Source: Caldifarciminota bacterium
Lineage (GTDB): Bacteria; Hydrothermota; Tepidihabitantia; Tepidihabitantales; DTDR01
Assembly: GCA_025060715.1 (NCBI GenBank)
Contig: JANXBG010000010.1
Span: 1-55,717 of the forward strand
Direction of reading: 5' to 3'
DNA: 55,717 nucleotides
Below, piece after piece: positions 1 to 55,717 of this stretch. A program made the position numbers and the translations under genes. Under the pieces are notes generated by a model that searched no databases, was not told the origin of the DNA, and saw only the letters and a list, made by a program, of their open reading frames with translations. The number at the start of each line of letters is the position of its first letter. The first letter of the stretch is position 1.

Positions 1-282
1 ATATAATCCAAAACCATCAATGTATATTTTATTCAAATCTTTGTAAGAAGAATAGTTAGGTAGAAATATTCTTTTTTCAATCTTTTCCTTTTTAACAATT
101 TTTCCTTTTAAAAAGAAATTTATTTTATAAGAAAAGAAAGCGGTATCCCCTATTACCTTCTCGGGTTGAAGAGAAGTAAGAGGAAGAGAGTAATAAAATT
201 CAACAAAAGAAAAAGTATCCTCTGCCCAAAAGATTCCATAATCAAAAGATAGAATTTTCAAAAATAATAACAGAGAAATCAT
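1..282 (-). CDS. N-terminal part of a GWxTD-like envelope protein (truncated by window edge)
   Basis: Reverse-strand frame from ATG at 282 reads MISLLLFLKILSFDYGIFWAEDTFSFVEFYYSLPLTSLQPEKV...; FVEFYYSLP resembles the N-terminus of GWxTD family proteins; ATGA overlap with the upstream CDS. Confidence 0.55.
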   Translation of the reverse strand, partial: MISLLLFLKILSFDYGIFWAEDTFSFVEFYYSLPLTSLQPEKVIGDTAFFSYKINFFLKGKIVKKEKIEKRIFLPNYSSYKDLNKIYIDGFGLY

Positions 283-1322
283 TTCTCACTTACTAAAATA
301 TATTCACCAAATCCTCGCAAATCCACAAATAGGAATTCTTTATTATAGCGGTAATAATACCATTTAATATAAGGTTTTTTATCAATTTCGTAGGGAAAAT
401 TTTCTATATGATCAGGTTCGCCATATTGAAAATAGATTTTTGCCCGATCAGAAAAAGCTCCCTTATCACCCCGCCCAAAGTTCTTCTCACAATACTCAAT
501 CTTTAAAAAATACTCCTCTTCAGAAATATTTTTCTTTTTCCAAAACTCACGCCATTTCATCTCCCTCTCTCCTCTCTCTGCTTTTTTCAATTCCTCCATC
601 TCGGTAGGAGTGGCTACATAGATTAAATAAGAGATCTTTTTAAAATAATCTTTGTCCGAAAGATAAAAAGGTAAATCTAAAAAGAAAGAAAAACCCTTTT
701 TAATTTTCTTATTAAAAAATTCTATTTTATAATTTCCACTTTGCGAAAAGAGTAAAAAATCAGATAAGAAAATTTTTAAAGGATTTTTAAAAGTATCTTT
801 TTTTATAACCCTCTCCTCAGGATTGATTATCTGATAAAAAATTTCTTTTTCCATCTTATAGGGAGTAATTTGAAAGATTAAAGAATCCTTTATTGATAAT
901 CGGGCATTCTCTCTTTGATTACAGTTAATAAAAAGGGTTGGCTTATTAAGATCAATAATTAACTCCTCCACCCGCATCCTTTCCGAATTGAGATCTTTTA
1001 TTAAAATTTTTATCTTCTTTTTTAAACTTTTTGTAAAAATTTTAAAACTTAATTGACCAGTTTTTAATTTATTACTTAAGGCCTCTTCATAATTATCCAC
1101 AAAGATAGTATCAATTCTTTCTATTAATAAACTATCAACAATCAACTGAATAAAAAAACTACTGTAATAAATTTTGTCTCGATAAAAGAAAATCACACTA
1201 TTATAAGGGATTTTATATTCCAAATTGAAATAAAAGGTATCATAATTGTAAAAATAATTATAATCATAATTAATTTCTAAATCCGATTGATAAAAGATAA
1301 GAAGAGAAAAAAGAAATACCAT
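279..1322 (-). CDS. GWxTD domain-containing protein
   Basis: C-terminal ...FSDRAKIYFQYGEPDHIENFPYEIDKKPYIKWYYYRYNKEFLFVDLRGFGEYILV, typical GWxTD-domain tail. Confidence 0.75.
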   Translation of the reverse strand: MVFLFSLLIFYQSDLEINYDYNYFYNYDTFYFNLEYKIPYNSVIFFYRDKIYYSSFFIQLIVDSLLIERIDTIFVDNYEEALSNKLKTGQLSFKIFTKSLKKKIKILIKDLNSERMRVEELIIDLNKPTLFINCNQRENARLSIKDSLIFQITPYKMEKEIFYQIINPEERVIKKDTFKNPLKIFLSDFLLFSQSGNYKIEFFNKKIKKGFSFFLDLPFYLSDKDYFKKISYLIYVATPTEMEELKKAERGEREMKWREFWKKKNISEEEYFLKIEYCEKNFGRGDKGAFSDRAKIYFQYGEPDHIENFPYEIDKKPYIKWYYYRYNKEFLFVDLRGFGEYILVSEK

Positions 1323-1515
1323 TATTAAATATTATAAATAATTTTCTTTTAAAGTCAAAATAAAATGCGACATACCTTTGTCACACCCCAAATAATCCAT
1401 CAAACTTTGGTAATATTTATTAAGTTATTGAAATTATATGACTTAAATATATTTTTAAAAATTAAATTTGGCAAATTTTTTGCATATTTTATAATAAACA
1501 GCAAAGGAGGAGTTT

Positions 1516-3393
1516 TTGGGCATAAAGAGGCCTTCCAAATTATTTTTACAAAAACTTTTTAAGATTTTAGATAATTTTCCAGAGTTATTTTATATTTCTG
1601 ATCCCGACACTTATGAGATTATTTATATGAATAAAAAATTAAAAGAACTTATTAAAAAATATAATATTTTTTATGATAAAAAAAATAACCTCTGTTATAA
1701 GATATTTCAAAATCTCTCTTCTCCATGTCCCTTTTGTTCCAATAAGTATCTTTATGAAAATCCCGATAAGCCTTATATTTGGATTCATAAAAATTTAAGG
1801 AATAATCGTTATTATAAATGTATTGACCAATTTTTAAAATTAAAAAATGGTAAGTATTTGAGAGTAGAATTTGCCTTTGATATTACCAATGAAATAAATA
1901 AAAATAAAATAATAAAAGAGTATTATAAAAGATATTATGACCTTTTTGAAAATGTTCCGGCGCCTATTTATATAACAAATGTGGAAGGAAAATTTATAAG
2001 AGTAAATAAAGCAATGAGTAGTTTATTTGGTTATACCAAAGAAGAATTTAGAAATATTAATGCCTTAAATCTTTATTATAATCCAGAAGATAGAAAAAAG
2101 TTTCAAAAGGATATTGAAAAAAAAGGTTATGTAGTAGATTATGAGGTAAAACTAAAAAGTAAAGATGGTAAAATTATAAACTCTCTCTTATCAGCAAGTG
2201 TGATAAAGGACCTTTTTGGAAAAATTGTTGGCTACCAAGGAATAATTAAAAATATAACTTTGGAAAAAGAATATAAAGAATTTCTTAAAGAGACAATTAA
2301 AAGGAAAGAAGAAAAAATAAAAAAATTAGCAGAAGAGAAGGATAGAGAGAGTAAAAAATGTGCTAATCTTCTTATTTATCAAAGTACCTTTGTTCATGAT
2401 TTTAATAATATTTTAGGAACTTTATTAAATAATTATTATCTTATTAAAAATTACTTAAAAGATAATAAATTTTCCGAGATTTACGAAATTTTAAAAAAAG
2501 GAGAAGAATTAATTATTAAAAGCAAAACCTTTATTAATTCTTTATTAAAATTAAGAGAAGAAGGCATAAAAGTTAAAAAATATGTCCCCTTAGCTTCTCT
2601 TATTGAAAGGGTGATAAATTCTTTTGAAAAAAAGAACGAAATTGTCGCAAATATAATTATACCGAAGGATTTAACGGTTTATGGTTATGAAAAACAATTG
2701 GAAATCCTCTTTTTCAATCTGATTAAAAATTCCTGGGAAGCAAAAAGGGAAGAAAAGATTAGAATTGAAATAACAACTGAATTAATCAGCGAGAAAGATA
2801 AAAATTATGTAAAAATCTCTTTCACTGATAATGGTCAAGGGATTAAGAAAGAAGAGTTAGATAAAATCTTTCAACCCTTTTATTCAACAAAAAATCAAAC
2901 AGGTATTGGTTTAAAAATTGTTTCCGAAATTATTAAAAATCATAATGGAAAAATTGAAGTAGAAAGCGAAGTAGATAAATATACCACCTTTCATATTTAT
3001 TTACCGATTTTAAAAGAAACCCCTCTTCCTTTTAAGAAAAAAATTATTTTGGTTGGTGAGGGAGAATTAATAAAGACAGTGAAAGAAATTTTAACCCTCT
3101 TTGACTATGATGTTTTTTATGCCCAAAATTGGGAAGAGGCATTAAAGATTTATTATCAGTTTAAAGAAAAAAAAGAAGCCTTTTTAGGGTTCTTTTATGA
3201 TTCCGGGCGAGAGGCATTAGAAGAAGATATAAAAGAATTTGATAGAATTCTCAATCTAGAACCTGATATAAATATATTCTATTCTTCTTATTTTGTTGAG
3301 CCTAAAGAGTTAATCACCAATAATAATATAATCATTTTAAAGAAACCTTACACTACTGAAGAGTTGATAAGAACAATATCTTGTGTTTCTTAA
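1516..3393 (+). CDS. PAS-domain sensor histidine kinase with degenerate C-terminal receiver-like domain
   Basis: PAS regions, H-box FVHDFNNILGTL, N-box FFNLIKNSWEA, G-boxes DNGQGI and GIGLKIV; C-terminal IILVGEGELIKTVKEIL receiver-like. TTG start after AAAGGAGGAG. Confidence 0.85.
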   Translation: MGIKRPSKLFLQKLFKILDNFPELFYISDPDTYEIIYMNKKLKELIKKYNIFYDKKNNLCYKIFQNLSSPCPFCSNKYLYENPDKPYIWIHKNLRNNRYYKCIDQFLKLKNGKYLRVEFAFDITNEINKNKIIKEYYKRYYDLFENVPAPIYITNVEGKFIRVNKAMSSLFGYTKEEFRNINALNLYYNPEDRKKFQKDIEKKGYVVDYEVKLKSKDGKIINSLLSASVIKDLFGKIVGYQGIIKNITLEKEYKEFLKETIKRKEEKIKKLAEEKDRESKKCANLLIYQSTFVHDFNNILGTLLNNYYLIKNYLKDNKFSEIYEILKKGEELIIKSKTFINSLLKLREEGIKVKKYVPLASLIERVINSFEKKNEIVANIIIPKDLTVYGYEKQLEILFFNLIKNSWEAKREEKIRIEITTELISEKDKNYVKISFTDNGQGIKKEELDKIFQPFYSTKNQTGIGLKIVSEIIKNHNGKIEVESEVDKYTTFHIYLPILKETPLPFKKKIILVGEGELIKTVKEILTLFDYDVFYAQNWEEALKIYYQFKEKKEAFLGFFYDSGREALEEDIKEFDRILNLEPDINIFYSSYFVEPKELITNNNIIILKKPYTTEELIRTISCVS

Positions 3394-4493
3394 CTTTTTA
3401 AAAAATTAATGATAAACTGAGCAATTCTTTTGCGACCATTTATATCTTTAAATTTTTTTAAATTCTCTTTTAACTTATCTCCTAAATCGGTTAAAAGAAT
3501 TTTATCCAAATAAAAAATAATTTCTTTTATGTTTGGCGCATAAAAACCTAATCTATTTTTGGTGATAAATTGGATATTGCCAAGTTCCTGACCATAAAGA
3601 TAATGATAAATTATTATTGGCACTTGGGAAGCAATCGCTTCAGCCAAGGAGATGGATCCAGCCTTTAAAATTGCCACATCACTAATCGCAAAAAGTTCAG
3701 CAATTTTTTCCACATAAGAAAAAATTTTTATTCTCTTTTCTTTATCAAACATTTTTTTAAGTTGATTAAAAAGTTCTAAATTCCTTCCACAAACACAAAT
3801 TAAATAATAATCTCTTTTAGAATAGATTTCTTTCACAATTTTATTAATCTTACCCCAGCCTTCACTACCCCCAAGAATTAAAACCACTTTTTTATCTTTT
3901 TCAATTTGATATTTTCTTTTTAGTTCTTCTTTATTATAATCAAAATCAAATTCTTTTCTTAAAGGAATACCAAAATATTTTGGTAAATTATTTAATTTTT
4001 GATAATCTTTAAAGTAAGGAGAAGAAAAAGGATAGATTATCAAATCAGCCTCTTTTTGAAACCAACTGGTATGATATTTTAAAAATTCAATACCAATAAT
4101 AATAAATTTAATATCTTTATAAAATTTTTTAGCACTCAAAAAAGGGAAATGGTTTAAAAGAGGATGAACCGAAAGGATTGCCTTAATATCAGGATATTTT
4201 CTAAAAAAATCCTCTAAATAAGTGGGTGTGAAAAATTCAACAATTTTATTAAGATAATGATACCACCATTTAGGATAGGTAAAATACCATAAAAACCCCC
4301 AAAAGAAAGGAAAATCTTTTGTTATCTTAGAATAATTTTCTGGAAAATTACAAAAAGGTTTTTTTGTTGCCTCTAAAAAGAAATCGGGAAGATAACTTTC
4401 AATATTATATTTTTCTTTTAATTCTTCGGCTAATGCTCTTGCCACAGTCATATGACCACCACCTGTCTGGGAGGTAAAAAAAAGAATTTTCAT
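3390..4493 (-). CDS. MGDG-synthase/MurG-like glycosyltransferase
   Basis: MKILFFTSQTGGGHMTVARALAEEL and VVLILGGSEGWGK, EAIASQVPIIIYHYLYGQE motifs. Confidence 0.75.
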   Translation of the reverse strand: MKILFFTSQTGGGHMTVARALAEELKEKYNIESYLPDFFLEATKKPFCNFPENYSKITKDFPFFWGFLWYFTYPKWWYHYLNKIVEFFTPTYLEDFFRKYPDIKAILSVHPLLNHFPFLSAKKFYKDIKFIIIGIEFLKYHTSWFQKEADLIIYPFSSPYFKDYQKLNNLPKYFGIPLRKEFDFDYNKEELKRKYQIEKDKKVVLILGGSEGWGKINKIVKEIYSKRDYYLICVCGRNLELFNQLKKMFDKEKRIKIFSYVEKIAELFAISDVAILKAGSISLAEAIASQVPIIIYHYLYGQELGNIQFITKNRLGFYAPNIKEIIFYLDKILLTDLGDKLKENLKKFKDINGRKRIAQFIINFLKS

Positions 4494-4685
4494 TTAATAA
4501 TTAATAACAAAATTTATTTATTTGTCAATTTGTTTATATTGAAAAGTTTTTGACCTATTTTTTATATATCCCAAATTCTTATTATCATTCCATTTTCTTT
4601 AAAATTGGATTTTGGCAAACAGCTTTTTCTCTCCTTCTATTGGCATAAATATTAGTATACTTAACTGATAAACCCACAATAATAC

Positions 4686-4965
4686 CTATACCATATCCTA
4701 TACTGCCCCCTATTTGATAGAAAATAAAATCCCCTTGTCTTATCAATGTGGTACTAAGAAAATATCTAAAAGAATCCCTTATCTATTTTTTAACAAAAGA
4801 ATATATAACTTCCCTAATACCTCCTTTTTCTTTTTTTGGTAATAATATTGGAGATATAAGACCTTGATAATGCCACTAAAAACAAAGGAATATTTTCTTA
4901 TCTTATTAGCCATTATTTCTTCTTACTATATATATATAACGAAGAAAGAGCCCCAAAGGTTAGCA
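4686..4965. repeat. Dispersed ~280 bp repeat, copy 1 (pseudogene-like)
   Basis: Nearly identical to 19343-19623 by direct comparison; only a handful of substitutions and small indels. Confidence 0.9.
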
Positions 4966-5030
4966 TTTTTTTAATATCTTTTTTAAACTCAAACAATTTG
5001 ACTTTCTTATTTTAATTATTATAATAAATT

Positions 5031-5582
5031 TTGATGAAATATTTTCTTATTTTTCTTTTATTAACAATAATAAAAAACGAAAAAGCCTTATGGGAGAAAA
5101 TTAAAAATTTTTATCTTGATTTAAAAACTCTTTCGGGCGATTTTCTTCAAAGAGAATGTGATGAAGAAACAGGAATCTGCTTGGAATATCGGGGGAAATT
5201 TTATATCAAAAAACCTTACTATTTAAGATTAGAAATAAATGAACCAGAAAAATGGCTGGTAATTGCTGATAAAGAAAGTATTTATTTTTATTACCAAAAA
5301 GATTCCCTTTATCAAAAATTATCAGTAAATGAATTTAATCCCTTTTTAATCTTCTTCACCTTTACCACAGATACCATTCTTCCCAAAATAAAAGAAAAAA
5401 ATAAAATGTATTATTTTTTAGATTTTTCTTTTAAAGATTACCAATTAAGTTTAAGGGTAAAAAAGAAAGAACTTTTAATTGATAAGATTGACTATCAATG
5501 GGCAAAGAAAAAAATAGAAATCTTTCTTTATTCCCAAAAGTTAAATAAAACATTAGCTGATAATTTATTTATCAAAAAATAA
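5031..5582 (+). CDS. LolA-like outer-membrane lipoprotein carrier protein
   Basis: Signal peptide, FYLDLKTLSGDFLQRECDEETGICLEYRGKFYIKKPYYLRLEINEPEKWLVIADKESIYFY. Confidence 0.75.
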   Translation: MMKYFLIFLLLTIIKNEKALWEKIKNFYLDLKTLSGDFLQRECDEETGICLEYRGKFYIKKPYYLRLEINEPEKWLVIADKESIYFYYQKDSLYQKLSVNEFNPFLIFFTFTTDTILPKIKEKNKMYYFLDFSFKDYQLSLRVKKKELLIDKIDYQWAKKKIEIFLYSQKLNKTLADNLFIKK

Positions 5583-5974
5583 TGCTCATTAAATCAGGTG
5601 ATTACTGTTTTGCCTGTGGCGATAGAAACCCAATCGGTTTTCAATTAAAAATCATTGAAACTGAAAATGGGGTAAAAGCGGAGTTTATTCCTAAAAAGGA
5701 ATATGAAGGTTATCAAAATATTATTCATGGTGGAATCGTTGCTACTTTACTTGATGAAATGATTGCTTGGGCTTGCCGGAAAAAAGGCTATAACGCAGTA
5801 ACTGCTGAATTACAAATTCGTTATAAAAAACCAATGGTTTTAAATAAAAAATATTTCGCTTACGGTAAAATTAGTAAAAAATATTACCGATTAATTATTG
5901 GTGAAAGCGAAGTTTTTGATGAAGAAAAAACTCTTATTGCTTATGCCCAAGCAAAAATGTATCTAATCTCTTGA
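5582..5974 (+). CDS. PaaI-family hotdog thioesterase
   Basis: CFACGDRNPIGFQLKI ... NIIHGGIVATLLDEMIAWA ... ITAELQIRYKKPM-type hotdog fold. Confidence 0.85.
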   Translation: MLIKSGDYCFACGDRNPIGFQLKIIETENGVKAEFIPKKEYEGYQNIIHGGIVATLLDEMIAWACRKKGYNAVTAELQIRYKKPMVLNKKYFAYGKISKKYYRLIIGESEVFDEEKTLIAYAQAKMYLIS

Positions 5975-7260
5975 AAAAATTTTCCCTAATCTTTCTTGGT
6001 TGTCCAAAAAATCAAGTAGATTGCGAAAAAATTGTTTATTCGCTTTTAAAAGAAGGATATTTTATTACTACCAATTTAAAAGAAGCGGAAATTGTTATTT
6101 TAACTACTTGTGCTTTTATTAAACAAGGAGTTAAAGAATGTGAAAATTGGCTTAAAAAATTAATTGCTTTAAAGAAAAAAGGGGTTATTAAAAAAATAAT
6201 CCTTTATGGCTGTTTAGTAGAAAGGGAAAGAGAAGGATTAATAGAAAAATATCCGGAAGTAGATTGTTTTGTTGGTCTTGGTGGACTAAACAAAATTCCT
6301 CTTCTTATTAAAAAGAAAGAAAATTATTATTTGCCAAAAAATAAACAAGTTTTAATCAAAAATTTACCCCGAATTATTACTGAGCCTTTTTCCTATGTAA
6401 AAATTGCTGACGGTTGTAACAATTGCTGTTCTTATTGTTTAATACCGAAAATTCGAGGCAAATATCAATCAAGAGAAATTAAAGAAATAAAAGAGGAAGT
6501 TAAAGAATTGGTTGATTTAGGAATAAAGGAGATTATTTTAATCGCTCAAGATACCACCCTTTATGGCATTGATATTTACCAAAAACCTTCTTTAGCAAAA
6601 TTATTAAAGGAATTAATAAAAATAAAAAATTTAAAATGGTTAAGAATTCTTTATACCCATCCCGCCCATTATGATGATGAATTGATTAGGATTATAAAAG
6701 ATGAAGAAAAGATTGTAAAGTATCTTGATATTCCTATTCAACACGCTTCTAATAGAATTTTAAAATTAATGAACCGACCCTATACCCAAAAAGATTTAAT
6801 CAAACTTTTAGAGAAATTAAGAAAAATTCCCAATTTAGTATTAAGGACAACGGTAATGGTTGGCTTTCCTTACGAAGAAGAAAAAGATTTTTTAGAATTA
6901 TTATCCTTTATTAAGGATTTTAAATTTGAATATTTAGGTTGTTTCATCTATTCCCGAGAAGAAAATACCTTTGCTTATAACTTAGAAAAACAGATAAAAG
7001 AAAATATCAAAAAAGAACGATATCAAAAAATTATGGAAACGCAGCAGAAAATCACTTTTAATTTTCTTAATTCTTTAAAAGGGAAGATTTTTTTAACATT
7101 AATGGAAAATAAAAATCTTGGTCGGGCCTATTTTCAAGCACCCGAAATTGATGGTTATGTTATTTTTAATAAAAAAGATATAAAAATTGGTGAATTTGCT
7201 AATTGTAAAATTTTAGAAAGAAAAGGTTACGATTTGGTTGGTAAAATTATAGAAAAGTAA
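5971..7260 (+). CDS. rimO: Ribosomal protein S12 methylthiotransferase RimO
   Basis: SLIFLGCPKNQVDCE, radical SAM CNNCCSYCLIPKIRGKYQSR, C-terminal TRAM-like region. Confidence 0.92.
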   Translation: MKKFSLIFLGCPKNQVDCEKIVYSLLKEGYFITTNLKEAEIVILTTCAFIKQGVKECENWLKKLIALKKKGVIKKIILYGCLVEREREGLIEKYPEVDCFVGLGGLNKIPLLIKKKENYYLPKNKQVLIKNLPRIITEPFSYVKIADGCNNCCSYCLIPKIRGKYQSREIKEIKEEVKELVDLGIKEIILIAQDTTLYGIDIYQKPSLAKLLKELIKIKNLKWLRILYTHPAHYDDELIRIIKDEEKIVKYLDIPIQHASNRILKLMNRPYTQKDLIKLLEKLRKIPNLVLRTTVMVGFPYEEEKDFLELLSFIKDFKFEYLGCFIYSREENTFAYNLEKQIKENIKKERYQKIMETQQKITFNFLNSLKGKIFLTLMENKNLGRAYFQAPEIDGYVIFNKKDIKIGEFANCKILERKGYDLVGKIIEK

Positions 7261-7981
7261 AAAACTCATTAAGAAACTGCCAGTAATTTTTTGGTGTTAT
7301 CTTATCATTAATTATTATTGAAAAGATATACTTTTTATCATTCTTAAAATAATAACCACTTAAAGAATAAACATTTTTTAAATAACCCGTTTTAGCAAAT
7401 ATTTGCTTTGGATAATTTAACAATCTCTTTTTCAAAGTTCCCTTTTTTCCGCTAACGGCTAAACTTTTTAAAAACTCTTTCTGATAAGGTGAGAAATAAA
7501 AATAAATCAAAAGATTTATTAAAGTCAAACTGGTCAGACGGTTCTTTTTAGAATAACCACTGCCATCAACAATTTTTAAATTCTCAATTGGTATTTTCTT
7601 TTCCTTTAAAAAGCTTTTAATAATTTTTTCACTACTTGTTTTCTTATATTTTCCAATTAGATAAAAAAGCAAATTGGCTAATTGGTTATTACTTTTACTA
7701 TTTAACTCAAAAAGAATGCGCTTTTTATAATATACTCTACTTGTATATCTCCTTAAATAATTTAAGAAATTTTTATTCCAATTTTCCAAAAGATAACCGC
7801 TTATTAAAAGTTTTAAGTTGGAAGCGGGAATTAAAGGTTTCTTCTCATTATAAGTATAAATAAATCTCTTTTCATTTATTGAATAGAGAACAATACTAAT
7901 TTTTTGGGGATTTAAATGATAACTTTTTATTAAATTTTTTATTTCTAAATTTAGATTGATTAGAATAAGAATAAAAACCAT
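7247..7981 (-). CDS. Compact S13-family D-alanyl-D-alanine carboxypeptidase (PBP4-like)
   Basis: SNLK (SxxK), KSNNQLANLL, VDGSGYSKKNRLT, FAKTGYL (KTG). Confidence 0.8.
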   Translation of the reverse strand: MVFILILINLNLEIKNLIKSYHLNPQKISIVLYSINEKRFIYTYNEKKPLIPASNLKLLISGYLLENWNKNFLNYLRRYTSRVYYKKRILFELNSKSNNQLANLLFYLIGKYKKTSSEKIIKSFLKEKKIPIENLKIVDGSGYSKKNRLTSLTLINLLIYFYFSPYQKEFLKSLAVSGKKGTLKKRLLNYPKQIFAKTGYLKNVYSLSGYYFKNDKKYIFSIIINDKITPKNYWQFLNEFFTFL

Positions 7982-7990
7982 ATTTAAGAA

Positions 7991-9334
7991 TTATTTTAAA
8001 ATAAGATAGGCAATAGTAAAATAGATTGCTAAACCGGTAAAATCAAGAATTGTTGTTAATACTGGGCTACTAATTATTGCTGGGTCTTGTTTCAGTTTAG
8101 TTAAAATTATTGGCAGTATTGTGCCGATTAAGTTTGCCCAAATACAGATTGCCAAAACTGCCAAACCAACAACAAAACTAATCCTTATATCTCTTCGTAA
8201 TAAAAAACTATAACCAAATAATAAAACAAATAGACCTAAACCTAAAAGCACACCAACCAAAATTTCCTTTTTAACAATTTGCCACCATTTTTTAAAATCC
8301 AATTCTCCTAAGGCGATTGCTCTCACAATTAAAGTTGCTGATTGGCTACTAGTATTGCCGCCGGTATCAATCAAAACAGGAATAAAAAAACTTAAAGCAA
8401 TAATTTTATGTAAGAGACCTTCAAAGGAAGCAATAATTGAACTGGATAAAAATCCAGCTATTGCCAAAAGTGAAAGCCAAACAATCCTTTTTTTAAAAAG
8501 AGAGATTATTGGCGTTGCAGTATAACTAAATTTTAAGGGAATAACTCCTGCCCTTTTATGTAAATCTTCAGTTGCCTCTTCTTCATAAACATCTAAAATA
8601 TCATCAACAGTAACTATTCCCAATAAAATATTTCTTTTATCAACTACTGGTAAGGCAATTAAATCATATCTTCGCATCATTCTAGCTGCTTCTTCTTGGT
8701 CTTCATAAGCATTTATAGCTATAAAATCCTTTTCCATAATTTCCGAAATCTTTTGTGAAGGTTCAGCTAATACCAAACGTCTTAAATGAACTTCCCCGAT
8801 CAATCTTCCTTCATCATCTACTACATATAAGATATTGAGGGTTTCAGCATCTTTACCAAATTTTCTTATATGTTCCAAACTATACTTTATTGTCCAATGT
8901 TCTTTCACTTTTACATAATCAGGCGTCATTAAACGGCCAACAGAATCTTTTGGGTAACCAAGCAATTCTAAAGCTTCTCTTCTTTCTTCGGGTGGCAGAA
9001 GGCTGATTAATTGAGAAACAATTTCACCCGGCAATTCTTCAAAAATTTCAGTTCGATCATCAGGCGGGACTTCTAAAAGAATTTCTTTCATTTTCTCACC
9101 CGATAGATTTTTTACTAAATGGACTTGAACCTCCCTTTCTAATTCTATAAAAACTTCAACTGCCAAATCCGTGGGTAAAAGCCGAAAAAGAACTAATCGC
9201 TCTTCATCTTTTAAACTTTCTAAAAGATCAGCAATATCGGGTGGCGGCCACATTGAAATCAACTCTTTCAATACTCGCCAGTCTTTATTCCTTATCGCTT
9301 CTTCAATCTCTGGTTTTAAAAGTTCTTTCAGCAT
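7991..9334 (-). CDS. mgtE: Magnesium transporter MgtE
   Basis: MgtE N-domain, CBS domains, TM region with PVLIDTGGNTSSQSATLIVRAIALGE. Confidence 0.95.
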   Translation of the reverse strand: MLKELLKPEIEEAIRNKDWRVLKELISMWPPPDIADLLESLKDEERLVLFRLLPTDLAVEVFIELEREVQVHLVKNLSGEKMKEILLEVPPDDRTEIFEELPGEIVSQLISLLPPEERREALELLGYPKDSVGRLMTPDYVKVKEHWTIKYSLEHIRKFGKDAETLNILYVVDDEGRLIGEVHLRRLVLAEPSQKISEIMEKDFIAINAYEDQEEAARMMRRYDLIALPVVDKRNILLGIVTVDDILDVYEEEATEDLHKRAGVIPLKFSYTATPIISLFKKRIVWLSLLAIAGFLSSSIIASFEGLLHKIIALSFFIPVLIDTGGNTSSQSATLIVRAIALGELDFKKWWQIVKKEILVGVLLGLGLFVLLFGYSFLLRRDIRISFVVGLAVLAICIWANLIGTILPIILTKLKQDPAIISSPVLTTILDFTGLAIYFTIAYLILK

Positions 9335-9431
9335 AAAAGAAAATAATAATCAATAAAAATTATTTTTCAATCTATTAAATATTAAAAACCGTTTCCAAAA
9401 CAGTCTTCTATACAGTTATAATATGACTTTT

Positions 9432-10610
9432 TTATAAACCAATATCAGCAGGAGCTCGCCCCAGTTTATGAAGAAGATCAATTATCTCTTTTATTTTTTT
9501 ATTTACATCCTCTCCTATTCCATCCCGATTAGGATAGATTTCATATAGAGAAGCATATTCTTTTGGTGTCAAATTAATCATTAAAGAATTGGCACCGGCA
9601 AGTAGGCCCTTTTTTAGCCCTTCCTTTTTATCTAAGGTTTGCATAGCAGTAGTAACTAAAATTTTACTATTGGGATAAAGAATTCTTGCTTGAGCAATAG
9701 TATCTAAAACTTTCTCCATCGGTGGTGGCGAAAAATCTTTTAGCGGTGTATCAGGATGGGGAATAAAAGGACCAAAAGAAAACATTTCAGCACCAAGTTC
9801 ATTAGTTAAAGTAAGGTTATTTAAAATATCTCCTTCCTCTTCACCCGGCAAACCAATCAAAAATCCAGTCATTATTAAATAACCTATATTTTTCAACTCT
9901 TTAATTAAATTAACCCTATCCTCTAATTTATGCCCTGGCCTCATTTTTTCATATATCTTCTCATTACTTGTCTCAAATCTCAAAAGAACACCCCTGGCAC
10001 CAAATTCATAAAGCTTTTCAAAAATTTCTATCTCCCTCTCACCGATACTTAATATCAAAAGACACGGACTCTCTTCCATTACCCTTCTTACAATATAAGA
10101 TAATTTATCAATATCATAATATAAGTCTTCTCCGGATTGAAATACTAAGGCTTTAAAATTTAATTTCTTTATTGCATAAAAAGCTAAATTAACTATTTCA
10201 TCTAATTCCATTCGGTATCTTTTTAATTTTTTATTATCCCTTCTTAAACCACAATAGAGACAGTTATTCCGACAATAATTAGAAAATTCAATTATTCCGT
10301 GAACACAACAGGAATTATCATGATATTCTTGACGAATTCTATTAGCAATCTTATATAAATCTTTAGAAGGATAAGTAACCCTTAAATCAATCTCTTTTAA
10401 TTTATGAAAAAATTCTTCCCAAACCTTTAATGTTTCAATTGCTTCTTCTTTAGGAATCTTTTGAATAACAAAACCTCCTTGAGCATAAACATAATCACCA
10501 ATTTTTAAATCATAAAAATCGTTTCTTACCTTTTTAATAATTCCAAAATATTCAATTTTGCAGATGTTGTTATCTATCTCAATAACTTTTCCTGGAATAG
10601 CATAACACAT
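9432..10610 (-). CDS. hydE: HypC-like domain fused to [FeFe]-hydrogenase maturase HydE (radical SAM)
   Basis: N-term MCYAIPGKVIEI...GDYVYAQGGFVIQKIPKEEAIETL (HypC/HupF pattern) followed by IIEFSNYCRNNCLYCGLRRDNKKLKRYRM (HydE radical SAM). Confidence 0.9.
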   Translation of the reverse strand: MCYAIPGKVIEIDNNICKIEYFGIIKKVRNDFYDLKIGDYVYAQGGFVIQKIPKEEAIETLKVWEEFFHKLKEIDLRVTYPSKDLYKIANRIRQEYHDNSCCVHGIIEFSNYCRNNCLYCGLRRDNKKLKRYRMELDEIVNLAFYAIKKLNFKALVFQSGEDLYYDIDKLSYIVRRVMEESPCLLILSIGEREIEIFEKLYEFGARGVLLRFETSNEKIYEKMRPGHKLEDRVNLIKELKNIGYLIMTGFLIGLPGEEEGDILNNLTLTNELGAEMFSFGPFIPHPDTPLKDFSPPPMEKVLDTIAQARILYPNSKILVTTAMQTLDKKEGLKKGLLAGANSLMINLTPKEYASLYEIYPNRDGIGEDVNKKIKEIIDLLHKLGRAPADIGL

Positions 10611-10612
10611 AT

Positions 10613-12004
10613 TTAAAAATACAAATCCCTTTCGCCTTTTTTTATTCTTTCTATTCTTTTTATTGTCTCTTTTCTTACATTTTCATTATCAATTTTATTT
10701 AAATAGTATTCTACTACCTCATATCCTTTTTCGTATATCTCTTTTTTACCATTATTTTTAGCAAAATTTTCTAAATATTCAACAAAGGTTAAAATTCCAT
10801 TAGGTCGACAGAATTTATGGATTTCACCCGGTTTAGCAAGATTCATAAAATTTTCTCCAGTTCTTCCTATCCGATAACAGGCAGTGCAAAAACTGGGAAT
10901 TAATTTATCTTCTAAAATATCACTGATAACCTCTTCTAAATTTCTTAAATCATATACTTCAAATTGAACCTCTTCTTTAAGAAATTTTTTATAACCTCCA
11001 GGTGAAGTTCTTGAGCCAGCCGAAGTTTGAGAAATTCCTAATTTAAAAGCGATCTTTCTTATTTCGGGTCTCTCTCGGGTTGATAAAATCATTCCAGTAT
11101 AAGGAACCGCTACTCTTAATATAGCAATTATTTTCAAAAAATCTTCATCAGAAACAGGATAAGCGGGTTGATAAGTTACTGTTGGCGCCTCTCTAAATCT
11201 TGGAACCGATATAGTGTGAGGACCAATTCCAAGATGTTTATCCATAAATTGAGAATGGGAAACCAAAGAGAGCACCTCAAATCGCCAATCATAAAGTCCA
11301 AAAAGAACTCCAATCCCTAAATCATCAATCCCGCCTTCAAAAGCCCGAATATGAGCAGTTATCTGCCTTTCATAATCACTTTTTGGTCCTTTATGTAATT
11401 TCTTATACGTCTCATAATGATAGGTTTCTTGAAATAACTGATAAGTACCAATTTTTACTTCTTTTAATTTTTTATAATCCTCTTTGGTCGTTGCGGAAAT
11501 ATTCACATTCACTCTTCTAATATTTCCTTTTTCAGTTTTTACCGAATAAATTGTCTCTATTGCTGAAACAATATAATCAATCGGATTATTTATTGGGTCT
11601 TCACCACATTCTAATAATACCCTTTTATGACCCATTTCGATAATCCTTATGGTCTCTTCTTTTATCTCTTCCAAACTTAATTTCCTTCTTTTTAAAGGAT
11701 TTCTAATATGGAAATTACAATATTCACAATCATTAACACAAAAATCTGAAATATATAAAGGAGCGAAAAATACCAATCTTTCACCATAAATCTCATCTTT
11801 TATCTTTCCGGCAATATTAAAGAGTTCACTAATCAGTTCTTTATCTTTAAGATTTGTTAAATAGCCTACCTCTTCTAAAGAAAGCCCCTTTTTCTCTTTT
11901 GCTTTATTAAAAATTAATTCTATAGTCTTTCTATCAGGATTCTTTGTCTTTTCTAAAATTTGTAAAATCTTCTCTTCATCACAAATTTCTTTAATAACCT
12001 TCAT
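10613..12004 (-). CDS. hydG: [FeFe]-hydrogenase maturase HydG
   Basis: Radical SAM CVNDCEYCNF plus C-terminal CTAC-x22-C (CTACYRIGRTGENFMNLAKPGEIHKFC). Confidence 0.93.
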   Translation of the reverse strand: MKVIKEICDEEKILQILEKTKNPDRKTIELIFNKAKEKKGLSLEEVGYLTNLKDKELISELFNIAGKIKDEIYGERLVFFAPLYISDFCVNDCEYCNFHIRNPLKRRKLSLEEIKEETIRIIEMGHKRVLLECGEDPINNPIDYIVSAIETIYSVKTEKGNIRRVNVNISATTKEDYKKLKEVKIGTYQLFQETYHYETYKKLHKGPKSDYERQITAHIRAFEGGIDDLGIGVLFGLYDWRFEVLSLVSHSQFMDKHLGIGPHTISVPRFREAPTVTYQPAYPVSDEDFLKIIAILRVAVPYTGMILSTRERPEIRKIAFKLGISQTSAGSRTSPGGYKKFLKEEVQFEVYDLRNLEEVISDILEDKLIPSFCTACYRIGRTGENFMNLAKPGEIHKFCRPNGILTFVEYLENFAKNNGKKEIYEKGYEVVEYYLNKIDNENVRKETIKRIERIKKGERDLYF

Positions 12005-12108
12005 TAATTAATTATAAAATCTTAATTTTTAAAATCAAGGTAATAAAAATGAATATTCTCCTCTTTTTAATTATTAAGATATAAGATTCAATTTGTTAAG
12101 TTTTTAAA

Positions 12109-14061
12109 CTATTTCAATATTATTAACCTTCCAGTGAAAATATTATTTTGGATAACAAAACGATAAAAGTAAATGCCCGTACCAATCTCAGATAAATTTA
12201 TTTCTAAATTATTCTTTCCTTTTTTACCAATATTGGAAAGTTCTTTTATTTTTCTACCTGTTCCATCATAAAGGAAGAAATTGAATCTCTCCTCTTTAGA
12301 AAGATTAAAGGTAAAAGAAATTTTATCTTTTTGGAGATTTTGTATTTTAAAAATAGGAATTATTTCTTTTAAAGAAAATTCTTGGACATTCGCCACTTTT
12401 TCATCCTTGACAATCATATCTTGGTCTTGAATTAAAGTAAGAGAAGTTGCGTTAGCACAGCTTAAATCAAAGAAATAATTTCCTGAACCACTATAAGAAG
12501 TAACATAAATCCGATAATTGCCAGTGGTTGTTGGACTATAACCAATATATTCTTGTCGAGTTGTTCCGGTAGAATAAGCTACTCGAGTTCCTGCTGGGTT
12601 ATAAAGATGTAAATCAAAATCGGGATATCCCGAACTCCAATTAGGTATTATTAAGGTTATTGCGATAGGGTAAGAAATAGAATTAACATTTACCTGCCAA
12701 ATATCGGTTCTTCCACTACCGCCGAGATATTCCGAAGCATAAATATGGGGTGGCACAATAGGACCGGTTCCACTGTAACCACCGGCAACTTTTATTGCCT
12801 CATAAGCTTGACATCTTCCAAAGCCATAATCAATATCTTTATTAGTTGGTCCCCAATCTTCGCAGGTGCTACTTAAAATATTCTTTATCTGAGTTGGTGT
12901 CAAATTGGGATTGGCATCTAACATCAAAGCTATCACTCCGGCAATAAAGGGGGTTGCCATACTTGTTCCACTGTAAGTAATATAACTATTTCTTGTTCCA
13001 CTTCTTGCTGCAGTGATATTCACACCGGGACCACATACATCAGGTTTTATTCGACCATCTGCAGTTGGACCACGGCTTGAGAAGTTAGCCAAATAAAAAC
13101 CTTTCTCGCCACAATCTGCCATCGCACCAACAGTTATCACTTTTTCAGCAGCGGCTGGGGAACCAATTGTATATCTTGCTGGGCCTGAATTTCCTGCGGC
13201 AACAACGGTAATAATTCCGTTATCCACAGCATTATTACAGGCCAAGGAAAGGGCATCTTGACCATTAGAACTACCAGAGATACCTAAACTAACTGAAAGA
13301 ATTTTTATATTATAAGTATTTTTATTTTGGACGACCCAATCAATACCAGCAATGATGGTTGATGTTGAACCGCTACCTAGGGAATTAAGAACTTTAACTC
13401 CTACTAAAGCCGCGCCATAAGCAACTCCCCGATAAGCAGCATTTGCTTGTCCTTCACCAGCAGCAATGGAAGCACAATGAGTTCCGTGGCCATTATCATC
13501 ATAAGGTGTTGGGCGGTTGTTAATGAAATCCTTCCAGCCAATTACTTTTCCACCATCTAAGTCATAATGGCCAATATCAATACCAGTATCAAGAATAGTA
13601 ATTACAATATCATTAGAAGAATAAGAATTCACATTACCATCTCTATCACCTTCAACCCCAAAGTCATTTCTTGCTTTTGTGACACCAAACCAAGAAGAAG
13701 CGGTTCCTAAAAAGGCATAGACTGGAGAATCGTATTCAATATGATGCACTACTTCTTCTTTTGCTAATTGTAAAATCTGCTCCTTTTTAAGAAGAGCAGC
13801 AAAACCAGGAATTATTTGATAACGATAGCGAATAGAAAAATCCCCAATCTTCGCTTTTAAATGGTCCACTAAAATATCCGATACCGCTTCCTTAAGTAAA
13901 ACAATTACCGGAATCTCCTTCTCTCTTTCTAAAAGATAATTTAGATTTTCAAAAAGTTTATCACCATTCACATCGTAAAGAAGATTTTTTTCTTGGGGGA
14001 TTTTAAAATTGCTGGCAAAAAAGAAGAGGGGTATAAAAAATAATAACAATATCTTTTTCAT
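12109..14061 (-). CDS. Secreted subtilisin-like S8 peptidase with PPC-like domain and C-terminal sorting-type domain
   Basis: Catalytic motifs ILDTGID, NGHGTHCASIAAG, SGTSMATPFIAGV; inhibitor I9-like propeptide; C-term FNFFLYDGTGRKIKEL...GTGIYFYRFVIQNNIFTGRLIILK. Confidence 0.92.
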   Translation of the reverse strand: MKKILLLFFIPLFFFASNFKIPQEKNLLYDVNGDKLFENLNYLLEREKEIPVIVLLKEAVSDILVDHLKAKIGDFSIRYRYQIIPGFAALLKKEQILQLAKEEVVHHIEYDSPVYAFLGTASSWFGVTKARNDFGVEGDRDGNVNSYSSNDIVITILDTGIDIGHYDLDGGKVIGWKDFINNRPTPYDDNGHGTHCASIAAGEGQANAAYRGVAYGAALVGVKVLNSLGSGSTSTIIAGIDWVVQNKNTYNIKILSVSLGISGSSNGQDALSLACNNAVDNGIITVVAAGNSGPARYTIGSPAAAEKVITVGAMADCGEKGFYLANFSSRGPTADGRIKPDVCGPGVNITAARSGTRNSYITYSGTSMATPFIAGVIALMLDANPNLTPTQIKNILSSTCEDWGPTNKDIDYGFGRCQAYEAIKVAGGYSGTGPIVPPHIYASEYLGGSGRTDIWQVNVNSISYPIAITLIIPNWSSGYPDFDLHLYNPAGTRVAYSTGTTRQEYIGYSPTTTGNYRIYVTSYSGSGNYFFDLSCANATSLTLIQDQDMIVKDEKVANVQEFSLKEIIPIFKIQNLQKDKISFTFNLSKEERFNFFLYDGTGRKIKELSNIGKKGKNNLEINLSEIGTGIYFYRFVIQNNIFTGRLIILK

Positions 14062-14111
14062 CTTCTCCTCCTTTTTAATAATTTAATCAATTATAAATTA
14101 TTAATTTTTTT

Positions 14112-15431
14112 GTGTCAATAAAAATAATACTTGAAAAAAATATTAAAATTGGCAAAATTAATAAAGTAGAATTAAAGGTTAATTTGTTTAAAAGGAATTT
14201 TCTTTTAATTTTACTTCTTATTTTAATTCGTTTCCTTTTTTTTATCCCTTTATTATCTAATGAAAATGCAATTCTTGAAGCGGTAAGCGATGGAAAAGAG
14301 TATTATGAACTTGCCAAAAATCTTGCTTTATCTTTTAATTACGAAAGAGAAGGAAAATTTGATACAAAAAGACCTCCCCTTTTTCCATTTTTGTTATCTT
14401 TATTTTATTTTATTTATCCCAAACCTTATATTGGTTTTATTTTCTACTTAATTTTATCAATAATTTTTTTGTTACTAATAAAGAAATATTGCCCAAAAGA
14501 AATCTTTTACCCTTTTGCCTTCTTATTTATCTTATCACCACAAATAAATTTTTATTCCCTTTTTCCGATTACCGACTTACTTTTTGGTATCTTTCTTTTT
14601 CTAACCTATCTCTTTTTAAAAAATAATAAAACTTCTCTTTCTTTAATCTTTTTCTCTTCTCTACCTTACATCAAACCTGTTGGTCTTCTTTTACCGCCCT
14701 TCTTAGCAGCCTATTATTTTGTTAAAAAAAGCTTTAAAAAAGCATTACTCTTTATTCTTATCCCCTATCTTTCTATTCTTCCTTGGTCTTTTTTAACTTA
14801 TAAAAAGATAAACCTTTTTACCTTTTCTACTTTACCTTATATTAATTTCTTTTCTTATTATCTACCAGTTGCCAAATCGTTAAAAGAGAAAATAAGTTAT
14901 GAAAGAGCAAAAGAATTAATGAATGAAGATTTAGAAAAGAATTTAAAAGAAAATTATACTGAAAAAGATTACTGGCAGACAATTAAAGAGATATCATTGA
15001 AAGAGTTTAAAAAGGCAACTTTTCATTTTTTTATCTCCCATTTTATTTTTTCTTTTAATACCTTAATTTCGCCAATCTCTTTTAAACCATTATTAATATA
15101 TTTAAACAAAAAAATAGAAAGACCAATCCAACAAGAAATCTTTGCTTCTTTTTTAAAAGGAAGAGTGATTGAAAGTATAAATATATTTTTAAAAGAAAGA
15201 TTATTTAAAATTGGCCTCTTTGGTAATTTTCTTCTTGTCTATTCTTTTATCTTTCTTCTTTTTATTCTAATCCAGTTTGTTAAAATAATTAGAAGAGAGA
15301 AACCCTTATTAGAACTTTTAATTATTTTTCCTTTAATCTTCTCAACCGGTGTAGTTGGCGAAGCACGATATCGGTTGTTGTTTGAAGTTATTATCTATTT
15401 CTTGATTGTAAAATCTTTTAAAAAAGATTAA
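14112..15431 (+). CDS. Polytopic membrane protein, GT39/PMT-like glycosyltransferase
   Basis: Multiple TM segments, DGKEYYELAKNLALSFNY... and RPPLFPFLLSLFY typical of the family. Confidence 0.6.
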   Translation: MSIKIILEKNIKIGKINKVELKVNLFKRNFLLILLLILIRFLFFIPLLSNENAILEAVSDGKEYYELAKNLALSFNYEREGKFDTKRPPLFPFLLSLFYFIYPKPYIGFIFYLILSIIFLLLIKKYCPKEIFYPFAFLFILSPQINFYSLFPITDLLFGIFLFLTYLFLKNNKTSLSLIFFSSLPYIKPVGLLLPPFLAAYYFVKKSFKKALLFILIPYLSILPWSFLTYKKINLFTFSTLPYINFFSYYLPVAKSLKEKISYERAKELMNEDLEKNLKENYTEKDYWQTIKEISLKEFKKATFHFFISHFIFSFNTLISPISFKPLLIYLNKKIERPIQQEIFASFLKGRVIESINIFLKERLFKIGLFGNFLLVYSFIFLLFILIQFVKIIRREKPLLELLIIFPLIFSTGVVGEARYRLLFEVIIYFLIVKSFKKD

Positions 15432-15475
15432 GTAATCGCTTTTACCGTTGATTTTGTTATTTTTCTAAGACATAT

Positions 15476-15823
15476 TCAAATATTATCTTTTTTTGGCACC
15501 TCCTTCTCACTTGACCCTACGCTACGAACCTTATAAATGATATTTGTCCAATCCAATTCAGGAAGTCTCTTTTCACTATTATAATTGAAACCATTTAAAC
15601 CAAAAGAAACTATTAAATTATCACAATAAGGACATCTAATTGAAATCTCGCAATAAAAAATCTTTTATCTGTGGTAAACTAACTGAGATTTGATTAAGTG
15701 TCAAAAATCTTTTTATTTTTAGATAAGCTTTGCCTAAACACTGAAAGTTTTAACATTCTATTGGTTTTTTTCTAAATTCTTTACTAAACAAGTAATAGAG
15801 GTTTTATTTTCAAAAATCGTCAT
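15476..15823 (-). pseudogene. Decayed gene encoding a zinc-ribbon protein
   Basis: SD AAGGAGG then MTIFENKTSITCLVKNLEKNQ*; downstream frames hold QCLGKAYLKIKRFLTLNQISVSLPQIKD and IFYCEISIRCPYCDNLIVSFGLNGFNYNSEKRLPELDWTNIIYKV..., separated by stops/frameshifts. Confidence 0.5.
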
Positions 15824-15889
15824 TTAATTTTTCCTCCTTGTCTAATCTAAAAGAGATTTATATTATAAAAGAAAGACTTTTAAAAAGTT

Positions 15890-16214
15890 CCCAAATCTTC
15901 GTTATTACAGAACCTTTGGATACAGAGTATAACGCCTTCAAGAGAAAGTTTTTTAATGGGCGCAGGCTCAGGATGAGGGATTTTATGGGGATCATTCTTT
16001 ACTACATAAAACTTCTTTTCTAAAATATAATAATTTCCCTCTTTTATCCATTTTTCATAACTTATTCTTAAAGGATATTCCTTTTTAATAACAATACTAT
16101 CTAAAATTCTTAAACGATTTTTAATTTCCGTATATGTGTATTTAACACTTTAATTTCTTCCTCTCGTCTAATAAATAGACTTTTTTCAAAATAGTTAATT
16201 AATAACTTTTCCAT
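15890..16214 (-). pseudogene. Frameshifted hypothetical protein gene
   Basis: ATG at 16214: MEKLLINYFEKSLFIRREEEIKVLNT..., then protein-like continuation in another frame: YTEIKNRLRILDSIVIKKEYPLRISYEKWIKEGNYYILEKKFYVVKNDPHKIPHPEPAPIKKLSLEGVILCIQRFCNNEDLGTF*. Confidence 0.55.
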
Positions 16215-16459
16215 TTTGCCAAATTAAAAAACTTACAATTTATCCGAGTCATTTGAAGAAAGCTCCTAAAATAACATTAAATAAAACTTTTAATATTTAA
16301 ATAAAAACTTTTGAGCTAACTTTTCTAAAACTGCTTAAAAATAAATTGTTTAAATTTACTAATAACAAGAAATACCTTAAAAAACAGCAAAATCTCTTCT
16401 CGTCTTAGGAAGGACATTAAAAAGACAATTTTTAAGATTAAAAATTCCCATATTATATG

Positions 16460-16488
16460 GGTATAGCACATTTTTGCCAAAATGTCAA
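16460..16488 (-). promoter_or_regulatory. Sigma70-type promoter (TTGACA-N17-TATACC)
   Basis: Reverse strand TTGACATTTTGGCAAAAATGTGCTATACC. Confidence 0.6.
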
Positions 16489-16594
16489 GCGAAATTTTTA
16501 ATATAAGTTTAAAATTAAACGACGAATAATCACTAAAATTTTACCTTTCTTATAACTCAACAATTTTCAATCGCCTTTTATATCAGTAATTCAT

Positions 16595-17899
16595 TTATTT
16601 TTTAACTTTTGGTAAATTATTTTTTAAAAAATTTATTTTTTTCTCAAAAGCGGTGTTAATACTAATTTCAATTTCGTTTTTGTCATTTTTTCTTAACATA
16701 ATTATATTATGCTCAAAACCCCTATGGGCAAAAAAATTTCTCTTATCAATATTATCTTTCTCTTTATCATTGAGGAGCTTGGCATAAGATTGATATTCTG
16801 AAGAAGGGTTTAATTTCTTTATATACTCAATCTCTACATCAATACTATTAGTTTCTATTGGAAATTTCTCTTTTGACCAAATTTTATTTTTTAATTTTTC
16901 AATTTCTTTTAAATTAATATCTTTCTTCTTAGTAAACCCATTAATATTTAATATCCAGGAAGCCAAAAAGCTTTTTATTAAATTTTCAAAATTAATATTA
17001 AATTTAAATTTTCTTTTAATATCCAATTTATTATTTTGATTTTTATCTATTGAAATCTTCTCTTCAAATATCTCTGATAGCTTGTTAATTTTCTCTTCCA
17101 AGTTATCAATTTGAGGTAAATAATATATCACAAAAACAGGAAGACAGTGCATAAAAGCAGAAAGAAAGAAGTATAAACTACCAGGAAATTTGTTATCCTT
17201 ACTACTTAATTCTCTTTTTTCATACCCATTAAGATGATTAACAAAAACTTCAAAAGGCTCAAGGATTCCTTTTTCATAAAAATAACCAATTAATTTAGGT
17301 AACACCTTCGTTCTTTCTATTATATTTACGTTTAACTCTGATGGTCTAGCAGTTCTGAGATAAGTATCAGAATTCAAAACAATTAAATTTATCTCAAAAG
17401 AATAGGCTAAAATTTGAAGAATTTCTCTCAAAGCCCGATAGGTCAAAACAGGTAAAAAATTTATTCCATGACTTATATCTAAAAATACTTCAATTTCTTT
17501 AGAAGATGGAGATTCTAACTCTTTCTTAAAGAAAAAGGCCAACTCTTTAAAAATCGCATAATAATAATCCATTGCATTACCAATAAATCTTGTTTTATTA
17601 AATTCTCCCACACCGTAAGAGATAATTATTTTATTAGAAGAAACTCCCAATTCTTGATCACAAAAATTTTTAATTATTTCTTTTGCCTTATTTTTTAAAT
17701 CTTTATAGGAGCTAATCAATTCATCTTTAATTTCCTCATCAGCAAGAGTATCAATGGATATGATCACTGTCTTATCTATTTTTTCTTTTTCTATTATCAA
17801 AGTTAAGGGATCCTTAGTTTCCTTCTGTGTATCTTTATAGTTATATTTTACTTTATCCCAATTTCGAGGATTTCCCCAAGTAGAAATTAAAATCTTCAT
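16595..17899 (-). CDS. Csx1-like CARF-HEPN CRISPR-associated ribonuclease
   Basis: N-term MKILISTWGNPRNW, CARF motif FLDISHGINFLPVLTYRALREIL, C-terminal HEPN R-x4-H (RNFFAH). Confidence 0.82.
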   Translation of the reverse strand: MKILISTWGNPRNWDKVKYNYKDTQKETKDPLTLIIEKEKIDKTVIISIDTLADEEIKDELISSYKDLKNKAKEIIKNFCDQELGVSSNKIIISYGVGEFNKTRFIGNAMDYYYAIFKELAFFFKKELESPSSKEIEVFLDISHGINFLPVLTYRALREILQILAYSFEINLIVLNSDTYLRTARPSELNVNIIERTKVLPKLIGYFYEKGILEPFEVFVNHLNGYEKRELSSKDNKFPGSLYFFLSAFMHCLPVFVIYYLPQIDNLEEKINKLSEIFEEKISIDKNQNNKLDIKRKFKFNINFENLIKSFLASWILNINGFTKKKDINLKEIEKLKNKIWSKEKFPIETNSIDVEIEYIKKLNPSSEYQSYAKLLNDKEKDNIDKRNFFAHRGFEHNIIMLRKNDKNEIEISINTAFEKKINFLKNNLPKVKK

Positions 17900-17995
17900 A
17901 AAAATATTTTTTTAACTCAAATCAAAACTTCTAAAATCTAAACATCTCTTAATCTTTAAAAATAATTTTTCAAATTTTTTTAAATTTTTCCACAT

Positions 17996-18826
17996 CTAAA
18001 TTTTTTTTAATTCTTCTAAGATAAATACTCCCTTTTCGGTTATTTTTATCCGATATTCTTTACCTGTTTCTTCATCCCTTTCCACTTCAACTAATTGATA
18101 GAGTTTTAATCTTTCTATCTCTTGAGGAAACTTTTGAAGAATCCGCTCATACTCCCCACCGCTACGCGGTTTTCTATCTTTAAGTTGTTCTAATAACTCT
18201 ATTTCTTTTCCTTTTGGTAAATAAAAAAGGGGCGGTAAAAATATTGTTCGGTTGAATTCTTCATGCATATAATAGATTTCACAATTCAAAAGAAAGCCGG
18301 CAAGGGCAGTAACCATCACATAAGCTTTAAAACCTCCCGTAGGATTGAAATATACTTTATAACCCTCCTCCTTCTTTCTTTTTGCAATACTAATAAGCCT
18401 ATCAAGAAGCAAAGAGATATCCTTCTGAAACTCATCTTTAGCATAATTCTCATCAAATATCTCAGCTTCATAAAAATAACCACTAACTTCAGAAGGAGGA
18501 TAAATTTTATAATTTTCTTCTTCTAAAAATTTTTCAATAACTTTTCGACAAAGTTGATTAGAAGCGGTGTTAGTTCCAAAAAGATAGACTGAAATATTAG
18601 AAGGTTCTTTATTTTCTACTACTCTTAAAAAAGTATTTAACTCTGCTGAATTCTCCTTTGGATTCTCTTTAAGAAAAGAGTATAATTTATTCACCTCTTT
18701 GGAATTATTTAAAATTTCTTTCCAATAACTCTCATCTCTTATTTTTATATCTTCCGGCAGTACTCCTCTTCTCTGAGCATTTTGGATTAAGGAAACTCCA
18801 CTACTTATTATATGAAATTCTTTCAT
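17996..18826 (-). CDS. APE2256-like CARF-domain protein with C-terminal winged-HTH
   Basis: IISSGVSLIQN, VYLFGTNTASNQL, VYFNPTGGFKAYVMVTALAGFLLNCEIYYMHEEFN (CARF core), C-term LKLYQLVEVERDEETGKEYRIKITEKGVFILEEL (wHTH). Confidence 0.8.
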   Translation of the reverse strand: MKEFHIISSGVSLIQNAQRRGVLPEDIKIRDESYWKEILNNSKEVNKLYSFLKENPKENSAELNTFLRVVENKEPSNISVYLFGTNTASNQLCRKVIEKFLEEENYKIYPPSEVSGYFYEAEIFDENYAKDEFQKDISLLLDRLISIAKRKKEEGYKVYFNPTGGFKAYVMVTALAGFLLNCEIYYMHEEFNRTIFLPPLFYLPKGKEIELLEQLKDRKPRSGGEYERILQKFPQEIERLKLYQLVEVERDEETGKEYRIKITEKGVFILEELKKI

Positions 18827-18857
18827 TTAACCTCCTTTTTACTTTCAACTTTTCCTT

Positions 18858-18886
18858 ATTTTAATAAATTATAAATATTCTGTCAA
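18858..18886 (-). promoter_or_regulatory. Promoter of the CARF cassette (TTGACA-N17-TAAAAT)
   Basis: Reverse strand TTGACAGAATATTTATAATTTATTAAAAT upstream of AAGGAGG-ATG at 18826. Confidence 0.65.
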
Positions 18887-18919
18887 TCATTTTATGAATA
18901 ATGTGAATTTTATGTTTAA

Positions 18920-18948
18920 TTGACATTAAATAAAAATTTGATTATATT
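18920..18948 (+). promoter_or_regulatory. Promoter of rnpB (TTGACA-N17-TATATT)
   Basis: TTGACATTAAATAAAAATTTGATTATATT ends 6 nt before the RNase P RNA 5' end; divergent to the CARF promoter. Confidence 0.7.
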
Positions 18949-18954
18949 TATTTT

Positions 18955-19303
18955 GGGTGGGGTGAAGCGGTCGCGGTAGGCTTTAAGCCTACTGAGGAAA
19001 CTCCGGACTCATGCCAACCCGGATACTTCGGGCAACCGAAGGCTATCTTGTCGTGAGACAAGATAGACGGAAAGTGTCACAGAAACGTAGACCGCCAACG
19101 GTCCCACTTCGTGTGGGATGCGGGCAAGGGTGAAACAGTGCGGTAAGAGCGCACTACCTTGTCTCGTAAGGGACAAGGTGGACAAACCCTATCCGGAGCA
19201 AGGTCAAATAGGGGCGAGAGGTTGGTTGGCCCTCGCTTGAGCCCCGGGTAGACCGCGTTAGATAAATGACCGCATAAACAGAATCCGGGTTATCACCCCA
19301 CCC
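18955..19303 (+). ncRNA. rnpB: RNase P RNA (bacterial type A-like)
   Basis: GAGGAAACTCCGG (CR-I), AAGGGTGAAACAGTGCGGTAAGAGCGCAC (CR-III), CCGGAGCAAGGTCAAATAGG (CR-IV), ACAGAATCCGGGTTATC (CR-V); closing helix gggtggggtg/caccccaccc. Confidence 0.96.
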
Positions 19304-19342
19304 CTCCCTTAATTTTTAATTCAAATAATACTCTTTAAGATA

Positions 19343-19623
19343 CTATACCATATCCTATACTGCCCCCTATTTGATAGAAAATAAAATCCCCTTGTCTTAT
19401 CAATGTGGTACTAAGAAAATATCTAAAAGAATCCCTTATCTATTTTTTAACAAAAGAATATATAACTTCCCTAATACCTCCTTTTTCTTTTTTTGGTAAT
19501 AATATTGGAGATGTAAGACCTTGATAATGCCACTAAAAGCAAAGGAGCATTTTCTTATTATCTTATTAGCCATTATTTCTTCTTACTATATATATAACGA
19601 AGAAAGAGCCCCAAAGGTTAGCA
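19343..19623. repeat. Dispersed ~280 bp repeat, copy 2
   Basis: Near-identical direct repeat of 4686-4965. Confidence 0.9.
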
Positions 19624-19689
19624 CCTTTTTTTTAAAGTTTTTCTTTTAACTTTTCTTTCAAGGTTTTTTAATACCTCTACTGATACAGA

Positions 19690-19717
19690 TTGACAGATTT
19701 TAATATTTTATTAAAAT
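19690..19717 (+). promoter_or_regulatory. Promoter upstream of tRNA-Pro (TTGACA-N16-TAAAAT)
   Basis: TTGACAGATTTTAATATTTTATTAAAAT just before the tRNA 5' end. Confidence 0.55.
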
Positions 19718-19725
19718 AAAAATAA

Positions 19726-19799
19726 CGGGGCGTAGCGCAGTGGCTTAGCGCGCTTGGTTCGGGACCAAGAGGTCGCTGGTTCAAATCCAGTCGCCCCGA
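19726..19799 (+). tRNA. tRNA-Pro (anticodon CGG)
   Basis: Acceptor CGGGGCG/CGCCCCG, anticodon arm CTTGG-TTCGGGA-CCAAG, T-arm GCTGG-TTCAAAT-CCAGT; CCA not encoded. Confidence 0.95.
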
Positions 19800-19812
19800 C
19801 TTTTAATTATTT

Positions 19813-20346
19813 ATGAACGTTAAAGTTTTTAAATTAATCCCTGAAGAGGATATAAAAAATAAAGTAAAAGAATTAGCAGATAGAATAAGCAAAGATTATT
19901 TAAATAAAGAGTTAATTTTAATCGGTATTTTAAAAGGTGCTTTTGTCTTTCTTGCTGACTTAATGAGAAATCTTACTATCCCTTCTTCTTGTGATTTTAT
20001 TAAGGTAAGTAGTTATGGAAAATCTACCGAAAGTTCAGGTATTGTAAAAATTGTTGCTGATATCTCTATGCCCATTGAAGATAAAGATATTTTATTAGTA
20101 GAAGATATCGTTGATACTGGTTTAACCTTACAGTATCTGATAAATCATCTATCTTTAAAAAAGCCTAAATCAATTAAAATCTGTGCCTTATTAGATAAAC
20201 CTGAACGCCATAAGATTGAAATTCCTATTGACTATCTTGGCTTTACTATTCCTAACAAATTTGTTGTCGGTTATGGGATTGATTATGATGAAAAGTTTCG
20301 TTATCTTCCTTATATCGGTTATATTGAGATAAATGGAGAAGAATAA
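19813..20346 (+). CDS. hpt: Hypoxanthine phosphoribosyltransferase
   Basis: LIGILKGAFVFLADLMR, ILLVEDIVDTGLTL (PRPP loop), VVGYGIDYDEKFRYLPYIG. Confidence 0.95.
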   Translation: MNVKVFKLIPEEDIKNKVKELADRISKDYLNKELILIGILKGAFVFLADLMRNLTIPSSCDFIKVSSYGKSTESSGIVKIVADISMPIEDKDILLVEDIVDTGLTLQYLINHLSLKKPKSIKICALLDKPERHKIEIPIDYLGFTIPNKFVVGYGIDYDEKFRYLPYIGYIEINGEE

Positions 20347-22075
20347 TCTCATCTCTTTAATAAAAGCAGCCAAAGGAGAAAAGAAAGGAAGTTTATTAAT
20401 CAAAAATTGTCAAATTTTAAATTTATTTACTGGTGAAATTGAGAAAAATAATATTTTGATTTATGATGAATATATTGCTGGTATTGGAAAAGAATATGAA
20501 AGAGCGGAAAAGATAATTGAAGCAGATAATTTATATGCCCTACCTGGTTTTATTGAAAGCCATATCCATATTGAAAGTTCCCTTTTATCCCTTTCGGAAT
20601 TTAGTTATTATGCTTTACTTTCGGGCACCACTACTTGTGTCTGCGATCCCCATGAGATAACTAATGTCTTAGGAGTAGATGGCATAAGATATTTTTTAAA
20701 AGAGAGTGAAAAATTATTACTTACTTTTTATTTCTATTTTCCCTCGTGTGTACCAGCAACCCCTTTTGAAGATTTGCCTTTTAAAATATCTTTTTCCTCT
20801 TTTATCAAGCTTTTAAAGAATAAAAGAATAATCGGTTTAGGAGAGGTAATGAATTTTTTAGGTGTTATAAATTGCGAGCAAGATTTGATTAATAAGATTT
20901 ATTATACAGAAAGGTTTAATAAAATAATTGATGGCCATTCACCTTTGCTTTCTTCTAAAAATCTTAATGCCTATCTTAGTGCCGGAATCTATTCCGACCA
21001 TGAGATAACCAATCTAGAAGAAGCAAAAGAGAAGTTGAAAAAAGGTATGTGGGTGATGATTAGAGAAGGAAGTGCCGCAAAAAATCTTTTAGATTTAAAA
21101 GAAATAATAAAAGGAGATTATATTGACCGATTAATATTGGTCTCGGATGATATCCATCCCGAAGAGCTTATCCTTTTAGGACATTTAAATCGGATATTAA
21201 AAAAAGCGGTAAGTTATAATATTCCTGTTCATTGGTTAGTAAGAATGGTCAGCTTTAATCCGGCAAACTTTTTCGGTTTTAAAAGATTAGGATTAATCGC
21301 TCCTGGTTATAAAGCTGATATTAATTTGGTAAATAATTTAAAAGAGTTTAAAACTATTTATCTTATTAAAAATGGAAAAGTTATCGTAGAAAAAGAAAAG
21401 GTTTTAAATATTAAAAAGGAAATTTCTCAAACCTATTTAGCAAAAAAAATCTATAAGACTATCAAAGTTAAAAAAATTAATGAGGAGTTATTAAAAATAG
21501 AAGAAAAAAGAAATAGATTAATTAGGGTTATCAAAATCATTCCTAACCAAATAATTACCGAAGAACTTTTAACCTATCCAAAAATTGAAAATAATTTAGT
21601 AGTGAGTGATAAAGAAAGGGATATATTAAAACTTCTCGTTATTAATCGGCATAAAAGAGAACCGCAAATAGGAATTGGTTTTGTTAATGGTTTCAATTTA
21701 AAAGAAGGAGCGATCGCCTCCTCAGTTTCCCACGATTCTCATCATATTATTGCTTGTGGAGTAGATGATAAAAGTATTCTTTTAGCAGTTAATAAAATTA
21801 TTGAAGAGAAAGGAGGGTTAGTAGTAAGTAATGAGAAAGAGATTTTAGGATTTTTACCTTTAAGAATTGCTGGCTTAATGTCCGATTTAAAAGCTGAGGA
21901 GGTTTCTTTACTTTTAAACAAATTACTTAACCTTACTAAAAAAATGGGCTGCCTTTTAGAAAATCCTTTTATTACCCTTTCTTTTCTTGCCTTACCAGTT
22001 ATTCCCGAATTGAAATTAACTGATAAAGGGTATTTTTCAACCAAAAATTGGCAGTTCGTTCCTTTGTGGAGTTAA
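20333..22075 (+). CDS. ade: Adenine deaminase
   Basis: PGFIESHIHIESSLLSLSEF, ICDPHEITNVLG, SVSHDSHHIIACGVDD. Confidence 0.94.
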   Translation: MEKNNLISLIKAAKGEKKGSLLIKNCQILNLFTGEIEKNNILIYDEYIAGIGKEYERAEKIIEADNLYALPGFIESHIHIESSLLSLSEFSYYALLSGTTTCVCDPHEITNVLGVDGIRYFLKESEKLLLTFYFYFPSCVPATPFEDLPFKISFSSFIKLLKNKRIIGLGEVMNFLGVINCEQDLINKIYYTERFNKIIDGHSPLLSSKNLNAYLSAGIYSDHEITNLEEAKEKLKKGMWVMIREGSAAKNLLDLKEIIKGDYIDRLILVSDDIHPEELILLGHLNRILKKAVSYNIPVHWLVRMVSFNPANFFGFKRLGLIAPGYKADINLVNNLKEFKTIYLIKNGKVIVEKEKVLNIKKEISQTYLAKKIYKTIKVKKINEELLKIEEKRNRLIRVIKIIPNQIITEELLTYPKIENNLVVSDKERDILKLLVINRHKREPQIGIGFVNGFNLKEGAIASSVSHDSHHIIACGVDDKSILLAVNKIIEEKGGLVVSNEKEILGFLPLRIAGLMSDLKAEEVSLLLNKLLNLTKKMGCLLENPFITLSFLALPVIPELKLTDKGYFSTKNWQFVPLWS

Positions 22076-22530
22076 AAAATAGGTTTTTTGTTGGAATAAT
22101 TGGCCCAAGTAAACCAAATAAGGAAATTTATCAATTGGCTTATAAAGTTGGAAAAGAAATTGGAAAAAGAAAATGGATTTTAATTTGCGGTGGTTTAAAA
22201 GGAGTAATGGAAGCAGCAGCCAAAGGAGCAAAAGAAGAAGGGACCTTAACAATCGGTATCTTACCACAAATAGATAAATCTTCCGCCAATCCTTATATTG
22301 ATATTCCCATTGCTACTGGTCTAAATGAAGCTAGAAATTTAGCAATTGTTTTAACAAGCGATATAATCATTGCTTTAGGTAAAGGATACGGAACGTTATC
22401 TGAAATTGCTTTTGCTTTAAAATATAATAAAAAAATCTTTGGTTTAAAAACTTGGAACAAAGACTTGCCAATTATTAAAGTGAAAAGCATTAAAGAGTTA
22501 ATTAAAAAAATTTCCAATCTTGCATATTAA
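22048..22530 (+). CDS. LOG/TIGR00725-type Rossmann-fold protein
   Basis: VGIIGPSKPNKEIYQLAYKVGKEIGKRKWILICGGLKGVMEAAAKGAKEEG. Confidence 0.85.
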   Translation: MAVRSFVELKNRFFVGIIGPSKPNKEIYQLAYKVGKEIGKRKWILICGGLKGVMEAAAKGAKEEGTLTIGILPQIDKSSANPYIDIPIATGLNEARNLAIVLTSDIIIALGKGYGTLSEIAFALKYNKKIFGLKTWNKDLPIIKVKSIKELIKKISNLAY

Positions 22531-22553
22531 TTATTGAATAGGTATAATTATTA

Positions 22554-22817
22554 GTGAATGAAATGGTTAGAGAAAATGTAAAGGTAGAAATTGAAATCGG
22601 TTTGCACGCAAGACCGGCTGCGGAATTTGTAAAGATTGCCGAAAGATTTAAATCTAATATAAGGGTATGTAAAGATGGAATTTGGGTGAATGGCAAAAGT
22701 ATTTTATCTTTACTAACCTTAGCCGCCGAAAAAGGTAGTGAATTAATATTGGAGGCAGATGGGATAGACGAAAAAGAGGCGATAGCTGCTTTAAAAAAAT
22801 TCCTTTCAGCCAAATGA
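22554..22817 (+). CDS. ptsH: Phosphocarrier protein HPr
   Basis: IGLHARPAAEFVKIAERF and NGKSILSLLTLAAEKGSEL. Confidence 0.93.
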   Translation: MNEMVRENVKVEIEIGLHARPAAEFVKIAERFKSNIRVCKDGIWVNGKSILSLLTLAAEKGSELILEADGIDEKEAIAALKKFLSAK

Positions 22818-24568
22818 AAGAAAGAATTTTAAGAGGTATTCCGGTAAGTGGTGATTTTGGTTATGGAGATATAAAAATCTATTCACCGGAATTACCAATT
22901 ATTGAAAAAAAAGAAATTCTTCCTCACGAAATCCCTCAGGAATTAGAAAAGTTTGAAAGGGCAATAATTTTAAGTAAAGAGGATTTTGAAAAAATTTACC
23001 AAAAGGTGCGAGCCGAGATAGGAAAGGATATTGCCGAATTTATCCAAATCCAAATTGCTTTTCTTACTGATGAAACAGTACTAAAAGAGACAAAGGAATA
23101 TATTGAAAAAGAAAGGGTTATCGCGGAATATGCCTATTCCGAAGTGATTAAAAGATATTATCACAATTTGATAAACAAAGGAAAAACCGTTTTTATTGAT
23201 AAAGGTTTAGAAATTTTTGACGTCTGTTGTTATGTAATTGAAAAGTTAAAGGATAGTAAAAAAGGGTTTTCTCTTCTTCAGCCAAAAGAAAAATGTGTTA
23301 TCTTTGCTCAATCCCTAACACCGATGAATATGGCACTTTTAGATAAAAACTATATCTTAGGAATTGCCTTAGAAATGGGTGGAAAGACTTCTCATATATC
23401 AATAATGGCAAAAGCCAAAGAGATACCAACAGTAGTTGGTGTAGAAAAACTTTTACATTTTGGAGCCAATGTCCAAAAGGCGATTATTGATGGTAATCGG
23501 GGAATGGTCATCCTTTCGCCAACAGAAAAAAGAATAAGTCTTTATGAAAAAGAGAAAGAAGAATTAACAAAAAGAAGAAAATTAATAATTGCCAAAAAGG
23601 AGAGAGAAGCAAAAACTAAAGATGGGAAATATATTGATATCTCAGCAAATATTGAATTTGTTTATGAAGCAGTAATTGCCAAAGAATATGGAGCAAAAGG
23701 GATTGGACTTTTTAGAACCGAATATCTCTTCTTATCAAAGAGAAATTTACCAACCGAAGAGGAACAGTTCCAACTTTATAAAGAGGTCGCCGAAAAGATG
23801 AAGCCCTATTTTGTCATTATTAGAACCTTTGATTTAGGCGGCGATAAGATAATTCCCGGTTATTTTGAGAGTAATCCTTTTTTAGGTTGGCGGGGAATAA
23901 GATTCTGTTTAAGCAATTTAGATTTCTTTAAAACCCAATTAAAGGCGATCTTAAAAGCTTCAACAACCAGAAATATAAAAATAATGTTACCAATGGTAAG
24001 TAATATTGAAGAAGTGATAAAGACCAAAAAAATTTTAGAAGAACTAAAAGAGGAGTTAAGAAGAGAAAAAATTGATTTTGATGAAAATATTGAATTGGGA
24101 ATTATGGTAGAAACCCCCTCTTCTGTTTTGCTTTCTGATGTTTTAGCAAAATTATGCCATTTCTTTTCTATCGGTTCTAATGATCTAACCCAATATACCT
24201 TGGCTTGTGATCGCGGTAACGAGAAGGTTAGTTATCTTTTTAACCATTACCATCCAGCAGTTTTGAGATTAATAAAGGAAACAATAAAAAATGGTCATAA
24301 AAATGGTATTTGGGTTGGTTTATGTGGTGAATTAGCAGGAGAACCTTTGGGAATAATTCTTCTTATTGGTTTAGGAATTGATGAACTATCAATGGCACCT
24401 CATCTTATCCCCTATGCTAAAGAACTTATCTCCCTTTTAGATACTGATTTTTGTAAAGAACTTGCCGAAAAGGTGATAAACTTCTCTACGGTTCCTGAGG
24501 TGATAAAATACCTTAAAAAGAAAATTAAAAAAGAAGGTATCCTTTTAGAAAAATATACCTATGTTTGA
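22814..24568 (+). CDS. ptsI: PTS enzyme I (phosphoenolpyruvate-protein phosphotransferase)
   Basis: GGKTSHISIMAKAKEIPTVVG, GIGLFRTEYLFL, SIGSNDLTQYTLACDRGNE, GLCGELAGEPLG. Confidence 0.96.
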   Translation: MKERILRGIPVSGDFGYGDIKIYSPELPIIEKKEILPHEIPQELEKFERAIILSKEDFEKIYQKVRAEIGKDIAEFIQIQIAFLTDETVLKETKEYIEKERVIAEYAYSEVIKRYYHNLINKGKTVFIDKGLEIFDVCCYVIEKLKDSKKGFSLLQPKEKCVIFAQSLTPMNMALLDKNYILGIALEMGGKTSHISIMAKAKEIPTVVGVEKLLHFGANVQKAIIDGNRGMVILSPTEKRISLYEKEKEELTKRRKLIIAKKEREAKTKDGKYIDISANIEFVYEAVIAKEYGAKGIGLFRTEYLFLSKRNLPTEEEQFQLYKEVAEKMKPYFVIIRTFDLGGDKIIPGYFESNPFLGWRGIRFCLSNLDFFKTQLKAILKASTTRNIKIMLPMVSNIEEVIKTKKILEELKEELRREKIDFDENIELGIMVETPSSVLLSDVLAKLCHFFSIGSNDLTQYTLACDRGNEKVSYLFNHYHPAVLRLIKETIKNGHKNGIWVGLCGELAGEPLGIILLIGLGIDELSMAPHLIPYAKELISLLDTDFCKELAEKVINFSTVPEVIKYLKKKIKKEGILLEKYTYV

Positions 24569-25568
24569 TTTGATTTACCATTTTCCTGAACAATTAGAAG
24601 AGGCTTTCTCTCTTTCTTTTCAATTAATAAAAAAAAGAAAAGATTTTTTAGATAAAATTAATAATATAAATAAAATTATAATAACTGGAATGGGAGGCAG
24701 TGGCATTGCTGGTGATATTGTTTTTAGTCTATCCTATCCTTTTTTAAAACATCCTTTAATTGTAATAAAAGATTATCAACTACCATCTTTTAGTAACAAA
24801 AATTCTCTCTATTTTATCATAAGTTATTCCGGTGAAACAGAGGAAACAATTTTTAATTACAAGGAACTTAAAAAGAAAAACTTACCATTAATTGTAATAA
24901 CTTCTAACGGTAGTTTAAAGGAATTATCTAAAAAAAATGGTGATCTTTTATTTCTGCTGCCAGAAAACTATCCGCCTCGTCAGGCTTTAGCTTATTTAAC
25001 TATTCCGATTTTATTAACTTTAAGTTATTTAAAAATTATTCCTGATTTTAAAAAAGATATTGAAAAAACTATCCTTTATCTCAAAAAAATAAGAAAAAAA
25101 TTAAACGAAAAAGCAAAAGGAATTATAAAAATAATTGAAAATAAAATTCCTTATATTATTGTTGATTCCTATTCCTATCTACCGATTGCCTATCGTTGGA
25201 AAAATCAATTTAATGAGAATACAAAAATCTTAGCCTTTTATAATTATCTACCCGAACAAAATCATAATGAGATAAATGCTCTTCCTTTTTTAGAGGCTTT
25301 TAAAAATAATCTTTTTGTTTTTATTTTAAAAAATCCCAATTCCTATAAAAGAAATCTTTTAAGAATAATCTTTCTTTTAAAAATTTTAAAAGAGAAAAAG
25401 ATTGCCAATCTATTAATCAAACCTTTTAACAAAAATAATTTTTTAAATATCTTTTCATTAATTATGTTGGGTGATTTTATAAGTTATCATTGGGCATTAA
25501 AAAGAGAAATTGATCCTTTAAAGATTGAAGTAATAGATAAGTTAAAAAATTTTTTAAATAAGTTTTAA
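24561..25568 (+). CDS. Bifunctional phosphoglucose/phosphomannose isomerase
   Basis: GMGGSGIAGDIV, SYSGETEETI, PEQNHNEINAL. Confidence 0.88.
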   Translation: MFDLIYHFPEQLEEAFSLSFQLIKKRKDFLDKINNINKIIITGMGGSGIAGDIVFSLSYPFLKHPLIVIKDYQLPSFSNKNSLYFIISYSGETEETIFNYKELKKKNLPLIVITSNGSLKELSKKNGDLLFLLPENYPPRQALAYLTIPILLTLSYLKIIPDFKKDIEKTILYLKKIRKKLNEKAKGIIKIIENKIPYIIVDSYSYLPIAYRWKNQFNENTKILAFYNYLPEQNHNEINALPFLEAFKNNLFVFILKNPNSYKRNLLRIIFLLKILKEKKIANLLIKPFNKNNFLNIFSLIMLGDFISYHWALKREIDPLKIEVIDKLKNFLNKF

Positions 25569-25579
25569 AAGGAGAGAAT

Positions 25580-28020
<2,441 letters not shown>

Positions 28021-28024
<4 letters not shown>

Positions 28025-28812
28025 TTTAGTTTTTCTTTTATTATTTCAGCTACCTTTTTTCCCGAAAGTAACATACTGCTAAAAATCGGCCCCATACGCG
28101 GTCCACCAAAAACAGCATTCACTGCCATTCCACAGACAAAGAGATTATGATAAACTTCTTTAGTATTTTCAATAACAAATTTTTCGCCCATTTCCGCATT
28201 CATCAATTTTTCACCAATAATACCACCGGTGGTGGTGAAAAGCACTTTTCCCATCTTTTTTTCTAAAATCTTTACTAATTCACATCCGTGCCCGGTAGCA
28301 TCAACAACAAATTTTGAACGCATTGTCATCGGATCAATATGTAAATTGGCTAATATTACCGATGTCCAATTAATCACTACCCCTGAAACTTTTTCATTAT
28401 GAATCAATAGATCCTCTACTGTTATCAAATTAAAAATTTTTGCTCCCTTTTTGATAGTGTGATAAACCAATGCTCCCAAAGTTTCTAAAGCACACGCGAC
28501 ATAATAATTTTCTTCATATTTTTCACAACTAACACCAAATTCTGTTAAAATCTCTTTACCTTCTTCATCAACAACAATCTTATTAAACATCATTCCACCG
28601 CCAGTCAATCCGCCACCGGGTCTCAAATTCTTTTCTAAAATTACAACTTTTACTCCTGCTTTTGCTAAATAATATCCAGCAGATAGACCCGCAGGACCTG
28701 CACCGCAGATGAGCGCATCAGATTCTAGATATTTATTAAAATCCTTTAAATAACTTTCAATAATAGCTTTAGTTATTTTTATTTCATCCAGCATATTAGA
28801 ATTATAAATCAA
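28021..28812 (-). CDS. Thi4-family thiazole synthase, probably sulfide-dependent (His in place of the suicidal Cys)
   Basis: ALICGAGPAGLSAGYYLAKAGVKVVILEKNLRPGGG, LANLHIDPMTMRSKFVVDATGHGCE, GGPRMGPIFSSMLLSGKK. Confidence 0.88.
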
Positions 28813-28867
28813 AAATTTATAAAATCAATTTTTATTGATAAAAAAAATCTTATTTTTATAATAAGTT

Positions 28868-29146
28868 ATGAATATAAAAATGTTCTTTTTAGTTTTTTTA
28901 ACTATCTTTATGATGGAATTGGGGGATAAAACACAATTATCTATTCTTAATTTTGCTGCTTCTTTAAAATCTCCTTTTTTAGTCTTTTTGAGTGCTATCT
29001 TGGCTTTAGGAATAAGTACTCTTCTAGCAGTATTAATTGGCGATAATCTCTTTCGTTTAATTCCTTTAAAATTATTAAGATTTATTAGCGGTGGTATCTT
29101 TCTTCTTTTGGGAGTTCTAATAATTATTAGAGAAATTAGCCATTAA
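28868..29146 (+). CDS. Half-length GDT1/TMEM165 (UPF0016) membrane protein
   Basis: Single copy of MELGDKTQLSILNFAAS motif; 92 aa. Confidence 0.85.
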   Translation: MNIKMFFLVFLTIFMMELGDKTQLSILNFAASLKSPFLVFLSAILALGISTLLAVLIGDNLFRLIPLKLLRFISGGIFLLLGVLIIIREISH

Positions 29147-30179
29147 TTTTTAGAAACTTTTCATAAATCTTAATTAACTTTTCAGCAATTTTATCCCAAG
29201 TATAATTATTTTTTATATGCTCTCTTAAAAGAGTATCTTTTTTCTTTCTTAAAACCAAAAATAATTTTTTTTCAATATCTTTTTTAGAATAAGGGTTTAG
29301 ATAAAAAGCATAATCTTTAAAATATTCCTTTGTACCACCATATTTAGTGATTAAAATTTTCGCACCTGCCAATCCAGCTTCTAAAGCAGATAAACCCGGA
29401 GTTTCATAATAAGAAGGCAACAAAAATACATCACAAGCAGCATATATAGATTTTAATAATTCTGATCCATTAGGTAATTCATCTATTAAATGAATATTTT
29501 TTGTTTTTTTTATCAATGATAAACATTTGTCACTATACTTATTTTTAATAATCTTACCAACTAATAAAGTAGGCACATCAATCTTTTTCAAAACTTCTAA
29601 ACATCTTAAAAGGTTTTTCCTTTCATAACCAATATGACCAACGTATAAAATAAAATCCTTTAATCCCAATTTTTCATAACACAATTGAGGAGAAGCAAAA
29701 TAAAAATCAATACTAACACCATTAGGTAAAACTTCTAATTTTTCCTCTTCCAAATTAAACATACCTTTTATTAACTTTTTTTCAGCAAAAGTATTGCAAA
29801 TAATCAAATTAACCCTTTTCACCATTTCCTTTAAGATTAAATGCTCATTATAAAACCCAAAATATTTATAAAAAAATTTAAATAAACCTATTGCTATTTT
29901 ATTAACGATTAGCGAATGTTGAGAGTAAAATACCGGCGTTAAAATAATTTTTTTATTAAAATTAACAATAATTTGAAAAAGATGATAAGTCTTTATTCCT
30001 GAACCAAAAAAATGAATAATATCATAATTTTTAAAATCCTCTTTGCCCAAAAAATTTTCGCAAAAAATCTTAACTTCCAACCCCAGTTTTCTGAGCTCTT
30101 CTTTTAAAGATATTACTTGGGTTTTTATTCCACCTTCAAAAAGATGAAAACCAGGAAAGGTAATAAAAAGAATTTTCAT
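29136..30179 (-). CDS. Family 4-like glycosyltransferase
   Basis: GGIKTQVISLKEEL, LYVGHIGYERKNLLRCLEVL, LLPSYYETPGLSALEAGLAGAKILITKYGGTKEYF. Confidence 0.88.
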   Translation of the reverse strand: MKILFITFPGFHLFEGGIKTQVISLKEELRKLGLEVKIFCENFLGKEDFKNYDIIHFFGSGIKTYHLFQIIVNFNKKIILTPVFYSQHSLIVNKIAIGLFKFFYKYFGFYNEHLILKEMVKRVNLIICNTFAEKKLIKGMFNLEEEKLEVLPNGVSIDFYFASPQLCYEKLGLKDFILYVGHIGYERKNLLRCLEVLKKIDVPTLLVGKIIKNKYSDKCLSLIKKTKNIHLIDELPNGSELLKSIYAACDVFLLPSYYETPGLSALEAGLAGAKILITKYGGTKEYFKDYAFYLNPYSKKDIEKKLFLVLRKKKDTLLREHIKNNYTWDKIAEKLIKIYEKFLKING

Positions 30180-31537
30180 CTTCCTTTCCGAAAACGATGA
30201 AAAGACAAAATTAGACTTTTTACTTTTAAATAAAATTCTTTTTTTCTTGTATAACCAATCTTAGTCTCTATTTTTGGAAAATCTAATTTCTTTTCCTCAT
30301 AATTCTTCATTTTTTCTCTCTTTTGCCACCATTCAAAAAATTCTGTAAAATTCATTATTTTTATATTAGAGAGATTTTTAATAAAATCAAAAACTTCTTT
30401 AAAAACATCTGAAAATTCTAAAATTTTTTCTGGATGGTCATACAAAACAATTGGATAACCTTTCTCATAGGTTTTTAATATATATTCCTGATAATATTTG
30501 ATCATCTCTTTTTGCGATAAATTTAAAATTTTTAAACAGCCGATAGAAATGGGATGGATAGGAATTTGATAAACATAAGAAAATCTATTATTAACAATCG
30601 GCAAAATAGGTAAATCATCATAATCAAAACCAAATTCGGAAGAATAAGAAAAATGAAGGTCCTCCAAAACTTCATTTAAAGAATAATTCCAAATTCCAAA
30701 GGGAGCCGCAAAACCTTTGATCTCTATTCCTAATTCCATTAATTTTTTCTTGCCAATAAGCAGATTTTCCAAGTTTCTATCTTTATCTTTATAAACATAA
30801 TGATAATAAGAATGGAGCTGAATATCAAATTTTTCTCTATTTTTTTCTTTAAAAAAATCTAAAAATCTTTCGCTCGCTTTCACATCTACAAAAAAGGTAA
30901 ACTTAATATTCTCTTTATTTAAAAATTCAAAAACCTTTTCTACCTCTTTTCTTTTAGCAAAATCACCATCAACTCTAAAAAGAAATACGGAGTGATAATT
31001 GTCAGGAAAATAAGATAAAGAAAAATAAGGAATTTTATTTTTAAAAAAAATATTAATGAGTAAATTTATAACCAACCTTCTTAAAGCACCTTTATTTATC
31101 TTGTTAACAAATTCGTAAGGAAATTTTAAAAGAGAAAAGTAAAAATATTTTGCTTTTCTTTCGCTACTTTTTAATAAATTTTCTAAAGAAAAGGGAAGAT
31201 AAATTTTATTATCTAAAAAATAAACAATCTTTTTTTCCTTATTCAGCAAAAATAGATTATCAAAAATATCAATTATTTCAATCCCCCAATAAATTGGTTT
31301 CTCTTCCGGAAGAAAATATTTTAAATATCTTTTCTTTATTTTTATTTCTTTTAAATGATTTTCTAATTTAGTAATATCAAAAATCTCACCAATTTTTCTT
31401 TTTTGATAATAAACTTCAATATTACTTTTCAAATCCTCTTTTACAATTTTAAGCCCATAAGGCTGCTCAGTTTTTAATACTTCTAAAAACCCAAAATCTT
31501 TTTCATTTACTAAAATTTCTATTTCTTTATTTATCAT
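30176..31537 (-). CDS. Polysaccharide deacetylase-like protein (start adjusted to MINKEIEI)
   Basis: FLFRVDGDFAKRKEV, FDIQLHSYYHYVYKD, VLYDHPEKI; track start overlaps the upstream CDS by 58 nt, MINKE start gives a 4-nt overlap. Confidence 0.72.
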   Translation of the reverse strand: MINKEIEILVNEKDFGFLEVLKTEQPYGLKIVKEDLKSNIEVYYQKRKIGEIFDITKLENHLKEIKIKKRYLKYFLPEEKPIYWGIEIIDIFDNLFLLNKEKKIVYFLDNKIYLPFSLENLLKSSERKAKYFYFSLLKFPYEFVNKINKGALRRLVINLLINIFFKNKIPYFSLSYFPDNYHSVFLFRVDGDFAKRKEVEKVFEFLNKENIKFTFFVDVKASERFLDFFKEKNREKFDIQLHSYYHYVYKDKDRNLENLLIGKKKLMELGIEIKGFAAPFGIWNYSLNEVLEDLHFSYSSEFGFDYDDLPILPIVNNRFSYVYQIPIHPISIGCLKILNLSQKEMIKYYQEYILKTYEKGYPIVLYDHPEKILEFSDVFKEVFDFIKNLSNIKIMNFTEFFEWWQKREKMKNYEEKKLDFPKIETKIGYTRKKEFYLKVKSLILSFHRFRKGR

Positions 31538-32907
31538 TTTAATAAATAATAATCCTTTTTTATTTCTTTTTGGAATACCATTAACAAACAAAAATAAGTA
31601 ATTAAAAATAACATAATTAAAATTATTAAAGGAAGATTTTTAAAGAAAAAAATTGGCAAAAGAGTTAAAAAAGCAAAAAGTAATGGTAAAGGAAAGGAAG
31701 ATAGAAGATTAAACTTATAAAAACTTTTTAAGGTTTGAAAGTTCAAAAAGAAAATCAAAGCTTCTGTTAATAAAAGCGAAAGAGCTGCTCCCAAATGAAA
31801 AAAGTTTTTCGTTAAAATAATTATTGTAAAAAGATTAAAAAGGGTTCCTCTTAAAATATTTTTAAAATATTGGCGGTCTTCTTTTATCGCAAGTAAACTT
31901 AAAGAGACAATTGAATTTAAAAAAGTAAATATAAAAAATCCCAAAAGAATTTGAAAAACCTCTTTTCCTAACAAATATTCTTGCGGAAAAAGAAAAAGGA
32001 ATAATTTATCGCTAATAATAAAAAGAAAAAAGGTGAAAGGCAATAAAAAAATTAAAACCAATCTTGTGATATTTTTTATAACTGCAAAATTTCCTTCTTC
32101 CAATTTTCTTGTCAAGAAAGGTAAAATAATTTGGTTAAAAATCCGATCAAAAATCATTAGTATTAAAAGAATCCGAAAACCAGCACTGTAATAACCTAAT
32201 TCCTTTTTCATTTTTAAAAGTCCTAAAAAAATTATACCCGAAAGAGTATAGATTTGAATCAAAATTTGGGCTCCCCCTAAGGGTAAAGTTTCTTTTAATA
32301 AAAAAAAATTTTTCTTAAAGTCTAATTTAATACTAATTTTATTAAATTTATGATGATAAAAATATAATAACATTAAAGAACCAAATAAATTTCCTAAAAT
32401 AAAAGAAAAAGGGATAAATAAAATTTCCTTTTTACTTTCTAAAAATATCAATAATAATAAAAAATATAGAAAATTGGTTAAAAAGCGATTCAAAGCACAA
32501 AATCCTATCTTCTCTTTTCCTAAAAAAAACCACTCTAAATTTATAGCGTCAAACAATATAAAAAATGAATAAATCAAAACCAATTTTTTTAAAATGATAT
32601 CTTCTTTTAAAATATGGATTAATAGAATTGACGATAGGAAAGCAAGAATTCCCAATAATAATCGGAAAGAAAAAATCTTATCAACGATTTCTTTGATACT
32701 CTTTTCTTGCGCAATTTTTCTTATTCCATAAATTAATAACCCAAAATTGGTTAAAAGAGAAAAATAACTAACATAGGTTAAAGCAAAATTTACTTCTCCA
32801 AAATTTATTAAATTAATCTTCCGGGTTAAATAAATTATTGCCAAAAAAGAAAAAAATCTTCCTAATATCTCACCAAAACTTAAAAAAAGGAAGTTTTTAG
32901 CAATCAT
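31534..32907 (-). CDS. Polysaccharide/O-antigen flippase (MATE-like)
   Basis: Polytopic; NFLFLSFGEILGRFFSFLAIIYLTRKINLINFGEVNFALTYVSYFSLLTNFGL. Confidence 0.85.
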   Translation of the reverse strand: MIAKNFLFLSFGEILGRFFSFLAIIYLTRKINLINFGEVNFALTYVSYFSLLTNFGLLIYGIRKIAQEKSIKEIVDKIFSFRLLLGILAFLSSILLIHILKEDIILKKLVLIYSFFILFDAINLEWFFLGKEKIGFCALNRFLTNFLYFLLLLIFLESKKEILFIPFSFILGNLFGSLMLLYFYHHKFNKISIKLDFKKNFFLLKETLPLGGAQILIQIYTLSGIIFLGLLKMKKELGYYSAGFRILLILMIFDRIFNQIILPFLTRKLEEGNFAVIKNITRLVLIFLLPFTFFLFIISDKLFLFLFPQEYLLGKEVFQILLGFFIFTFLNSIVSLSLLAIKEDRQYFKNILRGTLFNLFTIIILTKNFFHLGAALSLLLTEALIFFLNFQTLKSFYKFNLLSSFPLPLLFAFLTLLPIFFFKNLPLIILIMLFLITYFCLLMVFQKEIKKDYYLLK

Positions 32908-33844
32908 TAATAATTTCTTGCAAAATCTTTATGCTCTCTTGCCAGTTTTTTATTTTTAAATCTTTTAATTCCTTAATTCCTTTCTTTAAATCTTCATATT
33001 TTTCTAAAATTTCCCTTATTCCTCTTTTAATATCTTCTTCTTCATTTTTAACAAAAACCGTTCCTTTAAAAAAATACTTTTTTAAGACTTCTTTTTCTGA
33101 AGTTAAAAAAGGCTTTTCCGCTCCCACAGCATCATAACCACTTTGTAAAGTAGTATAATCACGAGTGGTAAGACCTATCACAAAATCTGCGGAAGCTAAT
33201 AATTCCTCATAATCTTCTTTTTTCAAATAGCCAGTAAAAATAATATTTTTAATTTCTTTAAATTTCCAATAATTGGAAAATTTTGAATAATCACCGGTTA
33301 AATAGAAATTTATGTTTTTCATTTCTTTACCAGCACTGATTAATTCTTTTATTGGTTCATCAGGACTAAAAGATAAAACTACCAAGGCTCTAACAACATT
33401 TTCTTTATGTTTTTCAAAAAATTTTTTTTCTAATATTCGGGGCGGAGGTTCAATTACCAATTTTCTTGCTGGATAATTTTTTATCAATTCCAAAAGTTTC
33501 TCATTGTGGATAACTAATCCTTTCGTTTTCTTTAAAAGATATTTCAAAACCTTTCGTTGTAACTGATGCCACCAATTATTTAAAAGAAAAATGTTAGAAT
33601 GAGAAATAACTATCACATTTTTTTTACAAAATAAAATTAAATAACTGAGATAAACAGGTGGAATTTCTAAGATTAAAAAATCATATTTTTTCTTTTTTAT
33701 AATTATTAAAGTTTTTAAAAAATTTAAAAAATAATTAAATTTATTTTTTATCGGTATTTTTACTAACTCTCCTTTTAGGTCATAAGTCAAAGATAAAACA
33801 TATTGACTATCCTTTTGCCAGGAAATTATTCCAATTTTTTTCAT
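32897..33844 (-). CDS. Glycosyltransferase
   Basis: VISHSNIFLL, ADFVIGLTTRDYTTLQSGYDAVGAEKPFL GT-B type C-terminal region. Confidence 0.68.
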   Translation of the reverse strand: MKKIGIISWQKDSQYVLSLTYDLKGELVKIPIKNKFNYFLNFLKTLIIIKKKKYDFLILEIPPVYLSYLILFCKKNVIVISHSNIFLLNNWWHQLQRKVLKYLLKKTKGLVIHNEKLLELIKNYPARKLVIEPPPRILEKKFFEKHKENVVRALVVLSFSPDEPIKELISAGKEMKNINFYLTGDYSKFSNYWKFKEIKNIIFTGYLKKEDYEELLASADFVIGLTTRDYTTLQSGYDAVGAEKPFLTSEKEVLKKYFFKGTVFVKNEEEDIKRGIREILEKYEDLKKGIKELKDLKIKNWQESIKILQEIINDC

Positions 33845-34758
33845 TCATTAATTTTTTCTTCCCTTTCTTCTTTTAAAAGCTCCAGGCAGACTTTTGCGGT
33901 ATTAAAATGGATTTCTACCGTATCCATTATATTTAAAGCATATCCACCGCCTAAAACCACACCAACAGGAATATTATTATCTAAGGCATTTTTTATCACA
34001 ATTTTATCTCTTTCTATTAATCCTTCTTTTGTTAATCTTAACAATCCCAATTGATCGTCTTTATAAGGGTCGGCACCAGCAACATAGACAATCAATTCGG
34101 GCTTATGTTCTTTTATAATTTTCGGAACCGCTTCATTTAAATGGTTTAAGTAAACCTCATCGCCAGTAAAATCTAATAGACCAATATCCCAATCACTCTC
34201 TTCTTTAATGGGATATAAATTCTCTTGATGGATAGAAAAAGTAAACACCCTTTCATCCTTTTGAAAAATCTTGGCTGTACCATTTCCTTGATGCAAATCA
34301 CAATCGATCACTGCTACTCTTTCAATTAATCCTTCTTTTTGAAGTTTTCTTATCCCCACAGCAATATCGTTTATATAACAAAAACCTTCGGCATGCTCAG
34401 GAAAGGCATGATGAAAACCTCCACCGATATGAAAACCAATTTTCTCTTGTAGAGCAATTTTTAAAGCCAAAATTGTCCCTGAAGCAGCCAAAAAATAAGC
34501 CTGGACAATATCCCAAGTTAAAGGTAATTCACTTCTTATCGTTCGGTTAGTCCATTTTAAATTTAAAAGGTCATTAAGATATTCTTCAGTATGGACTAAC
34601 CGAATGTCCTCTAAATTTGGTTCGGGCGGTTCTATAAAATCTTCTTCTTTAGCTAAATTTTCATTAAGCAATCTTTCTTTTATCAACCGATATTTAACAG
34701 TCGGAAACACATGGATGCCAATATCGACTTCATATTTGTCCGAATAGATAAATTTCAT
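33841..34758 (-). CDS. Histone deacetylase family (acetoin utilization/acetylpolyamine-type) protein
   Basis: GFHIGGGFHHAFPEHAEGFCYINDIAVG, VIDCDLHQGNGTA, FSIHQENLYP. Confidence 0.92.
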   Translation of the reverse strand: MKFIYSDKYEVDIGIHVFPTVKYRLIKERLLNENLAKEEDFIEPPEPNLEDIRLVHTEEYLNDLLNLKWTNRTIRSELPLTWDIVQAYFLAASGTILALKIALQEKIGFHIGGGFHHAFPEHAEGFCYINDIAVGIRKLQKEGLIERVAVIDCDLHQGNGTAKIFQKDERVFTFSIHQENLYPIKEESDWDIGLLDFTGDEVYLNHLNEAVPKIIKEHKPELIVYVAGADPYKDDQLGLLRLTKEGLIERDKIVIKNALDNNIPVGVVLGGGYALNIMDTVEIHFNTAKVCLELLKEEREEKINE

Positions 34759-37544
34759 AACCCCTCCGTCGCTTCTTTTAATTTTCTTAAAATTAAAGGC
34801 GAACTTTCAAAAGGTATTTTGCTTTTTAAAATCTCTTTGATCTCTTTTTCTTTAAACAAAGAAAGCCCTTCAATCGCTAAACTTTTTAAAGATAAATTTT
34901 CCGTATCTAAATAAGAAATTAAAATATTTTTTACCTCTACTCTTTCTTTTAAATTCTTTAAAGTATCCAATTGGGGAATAATTCGGTTAATTGTTCTTAA
35001 AATATTGGCTTTAAAATTTTCATTTTTACTTTTTAATAAATTATCAAAAAGTTCTGGTAAAATAGAACTTCCGATTTCAGCTAAAGCAATCTCTGCACTT
35101 TGGCGAACAGTAAAAAGGGGGTCCTTTAACTTTGCTATTAAATACTTAGTTCCTCTTCTATCTTTTAATTTACCTAAGGCATAACAAGCAAAAATCCTTG
35201 TTGGTTCATCAGCGGAATTTAAATAATTGATAATTTCGGAAAATGCCGAAGTATCGCCAATCTCAGCAAAGGCGTTTAAAATCCATCTTGGTCTATTTCT
35301 TTTATCTTTTAGAGCCTTCGCTAAAAGAGGCAGAGCCTCTTTTGCTTTTATTTTCCCTAAAAGATAAATCACATTAGCCCTTACTTGAATATTATTATTA
35401 TCTATACTATCCATTAAATGGGGTTTAATAAGAGAAGGTAAAGAACAAGCCACCTCCTCAATTGCTCGCAACTCTAAGCTGTTTTTAGTTGACAATTTCT
35501 TCTTTACGATATATTCTATAGCCGCCTCTTTTCTTTTTATCAACTCCCTTCTTGCTTCTCTAACAATTCTTTTGGCACTACCTACTTCCCATTTAGAAGC
35601 ATACTTAAATAACTCTTCTATCTCCATCTTTTCTAAATCTTTTTCTAAGATATCCTCTTTTTCTATTTTTTCTTCTTTCTCTTTTAAATCATCAATTCCA
35701 TAAGCATAGATCCCACCAGTCCAAATACTTCCATCTTCACCCATCCCTTTTTTTCCGTAAATATCTTTTCCTTTTAAATCAATAAATAATCCTATCCCAC
35801 CAAAACCACGGGCTTGATTAGCAAAACCTTGGCCAAATTTTTCTTCCCGATTAAAATATAAATCATTACCATTTTTATCCAGAAAAAGCCCAAAAGAATT
35901 TGTCAAACCAATTCCTTGTCCCCCAGAAGCATAATAAAAATCATCGCCATCATTATCAATCAAAATCCCTACTGCTAAATCATGACCTTCTCCTTGGGAA
36001 GGACCTAAACGGGAATAATAAAAATCGTCACCATCATTATCAACCAAAATCCCGGCTGCTAAATGAATGCCAGCACCTTGTGCGTATTCGGTAGCGTAAT
36101 ATTTATCATTCCCTTCACCATCATATAACATCCCTAAAGAATACCAATAACTGCATCCTTGGCCAAAGACATCACTGTTATAAAAATCATTACCTTTCAT
36201 ATCGCAAAGAAGCCCAATTCCACCACTTGCTTCCGGTCTAAAACCAATAGCAAAACCTTGAGCAAAAGAGCGGTAATCCTTAGGTAAGAGAGGAATATGA
36301 AAATATTTTCCACCGGCATAATAAATATCGTTTCCCTCTAAATCAAAAAGTATTCCGTAACCAAAGGTAGAACCAAAAGCTTGACCAAAATTATAAATCC
36401 GATAATTATCATTTCCTGAAAAATCAAAAAGCATTCCTAAACCATAAAAACCAGAAGCACAAGAAAAAGTTTTTCCTTGATAAATATCGTTTCCTTCTAA
36501 ATCCCACAAAATTCCTACCCCTAAAACACCGGAAGCTAAGGAAAAATTTCCACTATAATAGACATCGTTACCTTTAAAATCAAAAAGAAAACCACTTCCT
36601 AAAATACCACTGGCAAAAGTAAAAATATTACTCTCATTACGATAATAATCATCGCCGGCTAAATCAACAATTAAAGAAGAAAATTTTTCTAATACTATCC
36701 CTTGATTTTTTACCAAATAACAATCATTACCATCTAAGTCAATAATTATCCGATATTCTTTATTATAAGAATTATTTTTCTTACCACCTAAGGCAATAGA
36801 AATCCCCTCTATTTCCAACTCTTCTAAATCTTTTTCTAAAGAGAGATTTCTTACTTCTTTCAAAAAACTTTCAATGCCAATAAGATAGGCTAAATTAGCC
36901 CGATATAAGTCTATCATCTCTACTTTTCTTAAAAGGGCAAATAAACTTTCCAATTCTATTTCTTTTGTAGTGTCATAAAAAATATTATTCTCCCTTAAAA
37001 TCGCACCGCGTAAATAATCATCATCACTTGCCTCTTCATCAGAAAATAGATAGGGAATTTCGGCAAGTAATGTATAAATCTCTTCTTCCTTTAGTTTACT
37101 AAAAGCTTTTTTATAATAATTATCACCCACAAGAAAAGAAGAAATTAGATAATAAAGATTTTTATTCTCCCCCTTTAAATTTTTTAAACTTTTTCCTTTA
37201 TCTTCAATTTCCTTTTTTATCTTTCCTATCTCTTTCTTTTCAGAAAATTCTTGAAAATCCTTTCTTTTTAATTGGTTTAATAAAAAGAGATAGGTTTTTA
37301 CAAGCGAATCTTTATTCGAATTTAAAAATAAAACATTCTCATCTAAATATTTTGGTGTTAATAAGGGCTTTTCAAATATTTGATCAATAATAAAAAGACG
37401 ATAAAGAGTATCCGTCGCCCATCTTTTTTCATAGCCTAATTCCTTCTCTTCTACTCCTAAAACTTCTAAACCCTTTTTTATATAATTTAAAGAAATAGAA
37501 TCTAAACTCTGCGAAAAAACAGAAAGAATAAATAAAAAAATCAT
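34755..37544 (-). CDS. Large secreted protein: GND/GDD repeat array plus C-terminal HEAT repeats
   Basis: Signal peptide; about 12 units such as GILWDLEGNDIYQGKTFSCASGFYGLGMLFDFSGNDNY; HEAT-like VRANVIYLLGKIKAKEALPLLAKALKDKRNRPRWILNAFAEIGD. Confidence 0.82.
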   Translation of the reverse strand: MIFLFILSVFSQSLDSISLNYIKKGLEVLGVEEKELGYEKRWATDTLYRLFIIDQIFEKPLLTPKYLDENVLFLNSNKDSLVKTYLFLLNQLKRKDFQEFSEKKEIGKIKKEIEDKGKSLKNLKGENKNLYYLISSFLVGDNYYKKAFSKLKEEEIYTLLAEIPYLFSDEEASDDDYLRGAILRENNIFYDTTKEIELESLFALLRKVEMIDLYRANLAYLIGIESFLKEVRNLSLEKDLEELEIEGISIALGGKKNNSYNKEYRIIIDLDGNDCYLVKNQGIVLEKFSSLIVDLAGDDYYRNESNIFTFASGILGSGFLFDFKGNDVYYSGNFSLASGVLGVGILWDLEGNDIYQGKTFSCASGFYGLGMLFDFSGNDNYRIYNFGQAFGSTFGYGILFDLEGNDIYYAGGKYFHIPLLPKDYRSFAQGFAIGFRPEASGGIGLLCDMKGNDFYNSDVFGQGCSYWYSLGMLYDGEGNDKYYATEYAQGAGIHLAAGILVDNDGDDFYYSRLGPSQGEGHDLAVGILIDNDGDDFYYASGGQGIGLTNSFGLFLDKNGNDLYFNREEKFGQGFANQARGFGGIGLFIDLKGKDIYGKKGMGEDGSIWTGGIYAYGIDDLKEKEEKIEKEDILEKDLEKMEIEELFKYASKWEVGSAKRIVREARRELIKRKEAAIEYIVKKKLSTKNSLELRAIEEVACSLPSLIKPHLMDSIDNNNIQVRANVIYLLGKIKAKEALPLLAKALKDKRNRPRWILNAFAEIGDTSAFSEIINYLNSADEPTRIFACYALGKLKDRRGTKYLIAKLKDPLFTVRQSAEIALAEIGSSILPELFDNLLKSKNENFKANILRTINRIIPQLDTLKNLKERVEVKNILISYLDTENLSLKSLAIEGLSLFKEKEIKEILKSKIPFESSPLILRKLKEATEGL

Positions 37545-37739
37545 AGAAAAGAATAATAAAAATTATTTTTAAGTCAAATATTTAAAAAGTAAATGTGTTA
37601 AAACAAAATCCCTATGTTTAACTCTTTGTGTCCAAATTTTTTTAATCAAAATTAAATTTTAAGATGTTAAAAAGTGTCCTCTCAGGAGAAAAATTTTTAA
37701 ATGGAATTTTCTTATAAGTCTTTAAATATCAAATACTTA

Positions 37740-37865
37740 TTATAAATTTAGGTTAAAGATAGGGAACGATACCCAGTATGGTCTTCTCTTCGTCTTTGGA
37801 AGCGTCTTAATCATCCTTTTTGTAAATGTTTTATTATTAATTTTTAAAAACGTATTATCGTTCAT
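37740..37865 (-). CDS. Possible 41-aa ORF over a tandem repeat (speculative)
   Basis: MNDNTFLKINNKTFTKRMIKTLPKTKRRPYWVSFPIFNLNL*; frame also open upstream with the same octapeptide pattern. Confidence 0.2.
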   Translation of the reverse strand: MNDNTFLKINNKTFTKRMIKTLPKTKRRPYWVSFPIFNLNL

Positions 37866-37942
37866 TTTTATAAGTGTTTTGTTTATAATCTTAATAAGTG
37901 TATTATTAATAATTTACCGAAGCGTATTAGTGATAGGCTCCC
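37799..37942. repeat. Six-unit degenerate 24-bp tandem repeat
   Basis: GAAGCGTCTTAATCATCCTTTTTG / TAAATGTTTTATTATTAATTTTTA / AAAACGTATTATCGTTCATTTTTA / TAAGTGTTTTGTTTATAATCTTAA / TAAGTGTATTATTAATAATTTACC / GAAGCGTATTAGTGATAGGCTCCC. Confidence 0.7.
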
Positions 37943-38011
37943 TGGGGTCTATAGGTATTAATCTTAGGTAGAAAAACAAACTTGATTTTTTACAGGTAAG
38001 ATTATATTCCC

Positions 38012-38989
38012 TTAAATATGGAATTCAATAATGTCACCATCTTTTAGTATATGATTTTTCTCAACCCTTTGTCCAAAAAAATTTTTATTATCCCATAAAC
38101 GGGCATATTTAAGATTCCTATAAAAATCCTTATGTAAAGCTTTTGCTGCTTCTAAAACATTAGAATTTTTTTTCAAAATAATCGGCTCTTCCAATTCTGG
38201 TGGTTTTCCGGGCGGTTTAGTATAAACTCTGATAATTTCTAAACTTTCAAACAAAAGTCTTTTTAAATCTTCAATATTTTTCTTTTCTTTCACTGAAATG
38301 GCGATGATTTTAAGTTCTTCATTTGGTAAATAATTTCTTATAAATTCCAAAAAAAGATTGTATCTAAAATCACTATTTTCACAATCAAGTTTATTGCCAC
38401 AAAAAATTATTTTCTTATAATTAGCCTCATCTTTTTTGAAAATATTCACCTTTCCTTCTTCCAAAATTTTAAAATTTTCTTCACACTCTTCTAAAAGAGA
38501 ATCTTGGCTTAAATCAAAAAGATATAAAAGGACATCAGCAGACCTCAAAAGATGGAAATACCAAGGGGGTAAATTTGGTTTTAATGGAGGACAATCAATT
38601 AATTGGATTTGAATATTCTCATATCTCATCATTCCAGCAATAGGAGTTTTGGTACTAAAAGGATATTCAGCAATTTCGGTATTTGCATTTGTCAAAAGTT
38701 TTACCAAAGAGGATTTTCCTGAATTGGGACTACCAAAAACAGCAATTTGACCGGCTCCCTGTTTCTCAAAATGATACCAAACCGTCCGACTTATTTTTGG
38801 CTTTTTCCCTAGCTCTTTTCGTAATTTAGAAATCTTTGTTTTGATCTCTTTTTGTAATTTTTCAGTTCCTTTATGCTTAGGAACAACCGCTAACATTTCT
38901 TTTAAATAATATAATTTCTCTTCAATTGTCCTTGCCTGCCGATATTTTTCTTCTACCTCAAAATATTGAGGTGGCAGATTTGCTGGCAT
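38012..38989 (-). CDS. DRG/OBG-family GTPase with TGS domain
   Basis: IAVFGSPNSGKSSLVKLLTNANTEIAEYPFSTKTPIAGMM, NKLD; C-terminal TGS-like LKYARLWDNKNFFGQRVEKNHILKDGDIIEFHI. Confidence 0.9.
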   Translation of the reverse strand: MPANLPPQYFEVEEKYRQARTIEEKLYYLKEMLAVVPKHKGTEKLQKEIKTKISKLRKELGKKPKISRTVWYHFEKQGAGQIAVFGSPNSGKSSLVKLLTNANTEIAEYPFSTKTPIAGMMRYENIQIQLIDCPPLKPNLPPWYFHLLRSADVLLYLFDLSQDSLLEECEENFKILEEGKVNIFKKDEANYKKIIFCGNKLDCENSDFRYNLFLEFIRNYLPNEELKIIAISVKEKKNIEDLKRLLFESLEIIRVYTKPPGKPPELEEPIILKKNSNVLEAAKALHKDFYRNLKYARLWDNKNFFGQRVEKNHILKDGDIIEFHI

Positions 38990-39284
38990 ATTTCATTTTA
39001 CCAAAAATTTTCAAAATAGTCAAGATAAAATATTTTTAAAATAAAATTATCTTTTTGCTACTTTACTTTTATATTAACCCCTTAACTAATTACCCTATAG
39101 AAATAACTCTATATCCCTATAAGTCTTTAATTATCAATAACTTACTATGTATCCTCCTTTCCATCCAATTGGTATCTTATTATTACTTTTCTTAGGATTT
39201 TTGAGAGATTTTGAGTTATACACTCTTTTTATTTACCGAAGATTAATTCTCTATTACTATATTACTGCTTCCATAAAGTTGTGA

Positions 39285-40421
39285 TTAACTATTAATGGAA
39301 AAATTATAGCCAAAAGATAATTTAAAATAAAAACCTTTGGCATTAAGCAAAAATCCTTTATAATATTCTTGAAATACTAAAAAATCAAATCTTTTTATAG
39401 TTATACCTAAACCTATTCCAATTTCTGAGGAAAAATTTTCTAAAGAAGTATTTTTACTACTTAGTAAATAAAGATTTAAAGAATTAATAATCCATAAAAA
39501 ATTAAAAGGTTGGTAATAGGATTCAAAAGAAAATTTAAAAAACTCATTTATTGCCCAAGATATACTGGGCTTAATTTTTAAATAATCTTTTATCTTATTT
39601 TCTAAAAATAAATTAATCTTCATCGGCAAAGGGTTATTAACAAATCCAATTGTTTCTTTTTCCTCTTTCATAAAAGAATAATAATTACCCGCATTTATTT
39701 TACTAAAATTTAAAGAATCAATTATTAAAATAATTTTACCTATTTTATTTTCTTTTTGCCAAAAAATCTTATTTCCTAAATTTTCCATTATGATTTTGAA
39801 CACAAGGTTCTCTTTTACTCTTTTACCAAAGCCAATATCAAAACCAAAACCCTGACCACCTAAACTTCTTTGATAATTTATTTCATTATACAGGTTAAGA
39901 AAATTTTGAGTAGTTAAAAGGGTAAGGTAGTTATTTTCGGTTTTAAAGTAATAATGTCCTTTTAAATAACTTATCCCTAAACCCAGTTGCCAATTTCTTT
40001 TAAAATAAAAATTAAAGGTATTTTTAAATTGGGAAAAGGTAAAAAGCTCTCCTTTACTTTCTTTTAATTGATAAATCTGATTTAACTTATTGCCAAAAAG
40101 AAGTAGTTCAAAAATTTCTTTTTCAATCTTACCCTTGGTCCTTAAATTAAAAGAGCCAGAGAAATTCCAAAAATTATAAGAAATAGATAAAAAAGATAAA
40201 AACGCCTCACCCGATAATTTTAAACCTTCTTTCGGAATAAGTTTTAAGAAAGTTTCCTTATCCTCTTTGTTTAAATATTTTCCATTATAATAATTATAAT
40301 CTTTGCCAGTAAAAGCATTATTATAAAGATTGAGATTAATACACAAAATTTGATAATAAGCCTTTTTATCGGAAGAAAAATCTATAAAACTTAAAGATGT
40401 TAAAATCAAAAAAACACTCAT
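39285..40421 (-). CDS. Putative outer-membrane beta-barrel protein
   Basis: Alternating aromatic/polar strand pattern, GLGISYLKGHYYFKTENNYLTL..., C-terminal GFYFKLSFGYNFSINS. Confidence 0.5.
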   Translation of the reverse strand: MSVFLILTSLSFIDFSSDKKAYYQILCINLNLYNNAFTGKDYNYYNGKYLNKEDKETFLKLIPKEGLKLSGEAFLSFLSISYNFWNFSGSFNLRTKGKIEKEIFELLLFGNKLNQIYQLKESKGELFTFSQFKNTFNFYFKRNWQLGLGISYLKGHYYFKTENNYLTLLTTQNFLNLYNEINYQRSLGGQGFGFDIGFGKRVKENLVFKIIMENLGNKIFWQKENKIGKIILIIDSLNFSKINAGNYYSFMKEEKETIGFVNNPLPMKINLFLENKIKDYLKIKPSISWAINEFFKFSFESYYQPFNFLWIINSLNLYLLSSKNTSLENFSSEIGIGLGITIKRFDFLVFQEYYKGFLLNAKGFYFKLSFGYNFSINS

Positions 40422-40424
40422 TAA

Positions 40425-42329
40425 TTATCTCTTAATTGACCTTACTATCTCTTTTGTCTTTACTTTTAATATCGCATAAGATTTAAAACTCAAAAAATCC
40501 TTTGATCTTAAAAAGACTGTATCACTTTCCGGAAGATTAATTTTTAACTGTGTTTTTAATTTTTCCTTTTTAAAAATTTCTAATTGATTTTCTTTTATCT
40601 CCAAAATTATTTCGCTTCTTTTTTCTTTTTCGCAACAACCCTTTTCGGAAACCACTCCGCTTACTAAACTGAAAGGAAGTATAATAGAATCCTCTTCAGA
40701 TTTTATAACCAATGAACCATCAAAACCGATAGGGAAATGATTAACTGCTTCAATAATCAACTCTCCACCTACTAAATTTTTATTAATTTCTTCTCCTTTT
40801 TCTTTACTTAAAAAGATTTCTTTTTCGTAAGCAATAAAGGTGTCTTTACTAAAGGAAAATTTCAAAGGTAATTCAAATGAGGCATTTAACAGAAAGAAGT
40901 CTTTTTCTTCAATTTTTCCTTGTCCATTAATTCTTCCGGAATAATTAAATTTTAAAATTTTGGGACCATTATTTATCAAATTGGTAGCATCAATTCTTTC
41001 ATTTACTCTGATTAAAGGTTCTCCATTTCTTAAAGGAAGATTAATTTCTCTATGAAGAGAACAAATTTCTCCGTTACGGTTAATACTCTTTCCATTTAAA
41101 AAGATAGTTATCGGGGCTTTTACATTGGAAATAATCTCTAAGAATATTTCTCCCTTTTCAAATTTTATTCCTTTGGGATTACCTAAAAAATTTATTATTA
41201 AAGAATCTTGGTTATTCAAAAAATAAAGCGGCGATAAGAAATTACCTTCAATTTTTTTAAATTTTAAATCTCTTATCTGACCATTAAAGGAAAAATAATC
41301 TTGCCTATTGACACTAAAGAAATTTTGAGAATCACTAATTTGGGCATTTATTTCTATTAACAAAAGGAATCCTTTATTATCTGGAAAATTTTGTCTTATA
41401 ATTTTCTCTCTTAAAGGGAGAGAAATTTTTTTATAACTATAAGCAAAAATATTAAAACTATCTTCATAATCTATTTCTTCTATTTTTAAAAAGATTAATA
41501 AAGGAAAGGAAAATCGATTAACAAAATTTAATTCCAAATAACCTTCCTTTATTTCGCCATAATATAAATCAAAATCAGAAAAATTTATATAATAATTGCA
41601 AGTATTATTTAAAAAAGTTTTTTTAAATTTTAATTTACCTTCCCTTAATTTGACATTAATAAATTTTAATATCAATTTTAAATAATCGTTTTTTCTCACG
41701 AATAAAGACTCCTCGGTGAAAATCTCATAGGTTAATAAAATATTAATTGGTGAAGAAATGAATATATTATTGATAGCACCGTAATGCTCCTTTTGAGAAT
41801 TGGGTTCTACATTTCCTAAATCAAAATCAACATTACCTAAATTAACCTTAAAATATTTAAAATTTATAGGTGAAGGGTTTTCAATTTTTAAAATTAAAAG
41901 GGCTTCTTCTATAAAACCGTAATGAAAATCATCTATACTTATCAGTTTTTCTAAATCTCTTGAGTAACGGGCCGGTGGTAAGATAATAAAACTATCAGGA
42001 AACAATATTCCTAAAATTTCTTCAACATTAATAATTATCTCACTAAAAAATGTATCACAAACTTTAAAATTGTTTAAATAATATACCGAATCAAATCTAT
42101 CAATATTAAAATTAATTTTTGTTATTGGTAAAATTGTGTCAAAATCAGTTTTATAAAAGAAATTTAAGGTTGAATCAGAATTAAAAATAAAATAATGAGT
42201 GTCTAATAAAGAAAAAAGGGTAACTTTTTTTTCTAATAAGGGAATTGTTATCTCTGTATCCCATTCCGGAAGTTTTGGTTTTTCTAAACAAAAGAAAAAG
42301 AAAATTACAAAAAATAAGAGTTTTTTCAA
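40425..42329 (-). CDS. Putative lipoprotein of unknown function
   Basis: Short hydrophobic leader then CLEKPKLPEWDTEITIPLLEKKVTLFSLLD; beta-rich body; translationally close to the barrel gene. Confidence 0.5.
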   Translation of the reverse strand: MKKLLFFVIFFFFCLEKPKLPEWDTEITIPLLEKKVTLFSLLDTHYFIFNSDSTLNFFYKTDFDTILPITKINFNIDRFDSVYYLNNFKVCDTFFSEIIINVEEILGILFPDSFIILPPARYSRDLEKLISIDDFHYGFIEEALLILKIENPSPINFKYFKVNLGNVDFDLGNVEPNSQKEHYGAINNIFISSPINILLTYEIFTEESLFVRKNDYLKLILKFINVKLREGKLKFKKTFLNNTCNYYINFSDFDLYYGEIKEGYLELNFVNRFSFPLLIFLKIEEIDYEDSFNIFAYSYKKISLPLREKIIRQNFPDNKGFLLLIEINAQISDSQNFFSVNRQDYFSFNGQIRDLKFKKIEGNFLSPLYFLNNQDSLIINFLGNPKGIKFEKGEIFLEIISNVKAPITIFLNGKSINRNGEICSLHREINLPLRNGEPLIRVNERIDATNLINNGPKILKFNYSGRINGQGKIEEKDFFLLNASFELPLKFSFSKDTFIAYEKEIFLSKEKGEEINKNLVGGELIIEAVNHFPIGFDGSLVIKSEEDSIILPFSLVSGVVSEKGCCEKEKRSEIILEIKENQLEIFKKEKLKTQLKINLPESDTVFLRSKDFLSFKSYAILKVKTKEIVRSIKR

Positions 42330-42363
42330 CCCACACCTCCTTTATTTTTAAGCCTTATAAATT

Positions 42364-42473
42364 AAAAAGGGCAACCGGTATACTGGGCCCGTTCATCTTG
42401 CCTCTAAATAATATTAAGAGGTGGCATCCTCTACTTTATTGAACGGTCGCTCAGTAATACCAGCGCCCTTTTT
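42364..42473. ncRNA. Candidate structured RNA (strand unresolved)
   Basis: Nested pairings AAAAAGGGC/GCCCTTTTT, GGTA/TACC, ACTGGGC+CCGTTCA/TGAACGG+GCTCAGT, inner GCCTCT/AGAGG; locally GC-rich in an AT-rich genome. Confidence 0.6.
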
Positions 42474-42565
42474 CATCCCTTCCTCCCCCAAATTTTACGG
42501 GGGCCTAAAAATGAGGACTGGGCTATGAACTCAAAAGGGAGGTTAATTTTAGACCCCCGAATATT

Positions 42566-42644
42566 ATTGGGATGTAGTGCGTATCCTCTAGAAACCGAAT
42601 TTTATATCTTCCGCCCTTCCGAAATACTCGCACTACATCCCAAT
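42566..42644. other. Long inverted repeat (16-bp perfect arms)
   Basis: ATTGGGATGTAGTGCG (42566-42581) and CGCACTACATCCCAAT (42629-42644). Confidence 0.9.
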
Positions 42645-42666
42645 CAATGTGGTAAGGAGGTGAAAA

Positions 42667-42759
42667 ATGCGAGTAATTTTATCTTTTTTCTTGCCCGATT
42701 TTCAAAGAACTCTTTTGTTTTCTCTTAACTTTAAATCAAAAACTATGCCAAAAAAATAA
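42667..42759 (+). CDS. Possible 30-aa small ORF after a consensus Shine-Dalgarno
   Basis: AAGGAGGTGAAAAATG; MRVILSFFLPDFQRTLLFSLNFKSKTMPKK*. Confidence 0.3.
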   Translation: MRVILSFFLPDFQRTLLFSLNFKSKTMPKK

Positions 42760-42969
42760 AAATAAAAAACCATAAAAACCTTAATTTTCAATGTTTTTAA
42801 AAAGCTTTTAATTATTTATTTAAAAAAACTTTCTATTAAAAATGCGACAAAATAAGCTTAAAATAAATAATGATCATTTAAATCATATAATTTCAATGAC
42901 TTACAAAAAATGTGACATTATTAATTTTATATTTTTTGTTTTATATTTTTTGTTTATTTATAAAATATA

Positions 42970-42997
42970 TTGACTTTTGTTTTAACTATGTTATAAT
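42970..42997 (+). promoter_or_regulatory. Promoter of rimP operon (TTGACT-N16-TATAAT)
   Basis: TTGACTTTTGTTTTAACTATGTTATAAT, 7 nt upstream of the ATG at 43005. Confidence 0.75.
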
Positions 42998-43004
42998 TAT
43001 TTTT

Positions 43005-43475
43005 ATGGAAGAAAAATTACCGAAAGAAGTATATGACTTAATTTTTAAAACGGTAAATGAAATGGGATTGGAGTTGTATGATGTAGAATATGACGGAAGA
43101 AATTTGCGAGTTTATATTGATAAGGCTGGTGGGGTAACAATTAATACTTGTGAAGAAGTATCTAATCTATTATCTTTAAGATTAGATGCTTTAGATTTAA
43201 TCCCTCATTCTTATGTGTTAGAAGTTTCTTCTCCGGGTGTAGAAAGAAAATTAAAAAATGTTGAACATTTTAAAAAAGTAATTGGTAAAAAGATAATTAT
43301 TCAGAAAGATAATGAATATATCTATGGTGAACTTCTAAAGGCTGATGAAAAATCAATCACTTTAAAAGTTTTGGAAGGTAGTAATTTAAAAGCTGGAGAG
43401 ATTGTAAATATTAATTATATAGAAATAAAAAAAGCAGAAGTAAAGGTAACTACTCAGGAATTGTTTAAAAAATGA
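43005..43475 (+). CDS. rimP: Ribosome maturation factor RimP (start corrected from track)
   Basis: MEEKLPKEVYDLIFKTVNEMGLELYDVEYDGRNLRVYIDKAGGVTINTCEEVS ... YVLEVSSPGVERKL. Confidence 0.9.
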   Translation: MEEKLPKEVYDLIFKTVNEMGLELYDVEYDGRNLRVYIDKAGGVTINTCEEVSNLLSLRLDALDLIPHSYVLEVSSPGVERKLKNVEHFKKVIGKKIIIQKDNEYIYGELLKADEKSITLKVLEGSNLKAGEIVNINYIEIKKAEVKVTTQELFKK

Positions 43476-44752
43476 AAAAAGAAGAATTTTTAGCTTATCT
43501 TAGTGAAATTGCCCGAAAAAGAAATGTTGATATTTTATATGTTAATGAGGCTTTAAAAGAAAGTTTACTTGTAGGGCTTAAAAAAAGATATGGCCAAGAT
43601 TCAGAACCAGAGGTAGAAATTGATTTAGAAAAAGGGGAAATCAAAATTTTCTTAAACAAAACAGTAGTAGATGTACCAACAAAATTAGGTAAAGAGATTT
43701 CTTTAGAAGAAGCAAAAGCTTTAAAACCCGATGCCCAGATTGGAGAAAAAATAAAAGTACCTTTACCTTTGGAAGAAGTCGGTCGTTCTACTATTCAGAA
43801 AGCAGCTGATGAATTGGTTAATCGTCTCCGTTCTGTTGAAAAAAACAAATTATATGAAGAATTTAAAAAGAAAGAGAAAGAAATCATCTCAGGCACCATT
43901 TACCAAATTGCTAAAGAGAAAGTTATCGTTAATTTAGGAGCTGTTGAGGGATATCTTTTACCCCAGGATTATTTAAAATCTGACCGATTAAAACAAGGAG
44001 CAGTGATTAAAGCCTATGTAGTGAAAGTAGAAAAAACCCCTTTGGGACCAAGAGTTCATTTATCCCGAACTCACCAAGAATTTGTAAAAAAACTTTTAGC
44101 AAAAGAAGTTCCAGAAATTCAACAGAATATAGTTCAGATAAAAGCTATTGCCCGAATACCCGGAGTGCGAACAAAAATTGCTGTCCACTCCGAAGATGAA
44201 AAAATAGACCCAGTAGGCGCCTGTGTCGGTTTCAAACGGTCAAGGATTGAAAATGTTCTAAAAGAATTGGGTGAAGAGAAAATCGATATTATCCAATGGT
44301 CCAAGGAATTAAAAATCTTTATCGCTCGGGCCTTAAGTCCGGCAAAGGTAAAAGAAGTGATAAAAGAAAATGATAAATATACGGTAATTGTTTCCGATAG
44401 CGATTATCCCATTGCAGTTGGGAAAAAAGGTAATAATGTTAATTTAGCTAGTCGGCTAACTGGTGTCAATATTGAAATATTAAAATTGAGTGAATATTTA
44501 GATAGACAGATAAAAGAAAAGGCAAAAACAATTTCTTTAAAAGAGTTAGATCTTTCTAATATTCTTTTAGAAAAATTGGCTGAAAACCAAATTTTGAGCG
44601 CCTTTGATTTATTAACCCTTCCTGATGAAAATATAAGTAAAATTATTAATTATGATATAGAACAAGTTAAAAAATTAAAGAAAGATATTGAAGAAAAAAT
44701 AAAGGAAAAATTCTTTTCTCAAGAATACCAACAAGAGGAAAGTGGAACTTAA
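43472..44752 (+). CDS. nusA: Transcription termination/antitermination factor NusA
   Basis: VPEIQQNIVQIKAIARIPGVRTKIAVHSEDEKIDPVGACVGFKRSRIENVLKELGEEKIDII and KH domains. Confidence 0.96.
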   Translation: MKKEEFLAYLSEIARKRNVDILYVNEALKESLLVGLKKRYGQDSEPEVEIDLEKGEIKIFLNKTVVDVPTKLGKEISLEEAKALKPDAQIGEKIKVPLPLEEVGRSTIQKAADELVNRLRSVEKNKLYEEFKKKEKEIISGTIYQIAKEKVIVNLGAVEGYLLPQDYLKSDRLKQGAVIKAYVVKVEKTPLGPRVHLSRTHQEFVKKLLAKEVPEIQQNIVQIKAIARIPGVRTKIAVHSEDEKIDPVGACVGFKRSRIENVLKELGEEKIDIIQWSKELKIFIARALSPAKVKEVIKENDKYTVIVSDSDYPIAVGKKGNNVNLASRLTGVNIEILKLSEYLDRQIKEKAKTISLKELDLSNILLEKLAENQILSAFDLLTLPDENISKIINYDIEQVKKLKKDIEEKIKEKFFSQEYQQEESGT

Positions 44753-44756
44753 TTTT

Positions 44757-46790
44757 ATGAAAACCGAACGTCTTAAGGTAAATGAAGTGGCCAAAAAACT
44801 TAATCTTTCACCAAAGGCAGTAGTTAATTTGTTAAAGGAATTAGGATTTAAAGAAAGGGGATATACTTCCTTTGTAACCACAGAAGAATATGAAGCGATA
44901 AAAAAGAAAATTAAAGAGGAGGAAAAATTATACTCTACTAAAATTGAAAAAAAGGAAGACCTAAAAGAAAAAAGAAAAGAACCACCAATTAACCAGGAAA
45001 GGGAAATAAAGAAAACAATAAAAACTAAAAAAGTTGAAAAAAAAGAAATAAAATCTCCAGAAAAGAATAAAATTGAAGTTTTTCCTTTTATGACTGTTTC
45101 CGAATTAGCTAATGCTTTTGATGTCCTACCGGCAGATATTATTAAAGCTTGCCTAAAATTAGGGTTAGTTGCTACTATCAATCAACGGTTAGATTTAGAT
45201 ACTATTTATCTTTTGGCTGATGAATTTAAAAAAGAGATTATTATAAAAGAAGAATTACCTACAGAAAAAAAACTAATTGAAGCTCCTTTATTACCCCGAC
45301 CACCGGTGGTGACAGTGATTGGCCATGTAGATCACGGGAAAACAACTCTATTAGATTATATTAGAAAAACAAAAATTGCGGAAAAAGAAGTTGGCAGAAT
45401 TACTCAGCACGTGGGAGTTTCAGTGGTTAATTATAAAAACGAAAAGATTATCTTTCTTGATACTCCAGGACACGAAGCTTTTACTGCAATGAGAGTAAGA
45501 GGGATACAAGTAACTGATATTGCTATTTTAGTAGTAGCTGCTAATGAAGGAGTAAAACCGCAAACGGAAGAAGCAATAAATCATGTACGGGCAGCAGGAG
45601 TGCCAATTATTGTTGCCATTACTAAAATCGACCTTCCTGATGCCAATCCTCAGAAAGTGAAATCTCAATTGGCCAATTATGGAATTCGAGTTGAAGAATA
45701 TGGCGGAGATGTTATTGCTGTTGAAACTTCTGCTTATACCGGCTATGGTATTGACGATCTATTAGATGCTATTCTTTTAGTGAGTCACATTCAAAATCTT
45801 AAAGCTCCCTTTGAAGGTTTAGGAAAAGGTGTAGTGATTGATAGCCGGGTTGACAAAGGAAGAGGAATTGTTGCCACAATATTGACTAAGGAAGGAAGAA
45901 TTGAAAGAGGAAACTTCTTTGTCTGTGGGGATACTTATGGTAAAGTAAGAGAAATTTTTGATGTATTACCTGATAGATTTAAAAGAATTGAATTTAGTGA
46001 CCCTGCCCATCCTTGCCAAATTATTGGGTTTTCAGAAATTCCTGAACCTGGAGAAAAGTTTATTGTGGTAGAGAATGAAAAGATTGCTCGAGAATATGCC
46101 CAAAAGAGAAAAATACAAAAACAGAGTGAAAAATTAAAATTACAAAAAAGATTGACCTTACAATTAATCCAAGAGAAAATTCAGAAAGGAGAGACGAAAG
46201 AGTTAAAAATTGTTTTAAAGGCTGATGTAATGGGTTCCCTAGAGGCAATAAAAAGTGCTTTAGAAGAGTTATCCTTAGAAGAAGTGAAAATTAAAATCAT
46301 TCATGCTGGTGTAGGACCGATCACTAAATCTGATGTGTTATTAGCGGCTGCATCCGAAGCAATTGTAGTGGGCTATCACGTTAACCCTTTAGGAGAAGCT
46401 AAAGAAGTAGCTGAGCAACAAAAGATTGAAATTAGAACCTACAAAATTATCTATCAGGCAATAGATGACATTCGAGCAGCAATGTTAGGTCTTTTAGAAG
46501 AAGAGAAAAAAGAGGTATTAGTTGGCAAAGCAATTGTGCGTAAGGTATTTAATATAAAAGGAATAGGGTTAGTAGCCGGTTCTTTTGTTTTAGAGGGGAA
46601 AATAATAAAAGATGGCATTGTTAAAGTTTTAAGAAAGGGAGCAGAAATTTTTAAAGGAAAAATAACTTCTTTAAAGAGATTTAAAGAAGATGTAAAAGAA
46701 GTTGAAGCAAATTATGAATGCGGAATTGGTATTAGTGGAATTGAAGACTTACAAGAAGAAGATCTATTAGAGTGTTATATTGAAGAATAG
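44757..46790 (+). CDS. infB: Translation initiation factor IF-2 (start adjusted to MKTERL)
   Basis: [51 protein letters not shown]. Confidence 0.97.
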
Positions 46791-47075
46791 ATGACTGTTA
46801 GCTTGTTAATCGTTGATTGCCTCTATAAAAATAGTCATTCTTTAAAAGAAAAAAGAAGATTTATTAACTCTTTGTTTAGTAGATTGAAGAAAGAGTTTAA
46901 TGTCTCCGTATTAGAAATAGATTACCAAGACTTATGGCAACGTTCAAAGTTGGCAATCTGTTTTATAAATAACTCAACGGACTCCTCTTTAAAAACCCAA
47001 AGTAGTTTATTAAAATTTTTAGAAAATTATCCTAATTTAACAATTTTAGACCATCAATATCAAAAATTGTATTAA
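46791..47075 (+). CDS. DUF503/YlxP-family protein
   Basis: SLLIVDCLYKNSHSLKEKRRFINSLFSRLKKEFNVSVLEIDYQDLWQRSKLAI. Confidence 0.85.
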   Translation: MTVSLLIVDCLYKNSHSLKEKRRFINSLFSRLKKEFNVSVLEIDYQDLWQRSKLAICFINNSTDSSLKTQSSLLKFLENYPNLTILDHQYQKLY

Positions 47076-47076
47076 A

Positions 47077-47475
47077 ATGTATTATACTTTAAAAATCAAC
47101 ACACCAAAAAGAATTGCCTTTGTTGATATTACTGAAAAAGTTGAAGAAATAATAAGCAAAAGTGAAATAAATTCAGGTATCTGTTATCTTTATGTACCCC
47201 ATACTACTTGTGGAATAACTATTAACGAAAATTATGACCCCTCTGTAATTAGTGATATTAACAATGTTTTATCCCTTTTAATTCCTAAAAGCGGAACCTA
47301 TGAACATACTGAAGGTAATGCTGATGCCCATATCAAAACTTCTCTCATTAACTCTTTTGCAATTCTTTTTTTTGAGAATAAAAAAATCCTTTTAGGCACT
47401 TGGCAAGGAGTTTTTTTATGTGAATTTGATGGACCAAGAGAAAGAAAAGTTTATATTAAAATTCTCCCTTGTTAA
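47077..47475 (+). CDS. YjbQ/UPF0047 family protein
   Basis: YVPHTTCGITINENYDPSV, EGNADAHIKTSLINSF, LGTWQGVFLCEFDGPRERKV. Confidence 0.92.
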   Translation: MYYTLKINTPKRIAFVDITEKVEEIISKSEINSGICYLYVPHTTCGITINENYDPSVISDINNVLSLLIPKSGTYEHTEGNADAHIKTSLINSFAILFFENKKILLGTWQGVFLCEFDGPRERKVYIKILPC

Positions 47476-48398
47476 ACTATCTTTCGGTAATAATTGAGCA
47501 TTTTTGTTAAAGTATCCCTGATTTCTAATCGTGGTTCGAAATTTGTTAGGTTTTTAAATTTAGTATTATCACCAGAAAGAAAAAAAATATCCTTTTTTCT
47601 TTCTCTCTCCTGAGAAAAAACTATTCTAATCTCTTTATCTGTTTGACTTAATAAAAATTCTAAAGCTTCTCTTAACTTTATTGGCTTACCATTAGTAATA
47701 TTATAAATCTCCCCTTTTTTACCATAAATAAAAGCAAGATAGTAAGCTTCCACAATATCTTCCACTGCTAAATAATCTCTTTCTACTTCTAAATTACCTA
47801 CCTCTAAAATCGGCGGTATTTTATTTTTTTCTATCTCAGCAATTTTTTTACAGCAATAAGGAAAAAAGAAACTTTCCTTTTGACCAATTCCAGTATGACT
47901 AAAAGGCCTTAAAATTAAAGCGTCAATATCATAAACTGTTACATAATACTGAACAATCTTTTCAGCAAAATATTTACTTAAAGCATAAGGACTTATCGGA
48001 TTTAACTCATCATCCTCTTTGGCTTTTCTCCTTTCTGCTATTTCACCGTAAACTTCCGCAGTAGAAATATAAATGAAACGAACTTTAAGATTTAATTCTT
48101 TTATTGCCCAAAGAAGATTTAAAGTTCCTAAAGTATTTACTTCATAAGTTAAATATTCTTCTTTATAAGATAATGCTACTGAAGTCTGGGCAGCAAGATG
48201 AAAAATCCCTTCAGGTTTTAACTTTTCTAACAATTTTATGATTTCCTCTTTTTTTCTAATATCCAAAAAAAATTGGTTATCTTTTATTTCGTTAGGTAAA
48301 GCATAATAAGTTCCAAAAACTTCATAACCTTTATTAATTAAAAAATTAAAAAGATATCCTCCCGCAAACCCTTCACTTCCCGTTATCAAAATCTTCAT
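47472..48398 (-). CDS. NAD-dependent epimerase/dehydratase, RMD-like (GDP-4-keto-6-deoxymannose reductase candidate)
   Basis: ILITGSEGFAGGYLFNFL, STAEVYGE, SPYALSKYFAEKIV. Confidence 0.72.
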   Translation of the reverse strand: MKILITGSEGFAGGYLFNFLINKGYEVFGTYYALPNEIKDNQFFLDIRKKEEIIKLLEKLKPEGIFHLAAQTSVALSYKEEYLTYEVNTLGTLNLLWAIKELNLKVRFIYISTAEVYGEIAERRKAKEDDELNPISPYALSKYFAEKIVQYYVTVYDIDALILRPFSHTGIGQKESFFFPYCCKKIAEIEKNKIPPILEVGNLEVERDYLAVEDIVEAYYLAFIYGKKGEIYNITNGKPIKLREALEFLLSQTDKEIRIVFSQERERKKDIFFLSGDNTKFKNLTNFEPRLEIRDTLTKMLNYYRKIV

Positions 48399-49349
48399 CT
48401 AAACTCTTTCCCGCCAGTAATTGAGTAAATCCTCTAAGGTCTTTTCAATTGGTATCTCAGGTTGCCAACCACATTCTTCTTTTATTTTTGTAGCATCACC
48501 AATCAATAGCTCCACATCTGAGGGTCTTAACCTCCTTTCATCTATCTTCACTTCTACCTTAACTTTACTTTTTTCCAAATAAAAATCTAAAATCTCTTTT
48601 ATTTTATAACCTTTTCCGGAAGCGATATTATAAACTTCACCAACTCTTCCTCTAGTTAATACTAAATAGTACCCTCTCACCACATCCCGGACATCAGTAA
48701 AATCTCTTACTGCTTGGAGATTACCAACATAAATAATTGGCTCTCTTTTTCCTTTTTCAATTTCAGCGATCTGTTTTGCAAAATTAGAAGTAACAAAAAC
48801 CTCTCCCCTTCTTGGTCCTTCGTGATTAAAAGCCCTGGTTCTTATAATTTTCAGATTATAACTTTTATAATATTGATAACCCAGTAAATCTTGAGCCACT
48901 TTACTTACTCCATAAGGGCTTAAAGGTCTCAAAGGATTTGTCTCTTTGATGGGTATCTCATTCTCGTATACTAAGCCATATTCTTCGGAAGAACCAGCAA
49001 TATGAATTAGAGTATCCATCTTTAAATTTTTTACCGCTTCTAAGATATTTATTTGACTTATCACATTGGTAATTATTGTTTCCGAAGGGCAAGCCCAAGA
49101 CATCGGTACATAACTTTGAGCGGCTAAGTGAAAAATCATATCTGGTTTAATCTCTTTTATTAAATTATAAACTGCGGTAGCATCTTTTAAATCGCATTCA
49201 TAGAGTTTGAGTTTTTCTTTAATATGAATAATATTTTCCATCCGACTACGCCAACGATAAGTACCGTAAACTTCGTAGTTTTTTGATAAAAGATATTCAG
49301 CTAAATGACTACCGACAAAACCAGTAATACCGGTAATCAACGCTTTCAT
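48399..49349 (-). CDS. GDP-mannose 4,6-dehydratase-like protein
   Basis: ALITGITGFVGSHLAEYLL, AAQSYVPMSWACP, GSSEEYG, SPYGVSKVAQDLLG, RPSDVELLIGDATKIKEECGWQP. Confidence 0.8.
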   Translation of the reverse strand: MKALITGITGFVGSHLAEYLLSKNYEVYGTYRWRSRMENIIHIKEKLKLYECDLKDATAVYNLIKEIKPDMIFHLAAQSYVPMSWACPSETIITNVISQINILEAVKNLKMDTLIHIAGSSEEYGLVYENEIPIKETNPLRPLSPYGVSKVAQDLLGYQYYKSYNLKIIRTRAFNHEGPRRGEVFVTSNFAKQIAEIEKGKREPIIYVGNLQAVRDFTDVRDVVRGYYLVLTRGRVGEVYNIASGKGYKIKEILDFYLEKSKVKVEVKIDERRLRPSDVELLIGDATKIKEECGWQPEIPIEKTLEDLLNYWRERV

Positions 49350-49357
49350 TAATCCTC

Positions 49358-49546
49358 CTATGCTTTAACTACTTTATTGCTTTTAATACAGCGAGTACAA
49401 ACCCAGGTTTTTTTTACCTTTTTCCCAACTTTGATTTTTATCTTTTGTAAATTGGGATTAAATCTTCTTTTAGTCACATTATGAGCGTGACTAATATTAT
49501 GCCCCACTATTGGGGTTTTTCCACAAATTTCACATCTTCTTCCCAT
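49358..49546 (-). CDS. rpmB: Ribosomal protein bL28 (zinc-ribbon form)
   Basis: [34 protein letters not shown]...WVCTRCIKS. Confidence 0.95.
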
Positions 49547-50472
49547 AATCTCTCCCTTTTAAATATTTTAATACTTTCTTCAATATCTTCCCTTATTCTC
49601 TCCTTTAACTTTTCTACATTTTCAAATCTTAATTCCGGTCTTATTTTTTGAATAAAAAATATCTCTATCTCTTTATTTAAAATATTCTTTTTAAAATTTA
49701 AAATATGAACCTCAATACTTTTCTCCCCTTCACCAAAAGTTGGTCGCTCACCAATATTTACTATTCCTAAATAAACTCTATCCTCTCCTTCAATTGCCAC
49801 TTTACAAGCATAAACGCCATCTTGAGGAATTAATTTATTTTTCTCTAACAATTCTAAATTAGCCGTAGGATAACCAATTAAACTTCCTCTTCCCTTTCCT
49901 TGAATAACTTTTCCTCTTAAGGAATATTCTCTACCCAAAAGCAAATTAGCAATCCTAATATTTCCTAATATCAATTTTTCTCTAATAGTAGTGCTCTTTA
50001 CCTCAATTCCTGTTTTTTTAATTGGAAAAACAACTTCAATTAATATTCCCTCTTTTTCACAAAAATTCTTCAAAAGTTTCACATCTCCTTTTCTTTCTCT
50101 ACCAAACCGAAAGTCGCTACCAATTACAATTTTTTTAAAGGATAAATCCTCTTTTAATTTATTTAAAAACTCTAAAGGTTCTAAATTAGCAAAGGTGGCA
50201 TCAAAATTATATACAAAGATAAAATCAATATCAAAATTCTTTAAAACTTTTACTTTTTCCTCAAAAGGGGTTAAAAGGAAATTAAAATCAGGATGAAAAT
50301 ATACATAAGGTAATGGCTCAAAGGTAACTAACCCTGAGAGAGTTTTTAACTCTTTTTTACTTATTATTAATTTTTCAATAATCACCTGATGAGCAAAATG
50401 GACACCATCAAAACTTCCAATAGTAATAACGCTATTCTTTATACTTTCTTCTTTCTCTTTAATTATCTTCAT
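49507..50472 (-). CDS. ribF: Riboflavin kinase/FAD synthetase
   Basis: [48 protein letters not shown]. Confidence 0.92.
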
Positions 50473-51328
50473 AAATCAACCTTAAAAATTTTATAAATTT
50501 ATCTTCCTTCTCACCAATAATCAAAATTTTTTCATCCTCGGAAATAATTTTACAATAACCTGAATTATCATCCTCGCAAAAAATTCTTTTTTCTCTTTTA
50601 AACTCTTCAATCTTTTTTTTGTTATAAAAATATTCTCTAAAGGAATACAAAGCATCTCTTATAGAAATCAAATTTTTTTTAATATTTTCTAAAGAAAGTT
50701 CCCAAAGATTTAAACAATCTTCAATTTGCCATTTACCAATCCTAATCCTTTTTAAACCAGCTAAAGTACCTCCGCAACCAATCTTTCTACCAATATCCCT
50801 CGCCAAAGAACGTAAATAAAACCCCCTTCCCACCACTGCTTTTATTAAAAGAGTATCTCTAAAGTAATCAATTAATTCAATCTGATAACATTCCACTAAC
50901 CTTTCTTTAACAACTACTTCTTTATTCTTTCTTGCTCTTAAATAACTTGGCTCGCCATTAATTTTAATCGCTGAATATACCGGCGGTTCTTGGATAATCT
51001 TTCCGACAAAATCTTTTAATATCTCTAAAACCTCCTCTCTCTTTAACTTCGGTACCTTCTTTTTTGCTATCACTTTACCTGTTATATCATCAGTATCAGT
51101 TTCTATCCCTAATTTAATCACTCCAATATATTCTTTTTCATAGTCCATTAAGAAATTACTTATTTTGGTTGCTTCGTTAAACAACAAAATAACAACTCCA
51201 CAAGCCAACGGATCTAAAGTTCCCGAATGGCCAATTTTAAAATCCTCAACAATCTGATTTTTCACAATTCTAATCAAATCATAAGAAGAAAGCCCAACTT
51301 CCTTATTCACTAATACTATCCCTCTCAT
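50459..51328 (-). CDS. truB: tRNA pseudouridine(55) synthase
   Basis: KIGHSGTLDPLACGVVILLFNEATKIS, PPVYSAIKINGEPSYLRAR, RGFYLRSLARDIG. Confidence 0.95.
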   Translation of the reverse strand: MRGIVLVNKEVGLSSYDLIRIVKNQIVEDFKIGHSGTLDPLACGVVILLFNEATKISNFLMDYEKEYIGVIKLGIETDTDDITGKVIAKKKVPKLKREEVLEILKDFVGKIIQEPPVYSAIKINGEPSYLRARKNKEVVVKERLVECYQIELIDYFRDTLLIKAVVGRGFYLRSLARDIGRKIGCGGTLAGLKRIRIGKWQIEDCLNLWELSLENIKKNLISIRDALYSFREYFYNKKKIEEFKREKRIFCEDDNSGYCKIISEDEKILIIGEKEDKFIKFLRLIYEDN

Positions 51329-51665
51329 CTTTTTTCAACTCTCTAAGTAATTTATCAATTCTATTTTGCCTTTTTAATTCCTCATCCAGTTCAAATTTTA
51401 AATCGGGCATATATTTCAAAACAATTTTGTTTGATAATCTTTCTTTAATATAACCTTTGCTATCATTTAAAATCTTTTTTGCTTTTAACTCTTTTTCTTC
51501 GTTCCCATAACAGGTAAAATAGACTGTTGCCTTTTTTAAATCCTTTGTCATCTTTACTGCGGTAATTGTAATAAAACCAAGATGGGGATTATCAAACTCT
51601 TTTAAAATAATTTCGGCAATTGTCTCTTTTAAAAGTTCGCTTACCCTTTTAACTCGGTCTTTCAT
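51303..51665 (-). CDS. rbfA: Ribosome-binding factor A
   Basis: RVKRVSELLKETIAEIILKEFDNPHLGFITITAVKMTKDLKKATVYF. Confidence 0.93.
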   Translation of the reverse strand: MKDRVKRVSELLKETIAEIILKEFDNPHLGFITITAVKMTKDLKKATVYFTCYGNEEKELKAKKILNDSKGYIKERLSNKIVLKYMPDLKFELDEELKRQNRIDKLLRELKKDERDSISE

Positions 51666-51683
51666 TATAGGTAATCTCCTATT

Positions 51684-52637
51684 CTATCCACCCGACCATT
51701 TGCCACATCTATCACCATATATATCTATCAGTTCTTCATTACGATAAGTATGGATTATTTCGCAACGATTAGCACAACCATCACATTCTATGGCCTTTGT
51801 CTCAAAATTATAATTTGATATCTCAAAACCATAAAATTTGCTTTCATATCCATTAGTCTCTTCTTTGGCTAAAATGGCAGCCCCTATCGCTCCCATCACC
51901 AAAAAATATTCGGGAACAATTATCTCCTCTTTCAATTCTCTCTTAAAGGCTTCTCTCACTCCAACATTTGCTGCTACGCCACCTTGAAACAGAATCAAAG
52001 GTTTTATCTCTTTTCCTTTGGCAACAACATTTAAATAGTTCCTCACAATCGCATCACAAAGCCCAGCAATAATACTTTCAATTGGAAAACCTAATTGGGC
52101 CTTATGAATCATATCACTTTCGGCAAATACTGTACACCGACCAGCAATATTAACTTTGGTCTTCGCTTTTAACGCTAATTTGCCAAACTCTTCAATCGGT
52201 ATTCCTAATCTTTGGGCTTGATGGTCAAGAAAAGAACCAGTACCCGCAGCACAAACAGTATTCATCGCAAAATCCACAGGAATCCCATTTCGCAAAATTA
52301 TTATCTTTGAATCCTGACCTCCAATCTCAATCACTGTTTGACAATTGGGATAAAAATGAGATGCCGCCACAGCATGGGCAATTATCTCATTTTTGACAAT
52401 ATCAGCACCAACTATCACACTCGCTAACCTCCTCCCACTACCCGTAGTACCAACACCTCCAAATTTTACATTATTACCAATCCTTTCTTTAAATATTCTT
52501 ATCAAATTTAAAACCGCCTCAACCGGTCTACCTCTTGTTCTTAAATATTCATAAGTAATCACATTAAAATTATTATCTAAAACAACCCCTTTGGTTGAAA
52601 TAGAACCAACATCAATTCCAATATATACTGTTGCCAT
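51684..52637 (-). CDS. 2-hydroxyacyl-CoA dehydratase activase (BadF/BadG/BcrA/BcrD ATPase family)
   Basis: YIGIDVGSISTKGVVLD, EIGGQDSKIIILRNGIPVDFAMNTVCAAGTGSFLDHQAQRLG, FQGGVAANVGV. Confidence 0.93.
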   Translation of the reverse strand: MATVYIGIDVGSISTKGVVLDNNFNVITYEYLRTRGRPVEAVLNLIRIFKERIGNNVKFGGVGTTGSGRRLASVIVGADIVKNEIIAHAVAASHFYPNCQTVIEIGGQDSKIIILRNGIPVDFAMNTVCAAGTGSFLDHQAQRLGIPIEEFGKLALKAKTKVNIAGRCTVFAESDMIHKAQLGFPIESIIAGLCDAIVRNYLNVVAKGKEIKPLILFQGGVAANVGVREAFKRELKEEIIVPEYFLVMGAIGAAILAKEETNGYESKFYGFEISNYNFETKAIECDGCANRCEIIHTYRNEELIDIYGDRCGKWSGG

Positions 52638-53685
52638 TTCTCTTTCTCCTTTTTAACAACTCTAAAAATGCCTCAACCCTTGTTAAAATTCCTGTTTTAG
52701 AAGTATGCTCATCAAAAGATAGTGAAAGAATTGGAATATTGTAATCCTCACTAATTTTTTCTAAAGAATGGAGAACAATATTTTCGGGCATACAAGTAAA
52801 AGGAAAAATATGAATTATCCCATCAACCCCTTTCTTAATAAAATCAATTGTCTCACCAATCGTATGAATAGCCTCACCGCCCGGTGAAACTGCTAAATAT
52901 TTTTTTGCATAATAATATATTTTTAAAAACTCTTTTTCTATTTTCAAAAGATGTTTTAAACGGCTATAAAGACTTCTTTTGGATAATACCAAAACCCCTA
53001 ATTTACCAAGTTCTTTTTCCAATTCTTGATTTGCAAAATCTTCTAACAAAAAATAGATTTCTCCAACCAAACCCACTTTCAATTTTATTCTATTTTCCTT
53101 TAACCAATTTTTTCTAATTCTTTTTAACTCTTTATTTAAAATATTTATCTCTTTTATTCTTTTAGCATTCTCAATTTTCTTTAAATATTCTTTCTCAAAT
53201 TCCAAAGACCTTTGATAATCTATTGCCCTTATTACTCTCAAACAATTTTTAAAATTTTCGCAAAGTTCGCTTTTTTTTATCATTAAATAGAGCGCCTTTA
53301 AAACCTGAGTGGGAGAAACAGCAAAAATTTGTGGCATTTTTTCAAAAATAAACTCATAAGGAGAATATTGAGAAACTGGGTAAAACCTAAATTGATAGCC
53401 CAGTTCTTTTAAAATCCTTTCTTGTAAATAATGATAATAACCAAACCGACATTTCCGAGCACCAGCCGCCATAAATAAAGTATCAGCACCTTTCTCTAAA
53501 GCCTCAATGAAATTTCCTAAAGTAATTTTAAAAGGTAAGCAAACCATTTCTGGAGAATATTTTGCTCCTAATTCTAAGGTTCTTTTGGTTAAAGGTGGTG
53601 GTAAACAAACCTCCGCTCCCAAAGCAGTAAGAAAATCCTTTAAGGCAAAGGTATGATAACCAATATAAGGAAATGCTGCCTTCAT
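52612..53685 (-). CDS. 2-hydroxyacyl-CoA dehydratase/DUF2229-like component
   Basis: YSPEMVCLPFKITLGNFIEALEKGADTLFMAAGARKCRFGYYHYLQ, PFTCMPENIVLHSLEKI. Confidence 0.82.
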   Translation of the reverse strand: MKAAFPYIGYHTFALKDFLTALGAEVCLPPPLTKRTLELGAKYSPEMVCLPFKITLGNFIEALEKGADTLFMAAGARKCRFGYYHYLQERILKELGYQFRFYPVSQYSPYEFIFEKMPQIFAVSPTQVLKALYLMIKKSELCENFKNCLRVIRAIDYQRSLEFEKEYLKKIENAKRIKEINILNKELKRIRKNWLKENRIKLKVGLVGEIYFLLEDFANQELEKELGKLGVLVLSKRSLYSRLKHLLKIEKEFLKIYYYAKKYLAVSPGGEAIHTIGETIDFIKKGVDGIIHIFPFTCMPENIVLHSLEKISEDYNIPILSLSFDEHTSKTGILTRVEAFLELLKRRKRNGNSIYWN

Positions 53686-54563
53686 TATCTTTTCTTCCTT
53701 TTAATCATCTCACAAAAGGCCTCTATTCTTGTTATTATCCCCTCTTTTCCCGAATGTTCATCAAAAATAATTGTTAAAAAAGGAATTCCCTTCTCTTTCG
53801 CTTCTTTTGCCATCATTTCACCAATTAAAGAATCAGGACCACAAGCAAAAGAAAAGAAGAAACATATACCATCAACCTTATCTAAATAATATTTAAAAGC
53901 ATTATACAGTTCCCTTTCAAAGGCCCAACGGATATTTTTCGCAAAACCTTCTTTTCTTTTTAAAATTTTCTCATCTAAATCATCCTTTAAATAAACAGAA
54001 AAACCCTCTTTTTTAAAAGTCTCAATCAGAAAACTGCCAATCTCTTCATCATAAATATTATAAAAATGGCTAATGATCGCTATTTTCAAATTTTTATTAT
54101 CAAAAACCAATTCTTTCTTTTCCTCTTTTCTTCTTGCCTTCAAATAGGCAGAAACTATCTTTAAAGGATTTTTCCTAAATTTCAAACCTAAGAAAAATAA
54201 AGGTAAAAAGAAATTTCCCTTTATCGTTGGCGAAATCACTTTCTCTTTACCACACAGATATAAAGCAATCGTTGGCAAACCCATCATCTTAGGACAGGTA
54301 TAAAGTCTTCCATAAGGATAAATAATCTTCGGAACAAAAAGATAATCTACCTTATCTTTCAAATAAAGCAAATGGCCACAAGCAACTTTTAAAGGCAAAC
54401 AAACTTCTGAAGAAGAATTTTTTACTCCTAAATCAATTAACTCTCTATTAGTTTTTGGTGATAAAAGATATTCAATACCCAAATGTTTAAAAAAATTTAC
54501 AAACAAAAAACCATAACGATAATAAAGCAAAGCCCGAATAATCCCTATTTTCCCTCTCATCAA
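53685..54563 (-). CDS. 2-hydroxyacyl-CoA dehydratase/DUF2229-like component (second subunit)
   Basis: KIGIIRALLYYRYGFLFVNFFKHLGIEYLLSPKTNRELIDLGVKNSSSEVCLPLKVACGHLLYLKDKVDYLFVP. Confidence 0.82.
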   Translation of the reverse strand: MMRGKIGIIRALLYYRYGFLFVNFFKHLGIEYLLSPKTNRELIDLGVKNSSSEVCLPLKVACGHLLYLKDKVDYLFVPKIIYPYGRLYTCPKMMGLPTIALYLCGKEKVISPTIKGNFFLPLFFLGLKFRKNPLKIVSAYLKARRKEEKKELVFDNKNLKIAIISHFYNIYDEEIGSFLIETFKKEGFSVYLKDDLDEKILKRKEGFAKNIRWAFERELYNAFKYYLDKVDGICFFFSFACGPDSLIGEMMAKEAKEKGIPFLTIIFDEHSGKEGIITRIEAFCEMIKRKKR

Positions 54564-54617
54564 TTAATTTTAAAAATAAAATTTAAATAGTCAATTTATA
54601 ATACAATTTATAACAAT

Positions 54618-55076
54618 TTATAGTATCTCCAAAGATAACTTCACACCTCCTTGGAGATAAAAAAGGGTTTTATCTTCATCATTTTTAAAATATTTCAATC
54701 CTCCTTCTAAATAACCTTTTAAAAGGCCAAATTCTTTTTCTAAACCAATACCACCTTTCAAATTAATAGATGTCTTATCATTGAAACCGAATGAAAAACC
54801 AAGGGGAATATAAACTTGAAAAAGAACAGGCAAAGGAATTTTAGCAATCATATCGTTATCAATCCCTGTTCCCAATCTTATATTTTTATCTTTAAAATTA
54901 AAAGTCAAGAGGGTAAGACGATAATCTAAAAAGGAGAAAAGAGGAAAAAGAGCATCGCCCTTTATTTGTAAATAAGCATCATTACCCAAATTTTCTAAAC
55001 CTGCTCCAACACCTAAGGTTAAAGCCGATAAATTAGTGATAAATAAAAAACTTAATACCAAAATCAACTTCTTCAT
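54618..55076 (-). CDS. Small outer-membrane-like beta protein
   Basis: Signal peptide; TLGVGAGLENLGNDAYLQIKGDALFPLFSFLDYRLTLLTFNF... Confidence 0.5.
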   Translation of the reverse strand: MKKLILVLSFLFITNLSALTLGVGAGLENLGNDAYLQIKGDALFPLFSFLDYRLTLLTFNFKDKNIRLGTGIDNDMIAKIPLPVLFQVYIPLGFSFGFNDKTSINLKGGIGLEKEFGLLKGYLEGGLKYFKNDEDKTLFYLQGGVKLSLEIL

Positions 55077-55135
55077 TTCTTCCTCCTTTTAAAAAAAGAA
55101 TAATAAATTTTAACCATTTTTAAATATTAGTCAAT

Positions 55136-55717
55136 TTACTTTAAAATCAATATCTTTTCCTTTCCTTTTTCGGCTATTTTAAAATAGATGCCTTTTTTTA
55201 GTTTTCCTTCATTTATAAGTTTGCCAGTGATGTCGTAGAGTTTTTTGGTTTTTAAAGATTTTTCTTTTGTTATTATTTTTGGTTTTTCTTCGTTAACATT
55301 TGGAGTACCGCCATAAAATTGATAAATCTGTAAACCAGCCTCATCATCAGCAACATAACAATAGGAGCCAGAAACATAAATACCATAAGCCCAGCCCGGT
55401 GTATCATAATAACCAACTTCATAAGGAGAATTTGGATTTGTTATGTCTATTATCCTTAAACCAGCCTCATCATCAGCAACATAACAATAAGAACCTGAAA
55501 CATAAACACCCAAAGCATAGCCTGGTGTATCATAATAGCCAACTTCATAAGGAGAACTTGGATTTCTTATATCTATTATCCTTAAACCAGCATAATCATC
55601 AGCAACATAACAATAGGAGCCAGAGACATAAACATCCCAAGCCCAGCCCGGTGTATTATAATAACCAACTTCAAAAGGAGAACTTGGATTTGTTATATCT
55701 ATTATCCTTAAACCAAT
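55136..55717 (-). CDS. LVIVD-repeat secreted protein with C-terminal sorting-type domain (5' end beyond window)
   Basis: Open frame continues past the track start to the window edge: repeated [42 protein letters not shown] units; C-term [36 protein letters not shown]. Confidence 0.85.
55310..55717 (-). repeat. Tandem ~126-bp coding repeats (LVIVD units)
   Basis: 42-aa units highly conserved at the nucleotide level. Confidence 0.85.

Follow-up and report, generated by a model that had tools for sequence, protein, structure and literature searches.

Two adjacent genes on the minus strand of the window (the whole 55.7-kb stretch of DNA that was analysed), csx1 and an APE2256-family gene, very probably belong to the host's type III-A CRISPR system as a dispersed accessory cassette, that is, an effector activated by cyclic tetra-adenylate (cA4) together with its off-switch. 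An initial annotation, made from the window alone, had recognized the two same-strand genes and proposed an effector plus degrader module answering either a remote type III locus or a cyclic nucleotide unrelated to CRISPR. The first of these proposals gained support from a Cas10 with GGDD and HD motifs and from two csm loci found elsewhere in the genome. The idea of a stand-alone, Cas10-free module had to be abandoned, given the genomic Cas10 and the type III operons of relatives that carry the pair or single members of it. The features discussed below are the following.

15521–15655, minus strand: decayed gene fragment, 51% identity over 45 aa to an intact gene of the congener G002 (L090:4805-5194)
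16595–17899, minus strand: csx1, distal gene, 434 aa, predicted CARF-HEPN ribonuclease (Csx1/Csm6, TIGR01897)
17996–18826, minus strand: proximal gene, 276 aa, putative crn1-like ring nuclease (Cas_APE2256, CARF7 group)
18858–18886, minus strand: candidate sigma-70 type promoter TTGACA-N17-TAAAAT, weak (11/12 matches), upstream of both genes
18955–19307, plus strand: rnpB (RNase P RNA, bacterial class A), divergent neighbour outside the module
Contig C7, 31508–33895: cas10/csm1, 795 aa, HD motif and GGDD at residue 611 (TIGR02578, 639 bits)

The products of the two genes

Both reading frames are intact, csx1 being located downstream of the APE2256-family gene. The amino acid sequence of Csx1 includes a Csx1-type CARF domain at the N-terminus (Pfam Csx1_CARF, PF22230, 5.8e-36) and a Csx1_HEPN domain (PF09455, 8.9e-11), and it passes the TIGR01897 model with 230.7 bits (cut-off, 110). 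The HEPN R-x4-H motif is intact as RNFFAH at residues 387-392, as the initial annotation had read it. The nearest solved structure by sequence is that of Thermococcus onnurineus Csm6 (5.8e-29). A fold search with the Csx1 model also returned Csm6 as the best match (3e-24) despite the weak C-terminal part of the model, which has a pLDDT of 66 overall and is of low confidence and unreliable in the HEPN region. Csx1 shares its whole-length CARF-HEPN architecture with T. onnurineus Csm6 (6o6s) and Pyrococcus furiosus Csx1 (4eog), to which it is about 26% identical when aligned by fold. Its CARF motif is DISHGIN, in which H144 pairs with H132 of the T. onnurineus protein; W14 corresponds to W14, and the HEPN R-x4-H is also retained. 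By this likeness, the csx1 product is predicted to be an RNase activated by cyclic oligoadenylate, the ligand presumably being cA4.

The proximal protein was assigned to the Cas_APE2256 family (Pfam, 4.8e-26, above the cut-off) and exceeded the TIGR02619 cut-off as well. Comparison of its gene with the congener orthologue showed 69, 41 and 131 differences at codon positions 1, 2 and 3 over 274 codons, a pattern that indicates that the gene is coding. The AlphaFold model (pLDDT 91) has a winged-helix-like domain at the C-terminus, in agreement with the CARF-wHTH architecture originally described, and the N-terminal CARF domain carries G10-V-S12 and G165-F-K167. The nearest solved structure by sequence is the Sulfolobus islandicus ring nuclease Sis0811 (2e-17), and the fold search gave Sis0811 (1.2e-15) and Sso1393 (5.5e-14), both about 25-28% identical to the window protein when aligned by fold. 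Sis0811, of the Crn1 type, is nearly the same size (275 versus 276 aa) and has the same order of CARF and winged helix. One of the matched Sis0811 entries is an S12G/K169G mutant, and these two residues correspond to S12 and K167 in the window protein. Across 22 homologues, G10 and K167 were invariant and S12 nearly so, the S12/K167 pair being retained across phyla.

The winged helix raises the question of whether this protein is a transcription regulator of csx1 or cas genes that responds to cyclic oligoadenylate, like the CARF-wHTH protein Csa3, and is no ring nuclease. Csa3, which also combines a CARF domain and a winged helix, was among the fold matches, but at 5.3e-6 its score is far behind those of Sis0811 and Sso1393, which are themselves CARF-wHTH proteins and ring nucleases (PMC10018336). 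The sequence of motif I is compatible with a regulator. The window protein has GVS, and it does not have the strict GTS stressed for Sso2081 (PMC10018336), so cleavage of cA4 is not assured; among the homologues motif I varies (GVS, GNS, GTS or GIS). The protein also scored far below the cut-off of the NCBI ring-nuclease equivalog NF040951 (61.9 versus 600 bits). Besides motif I, it differs from Sis0811 and Sso1393 in belonging to a bacterial family present in both Cmr and Csm operons. Weighing the fold matches and the conserved S12/K167 pair against GVS and the winged helix, we consider a regulator rather unlikely, and the APE2256-family protein is probably a Crn1-like enzyme that would destroy the signal of Csx1. 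Cami1, a CARF-RelE protein (8phb/8phj) with a related CARF7-type sensor domain, was also a weaker fold match than Sis0811 and Sso1393. Identity with it was rejected, as it is 406 aa long and the 276-aa window protein ends in a winged helix without a RelE-sized extension.

Type III genes in the host genome and in relatives

The host assembly (G000; 1.6 Mb in 86 contigs, about 92% complete) was searched for cas genes. No cas gene other than the pair was seen in the 55.7-kb window, where the reported absence of cas10, other cas genes and an array holds; it does not extend to the genome, which has cas10 and other cas genes on contigs C7, C50 and C53. A Cas10 palm domain was detected at C7:33152 (1.6e-32), within csm1, which is followed by csm2 and csm3 (both identified by family models), a csm4-like gene and the contig end; the csm4-like call is based on gene order and on resemblance to csm4-like genes at other loci. 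Contig C50 has csm2, csm3, csm4, csm5 and, judging by its position, a C-terminal fragment of Cas10. The Csm3 proteins of C7 and C50 are only 36% identical, which indicates that these are two separate csm loci. On C53, cas1 was identified by family search, and apparent cas2, cas4 and cas8-like genes were recognized by reading. Apart from the pair, no Csx1_CARF or APE2256 gene turned up in the assembly.

The possibility that C7 entered the assembly by contamination or a binning error was also considered and was ruled out. The chromosomal genes immediately upstream of its csm locus have matches of 79-82% in both congeners, as do the window's own genes, and C7 therefore belongs to the host genome; the csm genes themselves have no comparable match in the congeners. 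As proposed initially, the whole genome was screened for a cas10 with GGDD and for CRISPR arrays. The former is the gene on C7. Searches with two patterns, a generic repeat-spacing pattern and the congener repeat (allowing 3 mismatches), detected no array in this draft, where contig ends truncate both csm loci.

Among 120 relatives, APE2256 genes were found in 8 genomes and Csx1_CARF genes in 4, the host genome being counted in both. The orthologue in the congener G002 is 68% identical and occupies the arrangement CRISPR array (repeat GTTTTTAGCCTACCTATAAGGGATTGAAAC)–APE2256–cmr3–cmr4–cmr1–cmr5-like gene. A scan of genome contigs produced 19 further APE2256 homologues, mostly from thermophilic bacteria, for each of which 8 kb was fetched. 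Thirteen of them lie within or adjoining Cmr or Csm genes (L059-L064, L067-L069, L071 and L073-L075). In L073 and L075 the order is APE2256, csx1 and then csm1, which reproduces the pair's own order, and in L061 and L062 both genes are inside one Cmr operon. Cas6 and Cas1-like genes are near the homologue in L065, csx1 and Cas6 are nearby in L077, and the homologue in L066 is at a contig end. The 8 kb around those in L070 and L076 contained none of the cas genes that were looked for.

Accessory genes of type III systems are expected to share a genome with a Cas10 that has a cyclase motif, and the GGDD of the Csm1 encoded on C7 provides it. Location in or beside a type III operon, the other mark of such genes, was observed in the relatives and not in the window. 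These results largely correspond to what the initial annotation had named as grounds for giving up its proposal, a type III operon elsewhere to which the two are ordinary accessory genes, except that the partners are common and not obligatory. An orphan module whose signal is a cyclic nucleotide produced by an enzyme outside CRISPR would fit the lack of cas genes adjoining the pair in the window, the few homologues, in L070 and L076, that are far from all of the cas genes looked for, and a Csx1-like protein in the genome G109, where Cas10 was not found. Against these stand the Cas10 with GGDD in the host itself and the close homologues in operons with cas10 or cmr/csm genes, and such an orphan is extremely improbable.

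Other CARF proteins were observed in the course of these searches. In L072, the gene directly after APE2256 (1476-3194) encodes a fusion of three parts: a Cas_NE0113 CARF domain, a sigma-54 activator AAA domain and a Fis-type HTH. Some Cmr operons have a second, divergent APE2256-like protein besides the 275-aa one (L063:444-1286, L067:6787-7998 and L074:6778-8004). The Csx1-like CARF-HEPN protein of G109, a distant phylum member, has the motif RNFLAH (L034:8991-10346), and a gap of 14 bases separates its gene from an apparent sugar-kinase-like gene downstream; this genome is 96% complete, and no Cas10 palm matches are listed for it. Viral carriage was discarded, as neither protein has a homologue in viral contigs in a search that covers close relatives.

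The site of the pair

The TTGACA-N17-TAAAAT box proposed as the common promoter is present upstream of both genes. Its role as a promoter is only plausible, because the number of promoter-like matches in this AT-rich stretch (14) equals the expectation from shuffled sequence (13.9). The rnpB gene is the neighbour on one side, as initially described, and its own neighbours differ in both congeners (G001 and G002). On the other side, the adjoining region 15432-16594, referred to before as a pseudogene graveyard, does lack an intact gene and contains the decayed relic listed above. Its four fragments have no Pfam match and no cas relic was found among them; the sole homology detected in this region is to a non-cas gene of a variable locus in G002.

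That locus was located through the left neighbours of the pair (window 9904-15403), which match G002 contig C13. The corresponding position there is occupied by a 12-kb variable locus (L090:2969-15555) consisting of two pairs of AAA ATPase and DUF2201 metallopeptidase/VWA genes, plus small unknown genes. About 16 kb from this position is another array of repeat GTTTTTAGCCTACCTATAAGGGATTGAAAC, besides the one next to the APE2256 orthologue; contig C13 begins with a CRISPR array. In G001, apparent transporter genes come after the matching gene. The comparisons with G001 and G002, the relic and the differing rnpB neighbours indicate that the site is rearranged and lineage-variable within the genus. 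The decayed surroundings, and a corresponding G002 site that is variable and has an array some 16 kb away, could suggest that the pair is decaying and non-functional, left over from a type III locus once present here. This is very unlikely, since neither reading frame is disrupted, every catalytic residue tested is retained, and the relic resembles a non-cas gene and no cas gene.

An intergenic repeat of about 310 nt, which has no Rfam match, was also observed. Its two window copies (19343-19651 and 4686-4989) are 94.5% identical; C7 has a diverged copy (L002:10965-11301), located between parA and csm1, and G002 has many partial matches.

Proposed action in trans and its significance

As an accessory cassette of the type III-A system, the pair would act as follows. 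After binding of foreign RNA by a Csm complex, its Cas10 would make cA4, which would bind the CARF domains of a Csx1 dimer and turn on the HEPN RNase. Active Csx1 would then degrade RNA, slowing both the virus and the cell. The Crn1-like protein, if expressed along with Csx1, would take up this cA4 as well, in its own CARF dimer, and cleave it by means of S12 and K167, resetting the response. The winged helix of Sis0811 was reported to be auto-inhibitory (PMC10018336), and by analogy that of the window protein is probably an inhibitory or regulatory domain. Being encoded away from the csm operons, the pair would depend on a diffusible signal to serve the remote Csm complexes in trans. In a further elaboration, the pair, freed from its operon, would be a trans-acting hub shared by the two Csm systems, or would even sense a signal that does not come from Cas10, and the winged helix would add transcriptional control; this seems highly improbable.

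Pairs of effector and ring nuclease of this sort are already known. A 2025 survey associated Csx1 with every ring nuclease class analysed and proposed that ring nucleases act in trans for another locus (PMC12409355). The case described here indicates that the effector of a type III system, along with its off-switch, can sit far from cas operons, so a 'Cas10-free' reading made from one window can mislead. The single modest point of interest is the size of the family. The same survey counted ring nucleases up to 250 aa (PMC12409355), a limit outside which the 276-aa protein falls; since the bacterial CARF-wHTH family, at about 270-280 aa, exceeds it, the Crn1-like enzymes of bacteria may be under-counted in that survey.
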